Below the pieces are notes generated by a model. It was given only the letters and a program-made list of their open reading frames with translations, did no database searches and had not been told where the DNA came from. The position numbers and the translations under genes are program-made. This document shows, one piece after another, positions 1 to 64,000 of a stretch of DNA of 64,000 nucleotides (position 1 is its first letter; the number at the start of each line of letters is the position of its first letter). Source of the stretch: Candidatus Ozemibacter sibiricus. GTDB taxonomy: Bacteria > Muiribacteriota > Ozemobacteria > Ozemobacterales > Ozemobacteraceae. The stretch covers positions 1 to 64,000 of the forward strand of contig QOQW01000014.1 in assembly GCA_003327425.1 (NCBI GenBank), read 5' to 3'.

Positions 1-126
1 CTTCGACCGACAGGGAATTCCCCGACTGGTGGTAGCATGACCGCTCAACCCGCCGAACCGCCGTATGCGGACCCGCATGTACGGTGGTGTGACAGGGAAA
101 GTTCGCGAGAACCTACCTATGTCGAT
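1..126 (+). mobile_element. 3' end of a group II intron (class C-like), domains V and VI
   Basis: The segment folds as the catalytic end of a group II intron. Domain V is 58-87: lower stem CCGCCGT (58-64) with ACGGTGG (81-87), upper stem ATGCG (65-69) with CGCAT (74-78), loop GACC, and the conserved 2-nt GT bulge at 79-80. The catalytic triad position reads CGC, as in class IIC introns, rather than AGC. Domain VI follows: GACA-GG pairs with CC-TA-TGTC, an inner GTTC/GAAC helix, and an unpaired A at 115 as candidate branch point. The 3' splice end is near 122-126. Bases 2-40 can be read as the last codons of an upstream reverse transcriptase ending in TGA, but too little is present to say. The rest of the intron lies left of the window. 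Confidence 0.72.
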
Positions 127-159
127 AATGGGCGATCAGATCGGAAGCTGACGTGAAGG

Positions 160-1206
160 TCAGCGGAAGTAGGCGTCGGGGTCGATGCCGGCTTCGCGCA
201 GCGAGGCTTCAGGAGTGGTGGCGGTGGAGGCCATCGCCAGATGGAGATGGGCGGTCTCGCCACGGGTGATGGCGTAGACGAAGCTGGGGTCCAGTTTGGG
301 GTTCTCGCCGCCCTGGGCGGGGGAGTCGGCGGTCGGGATCCAGACGAAGTCGGGGTGGTCCCACAGGGAGCGGGGGTCCCAGGTGCCACCGATGATCTCG
401 CCCCGGCTGTTGACCTGCAGGATGTAGTGGTAGGTCTTGGTGAAGGTCTTGGTGCCGAGGAACTCGGGCTTCACACCGTCATCGGCGAAATAGACGGTGG
501 TGGTGACATGGACCATGCCAGGCAGCCACCAGCGGCGCTTCCATTGGGTCTCGTAGCCGTAGATGGGGTAGTTCCAGACCGCGCGGCTGAAGCTGGTGTC
601 GGCGACGATGGCCCGCTTCTTCTGCTTGATGTTCTCGACCAGCAGGCGGTGGAAGATATGGGGGTAGATATCGAGCGAGAACGGCATCAGGTCATCCTTG
701 CGGCGACCGTAGAACAGGGTGCGGCAGTCCATCCACATCTCGCTCAGCAGGGCTTTCTGGTCGGCGGTGGTGAAGGTGATGCCCTCGAGGGTGCGGGGCT
801 GGCGCGGTTCCGGCTCCATGACGGCGGCCGCGGCCCAGCCGTTGCAGTGGCCGGCCCAGGAGGGCCCGCTGGGGTCGTAATGCCCATGGGCGGGATTGGC
901 TTCCCAGGCATGGGCGCCCGGGTTGCGGCCGGTGCGGGCCTGCACGAAACGGTCATACTTCTTGAAGGGGGCCTCGTTGCCGGCCCAGCCTTTGACCAGC
1001 TTGCCTTCTTTGCGTGACCACCAGTACCCCGACCACGGCTTGGTGGGCAGGAAGGCCTTGTCGGAACCCTCGCCGGTCATGCGCAGCGGGTCGCCCCGCG
1101 CTTCGAGCCGGGGAACCGCCAAAGCGACCACGGCCAGAGCCATGACCAACGGGCAGAGCGAGCGGAAGAAGCGACGGGCAAAATCGGCAGACAACAGGCG
1201 ACTCAT
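160..1206 (-). CDS. Exported transglutaminase-like (elicitor-type) protein
   Basis: This is a 348-residue protein with an N-terminal hydrophobic signal segment (about residues 15-33). The start is the ATG at 1206, preceded by GAGGAGG; an in-frame ATG at 1221 has no such site. The motif SWAGHCNGWAAA places a cysteine at about residue 121 in the context used by cysteine transglutaminase/protease folds. A histidine in YHYILQVN (about 260) and an aspartate in GGTWD (about 277) complete a plausible Cys-His-Asp triad. This resembles bacterial members of the transglutaminase elicitor family; the assignment is by remembered motif, so treat it as moderate. It probably acts outside the cytoplasm on protein or peptide amines. 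The upstream gene's stop codon overlaps this gene's ribosome-binding site, so the two are co-translated. A small GCTGAC/GTCAGC hairpin (146-163) covers its stop codon. Confidence 0.6.
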   Translation of the reverse strand: MSRLLSADFARRFFRSLCPLVMALAVVALAVPRLEARGDPLRMTGEGSDKAFLPTKPWSGYWWSRKEGKLVKGWAGNEAPFKKYDRFVQARTGRNPGAHAWEANPAHGHYDPSGPSWAGHCNGWAAAAVMEPEPRQPRTLEGITFTTADQKALLSEMWMDCRTLFYGRRKDDLMPFSLDIYPHIFHRLLVENIKQKKRAIVADTSFSRAVWNYPIYGYETQWKRRWWLPGMVHVTTTVYFADDGVKPEFLGTKTFTKTYHYILQVNSRGEIIGGTWDPRSLWDHPDFVWIPTADSPAQGGENPKLDPSFVYAITRGETAHLHLAMASTATTPEASLREAGIDPDAYFR

Positions 1207-1217
1207 GGTCGACCTCC

Positions 1218-1907
1218 TCACTGACCGTCGACCAGCGTGCAGCGCACTGCATCGCTGACCATGCGCGTGGCCCAGGGGCGACCGGGCTCCCAGGTCTGGC
1301 GAATCGTTCCCAGAGGACCGCTGGTCTCAAGGGTGACCTCGAACCCGTCGCCGTTCGGCTGCCAGCTCTGATGAACGCCCTCGACGAAGGTCAGGCCGTC
1401 GGCCCGATGGGCGGCTTCGCCGGTGAACCCGCCGGCGGTCGTCTCGCCGGTGCGGGTCTCGGCCGCCAGAGGAAAGAGGGGCAGGTCGTAGGGAATGGGA
1501 CTTTCGCCGCTGAGCAGCGGGGTCAGGCGCTCGCCGTCGAACCGACGGGTGGTGGCCGTGGCCCGCCCATCAGCGCCGGGAGCCACATCGATCACCTGCA
1601 CCGGGCGCAGATCGCTGACCGCCAAGCACAGGATGGCCTGGGTCTTCGATTCGGGCCGGTCGACCGGGGTGATATGGAGGACGAAGCAATCGACGCCGTC
1701 GATCTCTTTGCGGTTCTTGACCTCGTACCGCCAACGCTGGGGGGCGGTCCAGGCGTTGCTGCCATCGGCCAGACGCCGGAACGAAGCTTCGATCGTCCAG
1801 GTCTGTCCGATCTGCCAGGACGGCTGAAATCCTTCCCCACATTCGGCCATGCCGGCTAAAAACAGCACCATGGCCAGCACGATCATCCAGGTCCATCCGC
1901 GATCCAT
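1218..1907 (-). CDS. Exported protein of unknown function, partner of the transglutaminase-like gene
   Basis: This is a 229-residue protein starting at the ATG at 1907 behind GAGGAG; the longer open frame upstream lacks a site. Residues 1-22 form a signal peptide ending near GMAECGEG, with a cysteine that might be a lipobox but without the usual small-residue context. The mature part is rich in beta-strand-like, Trp-containing segments (WQIGQTWTIEASF, WRYEVKNR) typical of small secreted beta-sandwich domains. I do not recognise a family. It ends inside the ribosome-binding site of the next gene, so the pair forms a two-gene operon and the proteins probably work together outside the cell. Confidence 0.7.
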   Translation of the reverse strand: MDRGWTWMIVLAMVLFLAGMAECGEGFQPSWQIGQTWTIEASFRRLADGSNAWTAPQRWRYEVKNRKEIDGVDCFVLHITPVDRPESKTQAILCLAVSDLRPVQVIDVAPGADGRATATTRRFDGERLTPLLSGESPIPYDLPLFPLAAETRTGETTAGGFTGEAAHRADGLTFVEGVHQSWQPNGDGFEVTLETSGPLGTIRQTWEPGRPWATRMVSDAVRCTLVDGQ

Positions 1908-2248
1908 CGTCTTGCTCCTCGTTGTCCTCGGCGTTCGATGAAGTTCGCGGAACAATGAGCAAATCACGTGCCACTGAATGCCAGGGAGGAATTCGGAGAG
2001 TTCTCTCTGGTCCCAAGGCGACGGTAACCTGTGGGCGACCCTCGCCGGCTAGCCGCAGGCGTTCGCTGGAACCGCCCCGTGGCCTGGTCGTCCCCTCCTG
2101 GCAAGAGGTACCCGCGGCTGCGGGCGCTCCGTTCGGAGGCCTCCGCTGCTCGAATTTCCGCCGCGGCCCGCTGGCTTTCCGGCATGCCGGCTAGTCTGAA
2201 CCCATCCGGCAGCCTCCCCAGGCTTCTTTTTCTTTTCCACTTCTCTCA

Positions 2249-2264
2249 TGTTCCACGTGGAACA
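2249..2264. promoter_or_regulatory. parS: parS centromere site (ParB-binding)
   Basis: TGTTCCACGTGGAACA is a perfect 16-bp palindrome that matches the bacterial parS consensus (TGTTnCACGTGnAACA). It extends to 18 bp as ATG...CAT. ParB/Spo0J binds this site, spreads, and loads SMC for origin segregation. parS sites cluster near the replication origin in most chromosomes, so this window may lie in the origin-proximal domain, although no parAB, dnaA or gid genes are here. A chance exact match of this length in 64 kb is very unlikely. Confidence 0.88.
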
Positions 2265-2299
2265 TTCTCCCCTGTTTGGCCAAAACGCTAATAGGGGTT

Positions 2300-2312
2300 G
2301 GTCCGCCAATCG
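2300..2312 (+). repeat. Left 13-bp direct repeat flanking the restriction-modification pair
   Basis: GGTCCGCCAATCG occurs here and again in the same orientation at 4989-5001. The interval between the two copies contains only the lower-GC restriction and methylase genes. This is the arrangement expected of a target-site or attachment-site duplication. Confidence 0.55.
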
Positions 2313-2378
2313 GTCCGGTTCAGTGGCGGGCCGCGCAGCGGACCTCCGCTGCAACCGGTCGTTGGGCGGACGTTCACT

Positions 2379-3470
2379 TTACCGGTGACGCACAACTATC
2401 ACGTCTGAAACGGTCGAATAGTGCTCGCCTTTCCAATCGAACTCAATCCGCCGCCCGGGATTGTTCCCGCAGCTGTCCAAGTAAGCGCTGATCTTTGCCT
2501 CCATGAGGGGCTTTGCCCGCTTCAGCTTCCACGAATCGAAATAGTTCCGCTGGTCTACAAGCACGAGGAACAACCGATTCGAGGCGTCAAACCGACGTTC
2601 GCCTTGATTCTCGTAGAGCCAGCGAATCACATCCGTTGGATCTTGTTCGATCTTAGCCACCAGTTCATTGCGAAAATTCTGAAGCTCCGCAACAAGTCGC
2701 TTGCACTGATCGGACGGGTGATCCGACACTTTGGCCCAAAGGTCCTGGAGCAAGGCTGAATCAGCCAAATCTGTTGCGATGGGTAGGTCGTTCTCCCGCG
2801 CCGCCCGCTTCAACAGTGTAAGCTCTGGCCGTTGGTTGGCGATTTTGCGCTTCTCAGAAAGGTAGCCTTCAGGCAGATACGTCACCTTCAAATCGAACGG
2901 TGTATCGCGAACGAAAAAATCAACCTTCTTCACCAACCCGACCGCTGGCAGCACGTTTGGGTGATCCTTGAAGATATCTTCGATGATTATGGACGTCCAA
3001 TGGTTATACCAGGAGCAGATGACATAGCCTCGCATACTCGTGAGCAATTCGTTTTCCACACACCGGCAAAGAGCCTCGTAGTCGGTGATTTTCTTCACGT
3101 AGTTGTCCACGATGGTCTTTTCCAGGCTGTTCTGGTGAAGGCCTCCCCAATTGAACTCCTGCACGCGGTAAAGCTGGTTCACCAACTTTGCTTCGCAGGC
3201 ACGACGCTGTTCACGCTCTTCGCCGTAGATTTCACGGGCGCATGCCTCAATCGAAGCAATTCTGATGCCAGCGTTGAACGCGGCCTCAAAGAGTTGGCGT
3301 GAGCCGACGTCCGGTCGTGGTATACCTGCGAATTGAAAGAGCCGTTCGAGATACTCAGCGCGGTTCAGGGAACGCAGCTTGAGAAAACGCTGACCTTCAG
3401 AATCCGCAACAAGTTCGTTTAGCTTATCTTGGCGAAACAGGGCATCAGCTTGGGCAAAGGTGAGCGGCAT
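2379..3470 (-). CDS. Putative type II restriction endonuclease (PD-(D/E)xK type)
   Basis: This is a 363-residue protein. The start is the ATG at 3470 with AAAGGAG, a site formed by the last codons of the methyltransferase gene that ends 3 bases upstream, so the two are translationally coupled. Around residues 184-195 the stretch VDFFVRDTPFDLKVTYLP offers Asp184, Asp193 and Lys195 in the spacing of a PD-(D/E)xK nuclease core. The rest is mostly helical and not recognised as a named restriction family. The function is inferred from the fold signature plus the adjacent methyltransferase. GC content is visibly lower (about half) than in surrounding genes and codon choice is more mixed, pointing to acquisition by transfer. 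Confidence 0.72.
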   Translation of the reverse strand: MPLTFAQADALFRQDKLNELVADSEGQRFLKLRSLNRAEYLERLFQFAGIPRPDVGSRQLFEAAFNAGIRIASIEACAREIYGEEREQRRACEAKLVNQLYRVQEFNWGGLHQNSLEKTIVDNYVKKITDYEALCRCVENELLTSMRGYVICSWYNHWTSIIIEDIFKDHPNVLPAVGLVKKVDFFVRDTPFDLKVTYLPEGYLSEKRKIANQRPELTLLKRAARENDLPIATDLADSALLQDLWAKVSDHPSDQCKRLVAELQNFRNELVAKIEQDPTDVIRWLYENQGERRFDASNRLFLVLVDQRNYFDSWKLKRAKPLMEAKISAYLDSCGNNPGRRIEFDWKGEHYSTVSDVIVVRHR

Positions 3471-3472
3471 GA

Positions 3473-4948
3473 TTACTCCTTTGGTGTCGGCAGGCTGGGC
3501 ATCCATCCCGGGATGTCTGTGAGCGAGGGAGAAGCGACCGCCGAGCCGGAAAACACTAGCCCATAATCCACGCGCAACGCTCCCTCCCGATTATCCTGGA
3601 CGACCGACGCTGCCGAGTACACCAGCGGGAAACAGCCGCAATACCCCATGCCTGCCTTGTTTGCGCTCCCCGAAAAGCTCTCCAGAAACTTCCAGCTCTC
3701 CTTCGTACGCGCGTTGAAGAACAGCACGAGGGAGCCGCTGTCGCTCAACTTGCGACTCGCGATTTGCAGAAACCGCGACATCGCCTGATTGTAGTCGTGC
3801 GTTTTCTTGACGCGCTCCTTGGCATTCGACACCACGATCTCCGATTCAAACGGAGGTTCTTCGCCAAGGATGACGTTCCACATTTCCGACAGCTCCAGAT
3901 ATGGAATGCGGTCACCATGTGGTGGATCGGTGATGATCAGGTCAACGGACTTGTCGGGAATCTGTGGGAGCAGCGCTAGACAATCTCCAGCCAAAATCGC
4001 GTAGTCCGCACCGCCGGCGCAAACCGCCGGGAGACCGCCTGCCTTGCCCGAGTCCTGAGCCGGTTTAGATTGCTCGACCGCCTTGATGAGTTTTTGAACG
4101 CGATGCTCAAAGCAATTCCACACATTGATTTCAAAGTGCTGAGCCGGTCGCCAATAGCCGATGACCCAGGAACCAACTTCCATCCGCTTGTTGCTGACGC
4201 CGGTTGTCTTGCCCCGACCCGTGATGGCAAAGACCATTTTACTCATTTGGCCAACCGCCGCAGTCAAGGCGAGCCGCATTGGTTCTTGCGCTGCTTTGGG
4301 CAAATCGTCAATTGCAGCCAGCAAGAGCTCTATGTTGCGCAGCGCCCGGCCCGTGAACAGGTCCTTCAGCGTGAGTGATGGCGAGGAATTGATGCGCGAG
4401 TTCGTGAAGAAGCGTGGCGCACGCAACCGCTGTGGTTGGTAGGACGCGAACCGCTCAACGAGCGCGAGATCGTGTTCGGATGGTGGCAACTCGACGCGAT
4501 TGCGGTTGTACCCGTTCGTCAACCAGACCTTTTCCATCACGCCGTTGCACCAGACGTAATGCGTGGCGGGCTTCTTCTCCGCCGTGGCGTAGCTGTCGAG
4601 AATGGCCTCTTTGACAAGCGTGCTGACCCGTTCGAGCGCATCATGAAGTACGGAAGCTGCCGGTGGGGAAACCAGCATCCGAGTCAGCCGGACACCAATC
4701 GGGTTGATATCTATGCCGACAAAGCGCCGTCTTAATTGAACCGCCTCCAATGCCGAGATTCCAGAACCGAGGAAAGGGTCAACCACCAAACCGCCTTTCT
4801 GAGAAAGCTGTTGAATCAGATAGCGCATCGGTTCAGCCGGTTTTTTTCCCCAGTATTTGTGGAACGCGTAAAGCCCGCGATACGCTGCCGGGTCAGCAAG
4901 CGTACTAGCGGTAAGTGGAGTAACGAATTCAGGAAAGGTAAGTTGCAT
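3473..4948 (-). CDS. DNA methyltransferase of a type II restriction-modification system
   Basis: This is a 491-residue N6-adenine or N4-cytosine methyltransferase. The AdoMet-binding motif I is DPFLGSG (about residues 57-63), followed by the acidic motif II in GIDINP. The catalytic motif IV is DPPH (about 341-344). Motif I precedes motif IV with a long segment between them that probably holds target recognition, an alpha-class order. The start is the ATG at 4948 with GAAGG about 10 bases upstream; a TTG at 4966 is the alternative. It should protect host DNA from the nuclease encoded immediately downstream. Its lower GC content matches the nuclease gene and differs from both flanks. Confidence 0.82.
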   Translation of the reverse strand: MQLTFPEFVTPLTASTLADPAAYRGLYAFHKYWGKKPAEPMRYLIQQLSQKGGLVVDPFLGSGISALEAVQLRRRFVGIDINPIGVRLTRMLVSPPAASVLHDALERVSTLVKEAILDSYATAEKKPATHYVWCNGVMEKVWLTNGYNRNRVELPPSEHDLALVERFASYQPQRLRAPRFFTNSRINSSPSLTLKDLFTGRALRNIELLLAAIDDLPKAAQEPMRLALTAAVGQMSKMVFAITGRGKTTGVSNKRMEVGSWVIGYWRPAQHFEINVWNCFEHRVQKLIKAVEQSKPAQDSGKAGGLPAVCAGGADYAILAGDCLALLPQIPDKSVDLIITDPPHGDRIPYLELSEMWNVILGEEPPFESEIVVSNAKERVKKTHDYNQAMSRFLQIASRKLSDSGSLVLFFNARTKESWKFLESFSGSANKAGMGYCGCFPLVYSAASVVQDNREGALRVDYGLVFSGSAVASPSLTDIPGWMPSLPTPKE

Positions 4949-4988
4949 TGCGGTTGTGACCTTCAACTCTTAAGCACACTGAGCCATA

Positions 4989-5001
4989 GGTCCGCCAATC
5001 G
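4989..5001 (+). repeat. Right 13-bp direct repeat flanking the restriction-modification pair
   Basis: This is an exact same-orientation copy of GGTCCGCCAATCG found at 2300-2312. It lies between the methyltransferase start and the end of the next gene. Confidence 0.55.
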
Positions 5002-5017
5002 AGGGATGGAGGTGCCT

Positions 5018-5836
5018 CTACTCGAACACCATGACCGGCTGAACGTATTTCCGGACGATGGCCTGGCCGTTCTTCGACAGCACGAATTCGATGAACTTTG
5101 TCACTGCGGGAACGGGCTGCTCGTCGCGGTAGACCAGCACGAAGGGCCGCCCCAGCGGATACTGGCCCAGGCTGAGGGTGTCCTGGGTGGGCAGGACGCC
5201 GTCGATGGCCAGATAGCGGGTCAGCCCCTTGTCGCCGATCATGGCGGCGAAGGTGATGGCGGCAGGATTGGCCGCGACGTACTCGAGGTTTTCCTGGTGC
5301 GTCGGAAACGCGAAGGACGGGGAGGCCAGGGGTTGGCCGCCCATCACCACCTCGCGGAACTGCCCGACCACGCCGCCTTCTTCACCCGCCCGATACAGGG
5401 TGATGATCGGCCGATCGGGGCCGCCGACCTGCTGCCAGTTGGTGATCTTGCCGGCGAAGATATCGGCGAGCTGGCCCATGGTCAGGCTGGTGACGGGGTT
5501 GTCCGGATGGACCGCGACCACCAGCGCGTCGTAGCCGATGACCCGGTTGGCCAGGCCTGATTCGAGTTCGGCCTGGGTCAGCAGGCGCGACAGGCCGCCG
5601 ATGGCCGCCTTGCCCTCTTTGACGGCCGCAAATCCCTGGTTCGAACTGGAGGCCCGGATGTCGCCGAAGGGAATGCCGGTCTCGGCGGTGAAGGCCTGAG
5701 CCAGTTCGGGCAGCAGGGCATCGCCGATGGAACTCGACCCTTCGTAGGACAGGTCGGCCCCGGCGGCGTTGCACAGACCGGCGATCTGGAAGAGCCCTGC
5801 CAGCAGCAGGCAGAGCCACATGTGATGGCGGATCAT
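5018..5836 (-). CDS. PstS-like periplasmic substrate-binding protein
   Basis: This is a 272-residue protein with a signal peptide (about residues 1-26, ending NAAGA). The mature part has the PBP-like fold used by phosphate-binding proteins: GSSSIGDALLPELAQAF at the start, ASSSNQGFAAVKEGKAAIGG as the anion-binding loop region, and TMGQLADIFAGKITNWQQVGG, a signature of PstS and PstS-like proteins. The C-terminal FIEFVLSKNGQAIVRKYVQPV is also typical. The ATG at 5836 follows AAGGAGG. No pst permease or ATPase genes are present, so it may serve a distant transporter or act as a sensor or scavenger. It sits 16 bases after the STAS-like gene and is probably co-transcribed with it. Confidence 0.82.
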   Translation of the reverse strand: MIRHHMWLCLLLAGLFQIAGLCNAAGADLSYEGSSSIGDALLPELAQAFTAETGIPFGDIRASSSNQGFAAVKEGKAAIGGLSRLLTQAELESGLANRVIGYDALVVAVHPDNPVTSLTMGQLADIFAGKITNWQQVGGPDRPIITLYRAGEEGGVVGQFREVVMGGQPLASPSFAFPTHQENLEYVAANPAAITFAAMIGDKGLTRYLAIDGVLPTQDTLSLGQYPLGRPFVLVYRDEQPVPAVTKFIEFVLSKNGQAIVRKYVQPVMVFE

Positions 5837-5852
5837 GATGTGAACCTCCTTG

Positions 5853-6236
5853 TTAGTCGGTGGCCTCGGGGCTGGTCAACCATTCGATCGCAGCTTCCGG
5901 CTCGTAGAAGACGAAAAAGCGGACTTTATAGCGGTCGGATTGCGGGACCAGCACGCGGGAGTATTTCCCCGGACTCGGATTTTTCTCGGAGATGAGGAGG
6001 GCGAACCGTCGCCCGAGCACATGGCGGTGCGCTCCGAAGAAGGCCGCCAGGCTCGCCAGATCGCTGGCGCTGCGTCGGCCGGGGGTGTCGCGGGCGTCGA
6101 TCAGCACCGGCAGGCCGGGGCGGAAGGCGGGATCCTGGAAGGCCGCTTCGAAGCCGGCGCGGGTCTCTTCGACGTTCTGGTGTCCCGACATGCGGTACCA
6201 GAGGAAGCCCTGCTCGAACGTATAGGTGATGCCCAT
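5853..6236 (-). CDS. SpoIIAA/STAS-like small protein
   Basis: This is a 127-residue soluble protein starting at the ATG at 6236 behind AGGAGG. The layout (a beta strand that starts the domain, a central LPVLIDARDT strand followed by a helix, then a RFALLISEKN strand) resembles SpoIIAA-like/STAS proteins of the lipid-binding or anti-sigma-antagonist kind. There is no clear phosphorylatable serine motif of the DxSG type. It is first in a two-gene unit with the PstS-like protein. A possible -10 element (TATCAT on this strand, 6313-6318) lies upstream. The specific role is unknown. Confidence 0.55.
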   Translation of the reverse strand: MGITYTFEQGFLWYRMSGHQNVEETRAGFEAAFQDPAFRPGLPVLIDARDTPGRRSASDLASLAAFFGAHRHVLGRRFALLISEKNPSPGKYSRVLVPQSDRYKVRFFVFYEPEAAIEWLTSPEATD

Positions 6237-6368
6237 CTCTCACTGCCTCCTGGGCTGGGGCCGCGGGTAAACTCCGTGCGACCGGTCCCTGGTCTTCCCT
6301 CCCATGTCCGCTATGATAGCACGGGGCGGGTCTTTTCGGCAGACCTCCACGGGGCAGGTCGCAAATCT

Positions 6369-6376
6369 GGTATAGT
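6369..6376 (+). promoter_or_regulatory. Extended -10 promoter element (TGG-TATAGT)
   Basis: TATAGT at 6371-6376 is preceded by TGG, giving an extended -10 element 27 bases before the HEAT-repeat gene start. No good -35 box lies at the proper spacing. The same TGGTAnnnT form recurs before several genes in this window. Confidence 0.45.
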
Positions 6377-6402
6377 GAGGAGAGACCACCCAGGGGTCAT
6401 GC

Positions 6403-9309
6403 ATGGTAGAGGAACATTCATCGGCTCCGCCTCCCTCGTCGGTTCCGTCGCCGCCCGGCACGCTCGACCTCAATGCCTGGCTGGCGTTCAGTCTTGCTTC
6501 GCCCCATGAGGTCGAGCGCCGGCTGGCCCTCGACGAGATCGGCTTCCAGGGACTGACCGAGGCCTTCGTCGATGACCTGCAGCGGCTGGCCGCCACCGAC
6601 CCGGCCGCGGCGTGCCGGACGGCCGCCGCCCGCTTGCTCGAGCGGGCTCGGCAGGCCGCTGCCGCCCGCCCGGTCGAGACGATCGAGCTGACCCCCGAAC
6701 GGACCCGGGCCCTGCTGGAAGTCGGCGAGGATGCCTTGCAGCAGGTCGTGCTGCGGTCCCTGCGCAAAGCGCCGGCGCCCGAGATCCTCGACACCTGGCG
6801 GGCCCACCTGCCGAGCGAAGAGAATGCCGAAGTCATCGGGGTCGGATTGACCCTGCTGGCCCGTCACGGTCGTCCCGAGGATGCCAGTCTGGCCTTGCTG
6901 TTCTCCTCGCATCCTTCGGCGTCGGTCGTCAAGACGGCCATCGACCTGCTGCATGGGCAGAACCCGGGGCAGTTCAAGGAAGGCATCGTCCGGTTCCTGA
7001 CGTCCGATGATCTGGAGATCCGGTTGCATACCATCCGGAAGCTGCGGACCTTCGACCCGCGCGAGGCCCAGACCTACCTGCGCTCGTTGCTGGCCGCTCG
7101 TGATCCGTTCATCCGGCAGCGCGCCCTGCGCGAACTGCTGCTGGTGCCGTTCGCCGAGAGCGAAGCGCTCTACCTCGCCTATCTGGCGGCCGAGCCTCTG
7201 CCTCTGCTGCTGGTGCTGGCCGGCTCGGCCGTCGCCATGAATCCGGCGCCCGACCTGCCGCCCAAACTGTACGATGTCTTCCTGTCGGCCCGCGATCTGC
7301 GGGCTCGCATCCTGCAACTGGTCATCAACCAGCTCCTGGTCAGCATCAAGGCGTCGGGCATCCTGCAGGAGCCGATCGAGACCTACCTCGAGACCCTGAA
7401 AAGCACCCTGCAGAAACGCAAGCTTTGGGTCACTGCCCGCCTGGCGCTGGCCGACCTCGACCACGATGATCCCGAGGTCCGTCTCGCCGCCATCGACAAG
7501 CTGAGCCAGGCCCGGTCATTCCCCAAGGTGCAGGAAGCGCTCGAGCGTCGCGAGGCGATCGAGACCGTCGACGAGGTGCGGGAAGCCCTGGCACGGGCCC
7601 TCGGCCGCGAGAAGGAGTCCTTCACGATCGCCGGGTTCCGAGCCCGGATCAAAGACGGCAGCTTCTACGGACTCGACCCCCGGGTGCAGAAGCGATTCAT
7701 CAGCGCCATTGCCGATGAAGACTCGTTCCGCGAGGCCCGCGACATCATCGGCATCGCCGTGGTGGCCGATCTCGAGCGCGGAGTCCTGCTCCACCTGCTC
7801 GATCGGATCGCCGCCCATGGCCGGCAATGGGATCCCAAATGCCTGTTCCGCTACCTGAAGAGCGATGACCCGGGCATCCTGGCCGCCGCGCTGCGGGCCA
7901 TCGGCCGCCTCGATCTCGATGCGATCGCCTACGAGATTCCCAACCTGCTGCGGCACGATGATTTCCGGGTCAAGATGGCCGCCCTCGAGCTCTACCTCGT
8001 CTCCGACAAAGCCAGCGCTCTGCAGTACCTGATCGGCATGCTGAAAGCCCAGCAGGTGAAGATCCGCAAGAATGGGCTGGCCTTGCTGGCCACCGTCGAT
8101 TATCCGTCGGCCGAGCGGATCCTGCTCGACTATTTTCCCGTCGAAAAGAATCTCGAAGCCAAATTGCAGGCCGGGTTCATCCTGGCGGCCAATCCCACCC
8201 TCGAAGGCATCCAGGTGCTCTATGCCGGATGCCATGACGAGCGCGGGGCGCTCCTCCCCCCCTTCCAGGACCTGTGGGAAAGCGCGCTCGAAGCGGCGGT
8301 GCCTTTGCTCGCCCCCGATGCCGCCACCCTGCTGGCCAGCTGTCGGAGCCGTCGCTCCGCCGAACAGACCGCCGCGGCGGCCGAACCGCCCACCTACGCC
8401 TTCAAAAAAATCACCGCCGCCACCAACAAGAACCTGTTCGCCGAAAAAGATGCCCAGCCCACCGAAGGGCTGGGGGCCGAGCTGCGAGTGCCCGAGCCGC
8501 CAGCGGCGCTCGAGCAGGCGGCGGGCGCCGTGGAACGCTATCGCATGCCGCTGGCGGCGGCGGCCGTCGTGCTGCTGGCCGTCGGCCTGTGGTGGATCGC
8601 CGGGGACCGCCTGCTCGGGCCCGGCGCCGGGGGCGGCGGGCCGGCGGTCGTCCATGAAGCGCGGGCCAATCGCATGGAGGAAGGGAGCCGCGATGTGCCC
8701 GCGATGGTGGCCGGGCGACGCGGCGGCAGCAGTTCCTTCATCAGCGGGCGGAGCTACGCCCAGGTCATGAAGGCGATGGACGCCGAGCGGCAGTCGGTGT
8801 CCGAGGAGTTCCATCGCAAGAACAAAGAAGCCTTGCGGGAGGTGTTGATGCAGATGCTCGACGATCCCTCCTACAAGGGCTATGGCGAATTCTACCTCAA
8901 TGAGAACTGCGCCAAGGGGATGGAAGCCATCGAACAGGGCGACCTGGCCGAGGCTCGCACCTACCTGCGCAAGGCGCTCGACGACCCCACCATCTCCGAA
9001 GAGGCCCGGGTCATCGTCTGTCAGGGCTTGATGCAGGTCGGCTTCGAACTGGGCGACAAGGAGTCCCTCCAGAAAGCCCTCGAAACCTTCCTGGCCACCA
9101 TCCCCGAGAAAGACCTTCCCAAGGGGTATGATAGAATGAGAATCAAGGAGGCTTTTTCGGGGCTCGAACGGCTGCATGACGTGACTCCCGAGCAGTACAA
9201 AGTGATCCTGCAGACCCTGGCGCAGAAGTATCCCGGCAAGGTTTCCCCGGCCATGCAGGAACAGATGCTCGAAGGGTTCAAACAGATGCAGAACCGATTC
9301 AGGAAATGA
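6403..9309 (+). CDS. HEAT-repeat protein with a transmembrane segment and TPR-like tail
   Basis: This is a 968-residue protein. About residues 25-640 consist of alternating helices with the DxDPEVRxAAI-type pattern of HEAT/armadillo repeats (for example DHDDPEVRLAAIDKL, and SDDPGILAAALRAIGRL). An FKKITAATNKNLF linker follows, then one hydrophobic helix near residues 712-730 (PLAAAAVVLLAVGLWWIA). After the membrane segment come about 230 residues with helical TPR-like content (GDLAEARTYLRKALDD). The topology is therefore a large scaffold on one side of the membrane and a smaller one on the other. It is first in a row with a PilX-like protein and two prepilins, so a scaffold role in pseudopilus assembly is a reasonable inference. 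The start at 6403 has only a weak purine-rich site. Confidence 0.8.
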   Translation: MVEEHSSAPPPSSVPSPPGTLDLNAWLAFSLASPHEVERRLALDEIGFQGLTEAFVDDLQRLAATDPAAACRTAAARLLERARQAAAARPVETIELTPERTRALLEVGEDALQQVVLRSLRKAPAPEILDTWRAHLPSEENAEVIGVGLTLLARHGRPEDASLALLFSSHPSASVVKTAIDLLHGQNPGQFKEGIVRFLTSDDLEIRLHTIRKLRTFDPREAQTYLRSLLAARDPFIRQRALRELLLVPFAESEALYLAYLAAEPLPLLLVLAGSAVAMNPAPDLPPKLYDVFLSARDLRARILQLVINQLLVSIKASGILQEPIETYLETLKSTLQKRKLWVTARLALADLDHDDPEVRLAAIDKLSQARSFPKVQEALERREAIETVDEVREALARALGREKESFTIAGFRARIKDGSFYGLDPRVQKRFISAIADEDSFREARDIIGIAVVADLERGVLLHLLDRIAAHGRQWDPKCLFRYLKSDDPGILAAALRAIGRLDLDAIAYEIPNLLRHDDFRVKMAALELYLVSDKASALQYLIGMLKAQQVKIRKNGLALLATVDYPSAERILLDYFPVEKNLEAKLQAGFILAANPTLEGIQVLYAGCHDERGALLPPFQDLWESALEAAVPLLAPDAATLLASCRSRRSAEQTAAAAEPPTYAFKKITAATNKNLFAEKDAQPTEGLGAELRVPEPPAALEQAAGAVERYRMPLAAAAVVLLAVGLWWIAGDRLLGPGAGGGGPAVVHEARANRMEEGSRDVPAMVAGRRGGSSSFISGRSYAQVMKAMDAERQSVSEEFHRKNKEALREVLMQMLDDPSYKGYGEFYLNENCAKGMEAIEQGDLAEARTYLRKALDDPTISEEARVIVCQGLMQVGFELGDKESLQKALETFLATIPEKDLPKGYDRMRIKEAFSGLERLHDVTPEQYKVILQTLAQKYPGKVSPAMQEQMLEGFKQMQNRFRK

Positions 9310-9352
9310 TGCGTCTTTCTTTCAGGGAAGATCGTCAAGGGAGGTAGCCGGT

Positions 9353-12076
9353 ATGGCATGGCAGCTCCTGACCACCCCCCTGCGGCGGCGGGGCACCGCC
9401 TACTTGATCGTCCTGGGCGTGGCGGCCGTCCTCATCGTCATTGCGCAGACCCTGACCGAGACCGGTACCGCCACCCGGCGCCAGACCATCCGGTCGGCCA
9501 ACGAACAGAAGGCGATGGACTGCGCCGAAGCCGCCACCAACCTGGTCTACCGACTCGTCGCCGAAGACATGAACGATCCGCAGATGATCTATGACGCGAT
9601 CCTGCTGAAGGGCCTGAAGACCGAGAGCTGGTACTGGAAGTTCCGGATGCCCCAGCTGATGGCGGGTGCCAACGTCGATCCCGTCTCGTTCAAGAACAAC
9701 AGCATCTCGCATGCCGATACCTCGGGCAACGGGCTGGGCCTGGAGATCAGCGTCGGCCCCCAGATGCTGGCCAAGCTGCGCAAGGAGTACAAGAATCAGG
9801 ATTTCGCCGACCTCGAAGACCTCTACCGCGACATGGGGGGCGAAGTCACGATCAAGAGCGAGGCCAGCATCAAGAAGATGTTCGGCATCCTGCCCAAGAG
9901 CAACAAATACGAGATTCCCGGCATCACCTTCGATCTCACCGAGTTCAACAACCTGGCTGACCTCAACGTGGGCAACTTCCTCAATTCGATCATGAGCGAC
10001 CAGGAGTTCAAGATCGATCTCACCGAGCAGCTGCTCAGCCAGATGCCCGACATCAACTTCGGCGATGTCGTCTACAACGTCATCAAGAACATCAACATCA
10101 ACCTCGCCCTCGAAGCAGTGGCGGTTCCCATCCCTATCGGGCGACTGGTGGGGGCCCTGCTCAAAGGCATGATCAGCAAGCTGGGCTCCGGGGCCACCCT
10201 GAAAGGGTTCCTGCGCGAGACGCTGTTGAAAGATCTCAAGCTCGAGATCGATCTCACCGATTTCAAGAACTCCATCCGCAACAAGATTCTCGGCATTCTG
10301 CCCGATGAGATCCGCACCCTGGCCGGGCAGGTCAACTGGGGCGTGACCGTCGAGAAGGTCGGCGTCTTCGAGGTCAAGACCACCGTCGAGTATCAGCCCC
10401 AGGGGCCGCGCGGACCGACCATCAAAAAGGTGCTGCTCACCCAGCGCGACTTCCGGGTGGCCGATGTGCAGCCCATCGCTCCCGACTACACCTTCTTCGT
10501 GGCCAACACCGCCCTCCTGTTCGAAGATGAAGCCGTCGAGAACGCCCAGGGCTTCAAAGGCGACGAGCAGATCAACTGGGCCGAGGGCATGGGGTCGCTG
10601 GTCTGCCACAACATCACGTTCTTCGACGCCGAGCTGTTCAAGAACCTGAAGAACTTCTTCGGGGCCATCGGCAGTGGCGATATCGAGAAACTGGCCAACA
10701 GCTACTTCTTGCCGGGGCGGGTGCGGGTCAACGGCACCAAACCCATGGAGGTGCGGCTCAACTTCGGTCTGCTCGATTTCCTCGGCAGCCAGTACACCTT
10801 CACCGATGCCTTGCGGGGATGCGAAGTCGCGGCCCTGCTCATCAACAACAAAGACAAGAACAAGCACCGCGAGGTCGAAGAGAATGCGGCCGACAAGCCG
10901 GCCAAGCTGAAGACGCCTGATCCGGCCGAGCACCCCTTCATGCCCACCATGGGCGAGAGTCTGTACGGCACCTCGGTCGAGAGTCCGCCGCCCCTGGGCG
11001 GGTGGGTAGCGTTGTTCAACATTCTCGAAGGCTATCTCGAGCGGTTGGGGGCGGGCCAAGGGCTCGGCCTCAGCGCCGGCGATTTCATGAGCGTGCCGGT
11101 CAATGCCCTCAAGCTGCCGCATTTCGACTGGCCCTGGCTGACCGATGGCTTCATGTGGATCCCGGTGCCCAAGTTCTACAACAAGACCTACTTCTTCGGC
11201 GACTTCCATTGCGAATTCCCGCTGTCGATGCGGGTCGAGGGCAATCTCTGGAAGCGGTTCTCGCGGGTGCGCCTGCCGATGATCCGCATCTTCATCCCCC
11301 TCAACTGGCTGTTCGGCTGTCCCAACGTCGACATCACCCTGCCGCCGCTGCCCTTCCAGACCAATGTCGTCGAACCCTACGGCTTCTGCTCGCATCCGCC
11401 CCTCGAGACCAGCACCGGCGAGGTCGACGCCGAACGGATGAAGAAGGAATGGGACCCCAACGACAAGAAGAACCTGCCCGCCAACGTCTACTCGCCCATG
11501 CAGTATCTGAAGAAGGCCAGCTACTACTACGCCACCACCGCTGACTTCTCGAAGGACATCGAGAACCGCAGCACCGAAATGGATATTCCCGGCGTCGGTC
11601 GGAAGATGGTCTTCAACTGCGATGGGGTCACCTTCGTCGAGTGCACCGACGGACAGGGCCTGTTTTTCCGCAACGATCTGTGGGTGTGCGGGCGGGGCAT
11701 GATCGTGGCGGCGGGCAACATCCATCTCAAGAGCATCCGGCGGGTCGATCCGCCGGGCGGACCGCCGACCATGCTCTCGATCGTGGCCCGCAACGGGGCG
11801 CTCATCAACAACGGCAAGAATGTGGTCGAGGCCTGCCTCTATGGCGACCGCGGTCTGATGAACCCCTTCTACGGCAGCCTCAAGATCTACGGCAATCTCG
11901 TGGTCAACCAGTTCAAGCGCAGCGATTGCCAGGGGAAGATCGACATCCATTTCCAGGCCAACCGCACCCACAGTTCCCTGCTCTCGTATTTCAAAGACAT
12001 CGCCAAATACGACCCGACCCGCTACCAGGCCACCTTCAGCAAGAAGTGGCGGGTCTACGAATTCTTGAAGAACTGA
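9353..12076 (+). CDS. Very large PilX-like pilus-assembly protein
   Basis: This is a 907-residue protein starting at the ATG at 9353 behind GGGAGGTAG. Its N-terminus (RRRGTAYLIVLGVAAVLIVIAQTL) is one membrane helix followed by the ATRRQTIRSANEQKAMDCAEAATN stretch. That layout, a short basic leader, a TM helix and an amphipathic helix with a conserved Ala-rich EAA segment, is typical of PilX/GspK-type minor pilins that begin with a hydrophobic spine. The remaining 850 residues are far longer than usual for PilX (about 200) or GspK (about 330). They contain long amphipathic stretches and a Trp/Pro-rich region (about 540-700) that may form a displayed domain. It probably caps or decorates a pseudopilus made with the downstream prepilins. 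Confidence 0.68.
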   Translation: MAWQLLTTPLRRRGTAYLIVLGVAAVLIVIAQTLTETGTATRRQTIRSANEQKAMDCAEAATNLVYRLVAEDMNDPQMIYDAILLKGLKTESWYWKFRMPQLMAGANVDPVSFKNNSISHADTSGNGLGLEISVGPQMLAKLRKEYKNQDFADLEDLYRDMGGEVTIKSEASIKKMFGILPKSNKYEIPGITFDLTEFNNLADLNVGNFLNSIMSDQEFKIDLTEQLLSQMPDINFGDVVYNVIKNININLALEAVAVPIPIGRLVGALLKGMISKLGSGATLKGFLRETLLKDLKLEIDLTDFKNSIRNKILGILPDEIRTLAGQVNWGVTVEKVGVFEVKTTVEYQPQGPRGPTIKKVLLTQRDFRVADVQPIAPDYTFFVANTALLFEDEAVENAQGFKGDEQINWAEGMGSLVCHNITFFDAELFKNLKNFFGAIGSGDIEKLANSYFLPGRVRVNGTKPMEVRLNFGLLDFLGSQYTFTDALRGCEVAALLINNKDKNKHREVEENAADKPAKLKTPDPAEHPFMPTMGESLYGTSVESPPPLGGWVALFNILEGYLERLGAGQGLGLSAGDFMSVPVNALKLPHFDWPWLTDGFMWIPVPKFYNKTYFFGDFHCEFPLSMRVEGNLWKRFSRVRLPMIRIFIPLNWLFGCPNVDITLPPLPFQTNVVEPYGFCSHPPLETSTGEVDAERMKKEWDPNDKKNLPANVYSPMQYLKKASYYYATTADFSKDIENRSTEMDIPGVGRKMVFNCDGVTFVECTDGQGLFFRNDLWVCGRGMIVAAGNIHLKSIRRVDPPGGPPTMLSIVARNGALINNGKNVVEACLYGDRGLMNPFYGSLKIYGNLVVNQFKRSDCQGKIDIHFQANRTHSSLLSYFKDIAKYDPTRYQATFSKKWRVYEFLKN

Positions 12077-12088
12077 GGCGGGACCGGC

Positions 12089-12556
12089 ATGCGCCCTGCG
12101 CGTGGCATCACTCTGGTCGAGGTCGTCCTGGCGCTGTTCATCCTGGCGCTGGTGCTGGGGCCCTTCCTGCGGAACCTGGTCGGCCAGGCCCAGGTCGGGG
12201 AAGACACCGAGAAGCTGCAGATGGCCACCAAGATCCTGCAATCGATGAAGGAAGAGGTCTGCACGGTGCGGTTCCGCGACTTCTGGACCTATGCCGGCAA
12301 GAACCAGCCCGACCAGGACGGCTGGTACGTGCTCGACGATATGTTCTGGCCTCATTCTAAAGATGAGGTGATGGCCTATCAGAAGAAATACCGCGATTTC
12401 GAGGCCTCGGGCACCTTCAAGTTCGTCAAGCGCCAGGGCCGGCCACCCGACGACCGCAGCATGGTCTTCTTCCGGGTCTTTGTCGCCTGGTTCCAGCCCA
12501 ATCAGGGCCGGCAGGTGCGGTCGACCAGCATGATCGTGATCGAGCCGAAATCCTGA
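12089..12556 (+). CDS. Type IV prepilin-like protein (PilV/GspI type)
   Basis: This is a 155-residue prepilin. A short basic leader (MRPARG) is followed by the class III cleavage site G|ITLVE, with Glu at +5 and a hydrophobic helix VVLALFILALVLGPFL. Prepilin peptidase would cut after Gly6 and methylate the new N-terminus. The C-terminal domain carries WTYAGKNQPDQDGWYVLDD and a terminal strand. It begins 12 bases after the PilX-like gene and is followed after 32 bases by another prepilin, so it belongs to the same operon. The short size suggests a minor pseudopilin. Confidence 0.85.
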   Translation: MRPARGITLVEVVLALFILALVLGPFLRNLVGQAQVGEDTEKLQMATKILQSMKEEVCTVRFRDFWTYAGKNQPDQDGWYVLDDMFWPHSKDEVMAYQKKYRDFEASGTFKFVKRQGRPPDDRSMVFFRVFVAWFQPNQGRQVRSTSMIVIEPKS

Positions 12557-12588
12557 CGTATCGCACCGAGCGGGGAGAGGGGGAATCC

Positions 12589-13722
12589 ATGACGAGAACG
12601 ATGACCAGAAACGGGTTCACGCTGACCGAGATCATGGTGGCGGTGGTGGTCTTCGCCCTGGCGGCGGGAGGCATGTACGCCTTCCTGCAGCATGGCAATC
12701 GGCAGAGCATGAAGGCCTATACCCGGCAGGCGCTGGTCACCCAGGCCAATACGGTGCTGAAGGCCATGCAGGACGACTTCCGGATGGCGGCCAGTTCCAG
12801 CCTGAAATTCAACGAGCAGAGCGGCGAGGTCACCCTGCAGCAGAACCATGGGGACAAGGTGGCCAACATCACCTACAAATGGGAGAAACCCCGTCTGATC
12901 CGCAAGGTGGTCTTCAATGGCTCGACCTCGTTGCGCACCCTCAGCACCGTGATGAACGGGTTCGCCATCGAGACCAAGCCGCGGCCCTCGATCAGCGAGG
13001 ACGACTATGACAACACCCCCGAGCAGGTGGTCATCAAGCTGAACCTTGCCGCCACCGTGCCGGGCGAGCCGGAGCCCCTGGTGCATGACCAGCACGCCAT
13101 CGCCACCATGCGGGAGGTCAGTTCGTTCAAGTATGACCCGCACTGGCGGGATGTCGGCAACCTGAAGGGGGCCTTCAGCACCTACGGCAATCTGCTCAAC
13201 AGCATCGCCCAGGATGCGAAGCTGCTGGTCGAAGACATCGGCAAGACGCTCGAACAGACCATCAAGGATGCCGAAAAAGCCGCCCAGGATGCCCTCAACA
13301 AGCCGAAGGCCAACCTCGAGGAGACCAAGCGCCAGCTGCGCAATGCCCTCAGCGACATCAAGAACGCTGATCTCGACCTGGCCGCCGCCATCAAAGAATG
13401 CGAGCAGAGCATGAAGGATCTGCCCGAAGAGATCTTCGAGCGCGAATTCGGGCGCCTCGGCACCTGGTTCGCCGACAAGGGCGAGGCCCGGGACCGGGTG
13501 GCGGCCGAGTTCCAGAAGATGAAGACCCTCGAGCAGATGGACTACAGTAAGCTCGAGCGGGCCGCCGGCAGTTTCCGCCTGAAGGACACCTTCAAGTCGA
13601 TCTTCGACAACAAGAAGGAGTCGCTGCAACAGCAGGTCAATCTGGCGAGCAACAAGAAGAAGCTGGAAGACCTGCTCTCCCAGGTCGAGGCCAGAGGTCT
13701 GGAAAGCGGTGGTGGCGGCTGA
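12589..13722 (+). CDS. Prepilin-like protein with coiled-coil insert (PilW/GspJ type)
   Basis: This is a 377-residue protein with cleavage site G|FTLTE after MTRTMTRNG and a 20-residue hydrophobic helix. The N-terminal half has the PilW/GspJ form (KAMQDDFRMAASSSLKF, then a beta-rich region). Unusually, about residues 210-370 are highly charged and helical (EDIGKTLEQTIKDAEKAAQDAL and so on), predicting a long coiled coil absent from ordinary PilW. It is last in the operon starting with the HEAT-repeat gene. The start ATG follows GAGAGGGGG. The coiled coil may bind another envelope component. Confidence 0.82.
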   Translation: MTRTMTRNGFTLTEIMVAVVVFALAAGGMYAFLQHGNRQSMKAYTRQALVTQANTVLKAMQDDFRMAASSSLKFNEQSGEVTLQQNHGDKVANITYKWEKPRLIRKVVFNGSTSLRTLSTVMNGFAIETKPRPSISEDDYDNTPEQVVIKLNLAATVPGEPEPLVHDQHAIATMREVSSFKYDPHWRDVGNLKGAFSTYGNLLNSIAQDAKLLVEDIGKTLEQTIKDAEKAAQDALNKPKANLEETKRQLRNALSDIKNADLDLAAAIKECEQSMKDLPEEIFEREFGRLGTWFADKGEARDRVAAEFQKMKTLEQMDYSKLERAAGSFRLKDTFKSIFDNKKESLQQQVNLASNKKKLEDLLSQVEARGLESGGGG

Positions 13723-13789
13723 TCGTCGCCCATGGCCCTCCTCCCTCAGTTTTTCCACCAAAACTTATCCCGCCCCGAGTGGACCAAGA

Positions 13790-13815
13790 GGAACGGGAGT
13801 TTCTTCAGCCGTTCC
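13790..13815 (+). terminator. Weak hairpin after the first prepilin operon
   Basis: GGAACGG (13790-13796) pairs with CCGTTCC (13809-13815), a 7-bp stem about 70 bases after the last prepilin stop. There is no T-tract, so this is a tentative terminator. Confidence 0.3.
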
Positions 13816-13921
13816 GACTAAGCTCTATTGCAGGGGAAAGCACGGGTTTCGAGGAACGCCTTCGGGGTGTAGAGGAACGTGCGTGGCGCCATGGTTGAAC
13901 AGCTGGCCGACTTTGGGGGCG

Positions 13922-13930
13922 TGGTAAAAT
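13922..13930 (+). promoter_or_regulatory. Extended -10 promoter element (TGG-TAAAAT)
   Basis: TAAAAT at 13925-13930 is preceded by TGG. Transcription should begin near 13937, which is one base before the ATG at 13938, implying a leaderless message for the small gene that follows. Confidence 0.45.
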
Positions 13931-13937
13931 GGAAACG

Positions 13938-14210
13938 ATGGCCAGTCATCCGCCTCCCAGTTTGCCCGATGGCTCCTTCCCCGTCGACTTCGAAGAACTG
14001 GTCGGCGAGGAGTGGGCCGAATGGTATTCGCTGACCCCCCAGCAACGGTGGGAGAGATCGCTGGCGTTGTGGGACACCTTCATCCTCCTGGGAGGATCCC
14101 TTGACCCCGAACCCGATTCGCAAAGTCCTTTCTACGATCCGGAAGCACCAGGTCCAGGCTCTACTGATGGGCGGGCAGGCTTGCGTGTTTTACGGCGCAG
14201 CCGAATTTAG
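13938..14210 (+). CDS. Small partner protein of a nucleotidyltransferase gene
   Basis: This is about a 90-residue protein. The ATG at 13929 overlaps the -10 element, so the ATG at 13938 is preferred even though no ribosome-binding site precedes it (probably leaderless). The core has LTPQQRWERSLALWDTFILLGG and then DPEPDSQSPFYDPEA, a pattern I associate with short proteins encoded just ahead of MNT-fold nucleotidyltransferases. The last 30 residues overlap the next gene in another frame. The arrangement suggests a two-component module in which this protein binds, and perhaps restrains, the nucleotidyltransferase. Function is inferred from context only. Confidence 0.55.
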   Translation: MASHPPPSLPDGSFPVDFEELVGEEWAEWYSLTPQQRWERSLALWDTFILLGGSLDPEPDSQSPFYDPEAPGPGSTDGRAGLRVLRRSRI

Positions 14211-14853
14211 CCGCGACATCGATCTGGCCATCCTCTGTCAGCCCTCGAATCTCGAACGTTTGCGAATGACTCTGGCCGACCTTGAAGCAGAGGTCATCGC
14301 CGTGCCGCCCTTCCACCCCGAATTTCTCCTGAAAGGCCATGCCGTTCATTTCCGATGCCATCATGCCGAAGCGGCCGGCCTACGCATCGATGTCATGGCG
14401 ACCATGCGAGGGGTGGCTCCTTTTGACGATTTGTGGGAGCGGCGAACGACCATTTTCACCGCCGATGGGGAGACCATCGATCTGATGAGTTTGCCCGATC
14501 TCGTGCAAGCGAAGAAGACCCAGCGCGATAAAGACTGGCCGATGATTCGTCGCCTTCTGGAAGCTCACTATGCGCAATTTCGGACGGAGCCGACCGCCGA
14601 GCGTCTCCGGTTCTGGTTGCGAGAATTGCGCACGCCTTCACTGTTGCTGGAGATCATGATGCGAGGCGAGGCGGTCCGACCTTTCGTGCCGCCATCGCGT
14701 TCCTGGTTGGCGGTGGCGCCATTGGCGCTGCCCGCTATCGAGGCGCACCTCCAGGCCGAAGAGCGAGCCGAGCGGGAAGCGGATCGAGCCTATTGGGCCC
14801 CCTTGAAAAAGGAATTGGAGGATTTGCGACGCGCGCGGCACCGGCCAGGCTGA
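14101..14853 (+). CDS. MNT-fold nucleotidyltransferase (AbiEii/MenT-like)
   Basis: This is a 250-residue protein starting at a TTG at 14101, chosen because GGGAGG lies 6 bases upstream. The first 60 residues carry LLMGGQACVFYGAAEFSRDIDLAI, the GG...SRDxDL signature of minimal nucleotidyltransferases, with the DxD metal ligands. LRIDVMATMRG supplies the third acidic residue on the following strand. The remainder is helical with a charged C-terminus. Family members transfer nucleotides to RNA or protein and many act as toxins. The gene overlaps the small upstream gene by 110 bases, so expression is coupled. A toxin-antitoxin role is likely but not proven. Confidence 0.68.
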   Translation: MTPNPIRKVLSTIRKHQVQALLMGGQACVFYGAAEFSRDIDLAILCQPSNLERLRMTLADLEAEVIAVPPFHPEFLLKGHAVHFRCHHAEAAGLRIDVMATMRGVAPFDDLWERRTTIFTADGETIDLMSLPDLVQAKKTQRDKDWPMIRRLLEAHYAQFRTEPTAERLRFWLRELRTPSLLLEIMMRGEAVRPFVPPSRSWLAVAPLALPAIEAHLQAEERAEREADRAYWAPLKKELEDLRRARHRPG

Positions 14854-15095
14854 CGGCCGGGGGGCGGCAACGCCTTCGTCTCGCGGAGGAGGTTGGACGG
14901 TTGGCAGCCCCGAGGCAGGGCGAAGACGAAAGGAGGTCCGCGGCGGCGGCCATCCCTCGGTGAGGAACCAGTGGCGGTAGTGGCTGTCCGGTAACTGATG
15001 AAAGACCTTGTCTTGGCCCCAGTACAGCACTTCACAGGCGTCTATCAGTCGAGTCGTGCCACTACCCCGGTGGCTGCCCGGCCGATAGATTAACC

Positions 15096-16562
15096 ATGAG
15101 CCGTTTGCGGTGGGGGCACGTTCTGTGGAGGGCGCTGGGCCTGGCCGTGGTCGGTCTGGCCGTGGGGGGGGCGGCGGCGGTCGGAGCGGTGGGCCCGTCG
15201 CCCGATCTGCCGGCCATCGTGGCGGTACTGCAGGCCGATCCGACCAATGTCGGCGCCCTCAACGCCTATGGCATCGAACAGGCGCGCGCCGGCGACCTGA
15301 TCGGCGCGATCCGAACCTGGCGCTACGCCATCGATCTGGCTCCACGCTACGTGCATCTCTACAACAACATCGGCAGCGCCTTGCGCCGCCTGGGCCATTT
15401 GAAAGAGGCGCGCGAGTGGTATCAGGCCAGTCTGCGCCTGCAGCCGACCTATTGGACCTGGTACAACCTCGGGTTGCTTCAAGAAGAGATGGGCCGGACG
15501 ACCGAGGCGATGCAGGCCTACTGGGAGGCGGTGCGACTCTTCCCGGCCTTCATGGCGGCTCGCGAGCGGTACCTGCGCCTGGAGCGCCTGGCCCGGGAAG
15601 CGCCGCCGGCGCGGCCGACCGCGCCAGCTTCTCCGACGGCTCCGTCGCCGGTGGCCAAACCGCCGGTGCCGATCCTGGCCGAGGCCGAGCCGAGCCTGCG
15701 ACCTCAGGGCGGCGAGGATGACCGGTCGGGGGATCGGCCGGAAACCCCAACTCCATCCGCAGGGGGAGCAACGTCGGTTTCGCCGTCGCCAGGCGACCGG
15801 GTTCCTCGTGCGCCTTCTGAGCGCGTCGCGGGTGCGACCGCCGAACGGGCGAAGCGGCCGGCCGCAGAGCGCGCCTCGACGGCCGGACCGCTCGAGGAAT
15901 CGTTGACCGCCGAGACGCCGGCTCGCGAGTATGACGTGGTGCGGCTGCCCGGCGACAGCGGCGGGCAGGTCTTCCTGACCTTCGACGGCGGGGCCGATGC
16001 CGACGGCCTCGAACCGATCCTGGCCGCGCTGGCGGCGCGCGGCGTGCGCTCGACCTTCTTCCTGACCGGCCAGTGGGTGAAACGGTATCCTGAGCTGGCG
16101 CGCCGCATCCTCGCCAGCGGTCATGAGATCGCCAACCACAGCATGAGCCACCAGAACATGGCCAACTGGAGCAAGGAAGCCATCGCCGCAGAGCTCGAGA
16201 AAGCCGAACAGGTCTTCGTGGCGGTGCTCGGGCGGCGCGGGGCGCCGTTCTTCCGCTTCCCCTTCGGGGCGCAGAACCGCCGGGTCGAGCAGTTCACCGA
16301 AGAACTCGGCTACCGTCCTGTCTACTGGCATATCGACACCCTCGATTGGAAGGAGCCGTCGGTCGACTCGATCGTCGACAAGGTGGCGAGCCGCATCCGG
16401 CGCGGGGCCGTCGTCCTGATGCATGTCGGCAGCCGCAACGGAGCCAAGGCGTTGCCGACCATCCTCGATCACCTGCTGGTCCGCGGCTACCGCCCCGACC
16501 GCCTGTCGGCCCTCGATCCCGCCCAGATCGCGGCCCTGCCGACCATCGGCCGCCACCGCTGA
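15096..16562 (+). CDS. TPR-containing exported polysaccharide deacetylase (CE4/NodB)
   Basis: This is a 488-residue protein. Residues 1-33 form a signal anchor. Residues 35-165 carry three TPR units (AIRTWRYAIDLAPRYVHLYNNIG and the repeats after it). Residues 170-275 are a Pro/Ala-rich linker, and 285-475 form a NodB deacetylase domain. The domain has VFLTFDGG, HSMSHQNM (the HxxxH zinc-binding motif), FFRFPFGAQN and VLMHVG. The usual TFDD is TFDG, so the second motif-1 aspartate, normally a metal ligand, is missing. Substrates are probably N-acetylated envelope polymers such as peptidoglycan. No ribosome-binding site stands out before the ATG at 15096. Confidence 0.82.
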   Translation: MSRLRWGHVLWRALGLAVVGLAVGGAAAVGAVGPSPDLPAIVAVLQADPTNVGALNAYGIEQARAGDLIGAIRTWRYAIDLAPRYVHLYNNIGSALRRLGHLKEAREWYQASLRLQPTYWTWYNLGLLQEEMGRTTEAMQAYWEAVRLFPAFMAARERYLRLERLAREAPPARPTAPASPTAPSPVAKPPVPILAEAEPSLRPQGGEDDRSGDRPETPTPSAGGATSVSPSPGDRVPRAPSERVAGATAERAKRPAAERASTAGPLEESLTAETPAREYDVVRLPGDSGGQVFLTFDGGADADGLEPILAALAARGVRSTFFLTGQWVKRYPELARRILASGHEIANHSMSHQNMANWSKEAIAAELEKAEQVFVAVLGRRGAPFFRFPFGAQNRRVEQFTEELGYRPVYWHIDTLDWKEPSVDSIVDKVASRIRRGAVVLMHVGSRNGAKALPTILDHLLVRGYRPDRLSALDPAQIAALPTIGRHR

Positions 16563-16596
16563 GCTGGTCGCGAGTCTTGGGTGGCTGGCGGGGGGA

Positions 16597-17160
16597 TCAG
16601 CCTCCGGTCAGGCAGGCGGCGAGAGCAGCCTCGGGAGTGGCGGCGATGGCGAGCAGGTCGAGGTGTTCGGCCCTGATCGTGCGCTGCGCCACGCCATGGC
16701 GCAGGAAGGCGAGCAGGGGCTGCCAGTAGCCGTCGGTGTCGAGCAGGACGATCGGCTTGCGGTGCAGGCCGAGCTGCTTGAGCGCCAGAGTGTCGAACAG
16801 TTCGTCGAGGGTGCCGAGGCCGCCCGGCAGCACCAGGAAGGCGCCGGCTCGTTCGATCATCGTCGCCTTGCGCGTGCGCAGGTCGGGCACGGCCACCACC
16901 TCGTCGAGATCAGGATGGGCGATGCCCTGCTCGACCATGAACTCCGGCACGATGCCGATGACCCGGCCGCCGGCCGCCTGGTGGGCGTCGGCGGTGATCT
17001 TCATCAGACCGCAGGTCGTTCCGCCGTAGATGAGGGCGAGGCCGGCTTCGGCGAGGAGGCGGCCGGTCCGGGCGCCCGCTTCTTTGATGGCGGGGGAGAC
17101 GGTGGCGCTCGACGCGCAGTAGACACAGACGGTGGCAGGGTGCAGGCGATGATGTTCCAT
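16597..17160 (-). CDS. LOG-family phosphoribohydrolase-like protein
   Basis: This is a 187-residue protein of the LONELY GUY/TIGR00730 family. It has VCVYCASSATVSP near the N-terminus, LIYGGTTCGLMKITADAH, and the nucleotide-binding signature PGGLGTLDELFD. These enzymes hydrolyse nucleoside 5'-monophosphates (cytokinin riboside type) to base plus ribose 5-phosphate, and some bind purine nucleotides. The length is normal. I start it at the ATG at 17160; a TTG at 17187 would add nine residues, and neither has a strong ribosome-binding site. It is convergent with the deacetylase gene and has no operon partner. Confidence 0.85.
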   Translation of the reverse strand: MEHHRLHPATVCVYCASSATVSPAIKEAGARTGRLLAEAGLALIYGGTTCGLMKITADAHQAAGGRVIGIVPEFMVEQGIAHPDLDEVVAVPDLRTRKATMIERAGAFLVLPGGLGTLDELFDTLALKQLGLHRKPIVLLDTDGYWQPLLAFLRHGVAQRTIRAEHLDLLAIAATPEAALAACLTGG

Positions 17161-17299
17161 GGCCACCAGGATACCTCGATTTTTCAAGACATGGGGACAT
17201 GTTCTGGAGAAAACCGAATCTGTCGCCTTTGTTATCGGGCCAAGCGCTTCAGACTGGACACCGGCGCCGTGGTTGGCCGACCTTCTGTGAAAAGGGGGG

Positions 17300-17324
17300 C
17301 CAGGGGCCGGTGGCCCCTGGCGGT
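17300..17324. repeat. Palindromic repeat, copy 1
   Basis: CCAGGGGCC and GGCCCCTGG, separated by three bases, form a perfect 9-bp stem and are followed by CGGT. A near-identical element lies at 37932-37956, with the same arms, same spacer length and same trailing CGGT, and with a similar GAAAA-rich lead-in. Both are intergenic. This suggests a small dispersed hairpin family rather than a simple terminator. Confidence 0.6.
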
Positions 17325-17336
17325 CTGCTCGAACCG

Positions 17337-17369
17337 CCGGGTCGAGGTATCCGAAGGGGATCGACCCGG
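17337..17369. terminator. Hairpin downstream of the MetX-like gene
   Basis: CCGGGTCGA (17337-17345) pairs with TCGACCCGG (17361-17369), a perfect 9-bp stem 12 bases past the stop of the leftward MetX-like gene. It could end that transcript. Confidence 0.4.
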
Positions 17370-17380
17370 CGGGGATCGGC

Positions 17381-18712
17381 TCAGGGTTGGCCGGCCTCGA
17401 TGAACTGCCGCAAGCGGTCTTTGAAGGAATCGGTTTCGAACAGGCAGGAGAGATGGCCGTTGCGGCTGTCGTAGCAGAACAGCTCGCCGCGCGGCAGGTA
17501 TTTGAGCGCTTCTTCGGCCTGGGCCCGGGTGAACATCAGATCGGATTCATCGATGATCATCAGGGCGGGCATGGTGACGCGGCTCAGGGCCTGAGCGAAC
17601 GTCTCGTCCCCTTCGCGCAGATCGAACAGGATGTTGGCTTTGGCGATGTAGAGGTAGTGGTTGGGATCGAAGAACTTCATGCGGCCGCGGACGATGTTTT
17701 CGACCTCGGTGTCGACCAGGAACCGGCCGTCATGCGAACGGTAGGGATCGGGGGTGCCGGAAGCCAGGCGGCGTCCGAACGAGGCCTCGGCCCAGGCATC
17801 GGTGCGGGTCACCATCAGCAGGATCTTGAAGGCCTGCAGCAGCCCGTCGAGCGGGGGTTCCCCGCCGTAGTAGTCACCGCCTCGCCACTTCGGATCGAGC
17901 TTGATGGCATCGATGCCGAGCTGGTTGGGCATCATCAGGCACCAGGGGCGCATCATCGGGGTGGCGAAGACGGCGACCAGCCGCTCGACCATCTCGGGGT
18001 GGTGACGACCCCACATCCAGGCTTGCAGACCGCCCATCGAAGGGCCGATGACCAGCCGCAAACGCTTGATGCCCAGATGGTCGAGCAGGAGCTTCTGAGT
18101 ACGGATCACGTCTTCGAGCGTAAAGATGGGGAAATTCATGCCGTATGGCCGCCCGGTGGTCGGATCGATGGTGGCCGGTCCGGTGGTATGCACGCGGGGA
18201 TTGTAGACGTTGAGGTTGGCCAGGCTGTCCACGCAGATGACGAAGGAGCGATCGGTGTCGATGACCTTGCCGGGGCCGATCAGGGAATCCCACCAACCGG
18301 GTTGCGGGTCATCGGCGGCATAGCGGCCGGCCGCATGGCTCTGGCCGGTGAAATAGTGGCAGACGAGGATGACATTGTCGCGGTTCGGGGCCAGAGTGCC
18401 GTAGGTCTCGTAGCCGACTTCGACCGGCAGGCGCCGGCGGGCATGCCGGAAAAGGAAATCGGGGATCCGGAACACTTTCTTTTCGACCAGCGGCAGGGTG
18501 CGGGTGGCCACCGCGTCTGCGGCGGATGGAGAAGCGGCCCATACCTGGCTTGCCTGGCCCAGAGAGGCAATCAGCACCAGAAGAAGGGTGAAGGTCACCC
18601 CCGGAACGCCCCAATAAAAAGATACAGGGAGGCGGTGGTTGATCCTGCCGTTGCTTCGGACAATGGGGATGGGGCGAGAGGCCAGAGAGGCGGGAACGGG
18701 ACGAACGGTCAT
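17381..18712 (-). CDS. Exported MetX-like alpha/beta hydrolase
   Basis: This is a 443-residue protein starting at the ATG at 18712 behind AGGAGG; the open frame runs 160 codons further upstream without a site. A basic region and hydrophobic segment (residues about 40-65, FTLLLVLIASLGQASQVWA) make a signal peptide. The mature protein follows homoserine O-acetyltransferase: GYETYGTLAPNRDNVILVCHYFTG, then the nucleophile elbow GPSMGGLQAW, an aspartate in IIDESDLMF and a histidine in RNGHLS. MetX is normally cytoplasmic, so a secreted member probably has a different role, such as an esterase or acyltransferase acting in the envelope. No methionine genes are nearby. Confidence 0.75.
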   Translation of the reverse strand: MTVRPVPASLASRPIPIVRSNGRINHRLPVSFYWGVPGVTFTLLLVLIASLGQASQVWAASPSAADAVATRTLPLVEKKVFRIPDFLFRHARRRLPVEVGYETYGTLAPNRDNVILVCHYFTGQSHAAGRYAADDPQPGWWDSLIGPGKVIDTDRSFVICVDSLANLNVYNPRVHTTGPATIDPTTGRPYGMNFPIFTLEDVIRTQKLLLDHLGIKRLRLVIGPSMGGLQAWMWGRHHPEMVERLVAVFATPMMRPWCLMMPNQLGIDAIKLDPKWRGGDYYGGEPPLDGLLQAFKILLMVTRTDAWAEASFGRRLASGTPDPYRSHDGRFLVDTEVENIVRGRMKFFDPNHYLYIAKANILFDLREGDETFAQALSRVTMPALMIIDESDLMFTRAQAEEALKYLPRGELFCYDSRNGHLSCLFETDSFKDRLRQFIEAGQP

Positions 18713-19245
18713 GGAGCTTCCTCCTGGAGAAGATGACGATACTATCGGCGAGGCCTGCTCGCCAGCGCTGAAACACCACGACAATGACCGGAACGGCGTG
18801 GCGAATGTGACACCTGGAGCGATTGGCTCTTTGCCGGGAGCAGAGGCTACAAGGCCTGGCGTCCTTTCAGGAGAGGGTTTGGCTGCAGGACTCGTCAGAT
18901 TATACGCGGAGGCATCGAGTGATCCTGGTTGTAACGATGACTCCTTCCTTTGGCGAGCGATGCTCGATGGCGCCAGGTTCCTGCCAGGGATGCTCGGAAT
19001 CGAGGGGGTGCCAGGGGGTGCCGCTCGATGGAGGAGCCGACGCGAGCCGATGAGGATGGGAGCGGCCAGCGAGCCTGAGGCCGATGAGCCTGAGGCCGAC
19101 GAGCTCCCGCCACCTGCTCCCGATTGCTGCGCGAGCATGGCGGCGTGGTCTGAGCTGGGGTTGCTGCGGCAGGAGCGAACCCGTATAATGGGCGCACCTT
19201 TCAACCCGCCTCGGCACCCAGAGGCGTCAATCGGGGAGCATTCGC
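18713..19245. other. Intergenic region between divergent MetX-like and glycyl-tRNA synthetase genes
   Basis: These 533 bases contain no gene I can support; frames are open on both strands but lack starts with ribosome-binding sites. It contains a short tandem duplication near 19070-19100 (units built on GAGCCTGAGGCCGA) and a TATAAT promoter element at 19194-19199. I see no T-box core or tRNA. Confidence 0.5.
19194..19199 (+). promoter_or_regulatory. -10 element TATAAT for glycyl-tRNA synthetase
   Basis: This is a perfect TATAAT 47 bases ahead of the start codon. No matching -35 box is found at 16-18 bases, so the promoter may depend on an activator or on other contacts. Confidence 0.45.
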
Positions 19246-20652
19246 ATGTCGGTCGTCGATCTCGACAAGATCATTTCGCTCTGCAAGCGTCGCGGATTCC
19301 TGTTCCAGGGCAGCGAACAATACGGCGGTCTGCAGGGCACCTGGGACTACGGCCCGCTCGGCGTCGAATTGAAGAACAACGTCAAACGAGCCTGGTGGAA
19401 GCGCATGGTCTACGAGCGCGACGACATGGAAGGCCTCGACTGCGCCATCCTGATGAACCGCTTGGTGCTCAAATACAGCGGCCATGAAGATACCTTCAGC
19501 GATCCGATGGTCGACTGCCGCAAGTGCAAGAAGCGGTACCGGGCCGACCAGGTCGATCCCAACGAGAAGTGCAGCGAAGGCGGCACCCACGACCTGACCC
19601 CGCCGCGCCCGTTCAATCTGATGTTCAAGACCACGGTGGGGCCGGTGGCCGACGAGGACAACATCGCCTACCTGCGCCCCGAGACGGCCCAGGGCATTTT
19701 CGTCAATTTCAAGAACGTCCTCGATTCGACCAACCGCAAGGTGCCGTTCGGCATCGCCCAGATCGGCAAGGCCTATCGCAACGAGATCACCCCGAAGAAC
19801 TTCATCTTCCGGGTCCGCGAGTTCGAGCAGATGGAGATCGAGTTCTTCGTCAAGCCCGGCACCGACGAAGAATGGTACCGGCGCTGGGTCGAAGAGCGGT
19901 TCAACTGGTACGTGCAACTGGGCATCCGGCCCGAGAACCTGCGGCGCTACGAGCAGAAGCCCGAAGAGCTGGCCCACTACTCGAAGGCCACCACCGATCT
20001 GCTCTATCGGTTCTTCCCTGATCGCCCCGAGGAGAGCAAACAGTTCGACGAGGTCGAGGGCATCGCCAACCGCGGCGACTTCGACCTGACCTGTCATAGC
20101 AAGGGCGGCAAGCTGGTGCTGAAAGACGGCACCGTCATTCCCAACCAGCATGCGGTCAACCGGCTGACCTGGTTCGATCATGAGACCAACCAGCACATCG
20201 TCCCGTATGTCATCGAGCCGTCGGCCGGCGTCGATCGCGCCACCCTGGCCTTCTTGATGGATGCGTACCATGAGGAGCAGGTCAAAGAGGAAACGCGGGT
20301 CGTATTGCGCCTGCACCCCGAGCTGGCGCCCATCAAGGTCGCGGTGCTGCCGCTCAAGAAGAACCACGACGGGATCGTCGCCATCGCCAAGGAGATCAAG
20401 CAGACCCTCCAGAAGAAATGCGGCTGGCGCACCGTCTACGACGACACCGCCGGCATCGGCAAGCTCTACCGCCGGCAGGACGAGGTCGGCACGCCGTTCT
20501 GCATCACCGTCGACTTCGACACCCTCGGCGAGGGGAAGGATCCCGCCCTGGCCCGGACCGTCACCGTGCGCGATCGCGATACCATGGGACAGGTGCGGGT
20601 GGCCATCGACCAGTTGCCGACGTACCTGGCCGAGCGCCTGGGAGCGCTGTGA
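19246..20652 (+). CDS. glyQS: Glycyl-tRNA synthetase (dimeric class II)
   Basis: This is a 468-residue alpha2-type GlyRS, which charges tRNA-Gly with glycine using ATP. Diagnostic segments are [26 protein letters not shown] near the N-terminus, a CRKC...C zinc-like insertion, [56 protein letters not shown] (class II motif 2) and [17 protein letters not shown] (motif 3). The C-terminal anticodon-binding domain is [11 protein letters not shown] onward. It starts at the ATG at 19246 behind GGGGAG. A single-chain dimeric enzyme replaces the alpha2beta2 (GlyQ plus GlyS) form, so some databases would name it glyS. Confidence 0.95.
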
Positions 20653-20673
20653 GCCGCGCGCCAGGAGGATGCG

Positions 20674-21132
20674 ATGAGCGACCTGCAGCGGTTGATCGAG
20701 AAGATCAGGAAGATCCAGGCGCTGTATGATGGCGCGGCGACGAGCGGGGAACGCGCTGCCGCCCTGGCCGCCCTGCAGCGGTTGCAGGAAGGGCTCGGCC
20801 CGGCCGGCCAGCGCTATACCGCGCCGCCGCCCCCGCCGCCGCCCCGACCGGCGCCGGAAACCGAGATCGAATACCGGTTCTCGCTCGACAACCCGTGGTC
20901 GCGGAAACTGCTGCGGGCCTTGCTCGAGAAAGCCGGCATCCGTCCGTATCGGCGGCATGGCCAGCGTCGGACGACGGTCACGGCGCGGCTGAAACCCTCG
21001 TTCTGCGAGGGCGTGCTCTGGCCGGAATTCCAGAAGATCAACGCCCTGCTCAACGAATATCTGGAAGAGACGGCCGATCGGGTCATCGCCGAAGCGATCG
21101 GACGATTCTCTCCTGACGACGGCATGGAATGA
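20674..21132 (+). CDS. DUF2786-like hypothetical protein
   Basis: This is a 152-residue protein with AGGAGG before its ATG. Residues 1-42 (LQRLIEKIRKIQALYDGAATSGERAAALAAL) resemble the short helical DUF2786 region that starts with a K-I-x-K-I pattern. A poly-proline linker (residues 50-58) joins it to a basic C-terminal domain (RPYRRHGQRRTTVTARL onward) that could bind nucleic acid. It follows glycyl-tRNA synthetase by 21 bases and precedes a DNA methyltransferase by 111, so the three may be transcribed together. Function unknown. Confidence 0.6.
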   Translation: MSDLQRLIEKIRKIQALYDGAATSGERAAALAALQRLQEGLGPAGQRYTAPPPPPPPRPAPETEIEYRFSLDNPWSRKLLRALLEKAGIRPYRRHGQRRTTVTARLKPSFCEGVLWPEFQKINALLNEYLEETADRVIAEAIGRFSPDDGME

Positions 21133-21243
21133 CCTGCCAGCTTCAAAGCAGGAGCGGAGGGGGCGAGCGCCCGGCCTGACCGCAGGCGTGGTGGAACCGA
21201 CGGATGGCCTGCGCAAGTCGGGGGGGAGACAGGTCCTCGAGCG

Positions 21244-22305
21244 ATGAGGCCCCAGGAAGACGCTGAGCGGTCGCGGAAAAACCCGGCTGGTGGACGACCA
21301 GCCTCGGGCCGTGGCGATACCGGCCTATTGCCACCGCAGCGCCGCGCCCGTGGGGCAGGTCGCGCGCGAACGCGGCGAGCCAGAACCGCCACCGCCCCCA
21401 CCACCGCGCCTGCCCTCTCCCCGGCCGCCTTGGCGGCGCCGATTCCGGCGGGGCCGGCGGCCAGCGAACCGTCGGCGCCGAACCTGCCCGATTGGCTGAT
21501 CGGGCCGTGCCTCGAAACGGCGAGTCGGCTGCCGCGCGGCATCGCGCGGCTGGTCTACCTCGATCCCCCCTTTCTGACGGGCCGGCCGCGGGTCGGCCCG
21601 GCGCGGTCGGGGGCGGCCGACGCGCGCGCCTCGACGGCGGCCGACCGCTATGTGTTCGACGATCGGTGGCCGGGGCGGTTGGCCACCTATCTGCCCTGGC
21701 TCGAGGCCAACCTGCGGGCGCTTCTGCCCTTGCTGATGCCGGGGGGCAGCCTGGTGCTGCATCTCGACGCGCGCACGGTGCATTATGCCAAGGTGCTGCT
21801 CGATTGGTTGATGGGCGAACAGGCTTTCATCAACGAGATCATCTGGCACTATACCGGTGGCGGCCGCTCCAAGACGCGGTTTTCCAACAAGCACGACACG
21901 CTGCTGTGGTATGCGACGGGGCCCCGACCAGTGTTCAACGTCGATGCAGTGCGGGTGCCCTACCAACCGACCTCGGGCTACGCCCGCAGCGGCATCGTTT
22001 CGGCGGCCGGGCGGCGGTACCTGCCGCATCCCGCCGGCACGCCCGTCGACGATGTCTGGGACATCCCCATCGTCAACCCGATGTCGGCCGAGCGGGTCGG
22101 CTACCCCACGCAGAAGCCGTTGGCCCTGCTGGAGCGACTGATCGCGGCGTTGACCAATCCGGGCGATCTGGTGGTCGATCTGTTCTGCGGCAGCGGGACC
22201 ACCCTGGTGGCGGCGGCGCGGCTCGGCCGGCGCTGGGTCGGCGGCGATCGTTCGCCGGCCGCGATCGCCTGCGCCCGTCGCCGGATGGAGACCCTGGGAT
22301 CGTGA
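21244..22305 (+). CDS. Orphan site-specific DNA methyltransferase
   Basis: This is an up-to-353-residue beta-class methyltransferase (N6-adenine or N4-cytosine). The catalytic motif DPPF lies at about residue 104, followed by GGSLVLHLD, INEIIWHYTGGGRSKTRFSNKHDTLLWY, VGYPTQKPLALLERLI and the AdoMet motif FCGSGTT near the C-terminus. This order (IV before I) and the YPTQKP signature are typical of the class. No restriction enzyme is adjacent, so it is probably a solitary regulatory or housekeeping methylase. The first 75 residues are Ala/Pro/Arg-rich low complexity and the start site is uncertain; the ATG at 21244 has only a weak site. Confidence 0.85.
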   Translation: MRPQEDAERSRKNPAGGRPASGRGDTGLLPPQRRARGAGRARTRRARTATAPTTAPALSPAALAAPIPAGPAASEPSAPNLPDWLIGPCLETASRLPRGIARLVYLDPPFLTGRPRVGPARSGAADARASTAADRYVFDDRWPGRLATYLPWLEANLRALLPLLMPGGSLVLHLDARTVHYAKVLLDWLMGEQAFINEIIWHYTGGGRSKTRFSNKHDTLLWYATGPRPVFNVDAVRVPYQPTSGYARSGIVSAAGRRYLPHPAGTPVDDVWDIPIVNPMSAERVGYPTQKPLALLERLIAALTNPGDLVVDLFCGSGTTLVAAARLGRRWVGGDRSPAAIACARRRMETLGS

Positions 22306-22307
22306 CG

Positions 22308-22316
22308 TGGTAGAAT
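22308..22316 (+). promoter_or_regulatory. Extended -10 promoter element (TGG-TAGAAT)
   Basis: TAGAAT at 22311-22316 is preceded by TGG and lies 41 bases ahead of the DUF4097 gene start. It has the same form as the elements at 6369, 13922, 48660 and 59648. Confidence 0.45.
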
Positions 22317-22356
22317 GGGGCATCCTACCGGAAGACCGTCAGAGGAGGGGATAACC

Positions 22357-23451
22357 ATGTCAGAAGCCCGCAAGAAGATTCTCGAGATGCTGGCGCAGGG
22401 GAAGATCACCGTCGAGCAATCGGAAGAATTGCTGGCGGCCCTCGAGAAGGACCACCGCGATGCTGATCGCAAGCGCAGTTTCGCCGAAGAACTCGGCGCC
22501 TTCGCCGAGAACTTCCAGAAACAGGTGCGCGAGGCCATCAAGAAGGCCGAGCCGCCGGGCCGCGAGTTCAAATCCCGGCTCAAGGAGTTCGGGGGCTGGG
22601 TGCAGAACATGATGGGCAGCATGGTGGCCGAGTTCGGCCAGGTCCGGGGCGAGCCGCTCGACGGCCTCACCGTCGAGTTCGCGGTGCCGGAGCCCGATGG
22701 GTTTTCTCAGGTCCGCGTCGCCCAGATCGAGAATCTCTTCGGCTCGGTCACCATCCGGGAAGGGGCGGCCTTCGCGCTGCGCGTGATGGGGCGTATCAGC
22801 CAGTCCGCCCTGGCCGGCCAGCCGCCCAACCTGTGGTTCGTGCAGCATGGCATCCGGGTCGAGGGCGAGACCCTGCAGATCGGTTTCGATCGCGCCGCTC
22901 CCACGCGGGCCGTGCTCGATCTCGAGCTGACGCTGCCGCCGATGATCGTGCTGCGGTGTCGCTCGGTCTCGGCCACCCTGAACATCAAAGGCGGGTTCCC
23001 GGTCGAGCAATTGAAGACGGTCAGCGGGGACATCCATCTGAGCGGGGTGCACCTGCGCCAGGCCAGGCTCGAGACGGTCAGCGGCGATTTCTTCATCGAG
23101 GGCGGGACGCTGGCCGCCGAAGGCGTTTCGACCTCCGGCGATTTCCGGTGCAAGGGGGCGCGCCTCGAACGGTTGGAGATCCAGTCGATCTCCGGCGATC
23201 TCGAGCTGATCCGCCCCGAAGTCGGCGAGGGCAGCCAGATCCGCCTCAATTCCACGTCGGGCGACATCTTCGTCGGACAGGTGCAGGGGCCGTGGTCGTC
23301 GGTCGAGATCTCCAGCCGTACCGGCACCGCCAAGATCACCTGGGAAGGCACGGCGCATCCCGGTCTGCGGCACGGCACCAAGCTCGAATCGGGGCATGCC
23401 GGCGCCACCTTCGTCGCCGAGACGGTCAGCGGGACCGTCGAGTTCGTCTGA
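22357..23451 (+). CDS. DUF4097 (adhesin-like beta-helix) protein with SHOCT-type N-terminus
   Basis: This is a 364-residue protein starting at the ATG at 22357 behind AGAGGAGGGG. Residues 1-25 (RKKILEMLAQGKITVEQSEELL) form the short helical SHOCT-like motif. A charged helical section follows to about 95. From about 110 a beta-solenoid with regular SGD steps appears: VSGDIHLSGVHL, VSGDFFIEGG, SGDFRCKGARL, SGDLELIRPE, SGDIFVGQ. This is the DUF4097 pattern. No signal peptide is present, so a cytoplasmic or membrane-peripheral location is likely. It is followed by the citrate lyase genes after 32 bases. Confidence 0.8.
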   Translation: MSEARKKILEMLAQGKITVEQSEELLAALEKDHRDADRKRSFAEELGAFAENFQKQVREAIKKAEPPGREFKSRLKEFGGWVQNMMGSMVAEFGQVRGEPLDGLTVEFAVPEPDGFSQVRVAQIENLFGSVTIREGAAFALRVMGRISQSALAGQPPNLWFVQHGIRVEGETLQIGFDRAAPTRAVLDLELTLPPMIVLRCRSVSATLNIKGGFPVEQLKTVSGDIHLSGVHLRQARLETVSGDFFIEGGTLAAEGVSTSGDFRCKGARLERLEIQSISGDLELIRPEVGEGSQIRLNSTSGDIFVGQVQGPWSSVEISSRTGTAKITWEGTAHPGLRHGTKLESGHAGATFVAETVSGTVEFV

Positions 23452-23483
23452 ACGGAGACAACCCAAACGCAAAGGGAAGGAAC

Positions 23484-24680
23484 ATGAGCACACCTACCAT
23501 CTTCACCTCTGGTCTGGAAGGCAAGTCCGATCTGATCGCGACCTACGAGCCGGCGGCGCCCTTCGAGGTGGTCGTCGAATCGAGCGTCAAGAAGCTGTTC
23601 GGCCGCCACATCCGGGAGCGGGCCGAGCAGACGCTGCAGGAGTTCAAGGTCAACAAGGGGCGGCTGGTCATCAAAGACGATGGCGCCCTCGATTTCATCA
23701 TCGCCGCCCGCATCGAAGCGGTGCTGCGCAAGGCGGGGGTAGCCAAGGCCCCGCCCTTCAAGCCCATCGATCGCACCCCGGCCGAAAAGGACCGGCTGCG
23801 CCGCAGTCGGCTCTACCTGCCGGGCAATCAGCCCGATCTGATGCTGAACGCCGGCCTGTTCGGCGCCGACAGCCTGATCCTCGACCTCGAGGACTCGGTG
23901 GCCCCTGATCAGAAGGTCGATGCCCGCATCCTGGTGCGGCGCATCCTGGGCGAGGCGCATCGCCTCTTCCCCGGCACCGAGCTGATCGTCCGGGTCAATC
24001 CGTTGTCCGGGCCCTTCGGCTACGAAGACCTGCGGGAGATCGTGCCGGCGCTGCCGCATCTGTTGCTGCTGCCCAAGTGCGACACCGATCACGACATCAA
24101 AGAAGCCGATCGCGAGGTGACGGCCATCGAGCGCGAGTTCGGCCTCCAGGGACGGATCCTGTTCATGCCCCTGATCGAGACGGTGAAGGGGGTGGTCAAC
24201 GCCCAGGCCATCGCCCAGGCCTCGGGGCGCAACGTGGCGCTCTGCTTCGGCGCCGAAGATTTCACTCGCGATCTCGGGGTGCCGCGCACCCGGGACGGGA
24301 AGGAAACCCTGGCGGCGCGCAGCCAGATCGTCTATGCCGCCAAGGTGGCGGGCATCCAGGCCATCGATACCGTCTTCGCCGATGTGGGGGACGATCAGGG
24401 CCTGCTGGCCAGTTCGCTCGAAGCCAAGAGCCTGGGGTTCGTCGGCAAAGGCGTCATCCATCCGCGGCAGATTCCCATCGTGCATCAGGCGTTCGCGCCG
24501 ACCGCGGCCGAGATCGAGGAAGCCCGCAAGATCGTCGAGGCCATGCAGCGCGCGGTCGAGACCGGGGCCGGCGTCGTCTCGCTGGGCACCAAGATGGTGG
24601 ATGCGCCGGTGGCCGAGCGGGCGCGCAAGGTGATCGCCCTGGCCAAGCAGCTGGGCCTGCCGGGCGTGGAGGGCCTCTGA
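23484..24680 (+). CDS. citDE: Citrate lyase gamma-beta fusion (CitD-CitE)
   Basis: This is a 398-residue fusion of two citrate lyase subunits. Residues 1-95 match the acyl-carrier subunit CitD: LEGKSDLIATYEP gives Ser15 as the site for the phosphoribosyl-dephospho-CoA arm, and GALDFIIAARIEA matches its C-terminal motif. Residues about 105-398 match the CitE lyase subunit: RSRLYLPGNQPDL, LILDLEDSVAPDQK, IVRVNPL, LFMPLIETVKGVVNA and GAEDFTRDLG. CitE cleaves citryl-ACP to oxaloacetate and acetyl-ACP. The ATG at 23484 follows AAGGGAAGG. The subunits are separate genes in well-studied enterobacterial operons. The citC, citX and citG maturation genes are not in the window. Confidence 0.9.
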   Translation: MSTPTIFTSGLEGKSDLIATYEPAAPFEVVVESSVKKLFGRHIRERAEQTLQEFKVNKGRLVIKDDGALDFIIAARIEAVLRKAGVAKAPPFKPIDRTPAEKDRLRRSRLYLPGNQPDLMLNAGLFGADSLILDLEDSVAPDQKVDARILVRRILGEAHRLFPGTELIVRVNPLSGPFGYEDLREIVPALPHLLLLPKCDTDHDIKEADREVTAIEREFGLQGRILFMPLIETVKGVVNAQAIAQASGRNVALCFGAEDFTRDLGVPRTRDGKETLAARSQIVYAAKVAGIQAIDTVFADVGDDQGLLASSLEAKSLGFVGKGVIHPRQIPIVHQAFAPTAAEIEEARKIVEAMQRAVETGAGVVSLGTKMVDAPVAERARKVIALAKQLGLPGVEGL

Positions 24681-24681
24681 T

Positions 24682-26232
24682 ATGCAGTGGGTCGAGAATG
24701 CCCTTGGGCGGAAGATCCCGGCCGAGATCGACGGGCGGCCCCTGAAGCCGTTCCGGGGCGCCTTCCAGGACCAGGGCGGCGGGCGGCAGGCGGCGCCGCG
24801 GGTGCCGCTGACCACCGTTCCCGGCCGGATCGACAAGGTGGTCCGCAGTTGGGACGAGCTCTGGGAACGCCTGCCTCTGCGCGATGGGATGACGGTGTCC
24901 TTCCATCATCACCTGCGCAATGGCGATTTCATCGTCAACGAGGCGATGCAGCGGCTGGCGGCTCGTGGTCTGAAAGATCTGGTGGTGGCCCCCTCGGCGC
25001 TCTTCCCGGTGCATGATGGGCTGGTCGAGCTGATCAAGAGCGGGGTCATCTCGCACGTCGAAGGCTCGATGAACGGCCAGGTCGGCGTCGCCTGCTCGAA
25101 GGGCCTGATGAAGAAGACCGCTGTGCTGCGGTCGCATGGGGGGCGGTACCGGGCCATCCAGGATGGCGATCTGAAGATCGATCTGGCCATCATCGCGGCG
25201 CCGGCGGCCGACGTCTTCGGCAACGCCAACGGCGTGCTCGGGAAGTCGGCCTTCGGGCCGATCGGCATTGCCAAGGCCGATTCGCTCTATGCCGAGCGGG
25301 TGGTGGTGGTGACCGACAACCTGGTGCCCTTCCCCTGCGTGCCGATGTCGATCTCGGGCCTGCACGTGGATCACGTGTTGACCGTCGATACCATCGGCGA
25401 TCCCACCAAGATCGTCTCGGGCACGACCAAGATCACCCGTTCGCCGACGCAGCTGCAGATCGCCGAGCTGGCCGCCCGCTTCGTCGAGGCGGCCGGCATC
25501 CTGCGCGACGGCTTCTCCTTCCAGGCGGGCGCCGGCGGGATCTCGCTGGCCTTCACCAAGTTCCTGGGCGAGCGGATGGCCGAGAAGAAGATCAAGGCCT
25601 CCTTCGTCATCGGCGGGACCACGCAATTCCTGGTCGATCTGCTGAACCGCGGCCTGATCGACGTGGTGACCGATGGGCAGAGCTTCGACCTGGTCGCCGT
25701 GCAGTCGCTGCGCGACAACCCGCGGCATGTCGAGATCGACCCCTTCATCTCCTACTGCCAGCATGCCCGCGGCTGCTTCGCCCACATGCTCGATGTCGCG
25801 GTGCTCGGGGCCACCGAGATCGATCTCGATTTCAACGTCAACGTCAACACCCACAGCGACGGGCTGCTGCTGCACGGCATCGGCGGGTTCGCCGACGCCG
25901 CCGCCGGCGCCGGGTGCACGATCATCACCGCGCCCTCCTTCCGCAAGCGGATTCCGGTGCTGCGCGAGCGGGTGACGACGGTGACGGCGCCGGGCGAGGT
26001 CATCGACGTGGTGGTGACCGAGCGCGGGCTGGCCATCAACCCCCGGCGCCAGGATCTGCTCGAGAAGGTGCAAGGGAAGGGGCTGCCCCTGGTCACCCTG
26101 CCGCAACTGATGGATCAGGTGCATGCCCTGACCGGCATTCCCGACTCGCCTCGGTTCGGGGAACGGCCGGTCGCCGTCATCGAGTGGCGGGACGGCTCGG
26201 TCATCGATGTCGTCCGGCAGGTGCTCGATTGA
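24682..26232 (+). CDS. citF: Citrate lyase alpha subunit (citrate:acetyl-ACP transferase)
   Basis: This is a 516-residue CitF that swaps acetate for citrate on the acyl carrier, the first half of the citrate lyase cycle. Recognisable segments are GMTVSFHHHLRNGD, SHVEGSMNGQVG, RSHGGRYRAIQDGDLKIDLAIIAAPAADVFGNANG, GLHVDHVLTVDTIGDPTKIVSGTTKITRSPTQL and FQAGAGGISLAFTKFLGERM. The length is standard. It starts one base after the citDE stop, behind GGAGGG, so the two are translationally coupled. With citDE it supplies the complete catalytic set for converting citrate to acetate and oxaloacetate. Confidence 0.93.
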   Translation: MQWVENALGRKIPAEIDGRPLKPFRGAFQDQGGGRQAAPRVPLTTVPGRIDKVVRSWDELWERLPLRDGMTVSFHHHLRNGDFIVNEAMQRLAARGLKDLVVAPSALFPVHDGLVELIKSGVISHVEGSMNGQVGVACSKGLMKKTAVLRSHGGRYRAIQDGDLKIDLAIIAAPAADVFGNANGVLGKSAFGPIGIAKADSLYAERVVVVTDNLVPFPCVPMSISGLHVDHVLTVDTIGDPTKIVSGTTKITRSPTQLQIAELAARFVEAAGILRDGFSFQAGAGGISLAFTKFLGERMAEKKIKASFVIGGTTQFLVDLLNRGLIDVVTDGQSFDLVAVQSLRDNPRHVEIDPFISYCQHARGCFAHMLDVAVLGATEIDLDFNVNVNTHSDGLLLHGIGGFADAAAGAGCTIITAPSFRKRIPVLRERVTTVTAPGEVIDVVVTERGLAINPRRQDLLEKVQGKGLPLVTLPQLMDQVHALTGIPDSPRFGERPVAVIEWRDGSVIDVVRQVLD

Positions 26233-26310
26233 GCCGCTCGGTTCGTGGTTCGTCGCTGCCTCCCAGGCCGTGCGGCCTGGGGTCATCCTTCATCTGAGGA
26301 GTACATACCT

Positions 26311-27372
26311 GTGAATCGCCCCCTGATCGTCCTTCTGCTTCTCGTCCTGCCGCTCGCTATCGTCGGTTGTGGCGGCGGCGGGATCGGCGGCTCGCCGGAT
26401 CGCGGGTTCGATCCGACCGCCTACGCCTTCAAGGCCTTCACGCCGGCCAATACGCCCTCGCTGACCAATGGCGATGTGCGGGCGGTGCTGCAATACGAGA
26501 ACGGGACCATCCGTCGGCTGTACATCGGCACCGCGAACGGTCTGTTCTCCGCCGATGCGACGCAGGCCACCTATGCCTTCACCCGGCTCGAGGCGGCGGG
26601 CTTTCCCACCACCGCCGCGGCCCAGGCGATCAATGCCCTGCTGCAGACGCGCGCCGGCGCCATCTGGATCGGCACCGATGCCGGTTTGTTCTCGCTCGAT
26701 CCGGTGACCGGCACCGTCACGGCGGTGACCAGGCTGACCGGCGAGAAGGTGACCGCCTTCGCCGAGCCCAAAGCGGGCACCTTCTGGGTCGGCCTGGCCT
26801 CGGATACGGCGAGCACGACGGCCATCGCACGCACCACCAATGGCACCGACTTCGAGTTCTACGGCAAGGAGCAGGGCATGACCGCCAGCATGGTGGTGAT
26901 GATCCATGCCACCGAAGACCCCTTCCTGGTGGTGGCCTGCGGTCTGGGCACGCCGGGGAAGGCCGGCCTGTTCAAATTCAATGCTGCGCAGAACACGTTC
27001 AGCGTGCTCGATGCGCCTTTCCTCAACGGGGCGACGCTCTTCAAGAAGCAGGGCGACGTCTACTACGCCGGCGGCCCGGGGACGGGGTTGCGGTCGCAGG
27101 CGACGCGAGATGCCGAGTGGAAGGTGGTCATCGCCGACATCACGCCCCGCTGGCTGGACATCGTTCCCTACGGGGCCGGCCTGCGGGCGTGGCTGGCGGC
27201 CGATGACGGGCTGCGCCTGACCTTCGACCTGGCCAGCTTCAAGCTGTTCACCAAGGCCAACGGTCTGGCCTCGACCGCGTGCGCCGTGGTCACCCAGGGC
27301 GCCTTCGGCACCTTCGTCGGCCACGGCGGCCCCGACGGCGGGTTCTCGCGGGCCGACCTGGTCGGCGAATAG
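26311..27372 (+). CDS. Lipoprotein with propeller-like repeats
   Basis: This is a 353-residue protein from a GTG at 26311 behind GAGGAG. Its N-terminus (MNRPLIVLLLLVLPLAIVGCGGG) is a lipoprotein signal with the cleavage cysteine in IVGC. The mature protein has repeated strands of the two-component-regulator propeller type: RRLYIGTANGLFSAD, AIWIGTDAGLFSLDPVTG, TFWVGLASDT, VVACGLGTPGKAGLFKF, LRAWLAADDGLRL. These give roughly six to seven blades of a beta-propeller. It probably sits on the periplasmic face of a membrane, or on the outer membrane. The ligand is unknown. Confidence 0.78.
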   Translation: MNRPLIVLLLLVLPLAIVGCGGGGIGGSPDRGFDPTAYAFKAFTPANTPSLTNGDVRAVLQYENGTIRRLYIGTANGLFSADATQATYAFTRLEAAGFPTTAAAQAINALLQTRAGAIWIGTDAGLFSLDPVTGTVTAVTRLTGEKVTAFAEPKAGTFWVGLASDTASTTAIARTTNGTDFEFYGKEQGMTASMVVMIHATEDPFLVVACGLGTPGKAGLFKFNAAQNTFSVLDAPFLNGATLFKKQGDVYYAGGPGTGLRSQATRDAEWKVVIADITPRWLDIVPYGAGLRAWLAADDGLRLTFDLASFKLFTKANGLASTACAVVTQGAFGTFVGHGGPDGGFSRADLVGE

Positions 27373-27542
27373 CGCCTCGCTGGGGAAGCGCCGCCCGGCC
27401 CGGCCGCGGACCGGTCCTCGGCGGCGCCGTCCCCGCCGGGCCGGTGGCGGCGTTTCTGGCCGCGGGCGGACGGGGCGGGGCCGGCCGCGCGCTGACGGCC
27501 GATCGGCGGGTCGGGCACCATGCGCCTGACCGCGAGGAGAAG

Positions 27543-28163
27543 ATGATCATGGAACAGATCCTGCTCACCATCCTGCTCACCGTCCTGTTCGCGATCGGCG
27601 CCAAGATCGCGTTGCACTTCAAGAACCGCGAGATGGCCATGATCAAAGAACAGTACGAACGTGAGCTTTTGCACTGTCGCGCAGAAAGTGAGAAAGTACG
27701 AGCTGCGCTGTCGGACGATCTCTACCGTCAGATCAGGCGGACGGAAGAGGTCTACCAGAGCAAGCTGAACGAGAAGGATGAGCAGATCCGGGCGTTGGTC
27801 GGCGAGATCGAAGCGCTGAAGGCCTGGAAGGAGGAGATCGGGCTGAAGATGGCCGAGTTCAAAGGGGCCGCCCAGGGCAACCCGCAGATGCTGATCTTCA
27901 AGCTGCTCGAGCACAATCAGAAGCTCAATCGCGCCCTCCTGCAGAAGTGGGAGTCCCTCGAGAAGAGCCTGAGCACCGAATTGACGGCGACGCTCGACAA
28001 GCTGCGCTCGCTGTTCCGCGAGACCGAAGCCCTGCATCGCGACGGTCTCGAGATCATCAGCCTCTACGAGGCGCGCCTGCCCGACGACCTCAAGCGCCAG
28101 GTACGGGAGGAGATGCTGAAACTGCCGCGCGGAGCGGGCGTTCCCGAACTGCCGGAACGCTGA
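27543..28163 (+). CDS. Single-span membrane protein with coiled coil
   Basis: This is a 206-residue protein with GAGGAG before the ATG at 27543. Residues 4-22 form a membrane helix (EQILLTILLTVLFAIGAKIAL). The rest, from about 25 to 190, is almost wholly charged helical sequence with heptad-like patterns (EQYERELLHCRAESEKVRAAL, EEVYQSKLNEKDEQIRALVGEIEALK). It should form a long cytoplasmic or periplasmic coiled coil. No family is recognised. Its stop codon lies inside a hairpin shared with the convergent gene. Confidence 0.72.
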   Translation: MIMEQILLTILLTVLFAIGAKIALHFKNREMAMIKEQYERELLHCRAESEKVRAALSDDLYRQIRRTEEVYQSKLNEKDEQIRALVGEIEALKAWKEEIGLKMAEFKGAAQGNPQMLIFKLLEHNQKLNRALLQKWESLEKSLSTELTATLDKLRSLFRETEALHRDGLEIISLYEARLPDDLKRQVREEMLKLPRGAGVPELPER

Positions 28164-28176
28164 GCGGCGGGCTCAG
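28160..28176. terminator. Shared hairpin containing both convergent stop codons
   Basis: CTGAGC (28160-28165) pairs with GCTCAG (28171-28176) around a five-base loop. The rightward TGA (28161-28163) and the leftward stop (28173-28175) each sit in one arm. This may act as a bidirectional terminator. Confidence 0.4.
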
Positions 28177-28748
28177 GGACCGTCGGGGAAGAGGCGGCCC
28201 TGACGGGGCCGCCGCGGGGGGGCTGGCGGCCAGGCCGGGGGTGAGGCGTCTGGAGCGGGGCGCAACGCCCGGGCCAGCACCTGGCGGACGAGCGGGGGCA
28301 GGTGCGGAGCTTCGCTGGCCCGGGGCCCGGCCACGTTCAGAACGGTCGGGGCGATCGTCTGCAACCAGGCGAGGACGTTGGCGGCTGCGGAGGCGACCGC
28401 GGTCGTGTCGAGGTCGACCACCAGGCAAGGCTTGCCCAGGCGGCGGGCGAACGCGGCGGTGAGGGCGGTGCCGCCGCCTGGTTGCCCGGCGGTGAAGATC
28501 AGGGTGGCGTCGGCATCGCGGACGTTCTGCCGGGTGCGCTGCGGATAGGCTGGCGAGGAGGCTTCGCGCAGCGGGAACCGGGCCGGGATCGGCCCATCTT
28601 CGCTGCGCCGGCCGGCCGGGCACCATCCGGCGCAGGGGATGCCGACCTCGAGGGCGAACTCGAGCGCCGCGCGATCGACGCCGGTCTGTCCTCCCGCAAT
28701 GAGCAAGCGCAGGGGAAACGCGCCGTCGGCCGAGAGAGTGGTCATCAT
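28173..28748 (-). CDS. Molybdenum-cofactor carrier-like Rossmann protein
   Basis: This is a 191-residue protein. LRLLIAGGQTGVDRAALEFALEVGIPCAGWCPAGRRSEDG matches the N-terminus of the putative MoCo-carrier family, which has a Rossmann fold related to LOG/DprA proteins. Further conserved-looking segments are RDADATLIFTAGQPGGGTALT and the Asn-containing LNVAGPRAS. The last 40 residues are Pro/Arg-rich. The family name rests on an algal MoCo carrier; binding of molybdopterin here is inference. No molybdenum genes are nearby. Tandem ATGs at 28748 and 28745 have no clear ribosome-binding site. Confidence 0.7.
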   Translation of the reverse strand: MMTTLSADGAFPLRLLIAGGQTGVDRAALEFALEVGIPCAGWCPAGRRSEDGPIPARFPLREASSPAYPQRTRQNVRDADATLIFTAGQPGGGTALTAAFARRLGKPCLVVDLDTTAVASAAANVLAWLQTIAPTVLNVAGPRASEAPHLPPLVRQVLARALRPAPDASPPAWPPAPPRRPRQGRLFPDGP

Positions 28749-28897
28749 GGGGGCGGGGCGCCGGCAGGAACGGAGAGCTGGCCAGCCCGGGCGGGCCAGG
28801 CGGCGAGCCCGCGCGGGCTGGCCGGCCTCTGGGCGGCCATGGTCTGTTCAGCGGCGGTCGGGGCCCGGCCCCTCATGGCGATGACCAACGACCGGCT

Positions 28898-29932
28898 TCA
28901 GATGGTGACCAGATCATAGCGGCGCGAGCCCAGGCCGATGGCTTCGGCGTAGGCCAGGATATGGCGGCCGCCGAAGACTGTTCGGCCCTCCTGCCGGTCG
29001 ACGAGATCATGGCAGGCCTGGTCGATGGCCACTGGATCGCTGCTGGCCAGCACTCCCAGGTCGCGGGCGATGGGGGTCATGGGCTTGCCGATGCAATCGC
29101 AGTTGCCGGTCAGGTTGAAGGCGAAGGTGACATACAGGCCGCGGGTCTGCCGGTGCGCGGCGAGAGCGTATTCGGCCATCTTTTCCTGGAAGGTCGAGGC
29201 CAGGTTGATTTTGAACACGTTGACCAGGATGGCCCGGTGCGGGCAGACGGCGAGGCAGGCGGCGCACCCGATGCAGCGCCGATGGCTGATCCTGGGCAGC
29301 ATGCCGTCGACCCGGATGGCATTGACCGGGCACTGGCGGACGCAGGCGCCGCAGCGCCGACAGACGAAGGGGATGATGAACGGCCTGGCGTCGATGTGCT
29401 GGGCCAGCTTGCCGCCGCGAGACGCGCAACCCATGGCCAGGTGTTTGAGGGCGCCGCCGAAGCCGGCCAGGGTGTGTCCTTTGAAATGGCTGAGGACGAT
29501 CATCTGGGGCAGACCGACGAACTCGCGGGCGATCTTGCAGGTCTGGAAATGCTTCTGGGCGATGGTCACCTCGGCGAAGGCCTCGCCGCGTTCGCCGTCG
29601 GCGATCACCACCGGCAGCGCGGTGAACCCGTGCTCGGCGGCGAGGGCACGGTGGTCGGCGGCCCGCATGCGCGATCCGCTGTAGACGGCCCCGGTCTCGA
29701 TGAAGCAGCTGTCGATGCCCTGGCCGCGCAGCCACTCGATGAGGCCGGCGAAGTTGGCGGGCGCGATGAACGTGTGGTTGCCGCGCTCCCCGAAATGCAC
29801 CTTCAGCGGCACGCGGGAGGCCAGGACGATGGCTTCCTCGGCCACCAGGCGCTCGAGCAGGACGGGCACCGCCGCCGCGATGTCGCTGGTTCGTTGATAG
29901 CTGTCGATCGGGCGGAAATACACCTTTGCCAT
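28898..29932 (-). CDS. DUF362 protein with two 4Fe-4S clusters
   Basis: This is a 344-residue protein with GGAGG before the ATG at 29932. The DUF362 body includes VPLKVHFGERGNHTFI, ETGAVYSGSRM, IVLSHFKGHTLAGFGGALKHLAMGCASRGGK and DPVAIDQACHDL. A two-cluster ferredoxin insert sits in the middle: CRRCGACVRQCPVNAI and CIGCAACLAVCPHRAI. Proteins of this form are common in anaerobes, and their redox partner is generally unknown. It stands alone, divergent from the giant kinase gene. Confidence 0.85.
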   Translation of the reverse strand: MAKVYFRPIDSYQRTSDIAAAVPVLLERLVAEEAIVLASRVPLKVHFGERGNHTFIAPANFAGLIEWLRGQGIDSCFIETGAVYSGSRMRAADHRALAAEHGFTALPVVIADGERGEAFAEVTIAQKHFQTCKIAREFVGLPQMIVLSHFKGHTLAGFGGALKHLAMGCASRGGKLAQHIDARPFIIPFVCRRCGACVRQCPVNAIRVDGMLPRISHRRCIGCAACLAVCPHRAILVNVFKINLASTFQEKMAEYALAAHRQTRGLYVTFAFNLTGNCDCIGKPMTPIARDLGVLASSDPVAIDQACHDLVDRQEGRTVFGGRHILAYAEAIGLGSRRYDLVTI

Positions 29933-30290
29933 GCGATGGCCTCCAGGAGCGGGATGGAGCGGTCAGGCCGCTCGCGGGCTCCTCAGCCATCATAGCATGG
30001 TCCGCTGCTCCCGGCCCACTGACGCCCTGCGGTCGGCGATGGAGGTCTTGGGCGGGTGCGAAGTTGGTCGTCCAATCACGCATGGTTGTCGCTGGCGGCG
30101 CGTTCAGGTGGCGGGGGCCAGAGACCGAGGCGCGACCGCGCCAACCGATGTTCGGGGGTGGAAATTCTCCACCAGCTCTGGAGGCCCTTTCGGAGTTGGC
30201 TTCGGCTCGGGAGAGGCTGGCCAAGATCGTGAGAGAAGAGTAGAATGCGGCTGCAGCGCAGCGCCTTGATGGGCGCAGGGAGAGCATGCC
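29933..30290. other. Intergenic region upstream of the giant kinase gene
   Basis: These 358 bases hold no clearly supported gene. A rightward open frame ends at 30243 with a helical tail (ALEALSELASARERLAKIVREE); it could be a small gene or a remnant but lacks a convincing start. TAGAAT at 30241-30246 is a possible -10 element 45 bases ahead of the kinase start. Confidence 0.4.
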
Positions 30291-33200
30291 GTGTCGCCGT
30301 CTCGGTTGGAGGTCATGATCGGGCCCTGGCAGTTCCGGGCCATCGCCGTCCTGTCGCGAAGTCCGCAGACCGTGGTCCTGCGTGGTCGGTGCGAGCCGGG
30401 CGGCCGGTGGGCCATTCTGAAAACCGTTCCGCCCGAAGCCCGCATGCCGAGCCGTTTGGCAGGGCTGGCGCGGGAATGGGCGCATCTGGAGACCCTGGCT
30501 GACCGACCGGGCATCGTGCGGCCGATGTTCTGCGATCCGTATGGGCCGATGCCCGGTCTCTTGTTCGACGATCTGGGCGCTTCGGCGTTGTCCCTGCATC
30601 GACAAGGCCCGCGTCTGGCGGCGCTGTCGTTGGCTGACCGGCTGCAGATGCTGGCTCGCCTGGCCCGGATCCTGCAAGAAGTGCACGCGGCCGGCTTGCT
30701 CCATCGGGATGTCAACCCGTCCAACATCATCTGGCATCCTGGGCGCGATCTTCTGTGCCTCATCGATTTCAGCCTGGCTGGCCCACCGCGTGCCGCGGGG
30801 GCCGGCCCCGCCCCCCTCGAGGGCACCCCGGCCTATCTCGCTCCCGAGCAGACCGGCCGCCTCGCTGCTCCGCAAGACCAGCGGCTCGACCTCTACAGCT
30901 TCGGGGTCACCGCGTACGAACTGCTGACCGGCGTTCACCCCTTCGGCGATCGGCCGGCGGAAGCCCTGATCCATGCCCATCTGACCGAGGCGCCTCCTCC
31001 TCTGGCGGCGCAGGGGGTGGCTCTGCCACCGGCGGGGGAGACCCTGTTCGAGCGGCTCCTGGCCAAGCATCCCGATGAGCGGCCGGCCAGCGCCGAGCAG
31101 GTGGCCGCGGGGCTGACCGCCCTCGCCGCCTTGGTGCGCGAAGGGGCCGGCGTCGTGGCGCGCGCTCGGCCGGGTCGAGCGTCGGCCGCGGGGGCGGCGC
31201 GGCCGCTCCGTTCGGCGCCGGCCTGTCTGCTCCTTCCCCGCACCGGTTACTCTCTCGTCGGTCGCCAACGCGAAATGGCCTGGTTGCGTGCTCGCCTGGT
31301 CGATGGCGAGACGCCCGGCCCGCGCCTGATCATCATCGAAGGCGTGTCGGGCATCGGGAAGAGCGCCCTGGCCAGTCAGGCCGTGCGCGAGCTGGCCGGC
31401 GTCGACCGTTCTGACGCGGGGTCCGCCTCGCCAGGCGCGGGTGGAGAGGCGCGCCCGTTGTGGCTCTGCCAGGCCAAGGGCGAGCCGAGCGGGCACGAGG
31501 TGCCGCTGGGCATTGTTCGTTCCTTGTTCGGGCAGGTGGTCCGGCATGGGCTCAGCGCGGGGTCCGCCCCTCGGCAACGGCTGGCCGACGCGCTGGCTGC
31601 CGAGCGCAGCAGGGAATGGCAGTCGCTGACCCTCCTCGATCCCGCCTTCCAGCATCTGGGTGGCCTCTCTGACGCGGTGGCATCCCCTGCGTCCGGCCCC
31701 CAGGAAGGGACCTTGCGGCTCGCCTGGTCGCAGTTGGCCAGAGCGGTGGCCGCGGCGGGCCTCCGGATCATCCTGCTGGTGGACGACCTGCCCTTGATCG
31801 ATGCGCCTTCTCGGCAACTGCTCGAGTTCCTGCTGATGATCCAGGGGCCGGCCGGCCCGTTCACGGTGGTGGCCACCTGGCGGACCGGTCTGGACGGGGA
31901 GCCCGAAGATCGGCTGGCGGCCCAGCTCGAGGCGTGGCGAACCCAGAAGATCGCCGCCGATCGGTTGGCCCTCGCGGCCCTTACGATCGCCGACCTGCAG
32001 GAGTGGCTGGCCAGCGTGATCTCGCCCGCCCCCTCGCCGGCTCGACTCGCGGCGGTCGCTGCCTACCTCCATCAGATCACCAAGGGCAATCCGCTAGGGG
32101 TGGTCCAGATTCTGCGCGAACTCGCCCAACTGGCCGACTTCGATCCGGCCGGGCCGGTGCCGGGCTGGCAGCAGGCGATCGCCCGGATCGGCGGGCCCGC
32201 GGTGACGGGTAGTCTCCTTGAGATCTTGAGCCGGCGTGTGCAAGAACAGCCGACGATCGTGCGCCGATGGTTGCATCGGGCGGCGTGCCTGGGTCATCAA
32301 TTCGAGCCCGCTCTACTGGCCGCTGCCGCTCACCAGCCATGTCCCGGGCCAAGCGGCGGCCTGGTTCCAGAGTCAGAGGAAAGATTCGGCGGGCCCGCGG
32401 GGTTGAACCACGCCCTCGCTGCGGCGCACGCGGCTGGTCTGGTCAATCCCGTCGCGGAATCAGGCGAAGGGGAGGCCCGGCGAAGGATGGATGGCGAGGA
32501 GCCGCTGGCCTTGGTTCGCTTGGAACCCTCCTCGGGGGGAGCGGTGAATTCCCGGTGGCGGTTCACCCATGACCAGGTGCGTGTCGCCTGCTTGCGGCTA
32601 TTTCCCGAGACCGAAGCCCAGCTCTGGCGGATTCGCCTCGCCTTGGCCCTGGCCAACCGAGCGGAACGAGCTCCCGAGGGGGGGGGAACGGGGGCGCAGG
32701 GTGCTGAGGGGGGCAACCGAGAGAAGCGCGTTGCCTCGGCGAGCGACGAGGCCCACCGCCAGGGGGCGGCCGGGGCGGCGGCCCACCCGCTGGACGACGA
32801 CCGGCTGTTCACCATCGCCGCCCTGGTCGAGCCGGCCGTCGCCGCGATCATTGATGCCGACATCCGGTGGCTGGCGATCACCTGGCTGCGGGAAGCGGGG
32901 GAGCGAGCTTTCCGGATCGGTGACCTGGCTGCCGCCCGTCGGTGGATCGATCTGGCGGTCACGATGGTCGACCAGATGCGCCTGAGCGGCGAACGGGCGG
33001 CCTTCCGCCGCCGCTGCCATGAGTGGCGCCTGCGGGTGGCCTACCGGCAAGGCGATGCGACCACCGGTCGTCAGGAGTTCGCCGCTCTTCAGACGACCTG
33101 TACCAGCTCGTTCGATCGGCTGTCCCTGGCGACCGCTCTCGCCGAAGGGACGCGTGCCAACCCGACGCTCATCCAAGAAGGGGTGGATTTCGGGCTGCGC

Positions 33201-36200
33201 ACGCTGGGGCACCTCTGGCAGGACATGCCGCGCGCAGCCGATCTCTGGCGGGTCCTGGGGGCTCTCGAGAAGGCGACGTTCGCACGGTTGCAGGAAGCCG
33301 ACCTGACGGCCGTGCGGGCCCAGCCCGCCGCCACCGATCGGGAGTCGGCCCTGGTGGCGCAGTTGGTGACGTTCTTGCTGGAAATGACCTTCCACCTGCG
33401 GTCGCCCTGGAACCGCTGGCTGGCCTGTCAGATCGCGAATCGCCAGTTGTCGACCGGGCGGGTGCCCGGGGCGGCGAACCACCTGGCCTTTCTGGGAATG
33501 ATCGCGGTCCAGGTCGAACGGTATGATCTGGCGCGGCGGGTAGTCGAGGTGATCGAGGCCCTGCAGGCTTCCGCTTCTCCTGAGGAAGACCAGACCTGGG
33601 CCGATCTGACGCTGGGCGGGTTCATCCTGCCCTGGGTGGCCCCGCTGACCGAGTCCCTGGCTCGCCTGCAACGAGCGCAAGCTCCGCCACGGGGCACCTT
33701 TGATCCTGGCGTGGCCGAGTATGCCTGGGCGCACGCCTTGCCCCAGCGGGCCTGCGCGGGCCATCCGTGGTCCGAGTTCGAAGCCCTGACCCTGGAACAG
33801 GAGCGGCGCGCCCGCATCACCGGCGACCTGCCGCTCGAGATCACGGCGGTGACGATGGGCGCCCTGGTCAGGTGCATGCTCGGCAAGACGGCCTGCCCCT
33901 GGTCGCTGTCGGACGACCGCTTCGATCACGAGGCCTATTTCGCCCGGTTCCGCGACACCCCGCTCGGTGCTCTGTTCGCCAAGAGCTTGGTCTGGCTGCT
34001 GCGGGTGCATCTGCTGTATGACCGTCTGCCCGCCGCTCTCGAGCTGGTTGAGATGCTCGAAAACCGTCTGTTTTTCGGCATCGGGATGTCGGTCGAGCTG
34101 GGGGAGTATCACTGCCTGGCGGCTCTGATCCGGGTGCGGCAGGCTCTCGGCCGCATCGAGACGATCGTGGCCAGCGATGCCGCGGCTCGCCGGGCTGCGG
34201 GCGGGTCAGGGGAGCGGGCTGCGCGTCTGGCCCGACCGGGGAGGGCGGCCTCGACCATCCCGCCGTCCGAGGGGGAGCGGGCGGTGCGGTCGGCTCTCGA
34301 GAGGGCGTACGGTCATGCCGCTTTCCTGGAGCGGGCGGCCGCGGCGGCGCCGTTCACCTTCCAGCCCAAGCACCTGATCGTGCAGGCCCACCTCGCGCTG
34401 GCCGAGGGGCGCCCTGACGACTGGTTGACGCAACTGACCGAAGCCATCGCCCTGGCCGAGGCGGCCGGGTTCCACCCGGATGCGGCCCTCGCCCACGAGT
34501 GTCTGGGCCGCTGGTGGTATGCCCGGGGCTGCCCGGCGTATGGTCAGCTGCACATCCGGCGGGCCGTGGAGGCCTTGACCCTGTGGGAGGCGCGCCCTCT
34601 GGCCGACCGCCTCCGTGCTGAGTTCGCCCATCTCTTCCTTGCCCTGCCGGGTACGGTGGATGGGCGGGTGGCGGCGCCGGCCACCATCCATGCCGGGGTC
34701 GAGGTGAGCCTGCCGGCTCTCGCCCTCGACGCGGGGTTCGTCCTGATGGCTGCCCGAGCCCTGGCCGGCGAGTTCCGGCCGGCCGCCCTGATGCGGCTTC
34801 TGCTGCGGCTGATGCTGCAAGCCTCGGGCGCCCGGCGGGCCCAGCTCGTTCAGCCCGTGGCGGTCCTGGCGACCGGGGCGCCGGCGCCCGATGCCTGGGA
34901 TCTTCTGGCCACGGCCGAGGTCCGGTCGTCGGGCATCGTCTTTCCTCGCCGAGGGGGTCAGCCGGCGCTCAGCCCCCTGCGCTTCGTTCAGGAGACGAAG
35001 CAGCCCCTGGTGGTGCGCGATGCCCAGGTCGAGACCCCCTGGAGCCAGGATCCGGTCATTCGGCGCCGGGGCATCCGCTCGCTGCTCGTGCTGCCGTTGA
35101 CCAATCAATCGCGGGTGGTGGGGTTCGTCACGCTCGAGCACGATCGACAGGCGGGCGCCTTCGAAGCCCGTCACCTCGATCTGCTGGGCATCCTGGCGGC
35201 GCAGGCCGCCGGGCAGCTGGTCCAGGCGAGAGATCGGCGTCGCCTGCGGGAAACCAATCGCCGGCTGCGGGAGACCATGGCCCAGCGCGCGGCGGCGCAA
35301 CGCGAGCTGAAGGCGTCGGAGCAATTCCGGCGCACCCTGCTCGACCACCTCGATGCCATCGTGGGGACCACCGACGCCGTCGGCCGCCTGACCTATCTGT
35401 CGGCCAACGGGCAGCGGGCCTTCCCTGGCTGGCCGATCGGACCTGACAGTCCTCCTCTGCCCGTGCTGCTAGGGGGAGACGCCGCCGAGGTGGAGAGCTG
35501 GCCGTGGCGCAACGTCGAACGCCATGTGACCGGCCCGGCCGGCCGGCGGGTCTTCCTCGCCAGCACCACCCGGCTGGGTTCCGGCGACCATGCCTGGGTC
35601 TTCACCTTGCGTGACATCACCCAGCGGCGGGCGTTGGAAGAACGATTGCTGCATGCCACCGAGGCCGAACAGCAGCGCTTGGGCCGCGAACTTCACGATG
35701 GGCTCTGCCAGCATCTCGTCGGCGGCGTGCATCTCGCCGCCCTGCTGCACCACCAGACCCAGGCGCGGGCTCCCGAGCTGGCGGCCACGGCCAGAACCCT
35801 GCAGCAGACCCTCGAACACAGCCTGCAGGCGACCCGCCTGCTCTCGCACGATCTGTCCCTCTATTCCGATCGGTTGACCCTGGCCCAGCATCTGGAGCGG
35901 TTGGCGGTCGTTCTGCAGCAGCACTGGGGCGTGCGGGCAAGGGTGCAGGTGCGCGGCCGGCCGGCCGCCTTCACGCCGACCGAGATTCTGCACCTGTTCC
36001 GGATCGCCCAGGAGGCGGCCCGGAATGCCATCCAGCATGGCCGAGCCCGAACCCTGGAGTTCCGATTGTCGCGACAGGGCGGCCAGCGGGTGCTGGCCAT
36101 CACCAACGATGGCCAGGCCTTTCCCGCGCCTGCGGCCGCCGATCAGGCCGATCGGCGACCCCGGCGGCGGCGCCGGACCCCAGCGGTGGGCCGAGCGCCT

Positions 36201-36329
36201 GCCTCTGTCGCCGAGCTGCCCGGCATCGGCCTGCGGACCATGGAATACCGGGCCCACCTGCTGGCGGGCCGTCTGTACATCCAGCGAGAGCCGCCGGTGA
36301 CAGTGATGGTGAAACTTCCGCCTGGATGA
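30291..36329 (+). CDS. Giant hybrid kinase: Ser/Thr kinase, AAA-type ATPase, GAF, PAS, histidine kinase
   Basis: This is a 2012-residue cytoplasmic signalling protein. Residues 1-270 are a eukaryotic-type protein kinase with the ATP-binding lysine in AILK (44), the catalytic loop HRDVNPSN (138-145) and DFS (159-161) instead of DFG. Residues 320-700 form an AAA/STAND-like ATPase with Walker A GVSGIGKS (351-358) and a Walker B-like IILLVDD. A long TPR-like helical region follows to about 1480, then GAF (about 1480-1645) and PAS (about 1690-1780). The end is a NarX-type histidine kinase: phosphoacceptor His1802 in RELHDGLCQ, an N-box near Asn1912, and GIGLRTME. It is the ATPase-sensor kinase type (PknK-like plus histidine kinase). 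The GTG at 30291 has AGGGAG upstream. It probably signals to the NarL-type regulator encoded 730 bases downstream. Confidence 0.9.
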   Translation: MSPSRLEVMIGPWQFRAIAVLSRSPQTVVLRGRCEPGGRWAILKTVPPEARMPSRLAGLAREWAHLETLADRPGIVRPMFCDPYGPMPGLLFDDLGASALSLHRQGPRLAALSLADRLQMLARLARILQEVHAAGLLHRDVNPSNIIWHPGRDLLCLIDFSLAGPPRAAGAGPAPLEGTPAYLAPEQTGRLAAPQDQRLDLYSFGVTAYELLTGVHPFGDRPAEALIHAHLTEAPPPLAAQGVALPPAGETLFERLLAKHPDERPASAEQVAAGLTALAALVREGAGVVARARPGRASAAGAARPLRSAPACLLLPRTGYSLVGRQREMAWLRARLVDGETPGPRLIIIEGVSGIGKSALASQAVRELAGVDRSDAGSASPGAGGEARPLWLCQAKGEPSGHEVPLGIVRSLFGQVVRHGLSAGSAPRQRLADALAAERSREWQSLTLLDPAFQHLGGLSDAVASPASGPQEGTLRLAWSQLARAVAAAGLRIILLVDDLPLIDAPSRQLLEFLLMIQGPAGPFTVVATWRTGLDGEPEDRLAAQLEAWRTQKIAADRLALAALTIADLQEWLASVISPAPSPARLAAVAAYLHQITKGNPLGVVQILRELAQLADFDPAGPVPGWQQAIARIGGPAVTGSLLEILSRRVQEQPTIVRRWLHRAACLGHQFEPALLAAAAHQPCPGPSGGLVPESEERFGGPAGLNHALAAAHAAGLVNPVAESGEGEARRRMDGEEPLALVRLEPSSGGAVNSRWRFTHDQVRVACLRLFPETEAQLWRIRLALALANRAERAPEGGGTGAQGAEGGNREKRVASASDEAHRQGAAGAAAHPLDDDRLFTIAALVEPAVAAIIDADIRWLAITWLREAGERAFRIGDLAAARRWIDLAVTMVDQMRLSGERAAFRRRCHEWRLRVAYRQGDATTGRQEFAALQTTCTSSFDRLSLATALAEGTRANPTLIQEGVDFGLRTLGHLWQDMPRAADLWRVLGALEKATFARLQEADLTAVRAQPAATDRESALVAQLVTFLLEMTFHLRSPWNRWLACQIANRQLSTGRVPGAANHLAFLGMIAVQVERYDLARRVVEVIEALQASASPEEDQTWADLTLGGFILPWVAPLTESLARLQRAQAPPRGTFDPGVAEYAWAHALPQRACAGHPWSEFEALTLEQERRARITGDLPLEITAVTMGALVRCMLGKTACPWSLSDDRFDHEAYFARFRDTPLGALFAKSLVWLLRVHLLYDRLPAALELVEMLENRLFFGIGMSVELGEYHCLAALIRVRQALGRIETIVASDAAARRAAGGSGERAARLARPGRAASTIPPSEGERAVRSALERAYGHAAFLERAAAAAPFTFQPKHLIVQAHLALAEGRPDDWLTQLTEAIALAEAAGFHPDAALAHECLGRWWYARGCPAYGQLHIRRAVEALTLWEARPLADRLRAEFAHLFLALPGTVDGRVAAPATIHAGVEVSLPALALDAGFVLMAARALAGEFRPAALMRLLLRLMLQASGARRAQLVQPVAVLATGAPAPDAWDLLATAEVRSSGIVFPRRGGQPALSPLRFVQETKQPLVVRDAQVETPWSQDPVIRRRGIRSLLVLPLTNQSRVVGFVTLEHDRQAGAFEARHLDLLGILAAQAAGQLVQARDRRRLRETNRRLRETMAQRAAAQRELKASEQFRRTLLDHLDAIVGTTDAVGRLTYLSANGQRAFPGWPIGPDSPPLPVLLGGDAAEVESWPWRNVERHVTGPAGRRVFLASTTRLGSGDHAWVFTLRDITQRRALEERLLHATEAEQQRLGRELHDGLCQHLVGGVHLAALLHHQTQARAPELAATARTLQQTLEHSLQATRLLSHDLSLYSDRLTLAQHLERLAVVLQQHWGVRARVQVRGRPAAFTPTEILHLFRIAQEAARNAIQHGRARTLEFRLSRQGGQRVLAITNDGQAFPAPAAADQADRRPRRRRRTPAVGRAPASVAELPGIGLRTMEYRAHLLAGRLYIQREPPVTVMVKLPPG

Positions 36330-36386
36330 GGCCGCCCCGCCCGTGGGAGGCGGAAAAGACGAACGCGGTGGGCTGGGGTCGTGCCC

Positions 36387-36776
36387 TCAGGGGGTTGATT
36401 CGGTCGGTTGGGCGCCGTCAGAAGGCGGAGCGTTCCCGGACGGGGCTTCAGTGGAGGATGGCCCCGCGGTTGGCTTGTCTGAGCAGAATCGGCCGAAGAT
36501 TTCGGACAGGGTCTGGCTCTTTGCGAGGGCTTGGCAGAAGATGCCGTGGAAGCCGACGGTGCTGACTTTGGCGGTGATGAAGAAGAAGCCGAAAGAGAGC
36601 CCCACCAATAGAAGCAGAATCAGGTGGGTTTCGAATTCGCGGATGATGCGGAAGAAGCCTTTGACGAGACGGCGCCGCTGGCGGGGAGCGCCCTCCCATG
36701 GATAATGATCGATCTCATCGAACTCGTCGGGAGAGAGATGGTGCGGCTTCTTCAGATATTTGTCGAAAGTGCCCAT
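36387..36776 (-). CDS. Small single-span membrane protein
   Basis: This is a 129-residue protein starting at the ATG at 36776 behind AGAGGAAA. The N-terminus is polar (MGTFDKYLKKPHHLSPDEFDEIDHYPWEG), followed by a basic patch RQRRRLVKGFF and one membrane helix (about 54-74, LILLLLVGLSFGFFFITAKV). The C-terminal 30 residues are low-complexity Pro/Ser/Thr. The basic patch predicts the N-terminus is cytoplasmic. It lies between the giant kinase and its putative response regulator, but no family is recognised. Confidence 0.65.
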   Translation of the reverse strand: MGTFDKYLKKPHHLSPDEFDEIDHYPWEGAPRQRRRLVKGFFRIIREFETHLILLLLVGLSFGFFFITAKVSTVGFHGIFCQALAKSQTLSEIFGRFCSDKPTAGPSSTEAPSGNAPPSDGAQPTESTP

Positions 36777-36879
36777 GATTTCCTCTTTCCTCTGTGGACA
36801 GGTCGACCGGTGCATTTGTGACGGCGAAGGGCGGGAGACTGACGATCGGACCTGCTCGTCTCAGTGTAGCGGTACCTTC

Positions 36880-36914
36880 GGCCAAAATCAGTCAGAAGAA
36901 TTCTGATTTTGGCC
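36880..36914. promoter_or_regulatory. AT-rich inverted repeat (12-bp arms) between the membrane-protein and regulator genes
   Basis: GGCCAAAATCAG (36880-36891) is the exact inverted complement of CTGATTTTGGCC (36903-36914), with an 11-base spacer that contains a shorter TCAGAA/TTCTGA palindrome. It lies 100 bases upstream of the membrane-protein start and downstream of the response regulator. It has no T-tract and could be an operator or a terminator. Confidence 0.5.
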
Positions 36915-37061
36915 GGGGGCCAACCAGTCGGGTCGACTCCGGAGCATCGCTTCAGGGATAACTCCTTCTTGGCAGCGGGTCGGAGGGGAATGACGCACGC
37001 ATCGGCGCGTGGCGGCAGGGAGGCTCCGGGTGAGGGTCGGCGAGGCCGCGGGGCTGGCGCG

Positions 37062-37757
37062 TCAGAATCTCTTCTGGTGACGCTCGATGGCGTGACGGAT
37101 CAGCGCCTTGCGTGAATCGAACCCCAGGTCGCGACAGAGGCGGCCAACGTAGGTGTCGACGGTCTTGACGCTCAGAGCCAGCTGGTCGGCGATCTCGGTG
37201 AGGCGGAACCCCTGCCCGAGAAGCTGGAAGACCTCTTCTTCGCGTGGGGGAAGTCGTTTTCTGGGACTCTGGCGGGCCTTAAGGTGGCTTCGGATGTCGG
37301 GCGACAGGTAGGTCTTCCCGGCGGTGACGGCCCGCAGGGCCGCCAGCAGGTGTTCGAGGGGGGCGGACTTGGTGATGAAGCCGGTCACGCCGAGGGCCTG
37401 AGCTTCGTCGATGGTCTCGGCGGTCAGGAACATCGAAAACAGGATCACGCGAGGTGGGGGGCCGCGCCAGGGCGCGGGCGGGCGCAAAAGATCGAGGCTG
37501 TTCTCGGAGCCCAGCGACAGATCGAGCAGAAGAATCTTCGGCTGATGGGCGGCGGCCAATGACCGGGCGGTGGCGAGGTCGGCCGCCTCGCCGAGCACGT
37601 GCCAGCCGTACAGTTCAAGGAACTCACGCAGACCGAACCGCACCAGGGCATGGTCGTCGACCAGCAGGATACCCCAGTCCTTCCGGGATCTGATCTGACT
37701 GGGAGCGGTTTTTTCGGGTGAAGGACGGTTGGTCTCGCCTTCTCTTCTCAGAGGCAT
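37062..37757 (-). CDS. NarL/LuxR-family response regulator
   Basis: This is a 231-residue response regulator. After a 27-residue polar leader, the receiver domain begins GILLVDDHALVRFGLREFLE, with Asp79 in ILLLDLSLG as phosphoacceptor and a conserved lysine in FITKSAPL. The C-terminal LuxR-type helix-turn-helix includes PREEEVFQLLGQGFRLTEIADQLALSVKTVDTYVGRL. It binds DNA as a dimer on phosphorylation. NarX-type histidine kinases (HisKA_3) pair with this family, and such a kinase domain ends the giant protein to the left. The ATG at 37757 has only a weak ribosome-binding site; a later start is possible. Confidence 0.9.
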   Translation of the reverse strand: MPLRREGETNRPSPEKTAPSQIRSRKDWGILLVDDHALVRFGLREFLELYGWHVLGEAADLATARSLAAAHQPKILLLDLSLGSENSLDLLRPPAPWRGPPPRVILFSMFLTAETIDEAQALGVTGFITKSAPLEHLLAALRAVTAGKTYLSPDIRSHLKARQSPRKRLPPREEEVFQLLGQGFRLTEIADQLALSVKTVDTYVGRLCRDLGFDSRKALIRHAIERHQKRF

Positions 37758-37931
37758 GCTGACCCATGATATCGCATGCCGTCGTGGGGTGCCAACTCGT
37801 TCTTGCCAGCCGTCGGAGCAACATCTTCCTGAAGCCTTCGCGTTCCGCCCAGAGGCTTACGGTCTGGTCAATGGCGACGCGGTCGATCTGCCTGCCGATC
37901 AGATCGCGCTCGACCGGCGAAAACCAGGGGT

Positions 37932-37956
37932 CCAGGGGCCTGTGGCCCCTGGCGGT
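37932..37956. repeat. Palindromic repeat, copy 2
   Basis: This is the second copy of the element at 17300-17324: CCAGGGGCC, three bases, GGCCCCTGG, then CGGT. It lies in the 263-base gap between the response regulator and the cysteine-rich protein genes. Confidence 0.6.
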
Positions 37957-38020
37957 ATCCCCAGCGGATGGTGAGGGTCACCCTGGTTGGTGCTTTCGGT
38001 TGGCGGGCGGGACCGTTCCG

Positions 38021-38641
38021 TCAGCGGGAGAGCAAGCAACTGGGGCAGAGCGACCTTTGGGAGGGCCAGGGGAAAATGGTGGCGGGGCGGCCCTCGGCGG
38101 CCGCCCGATAGCTGGCGAGGGGCTGCGGCCACTGGCCTGGTTCGAGAGGGGGCAGCTCTGCGCGTTCGAACAGCTCGTTCAGCAGATGAAGGGACAACGG
38201 ATGGCAGGCGGTGAGGCGTTTCCAGAGGTCGACTCGTACCTCGGCCGGAGCGGCGACGAACAGCTCGCACAGGTCGCTGCCACGCCCTGTAACGACCAGT
38301 GTATCGAGGGTGTGATGGACCGTCGCGAGGGCGAATTCGTCGTGGCTGGCGATGGTGGCGAGGACATGGAGATCCTGCGGGCAGACGTCGAGGCTCTGGC
38401 GATGGGGACAATCCGGGCAGAGGGGCTCTTCCGCCGGCTCGCTCGTGGGGAAATCGGGGCGGCCGTGGCACCGTGGCGTAGGAGCGCCCTCAGCCAACAC
38501 GGAAGTTCTGCTGGCTGTGGCACGGAGGCAGCGCGGGGCAGCGCAGGGGAGGGTCTCTCTGTCGAAGCGCGGGCCCAGGTTGAGGCCGACGGTCAGACCA
38601 ACGGGGGAACCGTTCAACGGGCAGGTGGCACAGCACATCAT
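38021..38641 (-). CDS. Cysteine-rich hypothetical protein
   Basis: This is a 206-residue protein from tandem ATGs at 38641 and 38638 behind AAAGGAG. Cysteine motifs are spread along it: MMCCATCPLNG at the start, LPCAAPRC, CPDCPHRQSLDVCPQ in the middle and LCPSC at the end. This suggests zinc binding or a metal cluster. The second half is mostly helical (LHVLATIASHDEFALATVHHTLDTLVVTGRGSDLCELFVAAP). I do not recognise a family. It is divergent from the peptidase gene and has no operon partner. Confidence 0.6.
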   Translation of the reverse strand: MMCCATCPLNGSPVGLTVGLNLGPRFDRETLPCAAPRCLRATASRTSVLAEGAPTPRCHGRPDFPTSEPAEEPLCPDCPHRQSLDVCPQDLHVLATIASHDEFALATVHHTLDTLVVTGRGSDLCELFVAAPAEVRVDLWKRLTACHPLSLHLLNELFERAELPPLEPGQWPQPLASYRAAAEGRPATIFPWPSQRSLCPSCLLSR

Positions 38642-38896
38642 AGGCGACTCCTTTCGGGGTGATCTACCAGGAGTCACCGCGGCCCCCCCCGTCGGGGAAA
38701 AAATTGGTGCGATCGGAGGCAAGGGCCAGCGAAAAACGACTCCGGTCAGCCGGGTGGTCTCCTTCCACCCGGTCGTGGTGGTCCGCGCCAGGTCGCCATG
38801 CCTTGCTTTGAAGCGCCGCCAAAAAAAACAGGTTTGTGGAATGGCAGGGATTCGTGCTAGTAGAGAGGGAATTTCCCCGCCATCGGAGGCTTGAAC

Positions 38897-40711
38897 GTGC
38901 AATCAGGAACCACCTGGGACCTCACTCCTTTCTTCCCTTCCTTCGACGGACCCGAGATGAAAGCGTTCCGCCAGAAGATCGTCGCCGATCTCGACGAACT
39001 CGCACGGATGGCGAGCGCGCTTGACCCCTTGCACAATCGCAATCAGACCGCCTGGGAAGAGATCTTTGTCCGGACCGAGGATCTGGCGACCCGGCTGCTC
39101 CACTTCGGGGTGTTCGTCTCCTGTCTGGCCTCGGTCGATGCCCGCAACGAGGCCTACCAGCGGGAGAACGCCGCGATGGCCACGCTCGAGGCGGCCTTCG
39201 CCAAGCTCGAGGTCGAATTGAAGCGGGCGTTGAAGACCGCCAAAGACAAAGACTTCGAGAAGTTCTGCGCCCGCCAGGGGCTCGCACAGATCGCCTACTT
39301 CCTGCGGCGCACGCGCGAAGAAGCCCAGAAGACGATGGACCCCGCCCTCGAGGTGCTGGCGGCCGATCTCGGCATCGATGGCATCTCGGCCTGGGGCCGG
39401 TTGTACAGCACCATCGCCGGCAAGCTCGAGTTCGACATGGTCTGGCCCGATGGTCGCCGGGAGCGCAAGCCCATGTCCCAGCGGCGCTCGCTGATGGAAG
39501 ATGCCGACCGTCGCGTGCGGCAGGCCGCCTTCACCGGCGGCAACGCCGCCTGGGCCCAGATGGAAGACGTCACCGCCGCGGCGCTCAACCACATCGCGGG
39601 CACCCGGCTCCAGTTGAACAAACGGCGCGGGATCGACCATTTCCTCGATGTCGCCCTGTTCCAGGCGCGCATCAGCCGGCCCACTCTCGAGGCCATGTTC
39701 GCGGCCATCGAATCCTGCAAGCCGCTCATCCAGCGCATCGGCAAAGCCAAAGCGAAAGCTCTCGGTCTGCCCGCCCTGGCCTGGTATGACATCGATGCCC
39801 CCCTCCCCCTCTCGGATGCCCGGCGCTACACCTGGGAAGAAGGGGTGCGCCTGGTGGAGAATGCGTTCCAGCGCCGGTTCCCCGACCTGGCCGACTACTT
39901 CCGGCAGGCCCAGGCCCAACGCTGGATCGAATCGGAGCCGCGGCCCGGCAAACGTCCCGGCGCCTACTGCACAAGTTCGCCGCTGATCGAGCAATCGCGC
40001 GTCTTCATGACCTTCAGCGGCAGTCTGGGCGACGTGCAGACCCTGGCCCACGAGATCGGCCATGCCTATCACAGCCACGTGATGAAAGGCCAGCGCCTGT
40101 TCGCCCGCGGCTACCCGATGACCCTGGCCGAGTCGGCCTCGACCTTCGCCGAGACGATCCTGGCCGACGGCTTGCTGGCCGATCCCGCCATTCCCGATGC
40201 CCAGAAGGCCAATGTCCTCAGCGGCATGATCAGCCATGCCCTGGCCTTCCTGTGCGACATTCCGGTGCGGTTCACGTTCGAGAAGAATTTCCATGAAGAG
40301 CGCCAGCAAGGGGAGGTCAGTGTCACCCGCCTGAAGGAGCTGATGACCGGCGCTCAGCGTCAGATCTTCGGCGATCTGCTGGCCCCCGGTGGCGAAGATC
40401 CGCTGTTCTGGGCCTCGAAGCTGCACTTCTACATCACCGAGATCACCTTCTACAATTTCCCCTACACCTTCGGCTACCTGCTCAGCCGAGGGTTGTACCA
40501 GATGTTCCTCGAGCAGGGAGGGGCCTTCCTCGAGAAGTACAACAACTTCCTGCGGTTCTCCGGAAATGCCGCGGCCGAAGAGGTGGCGCGCATGTCGGTC
40601 GGGGTCGATCTGACCCAGCCCGCCTTCTGGGAGAACGCGATTTGCAGCCTCGAGCCGGTCCTGCGCCAGTTCGAAGAGATCCTGCCTCGCGTCCTGCCGG
40701 GGCAGGCTTGA
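38897..40711 (+). CDS. pepF: Oligoendopeptidase F (M3B metallopeptidase)
   Basis: This is a 604-residue zinc endopeptidase that degrades oligopeptides in the cytoplasm. The zinc site is HEIGHAYHS (HExxH) with a downstream glutamate in the LAESASTFAETIL segment. Family features include WDLTPFFPSF at the start, LDVALFQARISRPTLEAM, YTWEEGVRLVENAF, AYCTSSPLIEQSRVFMTFSGSLGDVQTLAHEIGH and YNFPYTFGYLLSRGLY near the end. I choose the GTG at 38897 because GGAGG lies seven bases upstream; a TTG at 38891 is too close to it. Confidence 0.93.
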   Translation: MQSGTTWDLTPFFPSFDGPEMKAFRQKIVADLDELARMASALDPLHNRNQTAWEEIFVRTEDLATRLLHFGVFVSCLASVDARNEAYQRENAAMATLEAAFAKLEVELKRALKTAKDKDFEKFCARQGLAQIAYFLRRTREEAQKTMDPALEVLAADLGIDGISAWGRLYSTIAGKLEFDMVWPDGRRERKPMSQRRSLMEDADRRVRQAAFTGGNAAWAQMEDVTAAALNHIAGTRLQLNKRRGIDHFLDVALFQARISRPTLEAMFAAIESCKPLIQRIGKAKAKALGLPALAWYDIDAPLPLSDARRYTWEEGVRLVENAFQRRFPDLADYFRQAQAQRWIESEPRPGKRPGAYCTSSPLIEQSRVFMTFSGSLGDVQTLAHEIGHAYHSHVMKGQRLFARGYPMTLAESASTFAETILADGLLADPAIPDAQKANVLSGMISHALAFLCDIPVRFTFEKNFHEERQQGEVSVTRLKELMTGAQRQIFGDLLAPGGEDPLFWASKLHFYITEITFYNFPYTFGYLLSRGLYQMFLEQGGAFLEKYNNFLRFSGNAAAEEVARMSVGVDLTQPAFWENAICSLEPVLRQFEEILPRVLPGQA

Positions 40712-40832
40712 GCTGGGCGGTGAGCCGGCGGCCATTCGGCGCCGGGCGGCGCCTGGAGCCTCGAGGGGAGGGTTTTCCGGTCGCGATGGCCAGCGGCCGG
40801 GGCAGCGTGCTGGTAGAAGGGGTGGGGTGGCC

Positions 40833-42035
40833 ATGGCGGCGCCGCGACTGACCACACCCGAGGCGCGGGCTGCGCTGTCCGCCTTCCTGGCCGCGCCCGG
40901 CCGGGCCACCATCGAGCCGCTCTTGCGGGCCTGCCGGGAGTTCGTGCTGGTGCAGGCCCGGAGCTGGCGGGCGGCGGCCCTTTCGCTGCAAGACCGCTGC
41001 CGCGAGATTCTGTCGGAAATGTTCCTCATCCTGATGGAAGACCTGCAGACCAGCCGGATGCCGGCGCCCGATTCGCTGCTCGGCTATGTTGCGCTGCGTT
41101 TGCGACGACTGACCCGGCCGCATCGCTCGTGGGCGGTGGCCTTCGGCCTCGCCGACGATCTTCCCGACGTGGGTCGCTGCGATTTCACGCCGTTGCGGCT
41201 CGACCTTGTCCGCGAGATCGTGGGCGAGGTGCGCGCAGCCCTCGCCACTGAGCCGCGGGAAGAGACGCGCCGGCTCGAGTTCCTGTTCATCCATGTCCAG
41301 CCCGACCTGGCCTGGGCTTCGCGTGCGCTGGCCCTCGCCGCTGGCGACCCGGTCGAGCGGCGGTACGAGACCGACAAAAAGCGTCACCAGGGTTTCCATC
41401 GCGAGATCCGGGACCGCTTCGACCATCTGCGCTCCGGCGACTGGCGAGACGTGGCGGCCTGGTCGCCCGGCGAGCGGCGGCACCTGGCCTGGGCCATCAT
41501 CGATCTGAGCGCGGCCGAAGCCGAACGGCTGGGCACGGACCGGTACCAGGCGCTCGCGCGCTGGCGGGAACACCCAGATCTGGCGTCTACCGATCCCCGT
41601 TTGCTGGGCGATGTCCTGCCCCATGGCTTGCAGGCGCTGGCCGACCTCCATCGCCGGCAGCGACTGCCCGAAAGGGGTGGCGCGCGCGAGCCGGCCACCC
41701 CTCTATTCGACGAGCCCGATCTCTTCACCCTCCTGTTCCAATCCGAGATGTTACGGGGCCAGGCGGTCCAGGAGCCGGTGGCTGCCTACGGCGGCGCTGG
41801 GCCGGCTAAGGCGCCCCTGGCACCGGGTCATCTCCGAATGGCTGAGCCTTCCGTCGATTCTCCCGGCAAAGGCCGCCGGGCTCGCCGAACGGTTGGCGCA
41901 ATCTCCGAGGTCACAGCCGAAGACCCCCTGACGGCGTTCGATCAGGCCCTGGCTGACATCCTGGCCTGGGGCGTTCCTCTGCTCGAACGCCCAGGGGCGG
42001 CTCGGGCTCGGTATCCACTTGGAGGCGAAGCGTGA
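40833..42035 (+). CDS. Hypothetical protein, coupled to an RNase gene
   Basis: This is a 400-residue protein from the ATG at 40833 (GTG at 40827 is possible). It is rich in Arg, Leu and Ala and largely helical. SLQDRCREILSEMFLILMEDLQTSRMPAPDSLLGYVALRLRRLTRP has some likeness to region 2 of sigma factors, but the promoter-binding parts are not convincing. Later segments are IHVQPDLAWASRALALAAGDPVERRYETDKKRHQGFHREIRDRF and a Pro/Gly-rich tail. The last four bases overlap the RNase start, so the two proteins are co-translated and may be functionally linked. Function unknown. Confidence 0.6.
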   Translation: MAAPRLTTPEARAALSAFLAAPGRATIEPLLRACREFVLVQARSWRAAALSLQDRCREILSEMFLILMEDLQTSRMPAPDSLLGYVALRLRRLTRPHRSWAVAFGLADDLPDVGRCDFTPLRLDLVREIVGEVRAALATEPREETRRLEFLFIHVQPDLAWASRALALAAGDPVERRYETDKKRHQGFHREIRDRFDHLRSGDWRDVAAWSPGERRHLAWAIIDLSAAEAERLGTDRYQALARWREHPDLASTDPRLLGDVLPHGLQALADLHRRQRLPERGGAREPATPLFDEPDLFTLLFQSEMLRGQAVQEPVAAYGGAGPAKAPLAPGHLRMAEPSVDSPGKGRRARRTVGAISEVTAEDPLTAFDQALADILAWGVPLLERPGAARARYPLGGEA

Positions 42036-44290
42036 GCCTGCAGGTGGGGCAGATCGTCGAATTCCAGGCGAAAGATCCGCCGGTTCAGCTCGGCGTCGTT
42101 CTGGCCATCACCCCCAAAGGGGTGCGGCTGTTGCAGCTGAATCGGAAAGAGACCACCGTTACCGAACGCTCTGTGCTGCACCATACCGCCCAGGCCAAGG
42201 CCTCGCCCCATGATCTCGATGATTGCTGGGAAAAAGCGCGCCAGATCGACGAGAAACGACAACGACTGGCGGCCCGCATCGATCTGGGCGAGTTGCACGA
42301 TCTGCTGCAGGCCGATCCCCGGCCGTACGGGCTGGCCGAAATGGCCGGGTTTCTCGCCGAAGCCGGCAATGAAGACATGGAAGCCGCTCTCTTGCGCCGG
42401 CTGGCGGCCGATCCGTTCTACTTCCGCCAGCGCAAAGAAGGCTATGTGCCTGTGCCGGCCGACGAGGTGCGGGCCGCCTTGGAACGGGAAGAGAAGCGGC
42501 ACCGGCAGGAAGCGGAAGACCAGGCCCTGATCGATGAGCTGAAGCGGGGGGCGGGCGGCGTTCCCCTGGCCGAGCTGCCTCGAGTAGCGGCCGTGCTCGA
42601 TTCGCTGGTCCAGATCGTGCTGTGGGGAGCCGAAGCGCCGGTGCCCAAACGGCTGCACGAGATCCTCGAGCGGGCCGGGCTGCACCAGCCGCGGCCGCTG
42701 TTCGGGTTCCTGGTCAAGATCGGGCGGTTCGGCCCCGATGAGCATCTCGACCTGCTGCGCTACAAAGTGCCGACCGCCTTCCCCCCTGAACTGGAGGAAG
42801 AAGCGGCCCGCTTGCTGGCCCGGTTCGCCCCTGCTGCGGCGAGCCCGGGCGTGACGGGTGAACCCGCCCGTGGGTCGTCTCCCGACGCGGCGGCTGGGGG
42901 CGAGCCGGGCGCCGCGTCGGCCTCGTACGCCGGGTCAGAGCCGTCGTCGGCGGTCGCCCCGTCTGGCGCCGCGATGGGGGTGGCGGTCGGCCGTCGCGAC
43001 CTGCGCGGGTTGCCGACCTGGGCCATCGATGCCGAGACCACCCGCGACCGTGACGATGCCTTCTCGCTCACCGTCGATGAAGGCGGCTACACCCTCTGGA
43101 TCCACGTCTCCGATGTGGCCGCGTCGATTCCCATCGCTTCGCCGCTCGATCGCGAGGCCAGTCGGCGTGGCACCACGATCTATCTGCCCGAGGGCAACAT
43201 TCCCATGCTCCCGCCGATCATTTCCGAGCAGGCCCTCAGTCTGAGCGATGCCGGGGACCGCCCGGCCCTGACCTGGGAAATCCGGCTCGATGCGGAAGGA
43301 GCCATCCTGTCCCATCGGATCTATCGTTCGCTGGTGCGGGTGACCGTGGCCACCGATTATCTGACAGCCGATTCCTGGCTCGCTCCGGCCTTGCCCCCCG
43401 AGGCCGCAGAAGAATCTTCCGCCGTCCTGGCCCACCCTTCTGGCAACCGGGTCGGCCGTGGCGTCGACCTCGAAGGCACCACCTGGACCTCCCCGACCGC
43501 GCCGCTCCTGGCCGCCGCAGTGCGCCTGGCCGGGAAGCTGCGGTGCCGGCGGCGGCTGGCCGGAGCGTTGCTGGTCGAGCGGCAACCCGAACTCAAGCTG
43601 ACCCTGACGCCCGATGGGCGGGTCGAACTGGGGTATCGCTCCGGCAACAGCCCCTCGGCCGAAATGATCATGGAATTCATGGTCCTGGCCAATCACCTGG
43701 CGGCCCGCTACTGCCAGGAGCATGATCTGCCCTGCCTCTACCGCAGTCAGGAGCGAGCCGAGAACCTGCCCGACCTGCCGGCCGAGTTCCAGCCGGTGGC
43801 GTTCTTCCAGGCTTTGCGGTTCTTCCGCAAGACCGTGCTGGGGGCCACTCCTGGCCACCACAGCTCGCTCGGAGTGGGCCCCTATTGCCAGGTCACCTCG
43901 CCCTTGCGGCGGTATTCCGATCTGCTCATCCAACGACAACTGGCCGGCCACCTCGACCATGGCCAGGCTCCCTATGATGCCGAGGGCTTTCACCAGGCCC
44001 TGCTGGCCGCCGACGAGGCGACCCGCACCGCCGAGACCATCATGCGCGAGCGGCAGGCGTATTGGGTGCTGAAGTTCCTGCAGCAGGAGCTGGCCGCCGG
44101 TCGCGACGCCTGGCCGGCCGTGGTCGTCGACCAGACGCCCACCGACGTGGTCGTCTACTTCGAGGCGATCTGCGAGTTCCGCACCTGTCGCCGGCCCGCC
44201 CACGATGTCGCGGTCGGCCAGCGGGTCACGCTGCGGGTCAAGAAAGCCGACCCCTTCGAAGGGCTCCTGCGTCTGGAGGTCATGCCATGA
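42032..44290 (+). CDS. RNase II/R-type 3'-5' exoribonuclease
   Basis: This is a 752-residue RNB-domain nuclease. The GTG start at 42032 overlaps the preceding stop, with GGAGG upstream. The catalytic core is AIDAETTRDRDDAFSL, with the four metal-binding aspartates, then SDVAASIPIASPLDREASRRGTTIYLPEGNIPMLPPIISEQALSL and RYSDLLIQRQL near the end of the domain. An Ala/Gly/Ser-rich linker (about 270-325) separates a helical N-terminal half from the RNB domain. The C-terminal 80 residues form a short S1-like domain. It digests single-stranded RNA processively. Confidence 0.92.
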   Translation: MSLQVGQIVEFQAKDPPVQLGVVLAITPKGVRLLQLNRKETTVTERSVLHHTAQAKASPHDLDDCWEKARQIDEKRQRLAARIDLGELHDLLQADPRPYGLAEMAGFLAEAGNEDMEAALLRRLAADPFYFRQRKEGYVPVPADEVRAALEREEKRHRQEAEDQALIDELKRGAGGVPLAELPRVAAVLDSLVQIVLWGAEAPVPKRLHEILERAGLHQPRPLFGFLVKIGRFGPDEHLDLLRYKVPTAFPPELEEEAARLLARFAPAAASPGVTGEPARGSSPDAAAGGEPGAASASYAGSEPSSAVAPSGAAMGVAVGRRDLRGLPTWAIDAETTRDRDDAFSLTVDEGGYTLWIHVSDVAASIPIASPLDREASRRGTTIYLPEGNIPMLPPIISEQALSLSDAGDRPALTWEIRLDAEGAILSHRIYRSLVRVTVATDYLTADSWLAPALPPEAAEESSAVLAHPSGNRVGRGVDLEGTTWTSPTAPLLAAAVRLAGKLRCRRRLAGALLVERQPELKLTLTPDGRVELGYRSGNSPSAEMIMEFMVLANHLAARYCQEHDLPCLYRSQERAENLPDLPAEFQPVAFFQALRFFRKTVLGATPGHHSSLGVGPYCQVTSPLRRYSDLLIQRQLAGHLDHGQAPYDAEGFHQALLAADEATRTAETIMRERQAYWVLKFLQQELAAGRDAWPAVVVDQTPTDVVVYFEAICEFRTCRRPAHDVAVGQRVTLRVKKADPFEGLLRLEVMP

Positions 44291-45315
44291 GCCCCCGTCA
44301 GCGATCTGTCCAGCCGATGTCCCTGGCCGTGACCATGGGCGACCCCTGCGGTATCGGCCCCGAACTGCTGGCCCGGGTGGTGGCCGACGCTGCGGTCGAC
44401 GATCTGGCCGGGTGGGTGCTCATCGGGCCCCGAGCCGCCTTCGCGGCGGCTTTCGCCCGGTTGTTCCCGCGGCGGCGAAGCCTGCCCGCCGGTTTGCGCT
44501 GGGTGGAAGTGGAAGAGGGTGGCCCTTTCCCCCCGGGGGCGGTGACCGCCGCTGGCGGGCGGGCCGCGGTGCAAGCCATCGAGATGGCCCATCGGCTCTG
44601 CCTGACGGGCGAATGCGCCGCCATGGTAACGGGGCCCATCGGCAAGGAAGCCATCCGTCTGGCCGGCAGCCCCTTCGCCGGTCATACCGACATGCTGCAG
44701 GCGCTGGCCGGCGTGCCGGCCACCCGCATGGCCATGGTCTTCGGCCGGTGGCGGGTGGTGATGACCACGTTGCATGTGGCCTGGCGCGACGTCTCGCGGT
44801 TGCTGACCGAGACGGCGGTCTACGAGACGATCATGGCGGCGCACGAGGCGTTCGCCACGGCGCGGCGCCCCTTCCCCGTCATCGCGGTGGCCGGGCTCAA
44901 TCCGCATGCCGGCGAGCATGGCCTGTTCGGCGACGAGGAAGAACGAGCGATCGGGCCGGCCATCGCGCGCGCCCGGGCCGTCAATCCGAACGTCTCCGGC
45001 CCCTGGCCGGCCGACAGTCTGTTCAAGGCCGAGAGGCGGCGGGTCACCGACGTGTTCGTGGCCCAGACCCACGACCAGGGCTTGATCGCCATCAAGACGC
45101 TGGGGGGGCTGCGCTGCGTCAATGTCACGTTGGGATTGCCCTACATCCGGACCTCGGTCGGTCACGGGACGGCCTACGATATCGCCGGCCAGGGGCGGGC
45201 CGACCACCGCGGCCTGCTGGCGGCGCTGACCCTCGCCCGCCGGATGGCCCTGGCGCGGCGGCCTTCTTCGCTGGCCGTCTCCCGGGAAGCGCTCGGCCGT
45301 TCCGGGGCCCCATGA
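44287..45315 (+). CDS. 4-hydroxythreonine-4-phosphate dehydrogenase family (PdxA-like)
   Basis: This is a 342-residue protein whose ATG overlaps the preceding stop by four bases. It follows the PdxA fold: AVTMGDPCGIGPELLARV, VTGPIGKEAIRLAGSPFAGHTDMLQ, MTTLHVAWRDVSRLLT, VAGLNPHAGEHGLFGDEE with the metal-binding histidine, GPWPADSLF, DQGLIAIKTLGG and TSVGHGTAYDIAGQGRA. PdxA oxidises 4-phosphohydroxythreonine in pyridoxal phosphate synthesis; PdxA2 homologues act on other four-carbon substrates. No other vitamin B6 gene is nearby, so the exact substrate is open. Confidence 0.9.
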   Translation: MSPRQRSVQPMSLAVTMGDPCGIGPELLARVVADAAVDDLAGWVLIGPRAAFAAAFARLFPRRRSLPAGLRWVEVEEGGPFPPGAVTAAGGRAAVQAIEMAHRLCLTGECAAMVTGPIGKEAIRLAGSPFAGHTDMLQALAGVPATRMAMVFGRWRVVMTTLHVAWRDVSRLLTETAVYETIMAAHEAFATARRPFPVIAVAGLNPHAGEHGLFGDEEERAIGPAIARARAVNPNVSGPWPADSLFKAERRRVTDVFVAQTHDQGLIAIKTLGGLRCVNVTLGLPYIRTSVGHGTAYDIAGQGRADHRGLLAALTLARRMALARRPSSLAVSREALGRSGAP

Positions 45316-45422
45316 AGGGCCACGAGCCTCCTGGCCCGACGCGAGCTGGGGCCAGCGCTCTCGACCGGCCCCGGCTCGATCAAGTCGGTCGCACCAACCG
45401 GCTGATCGCAGCGTACAAGCCA

Positions 45423-45453
45423 GGAGGGCGGCCCGGCAGGCGGGCCGCCCTCC
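45423..45453. terminator. Bidirectional terminator hairpin
   Basis: GGAGGGCGGCCCG (45423-45435) pairs perfectly with CGGGCCGCCCTCC (45441-45453), with a five-base loop. It lies between the convergent PdxA-like and LysM-barrel genes and is the strongest hairpin in the window. Confidence 0.75.
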
Positions 45454-45477
45454 CTCTGAAGGGGGTCGTACCGTTGA

Positions 45478-46887
45478 TCAGTAGTGGTACTGCAGCTGGC
45501 CCTCGAGACGGTAGTCGTAGCCGAAGAACATGTCGTTGTTGAGGGCGATGGGTGCGGCCAGCGACACGGTCATGCCGGGCTTGACGAAGTAGCGCATACC
45601 GAGGGTGAGGTCGGTGGAGCGCCCGTTGTTGATGCGGTTGTAGTTGTTGATCTCGCCCATGAAGGTGAAGCTGGGGTTGGCGGAATACTCGAAGCCGACA
45701 TTGAAGAAGATGCCTTCATGGTCGGTGTTACCGTCTCCTGCCTGATAGCCGGCGTTGACGTGGAAGTTGCCGCCGTCCTTCTTCTTGCTGGAGATGCCGG
45801 CGAAGACCTCCCAGGCGTTGTCGTTCTCGGTGTTGCCGATGTCGCGGTCGCTGGTCGGGAAGATGGCGCCGATGCCGAGGCACGAAGCCATGTTCTCGTT
45901 CTGGGAACTGAACTTCAGGCGCAGGGCGGCATCGCCCATGCCCGAATCGGTGCCGTCGCGGAAGTTGTAGGTGAGAGGGGCGAAGATGTCATACGACTCG
46001 AAGGGCAGCTTCAGAGCCACCTCGAAGTTCTCGCCCGAATAGGTCAGCGCCAGGGGAAATTCCCAGTAGTCGCCGTCCTCCCCCGCTTGCAGCCGGCGAC
46101 CGTCGCGGCGGGTGATCTTGTTCCAGGCCACGCCGAACGAGGTCGAAAAAAGATTCTTGCCCAGGGGGTACCCGGCGAACGTATGCATCAAGCCGGTCAG
46201 GCCGTCGAGGTTGACGTTGGTGCGGCGCTCGTCATCCTTGCGATCGAGGCCGGGCAGAAGAACGGGGGGCAAGCCGCCATCGGAATAGAGGACCCGCTCG
46301 CTGCCTCCCGACATGGGCGGCAAGGGCAGCGCGGTGGCAGGGGGCGGGTAGGAGCCGCCGCCCGCGCCCGTCGAGACGGGGGGCAGGGCGGCATAGGAAC
46401 CGCCGCTCCCGCCCGAACTCTGACGCCGTTCCCGATAGGTCACGGCTTTGCCCAGAGAAGGGATCTGGAGGGTCCGGCCGACTTTGAGGCCGGCCGGATT
46501 GTCGATGCCATTGGCCTTGGCGATGTCCTTCCAGTATTTGGCGGTTCCGAAGAATTTCTTCGAGATCGCGCCGAGGGTATCGCCCTTGCGCACGGTGTAG
46601 GTCTGCATGCCGTGGCTGAAGTCGCCTTCGTCGGTGATGCCTTCCATGAGGGCGTCGGCCTCGCCGATCTCGGCCGGGTCGCCGGTCCCTGAGGTGAAGG
46701 CCACCGCTTCCGTCTTGCCCTGTCGAACCGTACGCGGCCGGGCGACCGAGGCATACTGCCTGGGCGGAGGGGGAGCCTCCTCGAAGACGGGATCGTCGGG
46801 GTATTCCTGGGCCATGACCGGGGGCCCCAGACTCACCCAGGTCATCAGGATCACCGGCAGCAGGACGGCGGCAGTCAATCTGTTCAT
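45478..46887 (-). CDS. LysM and beta-barrel outer-membrane protein
   Basis: This is a 469-residue protein starting at the ATG at 46887 with AAGGA about 11 bases upstream. Residues 1-26 are a signal peptide. A LysM domain (about 90-145, QTYTVRKGDTLGAISKKFFGTAKYWKDIAKANG) would bind peptidoglycan. A Ser/Gly-rich linker follows, then about 250 residues of alternating strands (LALTYSGENFEVALKLPFESYDIF; DAALRLKFSSQNENM; FFNVGFEYSANPSF) ending in aromatic FGYDYRLEGQLQYHY. This is a barrel of the MetA/phenol-degradation transporter type, and its final aromatic strand suits BAM insertion. The protein therefore links the cell wall to an outer membrane. Confidence 0.82.
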   Translation of the reverse strand: MNRLTAAVLLPVILMTWVSLGPPVMAQEYPDDPVFEEAPPPPRQYASVARPRTVRQGKTEAVAFTSGTGDPAEIGEADALMEGITDEGDFSHGMQTYTVRKGDTLGAISKKFFGTAKYWKDIAKANGIDNPAGLKVGRTLQIPSLGKAVTYRERRQSSGGSGGSYAALPPVSTGAGGGSYPPPATALPLPPMSGGSERVLYSDGGLPPVLLPGLDRKDDERRTNVNLDGLTGLMHTFAGYPLGKNLFSTSFGVAWNKITRRDGRRLQAGEDGDYWEFPLALTYSGENFEVALKLPFESYDIFAPLTYNFRDGTDSGMGDAALRLKFSSQNENMASCLGIGAIFPTSDRDIGNTENDNAWEVFAGISSKKKDGGNFHVNAGYQAGDGNTDHEGIFFNVGFEYSANPSFTFMGEINNYNRINNGRSTDLTLGMRYFVKPGMTVSLAAPIALNNDMFFGYDYRLEGQLQYHY

Positions 46888-47021
46888 GGAACGATGTGTT
46901 CCTTTCCAGGAGGTATGACCTCGGACGGTGTGCGGGAGAACCCGCCGAACGATAAGAATCCAGATCATGTATCGGTTCTTTCCGCCGAATTTGTGAGGTG
47001 CCATTTGACGCGGAGCAGCGT

Positions 47022-47050
47022 TTGACTTGCCAGGGGGGGTATGGTACGTT
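47022..47050 (+). promoter_or_regulatory. Sigma-70-type promoter of phoH (TTGACT-N17-TACGTT)
   Basis: The -35 box TTGACT (47022-47027) and -10 box TACGTT (47045-47050) are 17 bases apart, with TGG before the -10. The spacer contains CCAGGGGGGG, a motif shared with the spacer of the promoter at 59474-59502. Confidence 0.5.
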
Positions 47051-47094
47051 GACGGCGCCAGGGGCGATCATTTCCCAGCGAGGATGCGGAGGCG

Positions 47095-48405
47095 ATGAGA
47101 AAAACGTTTGTCCTCGACACCAACGTCTTGTTGCACAACCACCAGGCCATTTTTTCCTTCAAAGACAACGATGTGGTGATTCCTCTGGGGGTCATCGAGG
47201 AACTCGACCGCTTCAAGGGGTTCAACGACGAACGAGGTCGCGAGGCCCGGTCGGCGTCTCGTGAACTCGACGCCATCCGCAAGAAAGGCCACCTGTACGA
47301 GGGTGTTCCTCTTCCCAATGGGGGGACCGTACAGGTTCTCATCGACCATGACATGGAGATCCCCTATGGGTTCGACAAGAGCAAGGTCGACAACCGCATC
47401 CTGGCGTGCGCGCTGCATCTCAAAAAGCAGGGGCGCAACGTCTACCTGATCAGCAAGGACATGAACGCGCGCATCAAGGCCGATGCGCTCGGGATTCCGA
47501 CCCAGGATTTCGAGACCAACAAGGTTCATATCGACGAGCTGTATTCGGGGTGGCGCGAGCTGGTCCTGCCGGCTCGCGAGATCGAGACGTTCCTGGCCAC
47601 CAAGGCCATGGAAGCGCCGGCCCAGGCTGGTTTGTTCCTCAACGAGTTCGTGCTGTTGAAAGCCGCCGAGAACGAAAACAAGACGGCTCTCGCCAAATAC
47701 TGCGGCACGCTCAAGAAGCTGACGCCGCTCTACCACATCAATGCGCGTCCCTGGGGGGTCGAACCGCTCAACCTGCAGCAGAAATTCGCCATCGAACTGC
47801 TGCTGTGCAACGAGATCCAGCTGGTGACGCTGGTGGGGCGCGCTGGCACCGGCAAGACCCTGCTGGCCCTGGCCTGCGGTCTGCAGAAGACGATCGACGA
47901 GCATGTCTATCGCAAGCTGCTGGTCAGCCGTCCGATCATGCCGCTGGGCAAGGATATCGGCTACCTGCCCGGCTCGAAGGATGAAAAGCTCAGCCACTGG
48001 ATGCAGCCCATCTTCGACAACCTCGAATTCGTCATGGACCGCCTGTACAGCAACTCCGACGATGTCGACAAGAAGATCCGCTTCCTGATCGAGTCGCAGA
48101 AGGTGCAGATCGAGGCGATCACCTACATCCGTGGACGCAGCATTCCCAAGCAGTTCCTGATCGTCGACGAGGCGCAGAACCTGACGCCGCATGAGGTCAA
48201 GACGATCATCAGCCGGGCCGGCGATGGCACCAAGGTGGTGTTGACCGGCGATCCCTACCAGATCGACAATCCCTACCTCGACAGCAGTTCCAACGGACTG
48301 AACTATGTCATCAACAAATTCAAGGGCAAGGGATTGTTCGGGCACATCATCCTGCACAAATCGGAACGCTCCGACCTGTCGGCCCTGGCTTCCGAGCTGC
48401 TCTGA
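47095..48405 (+). CDS. PIN-PhoH family ATPase (YlaK type)
   Basis: This is a 436-residue protein starting at the ATG at 47095 behind CGGAGG. Residues 1-150 form a PIN RNase domain (RKTFVLDTNVLLHNHQAIF; an acidic set in EELDRFKGFNDERGREARSAS and VDNRILACAL). Residues about 220-436 are a PhoH ATPase: Walker A VGRAGTGKTLLALACGLQ, Walker B QFLIVDEAQNLTPHEVKTIISRAGDGTKVVLTGDPYQIDNPYLD. It probably couples RNA cleavage to ATP hydrolysis, as in the PhoH2/YlaK group. A promoter lies at 47022. Confidence 0.9.
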   Translation: MRKTFVLDTNVLLHNHQAIFSFKDNDVVIPLGVIEELDRFKGFNDERGREARSASRELDAIRKKGHLYEGVPLPNGGTVQVLIDHDMEIPYGFDKSKVDNRILACALHLKKQGRNVYLISKDMNARIKADALGIPTQDFETNKVHIDELYSGWRELVLPAREIETFLATKAMEAPAQAGLFLNEFVLLKAAENENKTALAKYCGTLKKLTPLYHINARPWGVEPLNLQQKFAIELLLCNEIQLVTLVGRAGTGKTLLALACGLQKTIDEHVYRKLLVSRPIMPLGKDIGYLPGSKDEKLSHWMQPIFDNLEFVMDRLYSNSDDVDKKIRFLIESQKVQIEAITYIRGRSIPKQFLIVDEAQNLTPHEVKTIISRAGDGTKVVLTGDPYQIDNPYLDSSSNGLNYVINKFKGKGLFGHIILHKSERSDLSALASELL

Positions 48406-48659
48406 CCGCCTTCCTTTCCTCCCACCCTCTCAGGAAAAGGAAGTCGGCGCCGGCCAAGGCCTGGCTCTGGGCGAGACCGGCGAACTTTCTGCAGATCCGG
48501 AGCGTATAGTACATGGAACGAGACTCGGCTAGGAGGGGAAATGGGCGCTGGCTTTCCTCTTGGTAGGAAGTGGTGGCCATGACCCAGACTAGAGAGATCA
48601 TCCCGGCTCATGATCGGTCGGCTACCCTTATAGGTCCCCCCTTCCTCCTGCGTGAATTC

Positions 48660-48668
48660 TGGTATACT
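48660..48668 (+). promoter_or_regulatory. Extended -10 promoter element (TGG-TATACT)
   Basis: TATACT at 48663-48668 is preceded by TGG. It lies 28 bases ahead of the first gene of the second prepilin operon. Confidence 0.5.
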
Positions 48669-48695
48669 ATCCTCAGAACGACGAAGGAGTTCCAG

Positions 48696-49643
48696 ATGGG
48701 CGACCCGCAACGACCACCGGCCTCCGGGCCAGCGTCTGCCTTCACGTTCCTGGAGATCGTCATGGCCATGGCCGTCATGGCCGTGGCGCTCATTCCCATT
48801 TTCGGAGTCATCCACAAAGGGACCGAAGAGACCGATGCCAACGCCTCCCAGGCCTTCGCCATCAACAAAGCGAGCGAGATCCTCAATGCCATGCTCGACA
48901 ACGTTCCCTTCGAAGCGATCCGGGCTGGCAATCCTGCCCTCCTGAAGACCGACGATCTTTCCCATGTCAAAGATTATGACCGGTACGGGGACTCCTGGGC
49001 GAAAGAGATGGCCGAGATGCTCTTCCCCGACGGCGGCAAATCGAGCGGTGGTTACCTCTGCAAAGGCATCCATACCGACCCCCGTGGCATCAGCTACCTG
49101 GTCACGCTGAAGGTCGAAGATGTCTGCGCGACCGTTCCGCCGGGCAATGAAAAGCCCGAAAACCTGAGAATCGGTCCGGGCTACCCCGTGACCCCGCCCA
49201 ACGATTTCCCCGAACATCCGCGCGGCGATTTCACCTTTTCCTTCCTGCGCAATCCGGCCAAGGTGTCCTCCCCCAAATGGATGCAGAGCTACAACCCGAA
49301 CCCGCTCGGGGGGGCCTTGACCGGGTTGCCGCGCTGGGAAACCGAGCTGCCCGGCAATGTCTCCGAGCCTCCCGACAACATCTACAAAGACGAGGGCTAT
49401 GGCGGCTTCGGCCCGGATGCCCCGCGGTTCATCGATCCGACGGCGGCCCGCTATACCCAGCGCATGGCCGGTGACAAGGTCAACTACACCTCCGACGAGC
49501 GCTATGCCTATTGCACGATGAAGAAGTTGATCATCGAGGTGCAGTGGAATCTCGAGAAGCCGTTGTATTCCAAGCCCGACACCGAAAGCAAAGGCACCCG
49601 CCGGATCCATCTCATGACCCTGAAAGGAGACATCTCGCGATGA
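48696..49643 (+). CDS. Prepilin-like protein with Ala at the cleavage site
   Basis: This is a 315-residue protein starting at the ATG at 48696 behind AAGGAG; the longer open frame upstream is not supported. The leader ends ...GPASA|FTFLEIVMAMAVMAVALIPIF, so the residue before the cut is alanine, not the usual glycine, while Phe at +1 and Glu at +5 are kept. The large C-terminal domain is 280 residues and Pro/Asn-rich, with segments VTLKVEDVCATVPPGN and YGGFGPDAPRFIDP. It opens a three-gene operon and resembles PilV/GspI-type minor pilins with an enlarged head. Confidence 0.75.
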   Translation: MGDPQRPPASGPASAFTFLEIVMAMAVMAVALIPIFGVIHKGTEETDANASQAFAINKASEILNAMLDNVPFEAIRAGNPALLKTDDLSHVKDYDRYGDSWAKEMAEMLFPDGGKSSGGYLCKGIHTDPRGISYLVTLKVEDVCATVPPGNEKPENLRIGPGYPVTPPNDFPEHPRGDFTFSFLRNPAKVSSPKWMQSYNPNPLGGALTGLPRWETELPGNVSEPPDNIYKDEGYGGFGPDAPRFIDPTAARYTQRMAGDKVNYTSDERYAYCTMKKLIIEVQWNLEKPLYSKPDTESKGTRRIHLMTLKGDISR

Positions 49644-50566
49644 TCCTGCGCCCCTGCCAACCCCGTTGCCGGGCGCCGGCCTCGCATCGCCGGCGGGCCG
49701 CTGGCCGCCGGCGTGGCATGGCCATCGTCATCGCCCTGTTCTTCGCGTTCTGCTTGATGATCCTGGTGGCGGGCATGCTGTTCCAGCACAAGAACGTCGC
49801 TCAGCACAACCGCATGAGCCTCGAGCAGCAGCAGGCCTTCTTCGCCGCCCGAGCCGCCATCCAGCATTTCCTGTTGAAGGCCAAGCTGTTTCCGACCGAG
49901 CTGTACGATGCCGTCGAATTCAGTGTCGGCAAGAATCCCCTGTGCGATTTCTCCGAATTCTCGGGCAGCGAGAATTTCCAATTGGTGAAGGGGTTTTCGG
50001 GGGTGTATGTGCGCAAGCTGCCGGCCGAGGAGCTTGATGTCAACCGCAAGCCCAAGTATTTCTACATCAAGCTCGCCGGGCAGGATGACGTCTTCATCAA
50101 GATGGGCAGCTTCTACAATCCCGACTACCGGTATCTCGGGCCGGGGCTGGCCCAGGCCGATCCCAAGAAGAAATACACCCAACCCATCAATCCGCAGGTG
50201 GCCTACGGGGATGTGAAGGCCGACAAGTTCCTGCGCTACTTCATCCGCGATTGCACCAACGCTCGCGTCGATGGCAAGCGGTTGCAGCCGGCTCTCGAGA
50301 TGTTGATCGGTCCCGGCGTCAACACCGCCACCTCCTGGAAGATCGCGACGTCCGAAGGGTATCCCTACACCATGACCTACAAGGTGAATCGGGTCAGTCT
50401 GCAGGCCATGAAAGAATTGCGTCGGTACAACGAAGAAGCCATCGAGATCGAAGTCGAAGGGACGATCTACGATTTCAAATACGATGCCCTCAAGCCCGAC
50501 CGGGGCGGGAAGTTCTCCCAGGTGCAGCGGAAGGTGCAGAAGATCACGCGTCGAGGGTCCCTGTGA
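49640..50566 (+). CDS. PilX/GspK-like pilus-assembly protein
   Basis: This is a 308-residue protein whose ATG overlaps the preceding stop (ATGA). A strongly basic leader (RCRAPASHRRRAAGRRRG) precedes one membrane helix (MAIVIALFFAFCLMILVAGMLF) and the EQQQAFFAARAAIQHFLL stretch, the PilX-type pattern. The rest is a beta-rich soluble domain. It is the same type as the 907-residue protein at 9353 but of normal size. Coupling to both neighbours makes a strict operon. Confidence 0.75.
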   Translation: MILRPCQPRCRAPASHRRRAAGRRRGMAIVIALFFAFCLMILVAGMLFQHKNVAQHNRMSLEQQQAFFAARAAIQHFLLKAKLFPTELYDAVEFSVGKNPLCDFSEFSGSENFQLVKGFSGVYVRKLPAEELDVNRKPKYFYIKLAGQDDVFIKMGSFYNPDYRYLGPGLAQADPKKKYTQPINPQVAYGDVKADKFLRYFIRDCTNARVDGKRLQPALEMLIGPGVNTATSWKIATSEGYPYTMTYKVNRVSLQAMKELRRYNEEAIEIEVEGTIYDFKYDALKPDRGGKFSQVQRKVQKITRRGSL

Positions 50567-51321
50567 TGAGCATGCGGCAGCTCCAAAGGCGGCGGCCTGG
50601 CTTCACCCTGGTCGAAATCCTGATCGCCGTGGCGATCCTGGCGATTTTCCTGTTCTGGGTCTATCAGTTGTTCATCGGCGGGGCCAAGACCGCCAACAAA
50701 GCCAGTTGGATCAGCGCCATCGTCGACCAGCTGCGCAATGGCACCAATTTCCTGAACCAGCACATCAAGCAGACCTCGTATCCGACGACCCTGCTGGCCG
50801 ATACGATCAAAGATCCCTGCGACAATCCCGACAAATCGATCGCCCGTGAGTACTACCTGAAGATCCTGAAGAACGGCCAGGAGATCAAAGCTCCCCAGAG
50901 CGGGGAGATCATGGTCATGCGGTTCGTGGTCTGCCAACCCGAAAAACCCGAGCAGAACAAGCCGGGTCAGCTCACCGAATATCAGTTGTTCTTCTCCGCC
51001 AAACCCAATACCCTGGTGACCGTCGGTGATCTGACGATGGCCTCGGAGGTCTTCACCTTCACCACCACCCCTCCGAAGTATGCCCAGGGAGGGAAGGTCA
51101 AACTGACCCCGGTGGCGGGGAGCCGCAAATGGTTCAATATCTGCAGCGATGTCGAGCACGTGCTCTTCAAAGTCGACCCGGGAGCGAGCCTGCCGACCGA
51201 CCCGACCGATTTCCGTTTCATGCAGATCAAGATCCACTGCGTGTTTCCCAAAGACCCCAAAACGTTCAAGGACAACTCCATCATGGTCACTCCCAACGTC
51301 GGGATCGCTTTGCTGCCGTGA
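50566..51321 (+). CDS. Type IV prepilin-like protein (PilW/GspJ type)
   Basis: This is a 251-residue prepilin whose ATG overlaps the preceding TGA by one base (TGATG). The leader MSMRQLQRRRPG is followed by the cleavage site G|FTLVE and the helix ILIAVAILAIFLFWVYQLFIGG. The globular part has several strands and one cysteine pair region near VCQPEKPEQN and FNICSDVEHVLF. It completes the second prepilin trio, which mirrors the first cluster. Confidence 0.85.
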   Translation: MSMRQLQRRRPGFTLVEILIAVAILAIFLFWVYQLFIGGAKTANKASWISAIVDQLRNGTNFLNQHIKQTSYPTTLLADTIKDPCDNPDKSIAREYYLKILKNGQEIKAPQSGEIMVMRFVVCQPEKPEQNKPGQLTEYQLFFSAKPNTLVTVGDLTMASEVFTFTTTPPKYAQGGKVKLTPVAGSRKWFNICSDVEHVLFKVDPGASLPTDPTDFRFMQIKIHCVFPKDPKTFKDNSIMVTPNVGIALLP

Positions 51322-51350
51322 TCCATCCTCTCTGAGACAACGCACCTACC

Positions 51351-52109
51351 ATGGCCAAACAATGGCATCAACTCGAGCGACTCGACCATAAATCCCTCAA
51401 GAAGCTCCAACAAGAGCGCGAGAAGGCGCTCCAGGCCCAGAAGGCCGAAGCCGAGCGCAAGCGCCTGCTGATCACCATCGGCGCGGTGCTGGCCGTCATC
51501 ATCTGTATCGCCATCTTCCTGGTCATCCTGCGCAATCGGGCGGCCGAACGGGCCTTCAAGGCCGAACGGGCCCAGCTGCTCTTCGCCAGCGTCACCGACC
51601 TCAGCGGCAAGGTCCTGGCCAAGAGCCTGGGCGATTGGGAAATCATCGACAAAGGGTTGCGCTTCGATCAAGAGTACACCTTCAAGACCGAGAAGGAAGG
51701 GTTCCTGGTGATCGAACTGCAGCGCAAGAACATGCTCAAGCTGCTGCCCGAATCGGAGCTGGTCGTGTTCCCGCCGACCCTCGAAGACAAAGAGAATCGC
51801 GTCATCGGGGAGCTGGCCGTGCTCAATCGCGGGGAAGTGACGGTGTCGATCGCGCTCGACGGTCGGGAACTCCTCGAGGTCGAGGCGGGCGGCGTGGTCG
51901 CGCTCGGGGCCTCCGGCCTCTACAAGGTCTTGTACAACCATCAGAAAAAGAGTGGCGAAGTCGTCGTCAAGAACGGGCTCGTCGAGGTGTTCAGCCGGCG
52001 CAGCCCGGAGAAGCGCGTGAAAGTCTCGGGGTTCTACAAGGTCACCTTCCAGGAAGGACAGATCGCCAACCCCACCCAGGCCAGCGTCATCCAGTACGAC
52101 TGGCGCTGA
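51351..52109 (+). CDS. Coiled-coil, single-span membrane protein with FecR-like domain
   Basis: This is a 252-residue protein. Residues 1-42 form a charged helix (KSLKKLQQEREKALQAQKAEAERKR), followed by one membrane helix (about 45-63, LLITIGAVLAVIICIAIFLVIL). The outer domain has EYTFKTEKEGFLVIELQRKNMLKLLPESELVV, which resembles the FecR motif (a dGsxvrL-type strand then an SxL turn), and several later strands. It follows the prepilin trio by 29 bases and may anchor or sense the pseudopilus. The ribosome-binding site before the ATG at 51351 is weak. Confidence 0.6.
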   Translation: MAKQWHQLERLDHKSLKKLQQEREKALQAQKAEAERKRLLITIGAVLAVIICIAIFLVILRNRAAERAFKAERAQLLFASVTDLSGKVLAKSLGDWEIIDKGLRFDQEYTFKTEKEGFLVIELQRKNMLKLLPESELVVFPPTLEDKENRVIGELAVLNRGEVTVSIALDGRELLEVEAGGVVALGASGLYKVLYNHQKKSGEVVVKNGLVEVFSRRSPEKRVKVSGFYKVTFQEGQIANPTQASVIQYDWR

Positions 52110-52167
52110 CGTCGTCGGGCCGGTCTGACCCCTGTCGAGTCTGGGGCCCGCGTCCCCGCATCGAGCC

Positions 52168-55005
<2,838 letters not shown>

Positions 55006-55012
55006 CGTTCTC

Positions 55013-55038
55013 CGTCCCATGCCAGGATCATAGGGACG
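55013..55038 (+). terminator. Weak hairpin after uvrA
   Basis: CGTCCC (55013-55018) pairs with GGGACG (55033-55038), a 6-bp stem just after the uvrA stop, without a T-tract. Confidence 0.3.
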
Positions 55039-55188
55039 AGGGGCGGGGCCTCCGACAAGCCGACGCGTCTTGCCCGCCCCCGACGATGGTTCGTGGCCGC
55101 AAGGCGCGCCAGCCATGGTACACGCCTGCCGCGCGACAAGGGGCCGGTGGCATGGGCTGGTGCACCCTCGCATCAGGGCAGGGATCGC

Positions 55189-55217
55189 TTGCACTTCTTC
55201 GGCGGGGCGAGTATCTT
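55189..55217 (+). promoter_or_regulatory. Possible radA promoter (TTGCAC-N17-TATCTT)
   Basis: TTGCAC (55189-55194) and TATCTT (55212-55217) are 17 bases apart, 56 bases before the radA start. Both boxes are only partial matches. Confidence 0.3.
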
Positions 55218-55272
55218 CGCCTGATCCGGCGAGAGCGTATCGGGTTCCCCAATTTTCGGGCGAGGTGAGGGC

Positions 55273-56670
55273 ATGGCCAAGAAGAGCAACACGGTCTACG
55301 TCTGCCAGAGCTGCGGGCAGAGCTATCCCAAATGGCAGGGGAACTGCTCCGCCTGCGGGGAGTGGAATACCCTGGCCGCGGAGCCCGTGGCGGGGGTGAC
55401 GGCGGGGCCGGGCGGGGCCTTCAACTTCCGGTCGGGCAGCGCCAACCTGTCGCTGTGTCAACCGCTGGCCGACGTGGCCTGCGAGCGGATGCCCCGCCTG
55501 CAGACCGGCCTCGACACCTTCGACGAGCTGATCGGAGGCGGGATCGTACCGGGGGCCATCACCCTGATCGGCGGCGAGCCGGGAGTGGGCAAGTCCACGT
55601 TCATGCTGCAGCTGTCGTCGCGGCTGGGGGTCAACGTCAAGCCGATCGTCTACGTCTCGGGCGAGGAGTCGCCCCTGCAGATCAAGCTGCGGGCCGATCG
55701 GCTGCGGATCGGCAACGATCGCGACATCTTCCTGGTGGCCGAGCAGAACCTCGAGGCGTCGCTGGGCTGCATCATGTCGTATCTGCCCAAGCTGCTGATC
55801 GTCGATTCGATCCAGACCGTCTTCTCGCCGCAGCTCGAGGCCACGCCGGGGTCGGTGGCCCAGATCCGCGAGTGCGCCGCGGTGCTGACCAAGTTCGGCA
55901 AGGACCGCGGCCTGCCCGTCTTCATCGTCGGCCACGTCACCAAGGAAGGGGCGATCGCCGGGCCCAAGATCCTCGAGCACATCGTCGACACCGTGCTCTA
56001 CTTCGAGGGCGAGGTCAACAGCAACTATCGCATCCTGCGCGTCTTCAAGAATCGGTTCGGGGCCAGCGGGGAGGTGGCCGTCTTCCAGATGACGGCCGCC
56101 GGTTTGATGCCGGTGCTGAACCCCTCCGACTTCTTCGTCAACCGGCAGCGGCTCGAATCGCCAGGCGTGGTGGTCGTGCCGCTGCTCGAAGGCACTCGCT
56201 GCATTCTGGCCGAGCTGCAGGCGCTGGTGACCCATTCGTTCCTGTCGATGCCGCGGCGGGTCGTGTCGGGGCTCGACAGCAACCGGCTGAACCTCGTGCT
56301 GGCCGTCCTCGAGAAGCACGCCGGCCTGAAGTTCTACAACAAGGACGTGTTCGCCAACGTCGCCGGCGGCCTGCGCATGAGCGAACCGGGCGGCGATCTC
56401 GGGTTCGCCATGGCGCTGGTGGGCAGCGCCTGGGATCGCTCGCTGCCTCCCGACCTGCTGCTGGCGGGCGAACTGACCCTGTCGGGCGAGATCCGGCCGG
56501 TGGGGCAGCTCGAACGGCGGATCAACGAGGGGCGGCGGTTCGGATTCCGACGGTTCCTGGTGCCGGCCGGCGGCGAGGCCCCTGCGGGACCTGACATTCT
56601 GCGCGCGCGCACCATCCGCGAAGCGGTCGACCTGGTCTTCCCGGGGCGCGGGGCACCCCGCCCCGACTGA
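55273..56670 (+). CDS. radA: DNA repair protein RadA
   Basis: This is a 465-residue RecA-like ATPase that drives branch migration during recombinational repair. The zinc finger is CQSCGQSYPKWQGNCSACGEW at the N-terminus. Walker A is GGEPGVGKST, Walker B is LLIVDSIQTV, and the diagnostic RadA motif KNRFG occurs in VFKNRFGASGE. The C-terminal third is the Lon-protease-like domain (SGLDSNRLNLVLAVLEKHAGLKFYNKDVFANVAGG). The ATG at 55273 follows GAGGTGAGGG. It lies after uvrA, and both serve DNA repair, but the 267-base gap suggests its own promoter. Confidence 0.97.
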   Translation: MAKKSNTVYVCQSCGQSYPKWQGNCSACGEWNTLAAEPVAGVTAGPGGAFNFRSGSANLSLCQPLADVACERMPRLQTGLDTFDELIGGGIVPGAITLIGGEPGVGKSTFMLQLSSRLGVNVKPIVYVSGEESPLQIKLRADRLRIGNDRDIFLVAEQNLEASLGCIMSYLPKLLIVDSIQTVFSPQLEATPGSVAQIRECAAVLTKFGKDRGLPVFIVGHVTKEGAIAGPKILEHIVDTVLYFEGEVNSNYRILRVFKNRFGASGEVAVFQMTAAGLMPVLNPSDFFVNRQRLESPGVVVVPLLEGTRCILAELQALVTHSFLSMPRRVVSGLDSNRLNLVLAVLEKHAGLKFYNKDVFANVAGGLRMSEPGGDLGFAMALVGSAWDRSLPPDLLLAGELTLSGEIRPVGQLERRINEGRRFGFRRFLVPAGGEAPAGPDILRARTIREAVDLVFPGRGAPRPD

Positions 56671-56676
56671 GGCGGT

Positions 56677-56703
56677 CTCGGCGGTTGCTGCCGGGCCGCC
56701 GAG
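56677..56703. terminator. Hairpin between radA and saccharopine dehydrogenase genes
   Basis: CTCGGCGG (56677-56684) pairs with CCGCCGAG (56696-56703), an 8-bp stem between convergent genes that can serve both directions. Confidence 0.5.
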
Positions 56704-56714
56704 TCGGCCGCCCA

Positions 56715-58034
56715 TCACCGAGGGTGGAAGGCCTCCACGCACTTGATCTGCTGCGTCTCGAGTTCGGCGAGGACAGGAAGGTAGATCTCGGGCCGCACCG
56801 GGATCTGCACTCCGGTCAGGCGCAGTTCGCCAGCCAGGATGCGGCGCACGGCGATGGCGGCGGGTAGGCTGACGGTGCGGCTCATCGCCGAATCGCCGCG
56901 CGGCATGCCGAAATCGACGAGGGTCGAGGTGATGTATTCCCGGCGGCCGGGGTATTCGGCCTCGAACTCGTGGAAGAGGACGATCATGTCGCGTTCGCCT
57001 TCCTTGAGTTCGAGTTTCTTGATCAGGTGGGCGCACAGCAGATCGAGCAGGTTGTTCGGGCCCGCCGGCACCGGCTCGTCGCCGGCCAGACCGAGCCATT
57101 TGATGCGTTTGATTTCATCGGCATCGGCGGGGACATCCCAGTGGCGGCACAGATCGTCGAGCAGAGCGCCCTGCCCCGGGACCAGCGCACGCAGCACCTG
57201 GGCCCAGGTCTTGCCCGCCAGATCGGCGCGGGGGGTGTCGTCCAGCCAGCCGAGCCGGGCCATCTTGTACCAGAACCGGCACCATCCCGGGTTGCGCAGG
57301 GTGCCGCGGAACATGGTGCGCGCCTGTTGGAGCCCGTACAGGTCGCGATAGGGCAGGGAATCGCGGTTCGGATAGGCTTCGAAGGTCCAGTAGCCGGGAA
57401 TGTTCACATACCAGTGGTGCTTGAACAGCTCGGGGCCGGGGATCTCGACCACCTGCCCGTCTTCGAGATACCTGGCGTGGTTGCGGCCGGCCAGCAGGAC
57501 GCCGCGCGGACTCCAGCTGAACTTGTACCCCATGCAGTTGTCGTTGGCGTCGGGGGCCGGCAGGCCGCCGCAGTAGGAGCGGAAGGACACCACCTGGCCG
57601 CCCTGCCGGGTGACGCGGTCGATGACCCGCATGGCCGACATGTGGTCGAGCCCGGGGTCGAGGCCGATCTCGTTGAGGAACAGCACGCCGGCCTCTTGGG
57701 CCGCCTGATCGAAGGCTTTCATCGCCGGGCTGACGTAACTGGTGGTGACCAGATGCTTGCGATGCTCGAGGCACAACTGGGCGACGGTGGGGTGGAAGGT
57801 GTAGGGCAGCAGGCTGACGGCGAGGTCGCAGCCGGCGATCAGACGCGAGAGCTCGGCGCGATCTTCGACATCGATGGCCAGGGCGGTGCCTCGCGGGTGT
57901 CCGGCGATGAGGGCGCGGGCTTTGTCGGGCTCGCGATCGGCACAGGTGAGCCGGTGGGGCGTGGTCTCCAGCAGGTAGCGGACCAGCGGGCGGGCGACGA
58001 GGCCGGCGCCGAGCACGAGAAGGCGGTGGGTCAT
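56715..58034 (-). CDS. Saccharopine dehydrogenase (glutamate-forming type; SDH half of AASS)
   Basis: This is a 439-residue protein with AGGAGGT before the ATG at 58034. The NAD(P)-binding start is LLVLGAGLVARPLVRYL. The sequence follows the SDH domain of eukaryotic AASS closely: DLAVSLLPYTFHPTVAQLC, FLNEIGLDPGLDHMSAM, YCGGLPAPDANDN, YKFSWSPRGVL, AYPNRDSLPYRDLYGL and RTMFRGTLRNPGW. The enzyme interconverts saccharopine with glutamate and aminoadipate semialdehyde. It is encoded 81 bases after the reductase gene on the same strand, matching the order of domains in the fused eukaryotic enzyme. Confidence 0.9.
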   Translation of the reverse strand: MTHRLLVLGAGLVARPLVRYLLETTPHRLTCADREPDKARALIAGHPRGTALAIDVEDRAELSRLIAGCDLAVSLLPYTFHPTVAQLCLEHRKHLVTTSYVSPAMKAFDQAAQEAGVLFLNEIGLDPGLDHMSAMRVIDRVTRQGGQVVSFRSYCGGLPAPDANDNCMGYKFSWSPRGVLLAGRNHARYLEDGQVVEIPGPELFKHHWYVNIPGYWTFEAYPNRDSLPYRDLYGLQQARTMFRGTLRNPGWCRFWYKMARLGWLDDTPRADLAGKTWAQVLRALVPGQGALLDDLCRHWDVPADADEIKRIKWLGLAGDEPVPAGPNNLLDLLCAHLIKKLELKEGERDMIVLFHEFEAEYPGRREYITSTLVDFGMPRGDSAMSRTVSLPAAIAVRRILAGELRLTGVQIPVRPEIYLPVLAELETQQIKCVEAFHPR

Positions 58035-58115
58035 CGGGGACCTCCTGGGTGGTGGCGAGCCGCGATCGGTCGGTCACGGTCGGTCGCGGCCCGACCGGTA
58101 GCCGGGGCGGGCGGC

Positions 58116-59420
58116 TCAGAGGTAGTTCTGCATGAAGGCATACTCGGGCGGGAAGGTGCCGTTCCAGAGCAGGACGGCCCGTTTCAGCGGCAGGGGGATC
58201 TGGCAGTCGTCCAGGGCGGCGCGGGGGTCGAGATGGCCGATGCGCTCGAGGAACGGCATCAGGGCGGCGCTGAAGGCGCGCGATGACTCGGCCGACAGTT
58301 CGCAGGGAAGGTTGGCGATGGCCATCACGACCGGCCCGTGACCTTCGACCCCCATGGTGATGGCGTGCCGATCGGGGTCGTAGACGTAGACCGGGTTGTC
58401 GGGTTGCGTCTCTTGCAGCGTGAACTGGATGCCCCCTTCGATATCGCAGGAGATGTCGCCGATCACCTGCAGCCTGGCCGGGCGTTGCTGCCCCCACAGC
58501 TCCTGGGCTTCGGCGAGAGAGATGAGGCGCGGGGCCCGGGGCGACCAGTAGATGCAGTTGACGAGGACGGTCAGATGGTCGAGATATGGCCGGAAGGCGC
58601 TCGCAAAGCGTTCGGGGTGCGCGTAGAAGGTCGACAGGTCGAACGCCACACCGGGGTCGATCGGTCGGACGGTATGCTCCTCGCGGAAGACCACCTTGAT
58701 CAGTTCGTGGGAAGCCTCGCCGGCGTGGCCGCTGAGCAGCTCGGCGGGCGTGATGGTGCGGTGAGGCAGCAGATCGAAGATCTCCTGCGCCCCTTTGGAG
58801 ACGTTGCCGTACCCGGTGAACCCCACCACCAGGGGGCGCACGGCGGGAGGCAGACCGGTCTGGCGCAGCTCGGCGGCGATCTCGGCGAACGCCTGCCGCA
58901 CGGCCGGCAGATCGGCGTACTCGTGGGCCATCTTCACCTGCTGGAAGGGAGTGGCGAGGCCTTGCGCGGCCAGTCGTCGCCCGAGGGCCCAGAAGGTGTC
59001 GATCATGCCGGCCAGGCCGGCATAGCGCCCGAAGAAGACCAGGCGGCGGCCCTGCTCGTCGACGATCCGCTCGTAATCGAGCAGCGAGCACTTGAGATCG
59101 ACCAGCTTGCGCAGCATGGGCAGGTTGTACTTCTGGCCCTTGATGGTGTGGGAAAAGAAAAGGTACATGCCACCCGGCCGGAAAAACCCGGGAGGCATCT
59201 CTTTGACACCCATGACGAGGTCGCACGGCGAGAGGTCTTCGGCGATGCGGGCCCCGACCTTTTCATAGGCGCTGTCAGGGAAGATGCGCACGGTCGATGG
59301 CTGCAAGGTCACCTGCAGGCCATGGTTCGTCACCAGGCGGCCGACATCTTCGGGAATCAAGGGAACTCGGCGTTCCCAGCGGTTCTTGTCTTCGCGTCGA
59401 ATTCCGATGTGTCTGATCAT
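58116..59420 (-). CDS. Lysine-ketoglutarate reductase (saccharopine-forming; LKR half of AASS)
   Basis: This is a 434-residue protein from the ATG at 59420. It belongs to the alanine dehydrogenase/PNT family and follows the LKR domain of AASS: RREDKNRWERRVPLIP at the N-terminus, VMGVKEMPPGFFRPGGMYLFFSHTIKGQKYNLPMLRKL, SLLDYERIVDEQGRRLVFFGRYAGLAGMIDTFWALG, then the nucleotide-binding VVGFTGYGNVSKGAQEIFDLLP and DISCDIEGGIQFT. It condenses lysine and 2-oxoglutarate to saccharopine, or runs the reverse in lysine synthesis. It is transcribed first, from a consensus promoter at 59474-59502, followed by saccharopine dehydrogenase. Confidence 0.9.
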   Translation of the reverse strand: MIRHIGIRREDKNRWERRVPLIPEDVGRLVTNHGLQVTLQPSTVRIFPDSAYEKVGARIAEDLSPCDLVMGVKEMPPGFFRPGGMYLFFSHTIKGQKYNLPMLRKLVDLKCSLLDYERIVDEQGRRLVFFGRYAGLAGMIDTFWALGRRLAAQGLATPFQQVKMAHEYADLPAVRQAFAEIAAELRQTGLPPAVRPLVVGFTGYGNVSKGAQEIFDLLPHRTITPAELLSGHAGEASHELIKVVFREEHTVRPIDPGVAFDLSTFYAHPERFASAFRPYLDHLTVLVNCIYWSPRAPRLISLAEAQELWGQQRPARLQVIGDISCDIEGGIQFTLQETQPDNPVYVYDPDRHAITMGVEGHGPVVMAIANLPCELSAESSRAFSAALMPFLERIGHLDPRAALDDCQIPLPLKRAVLLWNGTFPPEYAFMQNYL

Positions 59421-59473
59421 GCTGTCACTCCGCGGGAGAGCCTTCTCCCCAGCCGCTCGGCGGCGGCACGGCG

Positions 59474-59502
59474 AGTATACTCCCCCCCCTGGGGGGTGTC
59501 AA
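59474..59502 (-). promoter_or_regulatory. Consensus sigma-70-type promoter (TTGACA-N17-TATACT) with a C/G palindrome in its spacer
   Basis: Read on the minus strand, TTGACA (59502-59497) and TATACT (59479-59474) are exactly 17 bases apart. The spacer is six C, one A, eight G, then AG, so it can form a hairpin or an unusual DNA structure. The start of transcription should be about 47 bases before the LKR start codon. Confidence 0.75.
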
Positions 59503-59647
59503 CCACACGTCCGAATTCTTCACGGTTCGCCGTGCCGGCGTGGGATGCGGTCGGGTGGCTGGCCGCCGCGGGGCGACCGGTGCACTATCCCTGATTCTTC
59601 CCATCGGGAAGACCCTTGCCGCGACGTTGCCTCTCGGCGAAAGCCTG

Positions 59648-59656
59648 TGGTAGCAT
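59648..59656 (+). promoter_or_regulatory. Extended -10 promoter element (TGG-TAGCAT)
   Basis: TAGCAT at 59651-59656 is preceded by TGG, with a partial TTGCCT 18 bases upstream. The predicted start near 59663 is two bases before the ATG at 59665, so this message is probably leaderless. Confidence 0.4.
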
Positions 59657-59664
59657 ACCGCGCG

Positions 59665-59886
59665 ATGGCTTACTACTATGTCGTTCCCTTCTACCTGACA
59701 GCGGTATTTCTCGTCGCTTATCAGGTGGTGAGCCTGATGCTGCGGGTGTTCGACTTCCTCAACTTCTTCTGGGACTGGTGGGACACCCTCCGGCAGCGCT
59801 ATCCGCCGGTGGTCCTGGCCGAATACGCCATTTTGATCGGGTTTTTCTACTACATCGTGAAATGGGAACTGTCGGGTACCCCCTGA
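59665..59886 (+). CDS. Small two-helix membrane protein
   Basis: This is a 73-residue protein from the ATG at 59665, without a ribosome-binding site. It has one membrane helix at about 5-27 (YVVPFYLTAVFLVAYQVVSLML), an aromatic stretch FFWDWWDTLRQRYPPV as interface, and a second helix at 50-66 (AEYAILIGFFYYIVKW). No family is recognised. The next gene starts 97 bases downstream on the same strand. Confidence 0.6.
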   Translation: MAYYYVVPFYLTAVFLVAYQVVSLMLRVFDFLNFFWDWWDTLRQRYPPVVLAEYAILIGFFYYIVKWELSGTP

Positions 59887-59983
59887 GCCCTCCCGTCCTG
59901 GCGGTCGCCCCCTGGTGCGGAGCTCGTTCCGACCGCCGCGGGCCCGACTGCGCCCTGCCCAATACATCAGAAGGAAAGGACGC

Positions 59984-60517
59984 ATGAAAGACAAGCTTCT
60001 CGAGCTGATTCCCGAGTTCAACGAGATCAAGAATCCCGACCTGCGCGACAAGACCATCAAAGCCTGGATGCTGGCCATGGAGAAAGGCGGCTGGGAGCCC
60101 GCCGACCTCGGCATGATCCCGTTCACCCTGTTGATCAAAGACACCACGGTGTCCTTCCTGGAGCACACGCGGGCCGTCACCCAGATCTGCATGGGCATGG
60201 CCAGGGCCATCCACGCCACGCTCGGGGCCAAACTCCCCATCAACTGGGACTATCTGGTGGCCGGCGCCATCCTGCACGATGTCGGCAAGCTGCTCGAATA
60301 CAAGCGGGAAGGCTTGCAGTACACGAAAAGCGCCTCTGGCAAGCTGCTGCGCCACCCCTTCAGCGGCGTGCAGATCGCCACCCTGGCCGGTCTGCCCGAC
60401 GAGATCAGCCATATCATCGCCAACCACAGCCACGAGGGTGATCACGGCAAGCGGACGACCGAAGGCATCCTGCTGCATCACGCCGACTTCACCAGCTTCG
60501 AACCCCTCAAACCCTGA
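59984..60517 (+). CDS. HD-domain phosphohydrolase
   Basis: This is a 177-residue protein starting at the ATG at 59984 behind AAGGAAAGG. It carries an HD metal-dependent phosphohydrolase domain: FLEHTRAVTQIC (first His), LVAGAILHDVGKLLEY (the HD pair), HPFSGVQIATLAGLPDEISHIIANHSHEG (further metal ligands) and a final LLHHADF aspartate. Substrates of this group include nucleotides and cyclic dinucleotides, and I cannot tell which applies. The gene precedes the homoaconitase-type pair by 101 bases, so it may be co-transcribed with it. Confidence 0.82.
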   Translation: MKDKLLELIPEFNEIKNPDLRDKTIKAWMLAMEKGGWEPADLGMIPFTLLIKDTTVSFLEHTRAVTQICMGMARAIHATLGAKLPINWDYLVAGAILHDVGKLLEYKREGLQYTKSASGKLLRHPFSGVQIATLAGLPDEISHIIANHSHEGDHGKRTTEGILLHHADFTSFEPLKP

Positions 60518-60618
60518 TGGGGCCATTGCGGAACGGGGTCGGTCCGGGCGTCTCCCGGTTCGGCCCGGTTCGCTTCCCATCCTGATTTCCACCGCCTGAA
60601 GGCAAAGGAGCATTGACA

Positions 60619-61872
60619 ATGGGCAAGACCATGGCCGAAAAGATCCTGGCCAGAGCGGCTGGCGTCAAGGAGGCCTCGCCAGGCGATCTCCTCGACGTAT
60701 TTCCCCATGTCGCCATGTCGCACGAGAACGCGGGACTGGTGATCAAGTCGTTCAAGGAGATCGGCACCGGCAAGCTGTACGATCCAGATCGCATCGTCAT
60801 CATCTTCGATCATCGCGTTCCGGCCGAGTCCGAGAAAACGGCCGAGGGCCACAAGACCGTGCGGGAGTTCGTGAAGAAATACGGCATCAAGCATTTCTTC
60901 GACATCAATACCGGCATCTGCCATCAGGTGCTGCCGGAAAAGGGCTTCTGCCGGCCGGGCGAGGTGCTGGTGGGCACCGATTCGCATACCACCACGCATG
61001 GCGCCTTCGGCGTCTTCTCGACCGGCATCGGGGCCACCGAGATGGCGGCCGTCTGGGCCACCGGCAAGCTCTGGCTGATGGTGCCCGAGACGATCAAGAT
61101 CGTGGTGAAAGGGAAGTTCGCTCCGGGCGTCTATGCCAAAGACCTGATCCTGTACATCATCGGCCGGCTGCGTGCCGACGGGGCCGACTACAAAGCGATC
61201 GAGTTCTTCGGTCCCGCCATCGACGAGATGAGCATCGCCTCGCGCATGGTGCTGACCAACCTATCGATGGAGGCGGGCGCCAAAGCGGCGATGATCCCGC
61301 CCGACCAGAAGACGATCGAGTATGTGAAATCGGTGACCGACAGGCCCTTCGAGGCGATCCGGCCCGATCCTGATGCCCGTTACTGCCAGACCCTCGAGAT
61401 CGATCTCGGCACGCTGACCCCCCAGATCGCTTACCCGCACGCGGTCGATAACGTCAAGCCTCTCGCCGAGCTGGCCGGCACCCCGATCCACCAGGCGCTG
61501 CTCGGGTCCTGCACCAATGGCCGTCTCGAAGACCTCGAGGAAGGCGCGAAGCAGTTGCGGGGCCGCCGGGTCCATCCCGACGTGCGGATGCTGGTCATTC
61601 CCGCCTCCTGGCAGGTCTACCGCCAGGCCCTCGACAAAGGCTTGATCGCGGCTTACATCGATGCCGGGGCGGTCGTGCTGAATCCTGGCTGCGGGCCCTG
61701 CCTCGGCGCCCACCAGGGCCTGCTGGCGGCCGGAGAGCGCTGCATCAGTTCGACCAATCGCAATTTCCAGGGGCGCATGGGCAGCACCCAGGCCGAAGTC
61801 TTCCTGGCCTCGCCGGCCGCCGTCGTCGCCTCGGCCGTGGCCGGCCGGATCACCCTCCCGGAGGTGAAGTGA
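60619..61872 (+). CDS. Homoaconitase/3-isopropylmalate dehydratase-type large subunit
   Basis: This is a 417-residue large subunit of the LeuC/HacA class. It is a 4Fe-4S hydro-lyase that moves a hydroxyl between adjacent carbons. Cluster ligands are GSCTNGR and NPGCGPCLGAHQG; other signatures are GTDSHTTTHGAFG and NRNFQGRMGS. The ATG at 60619 follows AAAGGAG. The large subunit alone does not settle substrate. It is adjacent to its small subunit and to lysine/saccharopine genes, so homoaconitase (homocitrate to homoisocitrate) is attractive, but isopropylmalate or citrate are alternatives. Confidence 0.88.
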   Translation: MGKTMAEKILARAAGVKEASPGDLLDVFPHVAMSHENAGLVIKSFKEIGTGKLYDPDRIVIIFDHRVPAESEKTAEGHKTVREFVKKYGIKHFFDINTGICHQVLPEKGFCRPGEVLVGTDSHTTTHGAFGVFSTGIGATEMAAVWATGKLWLMVPETIKIVVKGKFAPGVYAKDLILYIIGRLRADGADYKAIEFFGPAIDEMSIASRMVLTNLSMEAGAKAAMIPPDQKTIEYVKSVTDRPFEAIRPDPDARYCQTLEIDLGTLTPQIAYPHAVDNVKPLAELAGTPIHQALLGSCTNGRLEDLEEGAKQLRGRRVHPDVRMLVIPASWQVYRQALDKGLIAAYIDAGAVVLNPGCGPCLGAHQGLLAAGERCISSTNRNFQGRMGSTQAEVFLASPAAVVASAVAGRITLPEVK

Positions 61873-61873
61873 G

Positions 61874-62374
61874 ATGAAGTTCTGCGGCACCGTCTTCAAA
61901 TACGGCAACGATGTCAACACCGATGTCATCTTCCCCGGCCGCTACCTCAAGGTCTGGGAGCCGGCCGAAATGGCGAAGTACGCCATGGAGGACATCGACA
62001 AGGACTTCGCCAAGAAGGTCAAGAAGGGCGACATCATCGTCGCCGGCAAATACTTCGGCTGTGGCAGCTCGCGCGAGCAGGCCGCCACCTGCCTGAAGGC
62101 GGCCGGGGTCTCGGTGGTCATCGCCGAGAGCTTCGCCCGCATCTTCTATCGCAACGCCATCAACCTCGGTCTGCCGATCATGGTCTGTCCCGAGATCACC
62201 AAGATCGTCGAAGCCGGGCATCAGCTCGAGGTCGAGCCGACGACCGGCGAGGTGAAGAACCTCACCACCGGCCAGACCGCCCGGGCCAAGGTGCTGCCGC
62301 CGTTCATCCTCGAGATCCTGAGCGATGGCGGTCTCATCCCGCATCTTCAGAAGAAGTTGAAGAAGGCGTCCTGA
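61874..62374 (+). CDS. Homoaconitase/3-isopropylmalate dehydratase-type small subunit
   Basis: This is a 166-residue LeuD/HacB-type subunit that starts one base after the large subunit stop, with GGAGGTG upstream. It has VFKYGNDVNTDVIFPGRYLKV, GKYFGCGSSREQA and AESFARIFYRNAINLGLP. Residues in the loop following YL define substrate choice in this family: homoaconitase of Methanocaldococcus has Arg-Thr there, isopropylmalate isomerase Val-Tyr, and this protein has Lys-Val. GSSREQA, rather than the GSSREHA common in LeuD, leans toward tricarboxylate substrates. The evidence is mixed. Confidence 0.88.
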   Translation: MKFCGTVFKYGNDVNTDVIFPGRYLKVWEPAEMAKYAMEDIDKDFAKKVKKGDIIVAGKYFGCGSSREQAATCLKAAGVSVVIAESFARIFYRNAINLGLPIMVCPEITKIVEAGHQLEVEPTTGEVKNLTTGQTARAKVLPPFILEILSDGGLIPHLQKKLKKAS

Positions 62375-62818
62375 ATGGCCCGGCCGACGAAGATCGTGCG
62401 GGCGCGGGTCGCCTGGGTGCGGCCCGGGTCGGCGCTGGCGGCGAGCCTGGCGCAGGTGATCCAGCGTTGGCGGGCGCGGCTGGCGGAGGCGCTCACCGCC
62501 GCTGTTGGCGCGCCGGCGGTCGCCGATCGGCAGGCGTCGCTCGGGCTCTCGGCGGTCGGCGAGGGGCAGTCCCTTGCTGGCAGCCGGGGGGCGGGCGGGG
62601 CCTCGTCGAGCGCGGCCGTCGTCGAGGGCGGCCCGGGGCGGGCCGTTCGGCCAGGCCAGGCCGGCCGCTTCCTGTTCGATGCCGGGCGGGCCTGTCTGGC
62701 GGCCTGGGAGCGCTGGCACCAGCGCGCCCCCGCCCCCAGATGGGAGCCGACGTTCGTCTCGCACACGAGCGGCCCGGGGGGGCCCTCTCCCTCCCCGACC
62801 CCGGTTTCGTCCTGTTGA
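62375..62818 (+). CDS. Hypothetical protein between isomerase and dehydrogenase genes
   Basis: This is a 147-residue protein whose ATG directly follows the previous stop. Its third codon positions are almost all G or C, like the real genes here, which supports coding. It begins with a basic helical stretch (MARPTKIVRARVAWVRPG), an Ala/Gly-rich middle, and then GRFLFDAGRACLAAWERWHQRAP near the end. No family is recognised. It may be poorly conserved. Another 163 bases without a supported gene separate it from the dehydrogenase. Confidence 0.5.
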   Translation: MARPTKIVRARVAWVRPGSALAASLAQVIQRWRARLAEALTAAVGAPAVADRQASLGLSAVGEGQSLAGSRGAGGASSSAAVVEGGPGRAVRPGQAGRFLFDAGRACLAAWERWHQRAPAPRWEPTFVSHTSGPGGPSPSPTPVSSC

Positions 62819-62981
62819 ACCCGACCTCGATGGCTGCCGACGGCTCCGCCCCTCGTTTGGATGCTGGATCCCGTAGGATGGGGGTCGAACCGCGACGAGC
62901 AGGTGGGCGGCGGGCGAGCTGAGAGGTTTTGATCTGGCCAACTCATCAGAATCATCATCAGAAGAAGAGAAGGAGCGAACC

Positions 62982-64000
62982 ATGACGAAGAAGTATCGGA
63001 TTGCGTGGCTGCCGGGGGACGGCGTGGGCGTCGACGTGATGAACGCGGCGCGGCGGGTGCTCGATGCCATCGATTTCCCGGCCGAGTATGTGCATGGCGA
63101 CATCGGCTGGGAGTTCTGGTGCAAAGAGGGCAACCCCCTGCCCGACCGCACCATCAAGGTGCTGAAAGAGACCGATGTCGCCCTGTTCGGCGCCATCACC
63201 AGCAAGAACAAGGTCGATGCCGCCAAGGAGCTGGCCCCCGAACTGCAGGGCAAAGGGCTGGTCTACAAGTCGCCCATCGTCGGCATGCGGCAGATGTTCG
63301 ACCTGTACTCCTGCGTGCGGCCCTGCAAAGCGTTCCCCAAGAATCCGCTCAACTACAAGGAGAACATCGACATCACGGTGTTCCGTGAGAACACCGAAGG
63401 GCTCTATGCCGGCGTCGAGTTCTGTCCGATCCCTGACGAAGTGCGCCAGACGCTCGAGAAGCACAACAAAGCGATGGCCCGCTTCAATAAGCTGCCGCCG
63501 GGCGATGTCGCCATGTCGACCCGCATCATGACCCGCCAGGGCTGCGAGCGGATCATCCGCAAGGCGTTCGAGTTCGCCAAGGCGAACAAGAAGCCCAGCG
63601 TGACCCTGGTCGAGAAGCCCAACGTGCTGCGCGAGACCGGCGGGTTGATGCTCGACTGCATGAAGAAGGTGGCGGCCGAGTATCCGAACATCGAGTGGAG
63701 CGAAGGGAACATCGATGCCATGTGCATGTGGTTGCTGAAGAATCCCGAGCGCTACCACGTGCTGGTGGCCGAGAACATGTTCGGCGACATCGTCTCCGAC
63801 CTGTGCGCCCAGCTCGTCGGCGGGCTCGGGTTCGCCTACAGCGGCAACATCGGCGACAAGTACGCCGTGTTCGAGCCCACGCATGGCTCTGCCCCGAAAT
63901 ATGCCGGCCAGAACAAGGTCAACCCGCTGGCCACCATCCTGGCCGCCATGATGATGATCGAGTGGCTGGGCGAGAAGGACAAGGCTGCTGCGATCTACAA
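62982..64000 (+). CDS. Isocitrate/homoisocitrate/isopropylmalate dehydrogenase family enzyme (partial, runs off the window)
   Basis: The first 339 residues are present, starting at the ATG at 62982 behind AAGGAG. It is a beta-decarboxylating dehydrogenase: WLPGDGVGVDVM at the N-terminus, VALFGAITSKNK, FRENTEGLYAGVEF as the substrate loop, TRIMTRQGCERIIRKAFEFA, LVAENMFGDIVSDLCAQLVGGLG and EPTHGSAPKYAGQNKVNP. RENTEG in that loop is found in isocitrate and homoisocitrate dehydrogenases rather than isopropylmalate dehydrogenase. It follows the isomerase pair and would act next, on homoisocitrate or isocitrate. The stop codon lies beyond 64000. Confidence 0.85.
   Translation, partial: MTKKYRIAWLPGDGVGVDVMNAARRVLDAIDFPAEYVHGDIGWEFWCKEGNPLPDRTIKVLKETDVALFGAITSKNKVDAAKELAPELQGKGLVYKSPIVGMRQMFDLYSCVRPCKAFPKNPLNYKENIDITVFRENTEGLYAGVEFCPIPDEVRQTLEKHNKAMARFNKLPPGDVAMSTRIMTRQGCERIIRKAFEFAKANKKPSVTLVEKPNVLRETGGLMLDCMKKVAAEYPNIEWSEGNIDAMCMWLLKNPERYHVLVAENMFGDIVSDLCAQLVGGLGFAYSGNIGDKYAVFEPTHGSAPKYAGQNKVNPLATILAAMMMIEWLGEKDKAAAIY

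Follow-up and report, generated by a model that had tools for sequence, protein, structure and literature searches.

A single chromosomal parS site, linked neither to parB nor to the dnaA-gyr genes, is probably read by a lone ParB in the source genome (G000), where it would most likely serve as the entry point of SMC without a canonical ParA. This reading draws on the identity, rarity and conservation of the site, on the ParB and SMC proteins encoded in the genome, and on a search in which no canonical ParA was found. The window is the whole stretch of DNA that was analysed (64,000 nucleotides), and G000 is a 58-contig draft of 5.68 Mb that is 97.9% complete. The comparison covered two genomes of the same genus (G002 and G001), the family Ozemobacteraceae (f1), and a sister family in the same phylum (f3). 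The named relatives of a neighbouring 968-aa protein come from MAGs of Ca. Ozemobacteraceae (87% identity) and Ca. Riflebacteria (74% identity), and we infer that the host belongs to Ca. Riflebacteria, Ozemobacteraceae.

Sequence and Rarity of the parS Site

The core of the site is the 16-bp palindrome TGTTCCACGTGGAACA at 2249–2264, which matches the parS consensus exactly, and the perfect palindrome reaches 18 bp (ATGTTCCACGTGGAACAT, 2248–2265). The site lies between genes; its closest ORFs are a 249-aa gene on the minus strand, which starts at approximately 1967, and a restriction-modification (R-M) ORF ending at 2379. The first-pass annotation had reported a perfect 16-bp intergenic parS palindrome with an 18-bp extension, and all of this was found as described. 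The site and its neighbours are as follows:

160–1221, minus strand: transglutaminase-elicitor-domain protein; left flank, syntenic in G002
1218–1967, minus strand: 249-aa gene with no assigned family; lies left of parS, with synteny in both congeners
2212–2247, no strand assigned: conserved element CCTCCCCAGGCTTCTTTTTCTTTTCCACTTCTCTC; adjoins parS, also retained in G001
2248–2265, no strand assigned: parS, 16-bp core within an 18-bp perfect palindrome; recognised by consensus match, rarity and syntenic conservation in a congener
2300–2312, no strand assigned: 13-bp direct repeat, copy 1; bounds the R-M cassette
2379–3506, minus strand: 375-aa ORF, putative restriction component; no family match, assigned from its pairing with the methyltransferase
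3473–4966, minus strand: DNA methyltransferase (N6_N4_Mtase; PADLOC type II MTase); cassette member, absent from G002
4989–5001, no strand assigned: 13-bp direct repeat, copy 2; bounds the R-M cassette
5018–5836, minus strand: PstS-like periplasmic binding protein; right flank, synteny shared by both congeners

The ParB consensus used for scanning was TGTTNCACGTGNAACA. With up to two mismatches allowed, parS was the only match in the window (shuffled sequences gave 0.03), and with up to one mismatch the whole 5.68-Mb draft contained no other match. At two mismatches, four further positions in the draft matched. The reversed-pattern control gave no exact match in the whole genome. Chance matches with one mismatch are expected 0.26 times per genome at the GC content of G000, and more often in AT-rich members of the family. 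According to the first-pass annotation, the lack of parB or a motif scattered at background frequency would refute its reading; neither was seen, and the genome has one parB and one site. The clustering of sites that it had named as support did not appear, because parS is the only site found in the genome. The palindrome is a genuine chromosomal parS, an element of a known kind.

ParB and SMC, With No Canonical ParA Found

G000 encodes one ParB_N protein (E 5e-34), on contig C55, and one SMC hinge protein (E 1.8e-35). The former is a full-length chromosomal ParB with ParB_N, HTH_ParB and C-terminal domains and the GERR motif, and it is close to Spo0J by sequence (E 3e-51). Its residues R148 and G176 are the equivalents of Caulobacter R173 and G201, positions that help to set the preference for parS or NBS and are reported to be absolutely conserved in ParB orthologs (PMC7383237). 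A cognate ParB with the parS-specificity residues is encoded in the genome. No parS-like palindrome was seen in the 56-bp parB promoter. In another genome (G027, L079:8643–9518), the coding sequence of parB itself contains an exact parS, which encodes VSRET; the f3-type ParA was not found in the family of that genome.

Canonical ParA (deviant Walker A KGGVGKT, approximately 260 aa) was not found in the 97.9%-complete draft of G000. The ParA-type matches in this genome are long ORFs, mostly of 367–508 aa, which by our reading of length and motif are probably of the MinD/FlhG/CpaE type. With the f3 ParA as the query, the best match in G000 was a 406-aa ORF (E 5e-9). Close ParA proteins (68–100% identity, NQKGGVGKTT) were found only in f3, and the f3-type ParA was absent from all 22 f1 genomes searched, 13 of which are at least 90% complete. 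The query gave mainly weak matches in f1, the strongest being a full-length but distant relative from G003 (E 2.5e-34, 30% identity).

The N-terminal motif of ParB is a known ParA-binding element (PMC12462528). The f3 ParBs begin with KRGLGRGLGALL or close variants, and the alignment showed that the f1 ParBs do not carry this ParA-binding motif. The lack of a close ParA in f1 and the lack of the motif in its ParBs are two independent features that point to the absence of ParA. The lineage appears to have lost the usual ParA, although a parA, like additional parS sites, could lie in gaps, all family genomes being drafts. The first-pass annotation had taken the site to imply a ParABS-SMC system. 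ParB, parS and SMC of that system are present, whereas canonical ParA was not found in the draft genome.

In many family genomes a 1195-aa protein is encoded at a distance of two genes from parB (L007:4412–7999 on C55). It has a ParA/MinD-like N-terminal P-loop and approximately 1000 residues without a family match. It was considered as the canonical ParA and rejected: its P-loop (QGGAGKT) lacks the signature lysine, and ParA-type models match only its N-terminus.

Position of the Site Relative to the Origin

The site lies on contig C2, 2.2 kb from the left end, parB lies on C55, and dnaA-DciA-gyrB-gyrA lies on C14. The contig sizes place parS at least approximately 32 kb from dnaA and at least approximately 89 kb from parB. 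The cumulative skew of C14 reaches its minimum at 97.8 kb, close to dnaA (92 kb), which probably places the replication origin on C14 near dnaA. The GC skew of C2 is flat over the first 15 kb or so (rising steadily after approximately 12 kb). The syntenic contigs keep one skew sign across the locus, positive in G002 bar a local dip and negative in G001, so no skew switch coincides with the site. Near parS there is one imperfect DnaA box (TTTTCCACT at 2233), and no DnaA box cluster was found on C2, C14 or C55. Within approximately 10 kb of parB in G000 there was no site with up to two mismatches (the best had four), and the other f1 parB loci fetched had none with up to one mismatch.

The site might instead belong to a complete ParABS-SMC system and lie near the origin in the ordinary way, as the first-pass annotation suggested; parA and more parS sites would then be missing through draft assembly alone. 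Most bacteria place parS near oriC (PMC7333895). The closeness of parS to the left end means that C2 could adjoin the dnaA contig, and the initially flat skew of C2 would also suit such a position. However, the f3-type ParA is missing throughout the f1 genomes searched, the f1 ParBs are without the ParA-binding N-terminus, the minimum distances separate parS from dnaA and parB, and the skew sign is unchanged across the site in both congeners. We consider this explanation unlikely.

The window opens with the 3′-end of a group II intron (1–127; Rfam match at 56–126), and contig C50 starts with an identical intron end (1–127). Contig joining found no left neighbour of C2, the same intron end opening C2 and C50. 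The end stretches of C14 and C55 were searched for this intron end without a match. Elsewhere on C14, L167:7585–7753 matched Rfam V_AS7, a Vibrio antisense RNA, above the gathering score, which is unexpected in this phylum.

Conservation in Congeners

The flanking proteins of G002 are 82–90% identical to those of G000, and an exact parS (TGTTTCACGTGGAACA) lies between the same genes. Over the 16 bp of parS the two genomes differ by a single change, C to T, exactly at the degenerate base. The intergenic DNA, approximately 1 kb long, has otherwise diverged: besides the gene ends, the alignment covers only a 53-bp block, which ends in parS.

In G001, the flanking proteins are 72–81% identical to those of G000 and 36 bases beside the site are recognisable. 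The parS position reads approximately TGCTTCC-GGGGACCA, which on this alignment is a decayed parS relic. No parS with up to one mismatch was found elsewhere in this 96%-complete genome, and parB is retained despite the decay. Since G001 has parB with a relic site and no other site, parS may be dispensable or replaceable in this lineage.

The 36 bases belong to an element of approximately that length (CAGGC..TTTT..CTTTTCCA.TT...TCATG; window 2212–2247) that is common to the three congeners, including the relic-bearing G001 (L110, about 920–955). It occurs once on C2 and once per syntenic contig, and is absent from C14 and C55. Because it is retained in G001 where parS decayed, the element is conserved independently of parS; it may act as promoter or leader for the minus-strand genes downstream. 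Its minus strand would begin a short ORF (MREVEKKKK / MNKVEKIKG / MSEMEKRKG).

The location of the site and this element, approximately 280 bp upstream of the minus-strand gene pair, would suit an operator, at which ParB mainly regulates the 249-aa and transglutaminase-elicitor genes and does not act in segregation. However, G001 keeps the element without parS, so the two are separable, and in related lineages the sites stand beside unrelated genes. A mainly regulatory role is therefore very unlikely.

The direct repeat that bounds the R-M cassette is GGTCCGCCAATCG (13 bp), and copy 1 starts 36 bases past the site, the distance given in the first-pass annotation. The cassette is absent from G002, which has parS at the same locus; therefore, parS is independent of the cassette, and on this comparison the cassette is a separate insertion. 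That the neighbouring R-M insertion carried parS in, or makes use of it, is scarcely credible, in spite of the short spacing. A chance palindrome is just as improbable: the genome should contain approximately 188 perfect 16-bp palindromes if any sequence is allowed, but the exact consensus is expected only about 0.003–0.005 times per genome, and the site is conserved between species.

parS Sites Across the Family

Most f1 genomes have few sites with up to one mismatch. The loci of these sites differ from lineage to lineage, and none of the sites examined is near parB. Only conserved one-mismatch matches carry weight, since such matches arise by chance too. G012, G017 and G021, three species of genus g4 (L118, L119 and L120), carry an identical one-mismatch parS, TGTTTCACGCGAAACA, between flanks that have diverged. 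This locus differs from the parS locus of G000 and G002 and is an independent analogue. The sites of G011, G023 and G015 are near an RNase PH-Ham1 gene pair. These were considered as one orthologous position, which was rejected: the neighbouring genes are shared, yet the sites did not align together.

Comparison With Known Systems

The site resembles the canonical chromosomal parS of ParB/Spo0J in its exact consensus, its perfect palindrome, its intergenic position and a ParB with the specificity residues. It differs in that it is single and not beside parB, and its proximity to the origin is unproven. In the parA-parB-dnaA-parS cluster of f3 (G032 and G036), the parS consensus and the ParB class are the same as in G000. 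However, parA (259 aa, NQKGGVGKTTT) is directly before parB, dnaA and parS are within approximately 11 kb on the same contig, and parS is approximately 7 kb from parB, near ParA and dnaA.

ParB-parS-SMC systems without ParA are known in Streptococcus pneumoniae and Staphylococcus aureus (PMC7333895, PMC7022226). G000 shares with them an orphan parB, the presence of parS and SMC, and the lack of a canonical ParA. S. pneumoniae has four parS sites near oriC, whereas the only site in G000 is on a contig that carries neither dnaA nor parB. Xanthomonas campestris also has one parS in its genome (PMC7333895), while in G000 ParA was not found. The Noc/NBS system is similar in having a related ParB-fold reader and a 16-bp palindrome. 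However, at the two variable positions the G000 site does not have the NBS bases, and the specificity positions of the G000 ParB are occupied by R and G instead of Q and R; neither the Q173/R201-type reader nor the NBS-type site of that system is present.

Proposed Mechanism and Significance

By analogy with known ParB biology, ParB dimers would nucleate at parS via the helix-turn-helix, close there into a CTP-dependent clamp, and then spread onto adjacent DNA. The ParB-loaded parS would be the most likely entry point of SMC, and the system would run without a canonical ParA. The clamp, the spreading and the SMC loading are all expected from other ParB systems.

We speculate, with somewhat less than even confidence, that the loss of ParA in Ozemobacteraceae freed parS from its linkage to parB and oriC. 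The family would then have approximately one parS per lineage, at differing loci and decaying in some (G001) while ParB persists, as a wandering centromere. The apparent loss of ParA together with the decay of the site, as in the G001 relic, is the interesting part of an otherwise known kind of element.

With this site, an uncultured phylum gains a usable centromere marker. The comparative series, in which parS is present, relocated or a relic, can be used to ask whether ParA-driven partitioning or SMC loading holds parS near the origin. If the loss of ParA frees parS to move, this would bear on the question of what drives parS clustering (PMC7333895).
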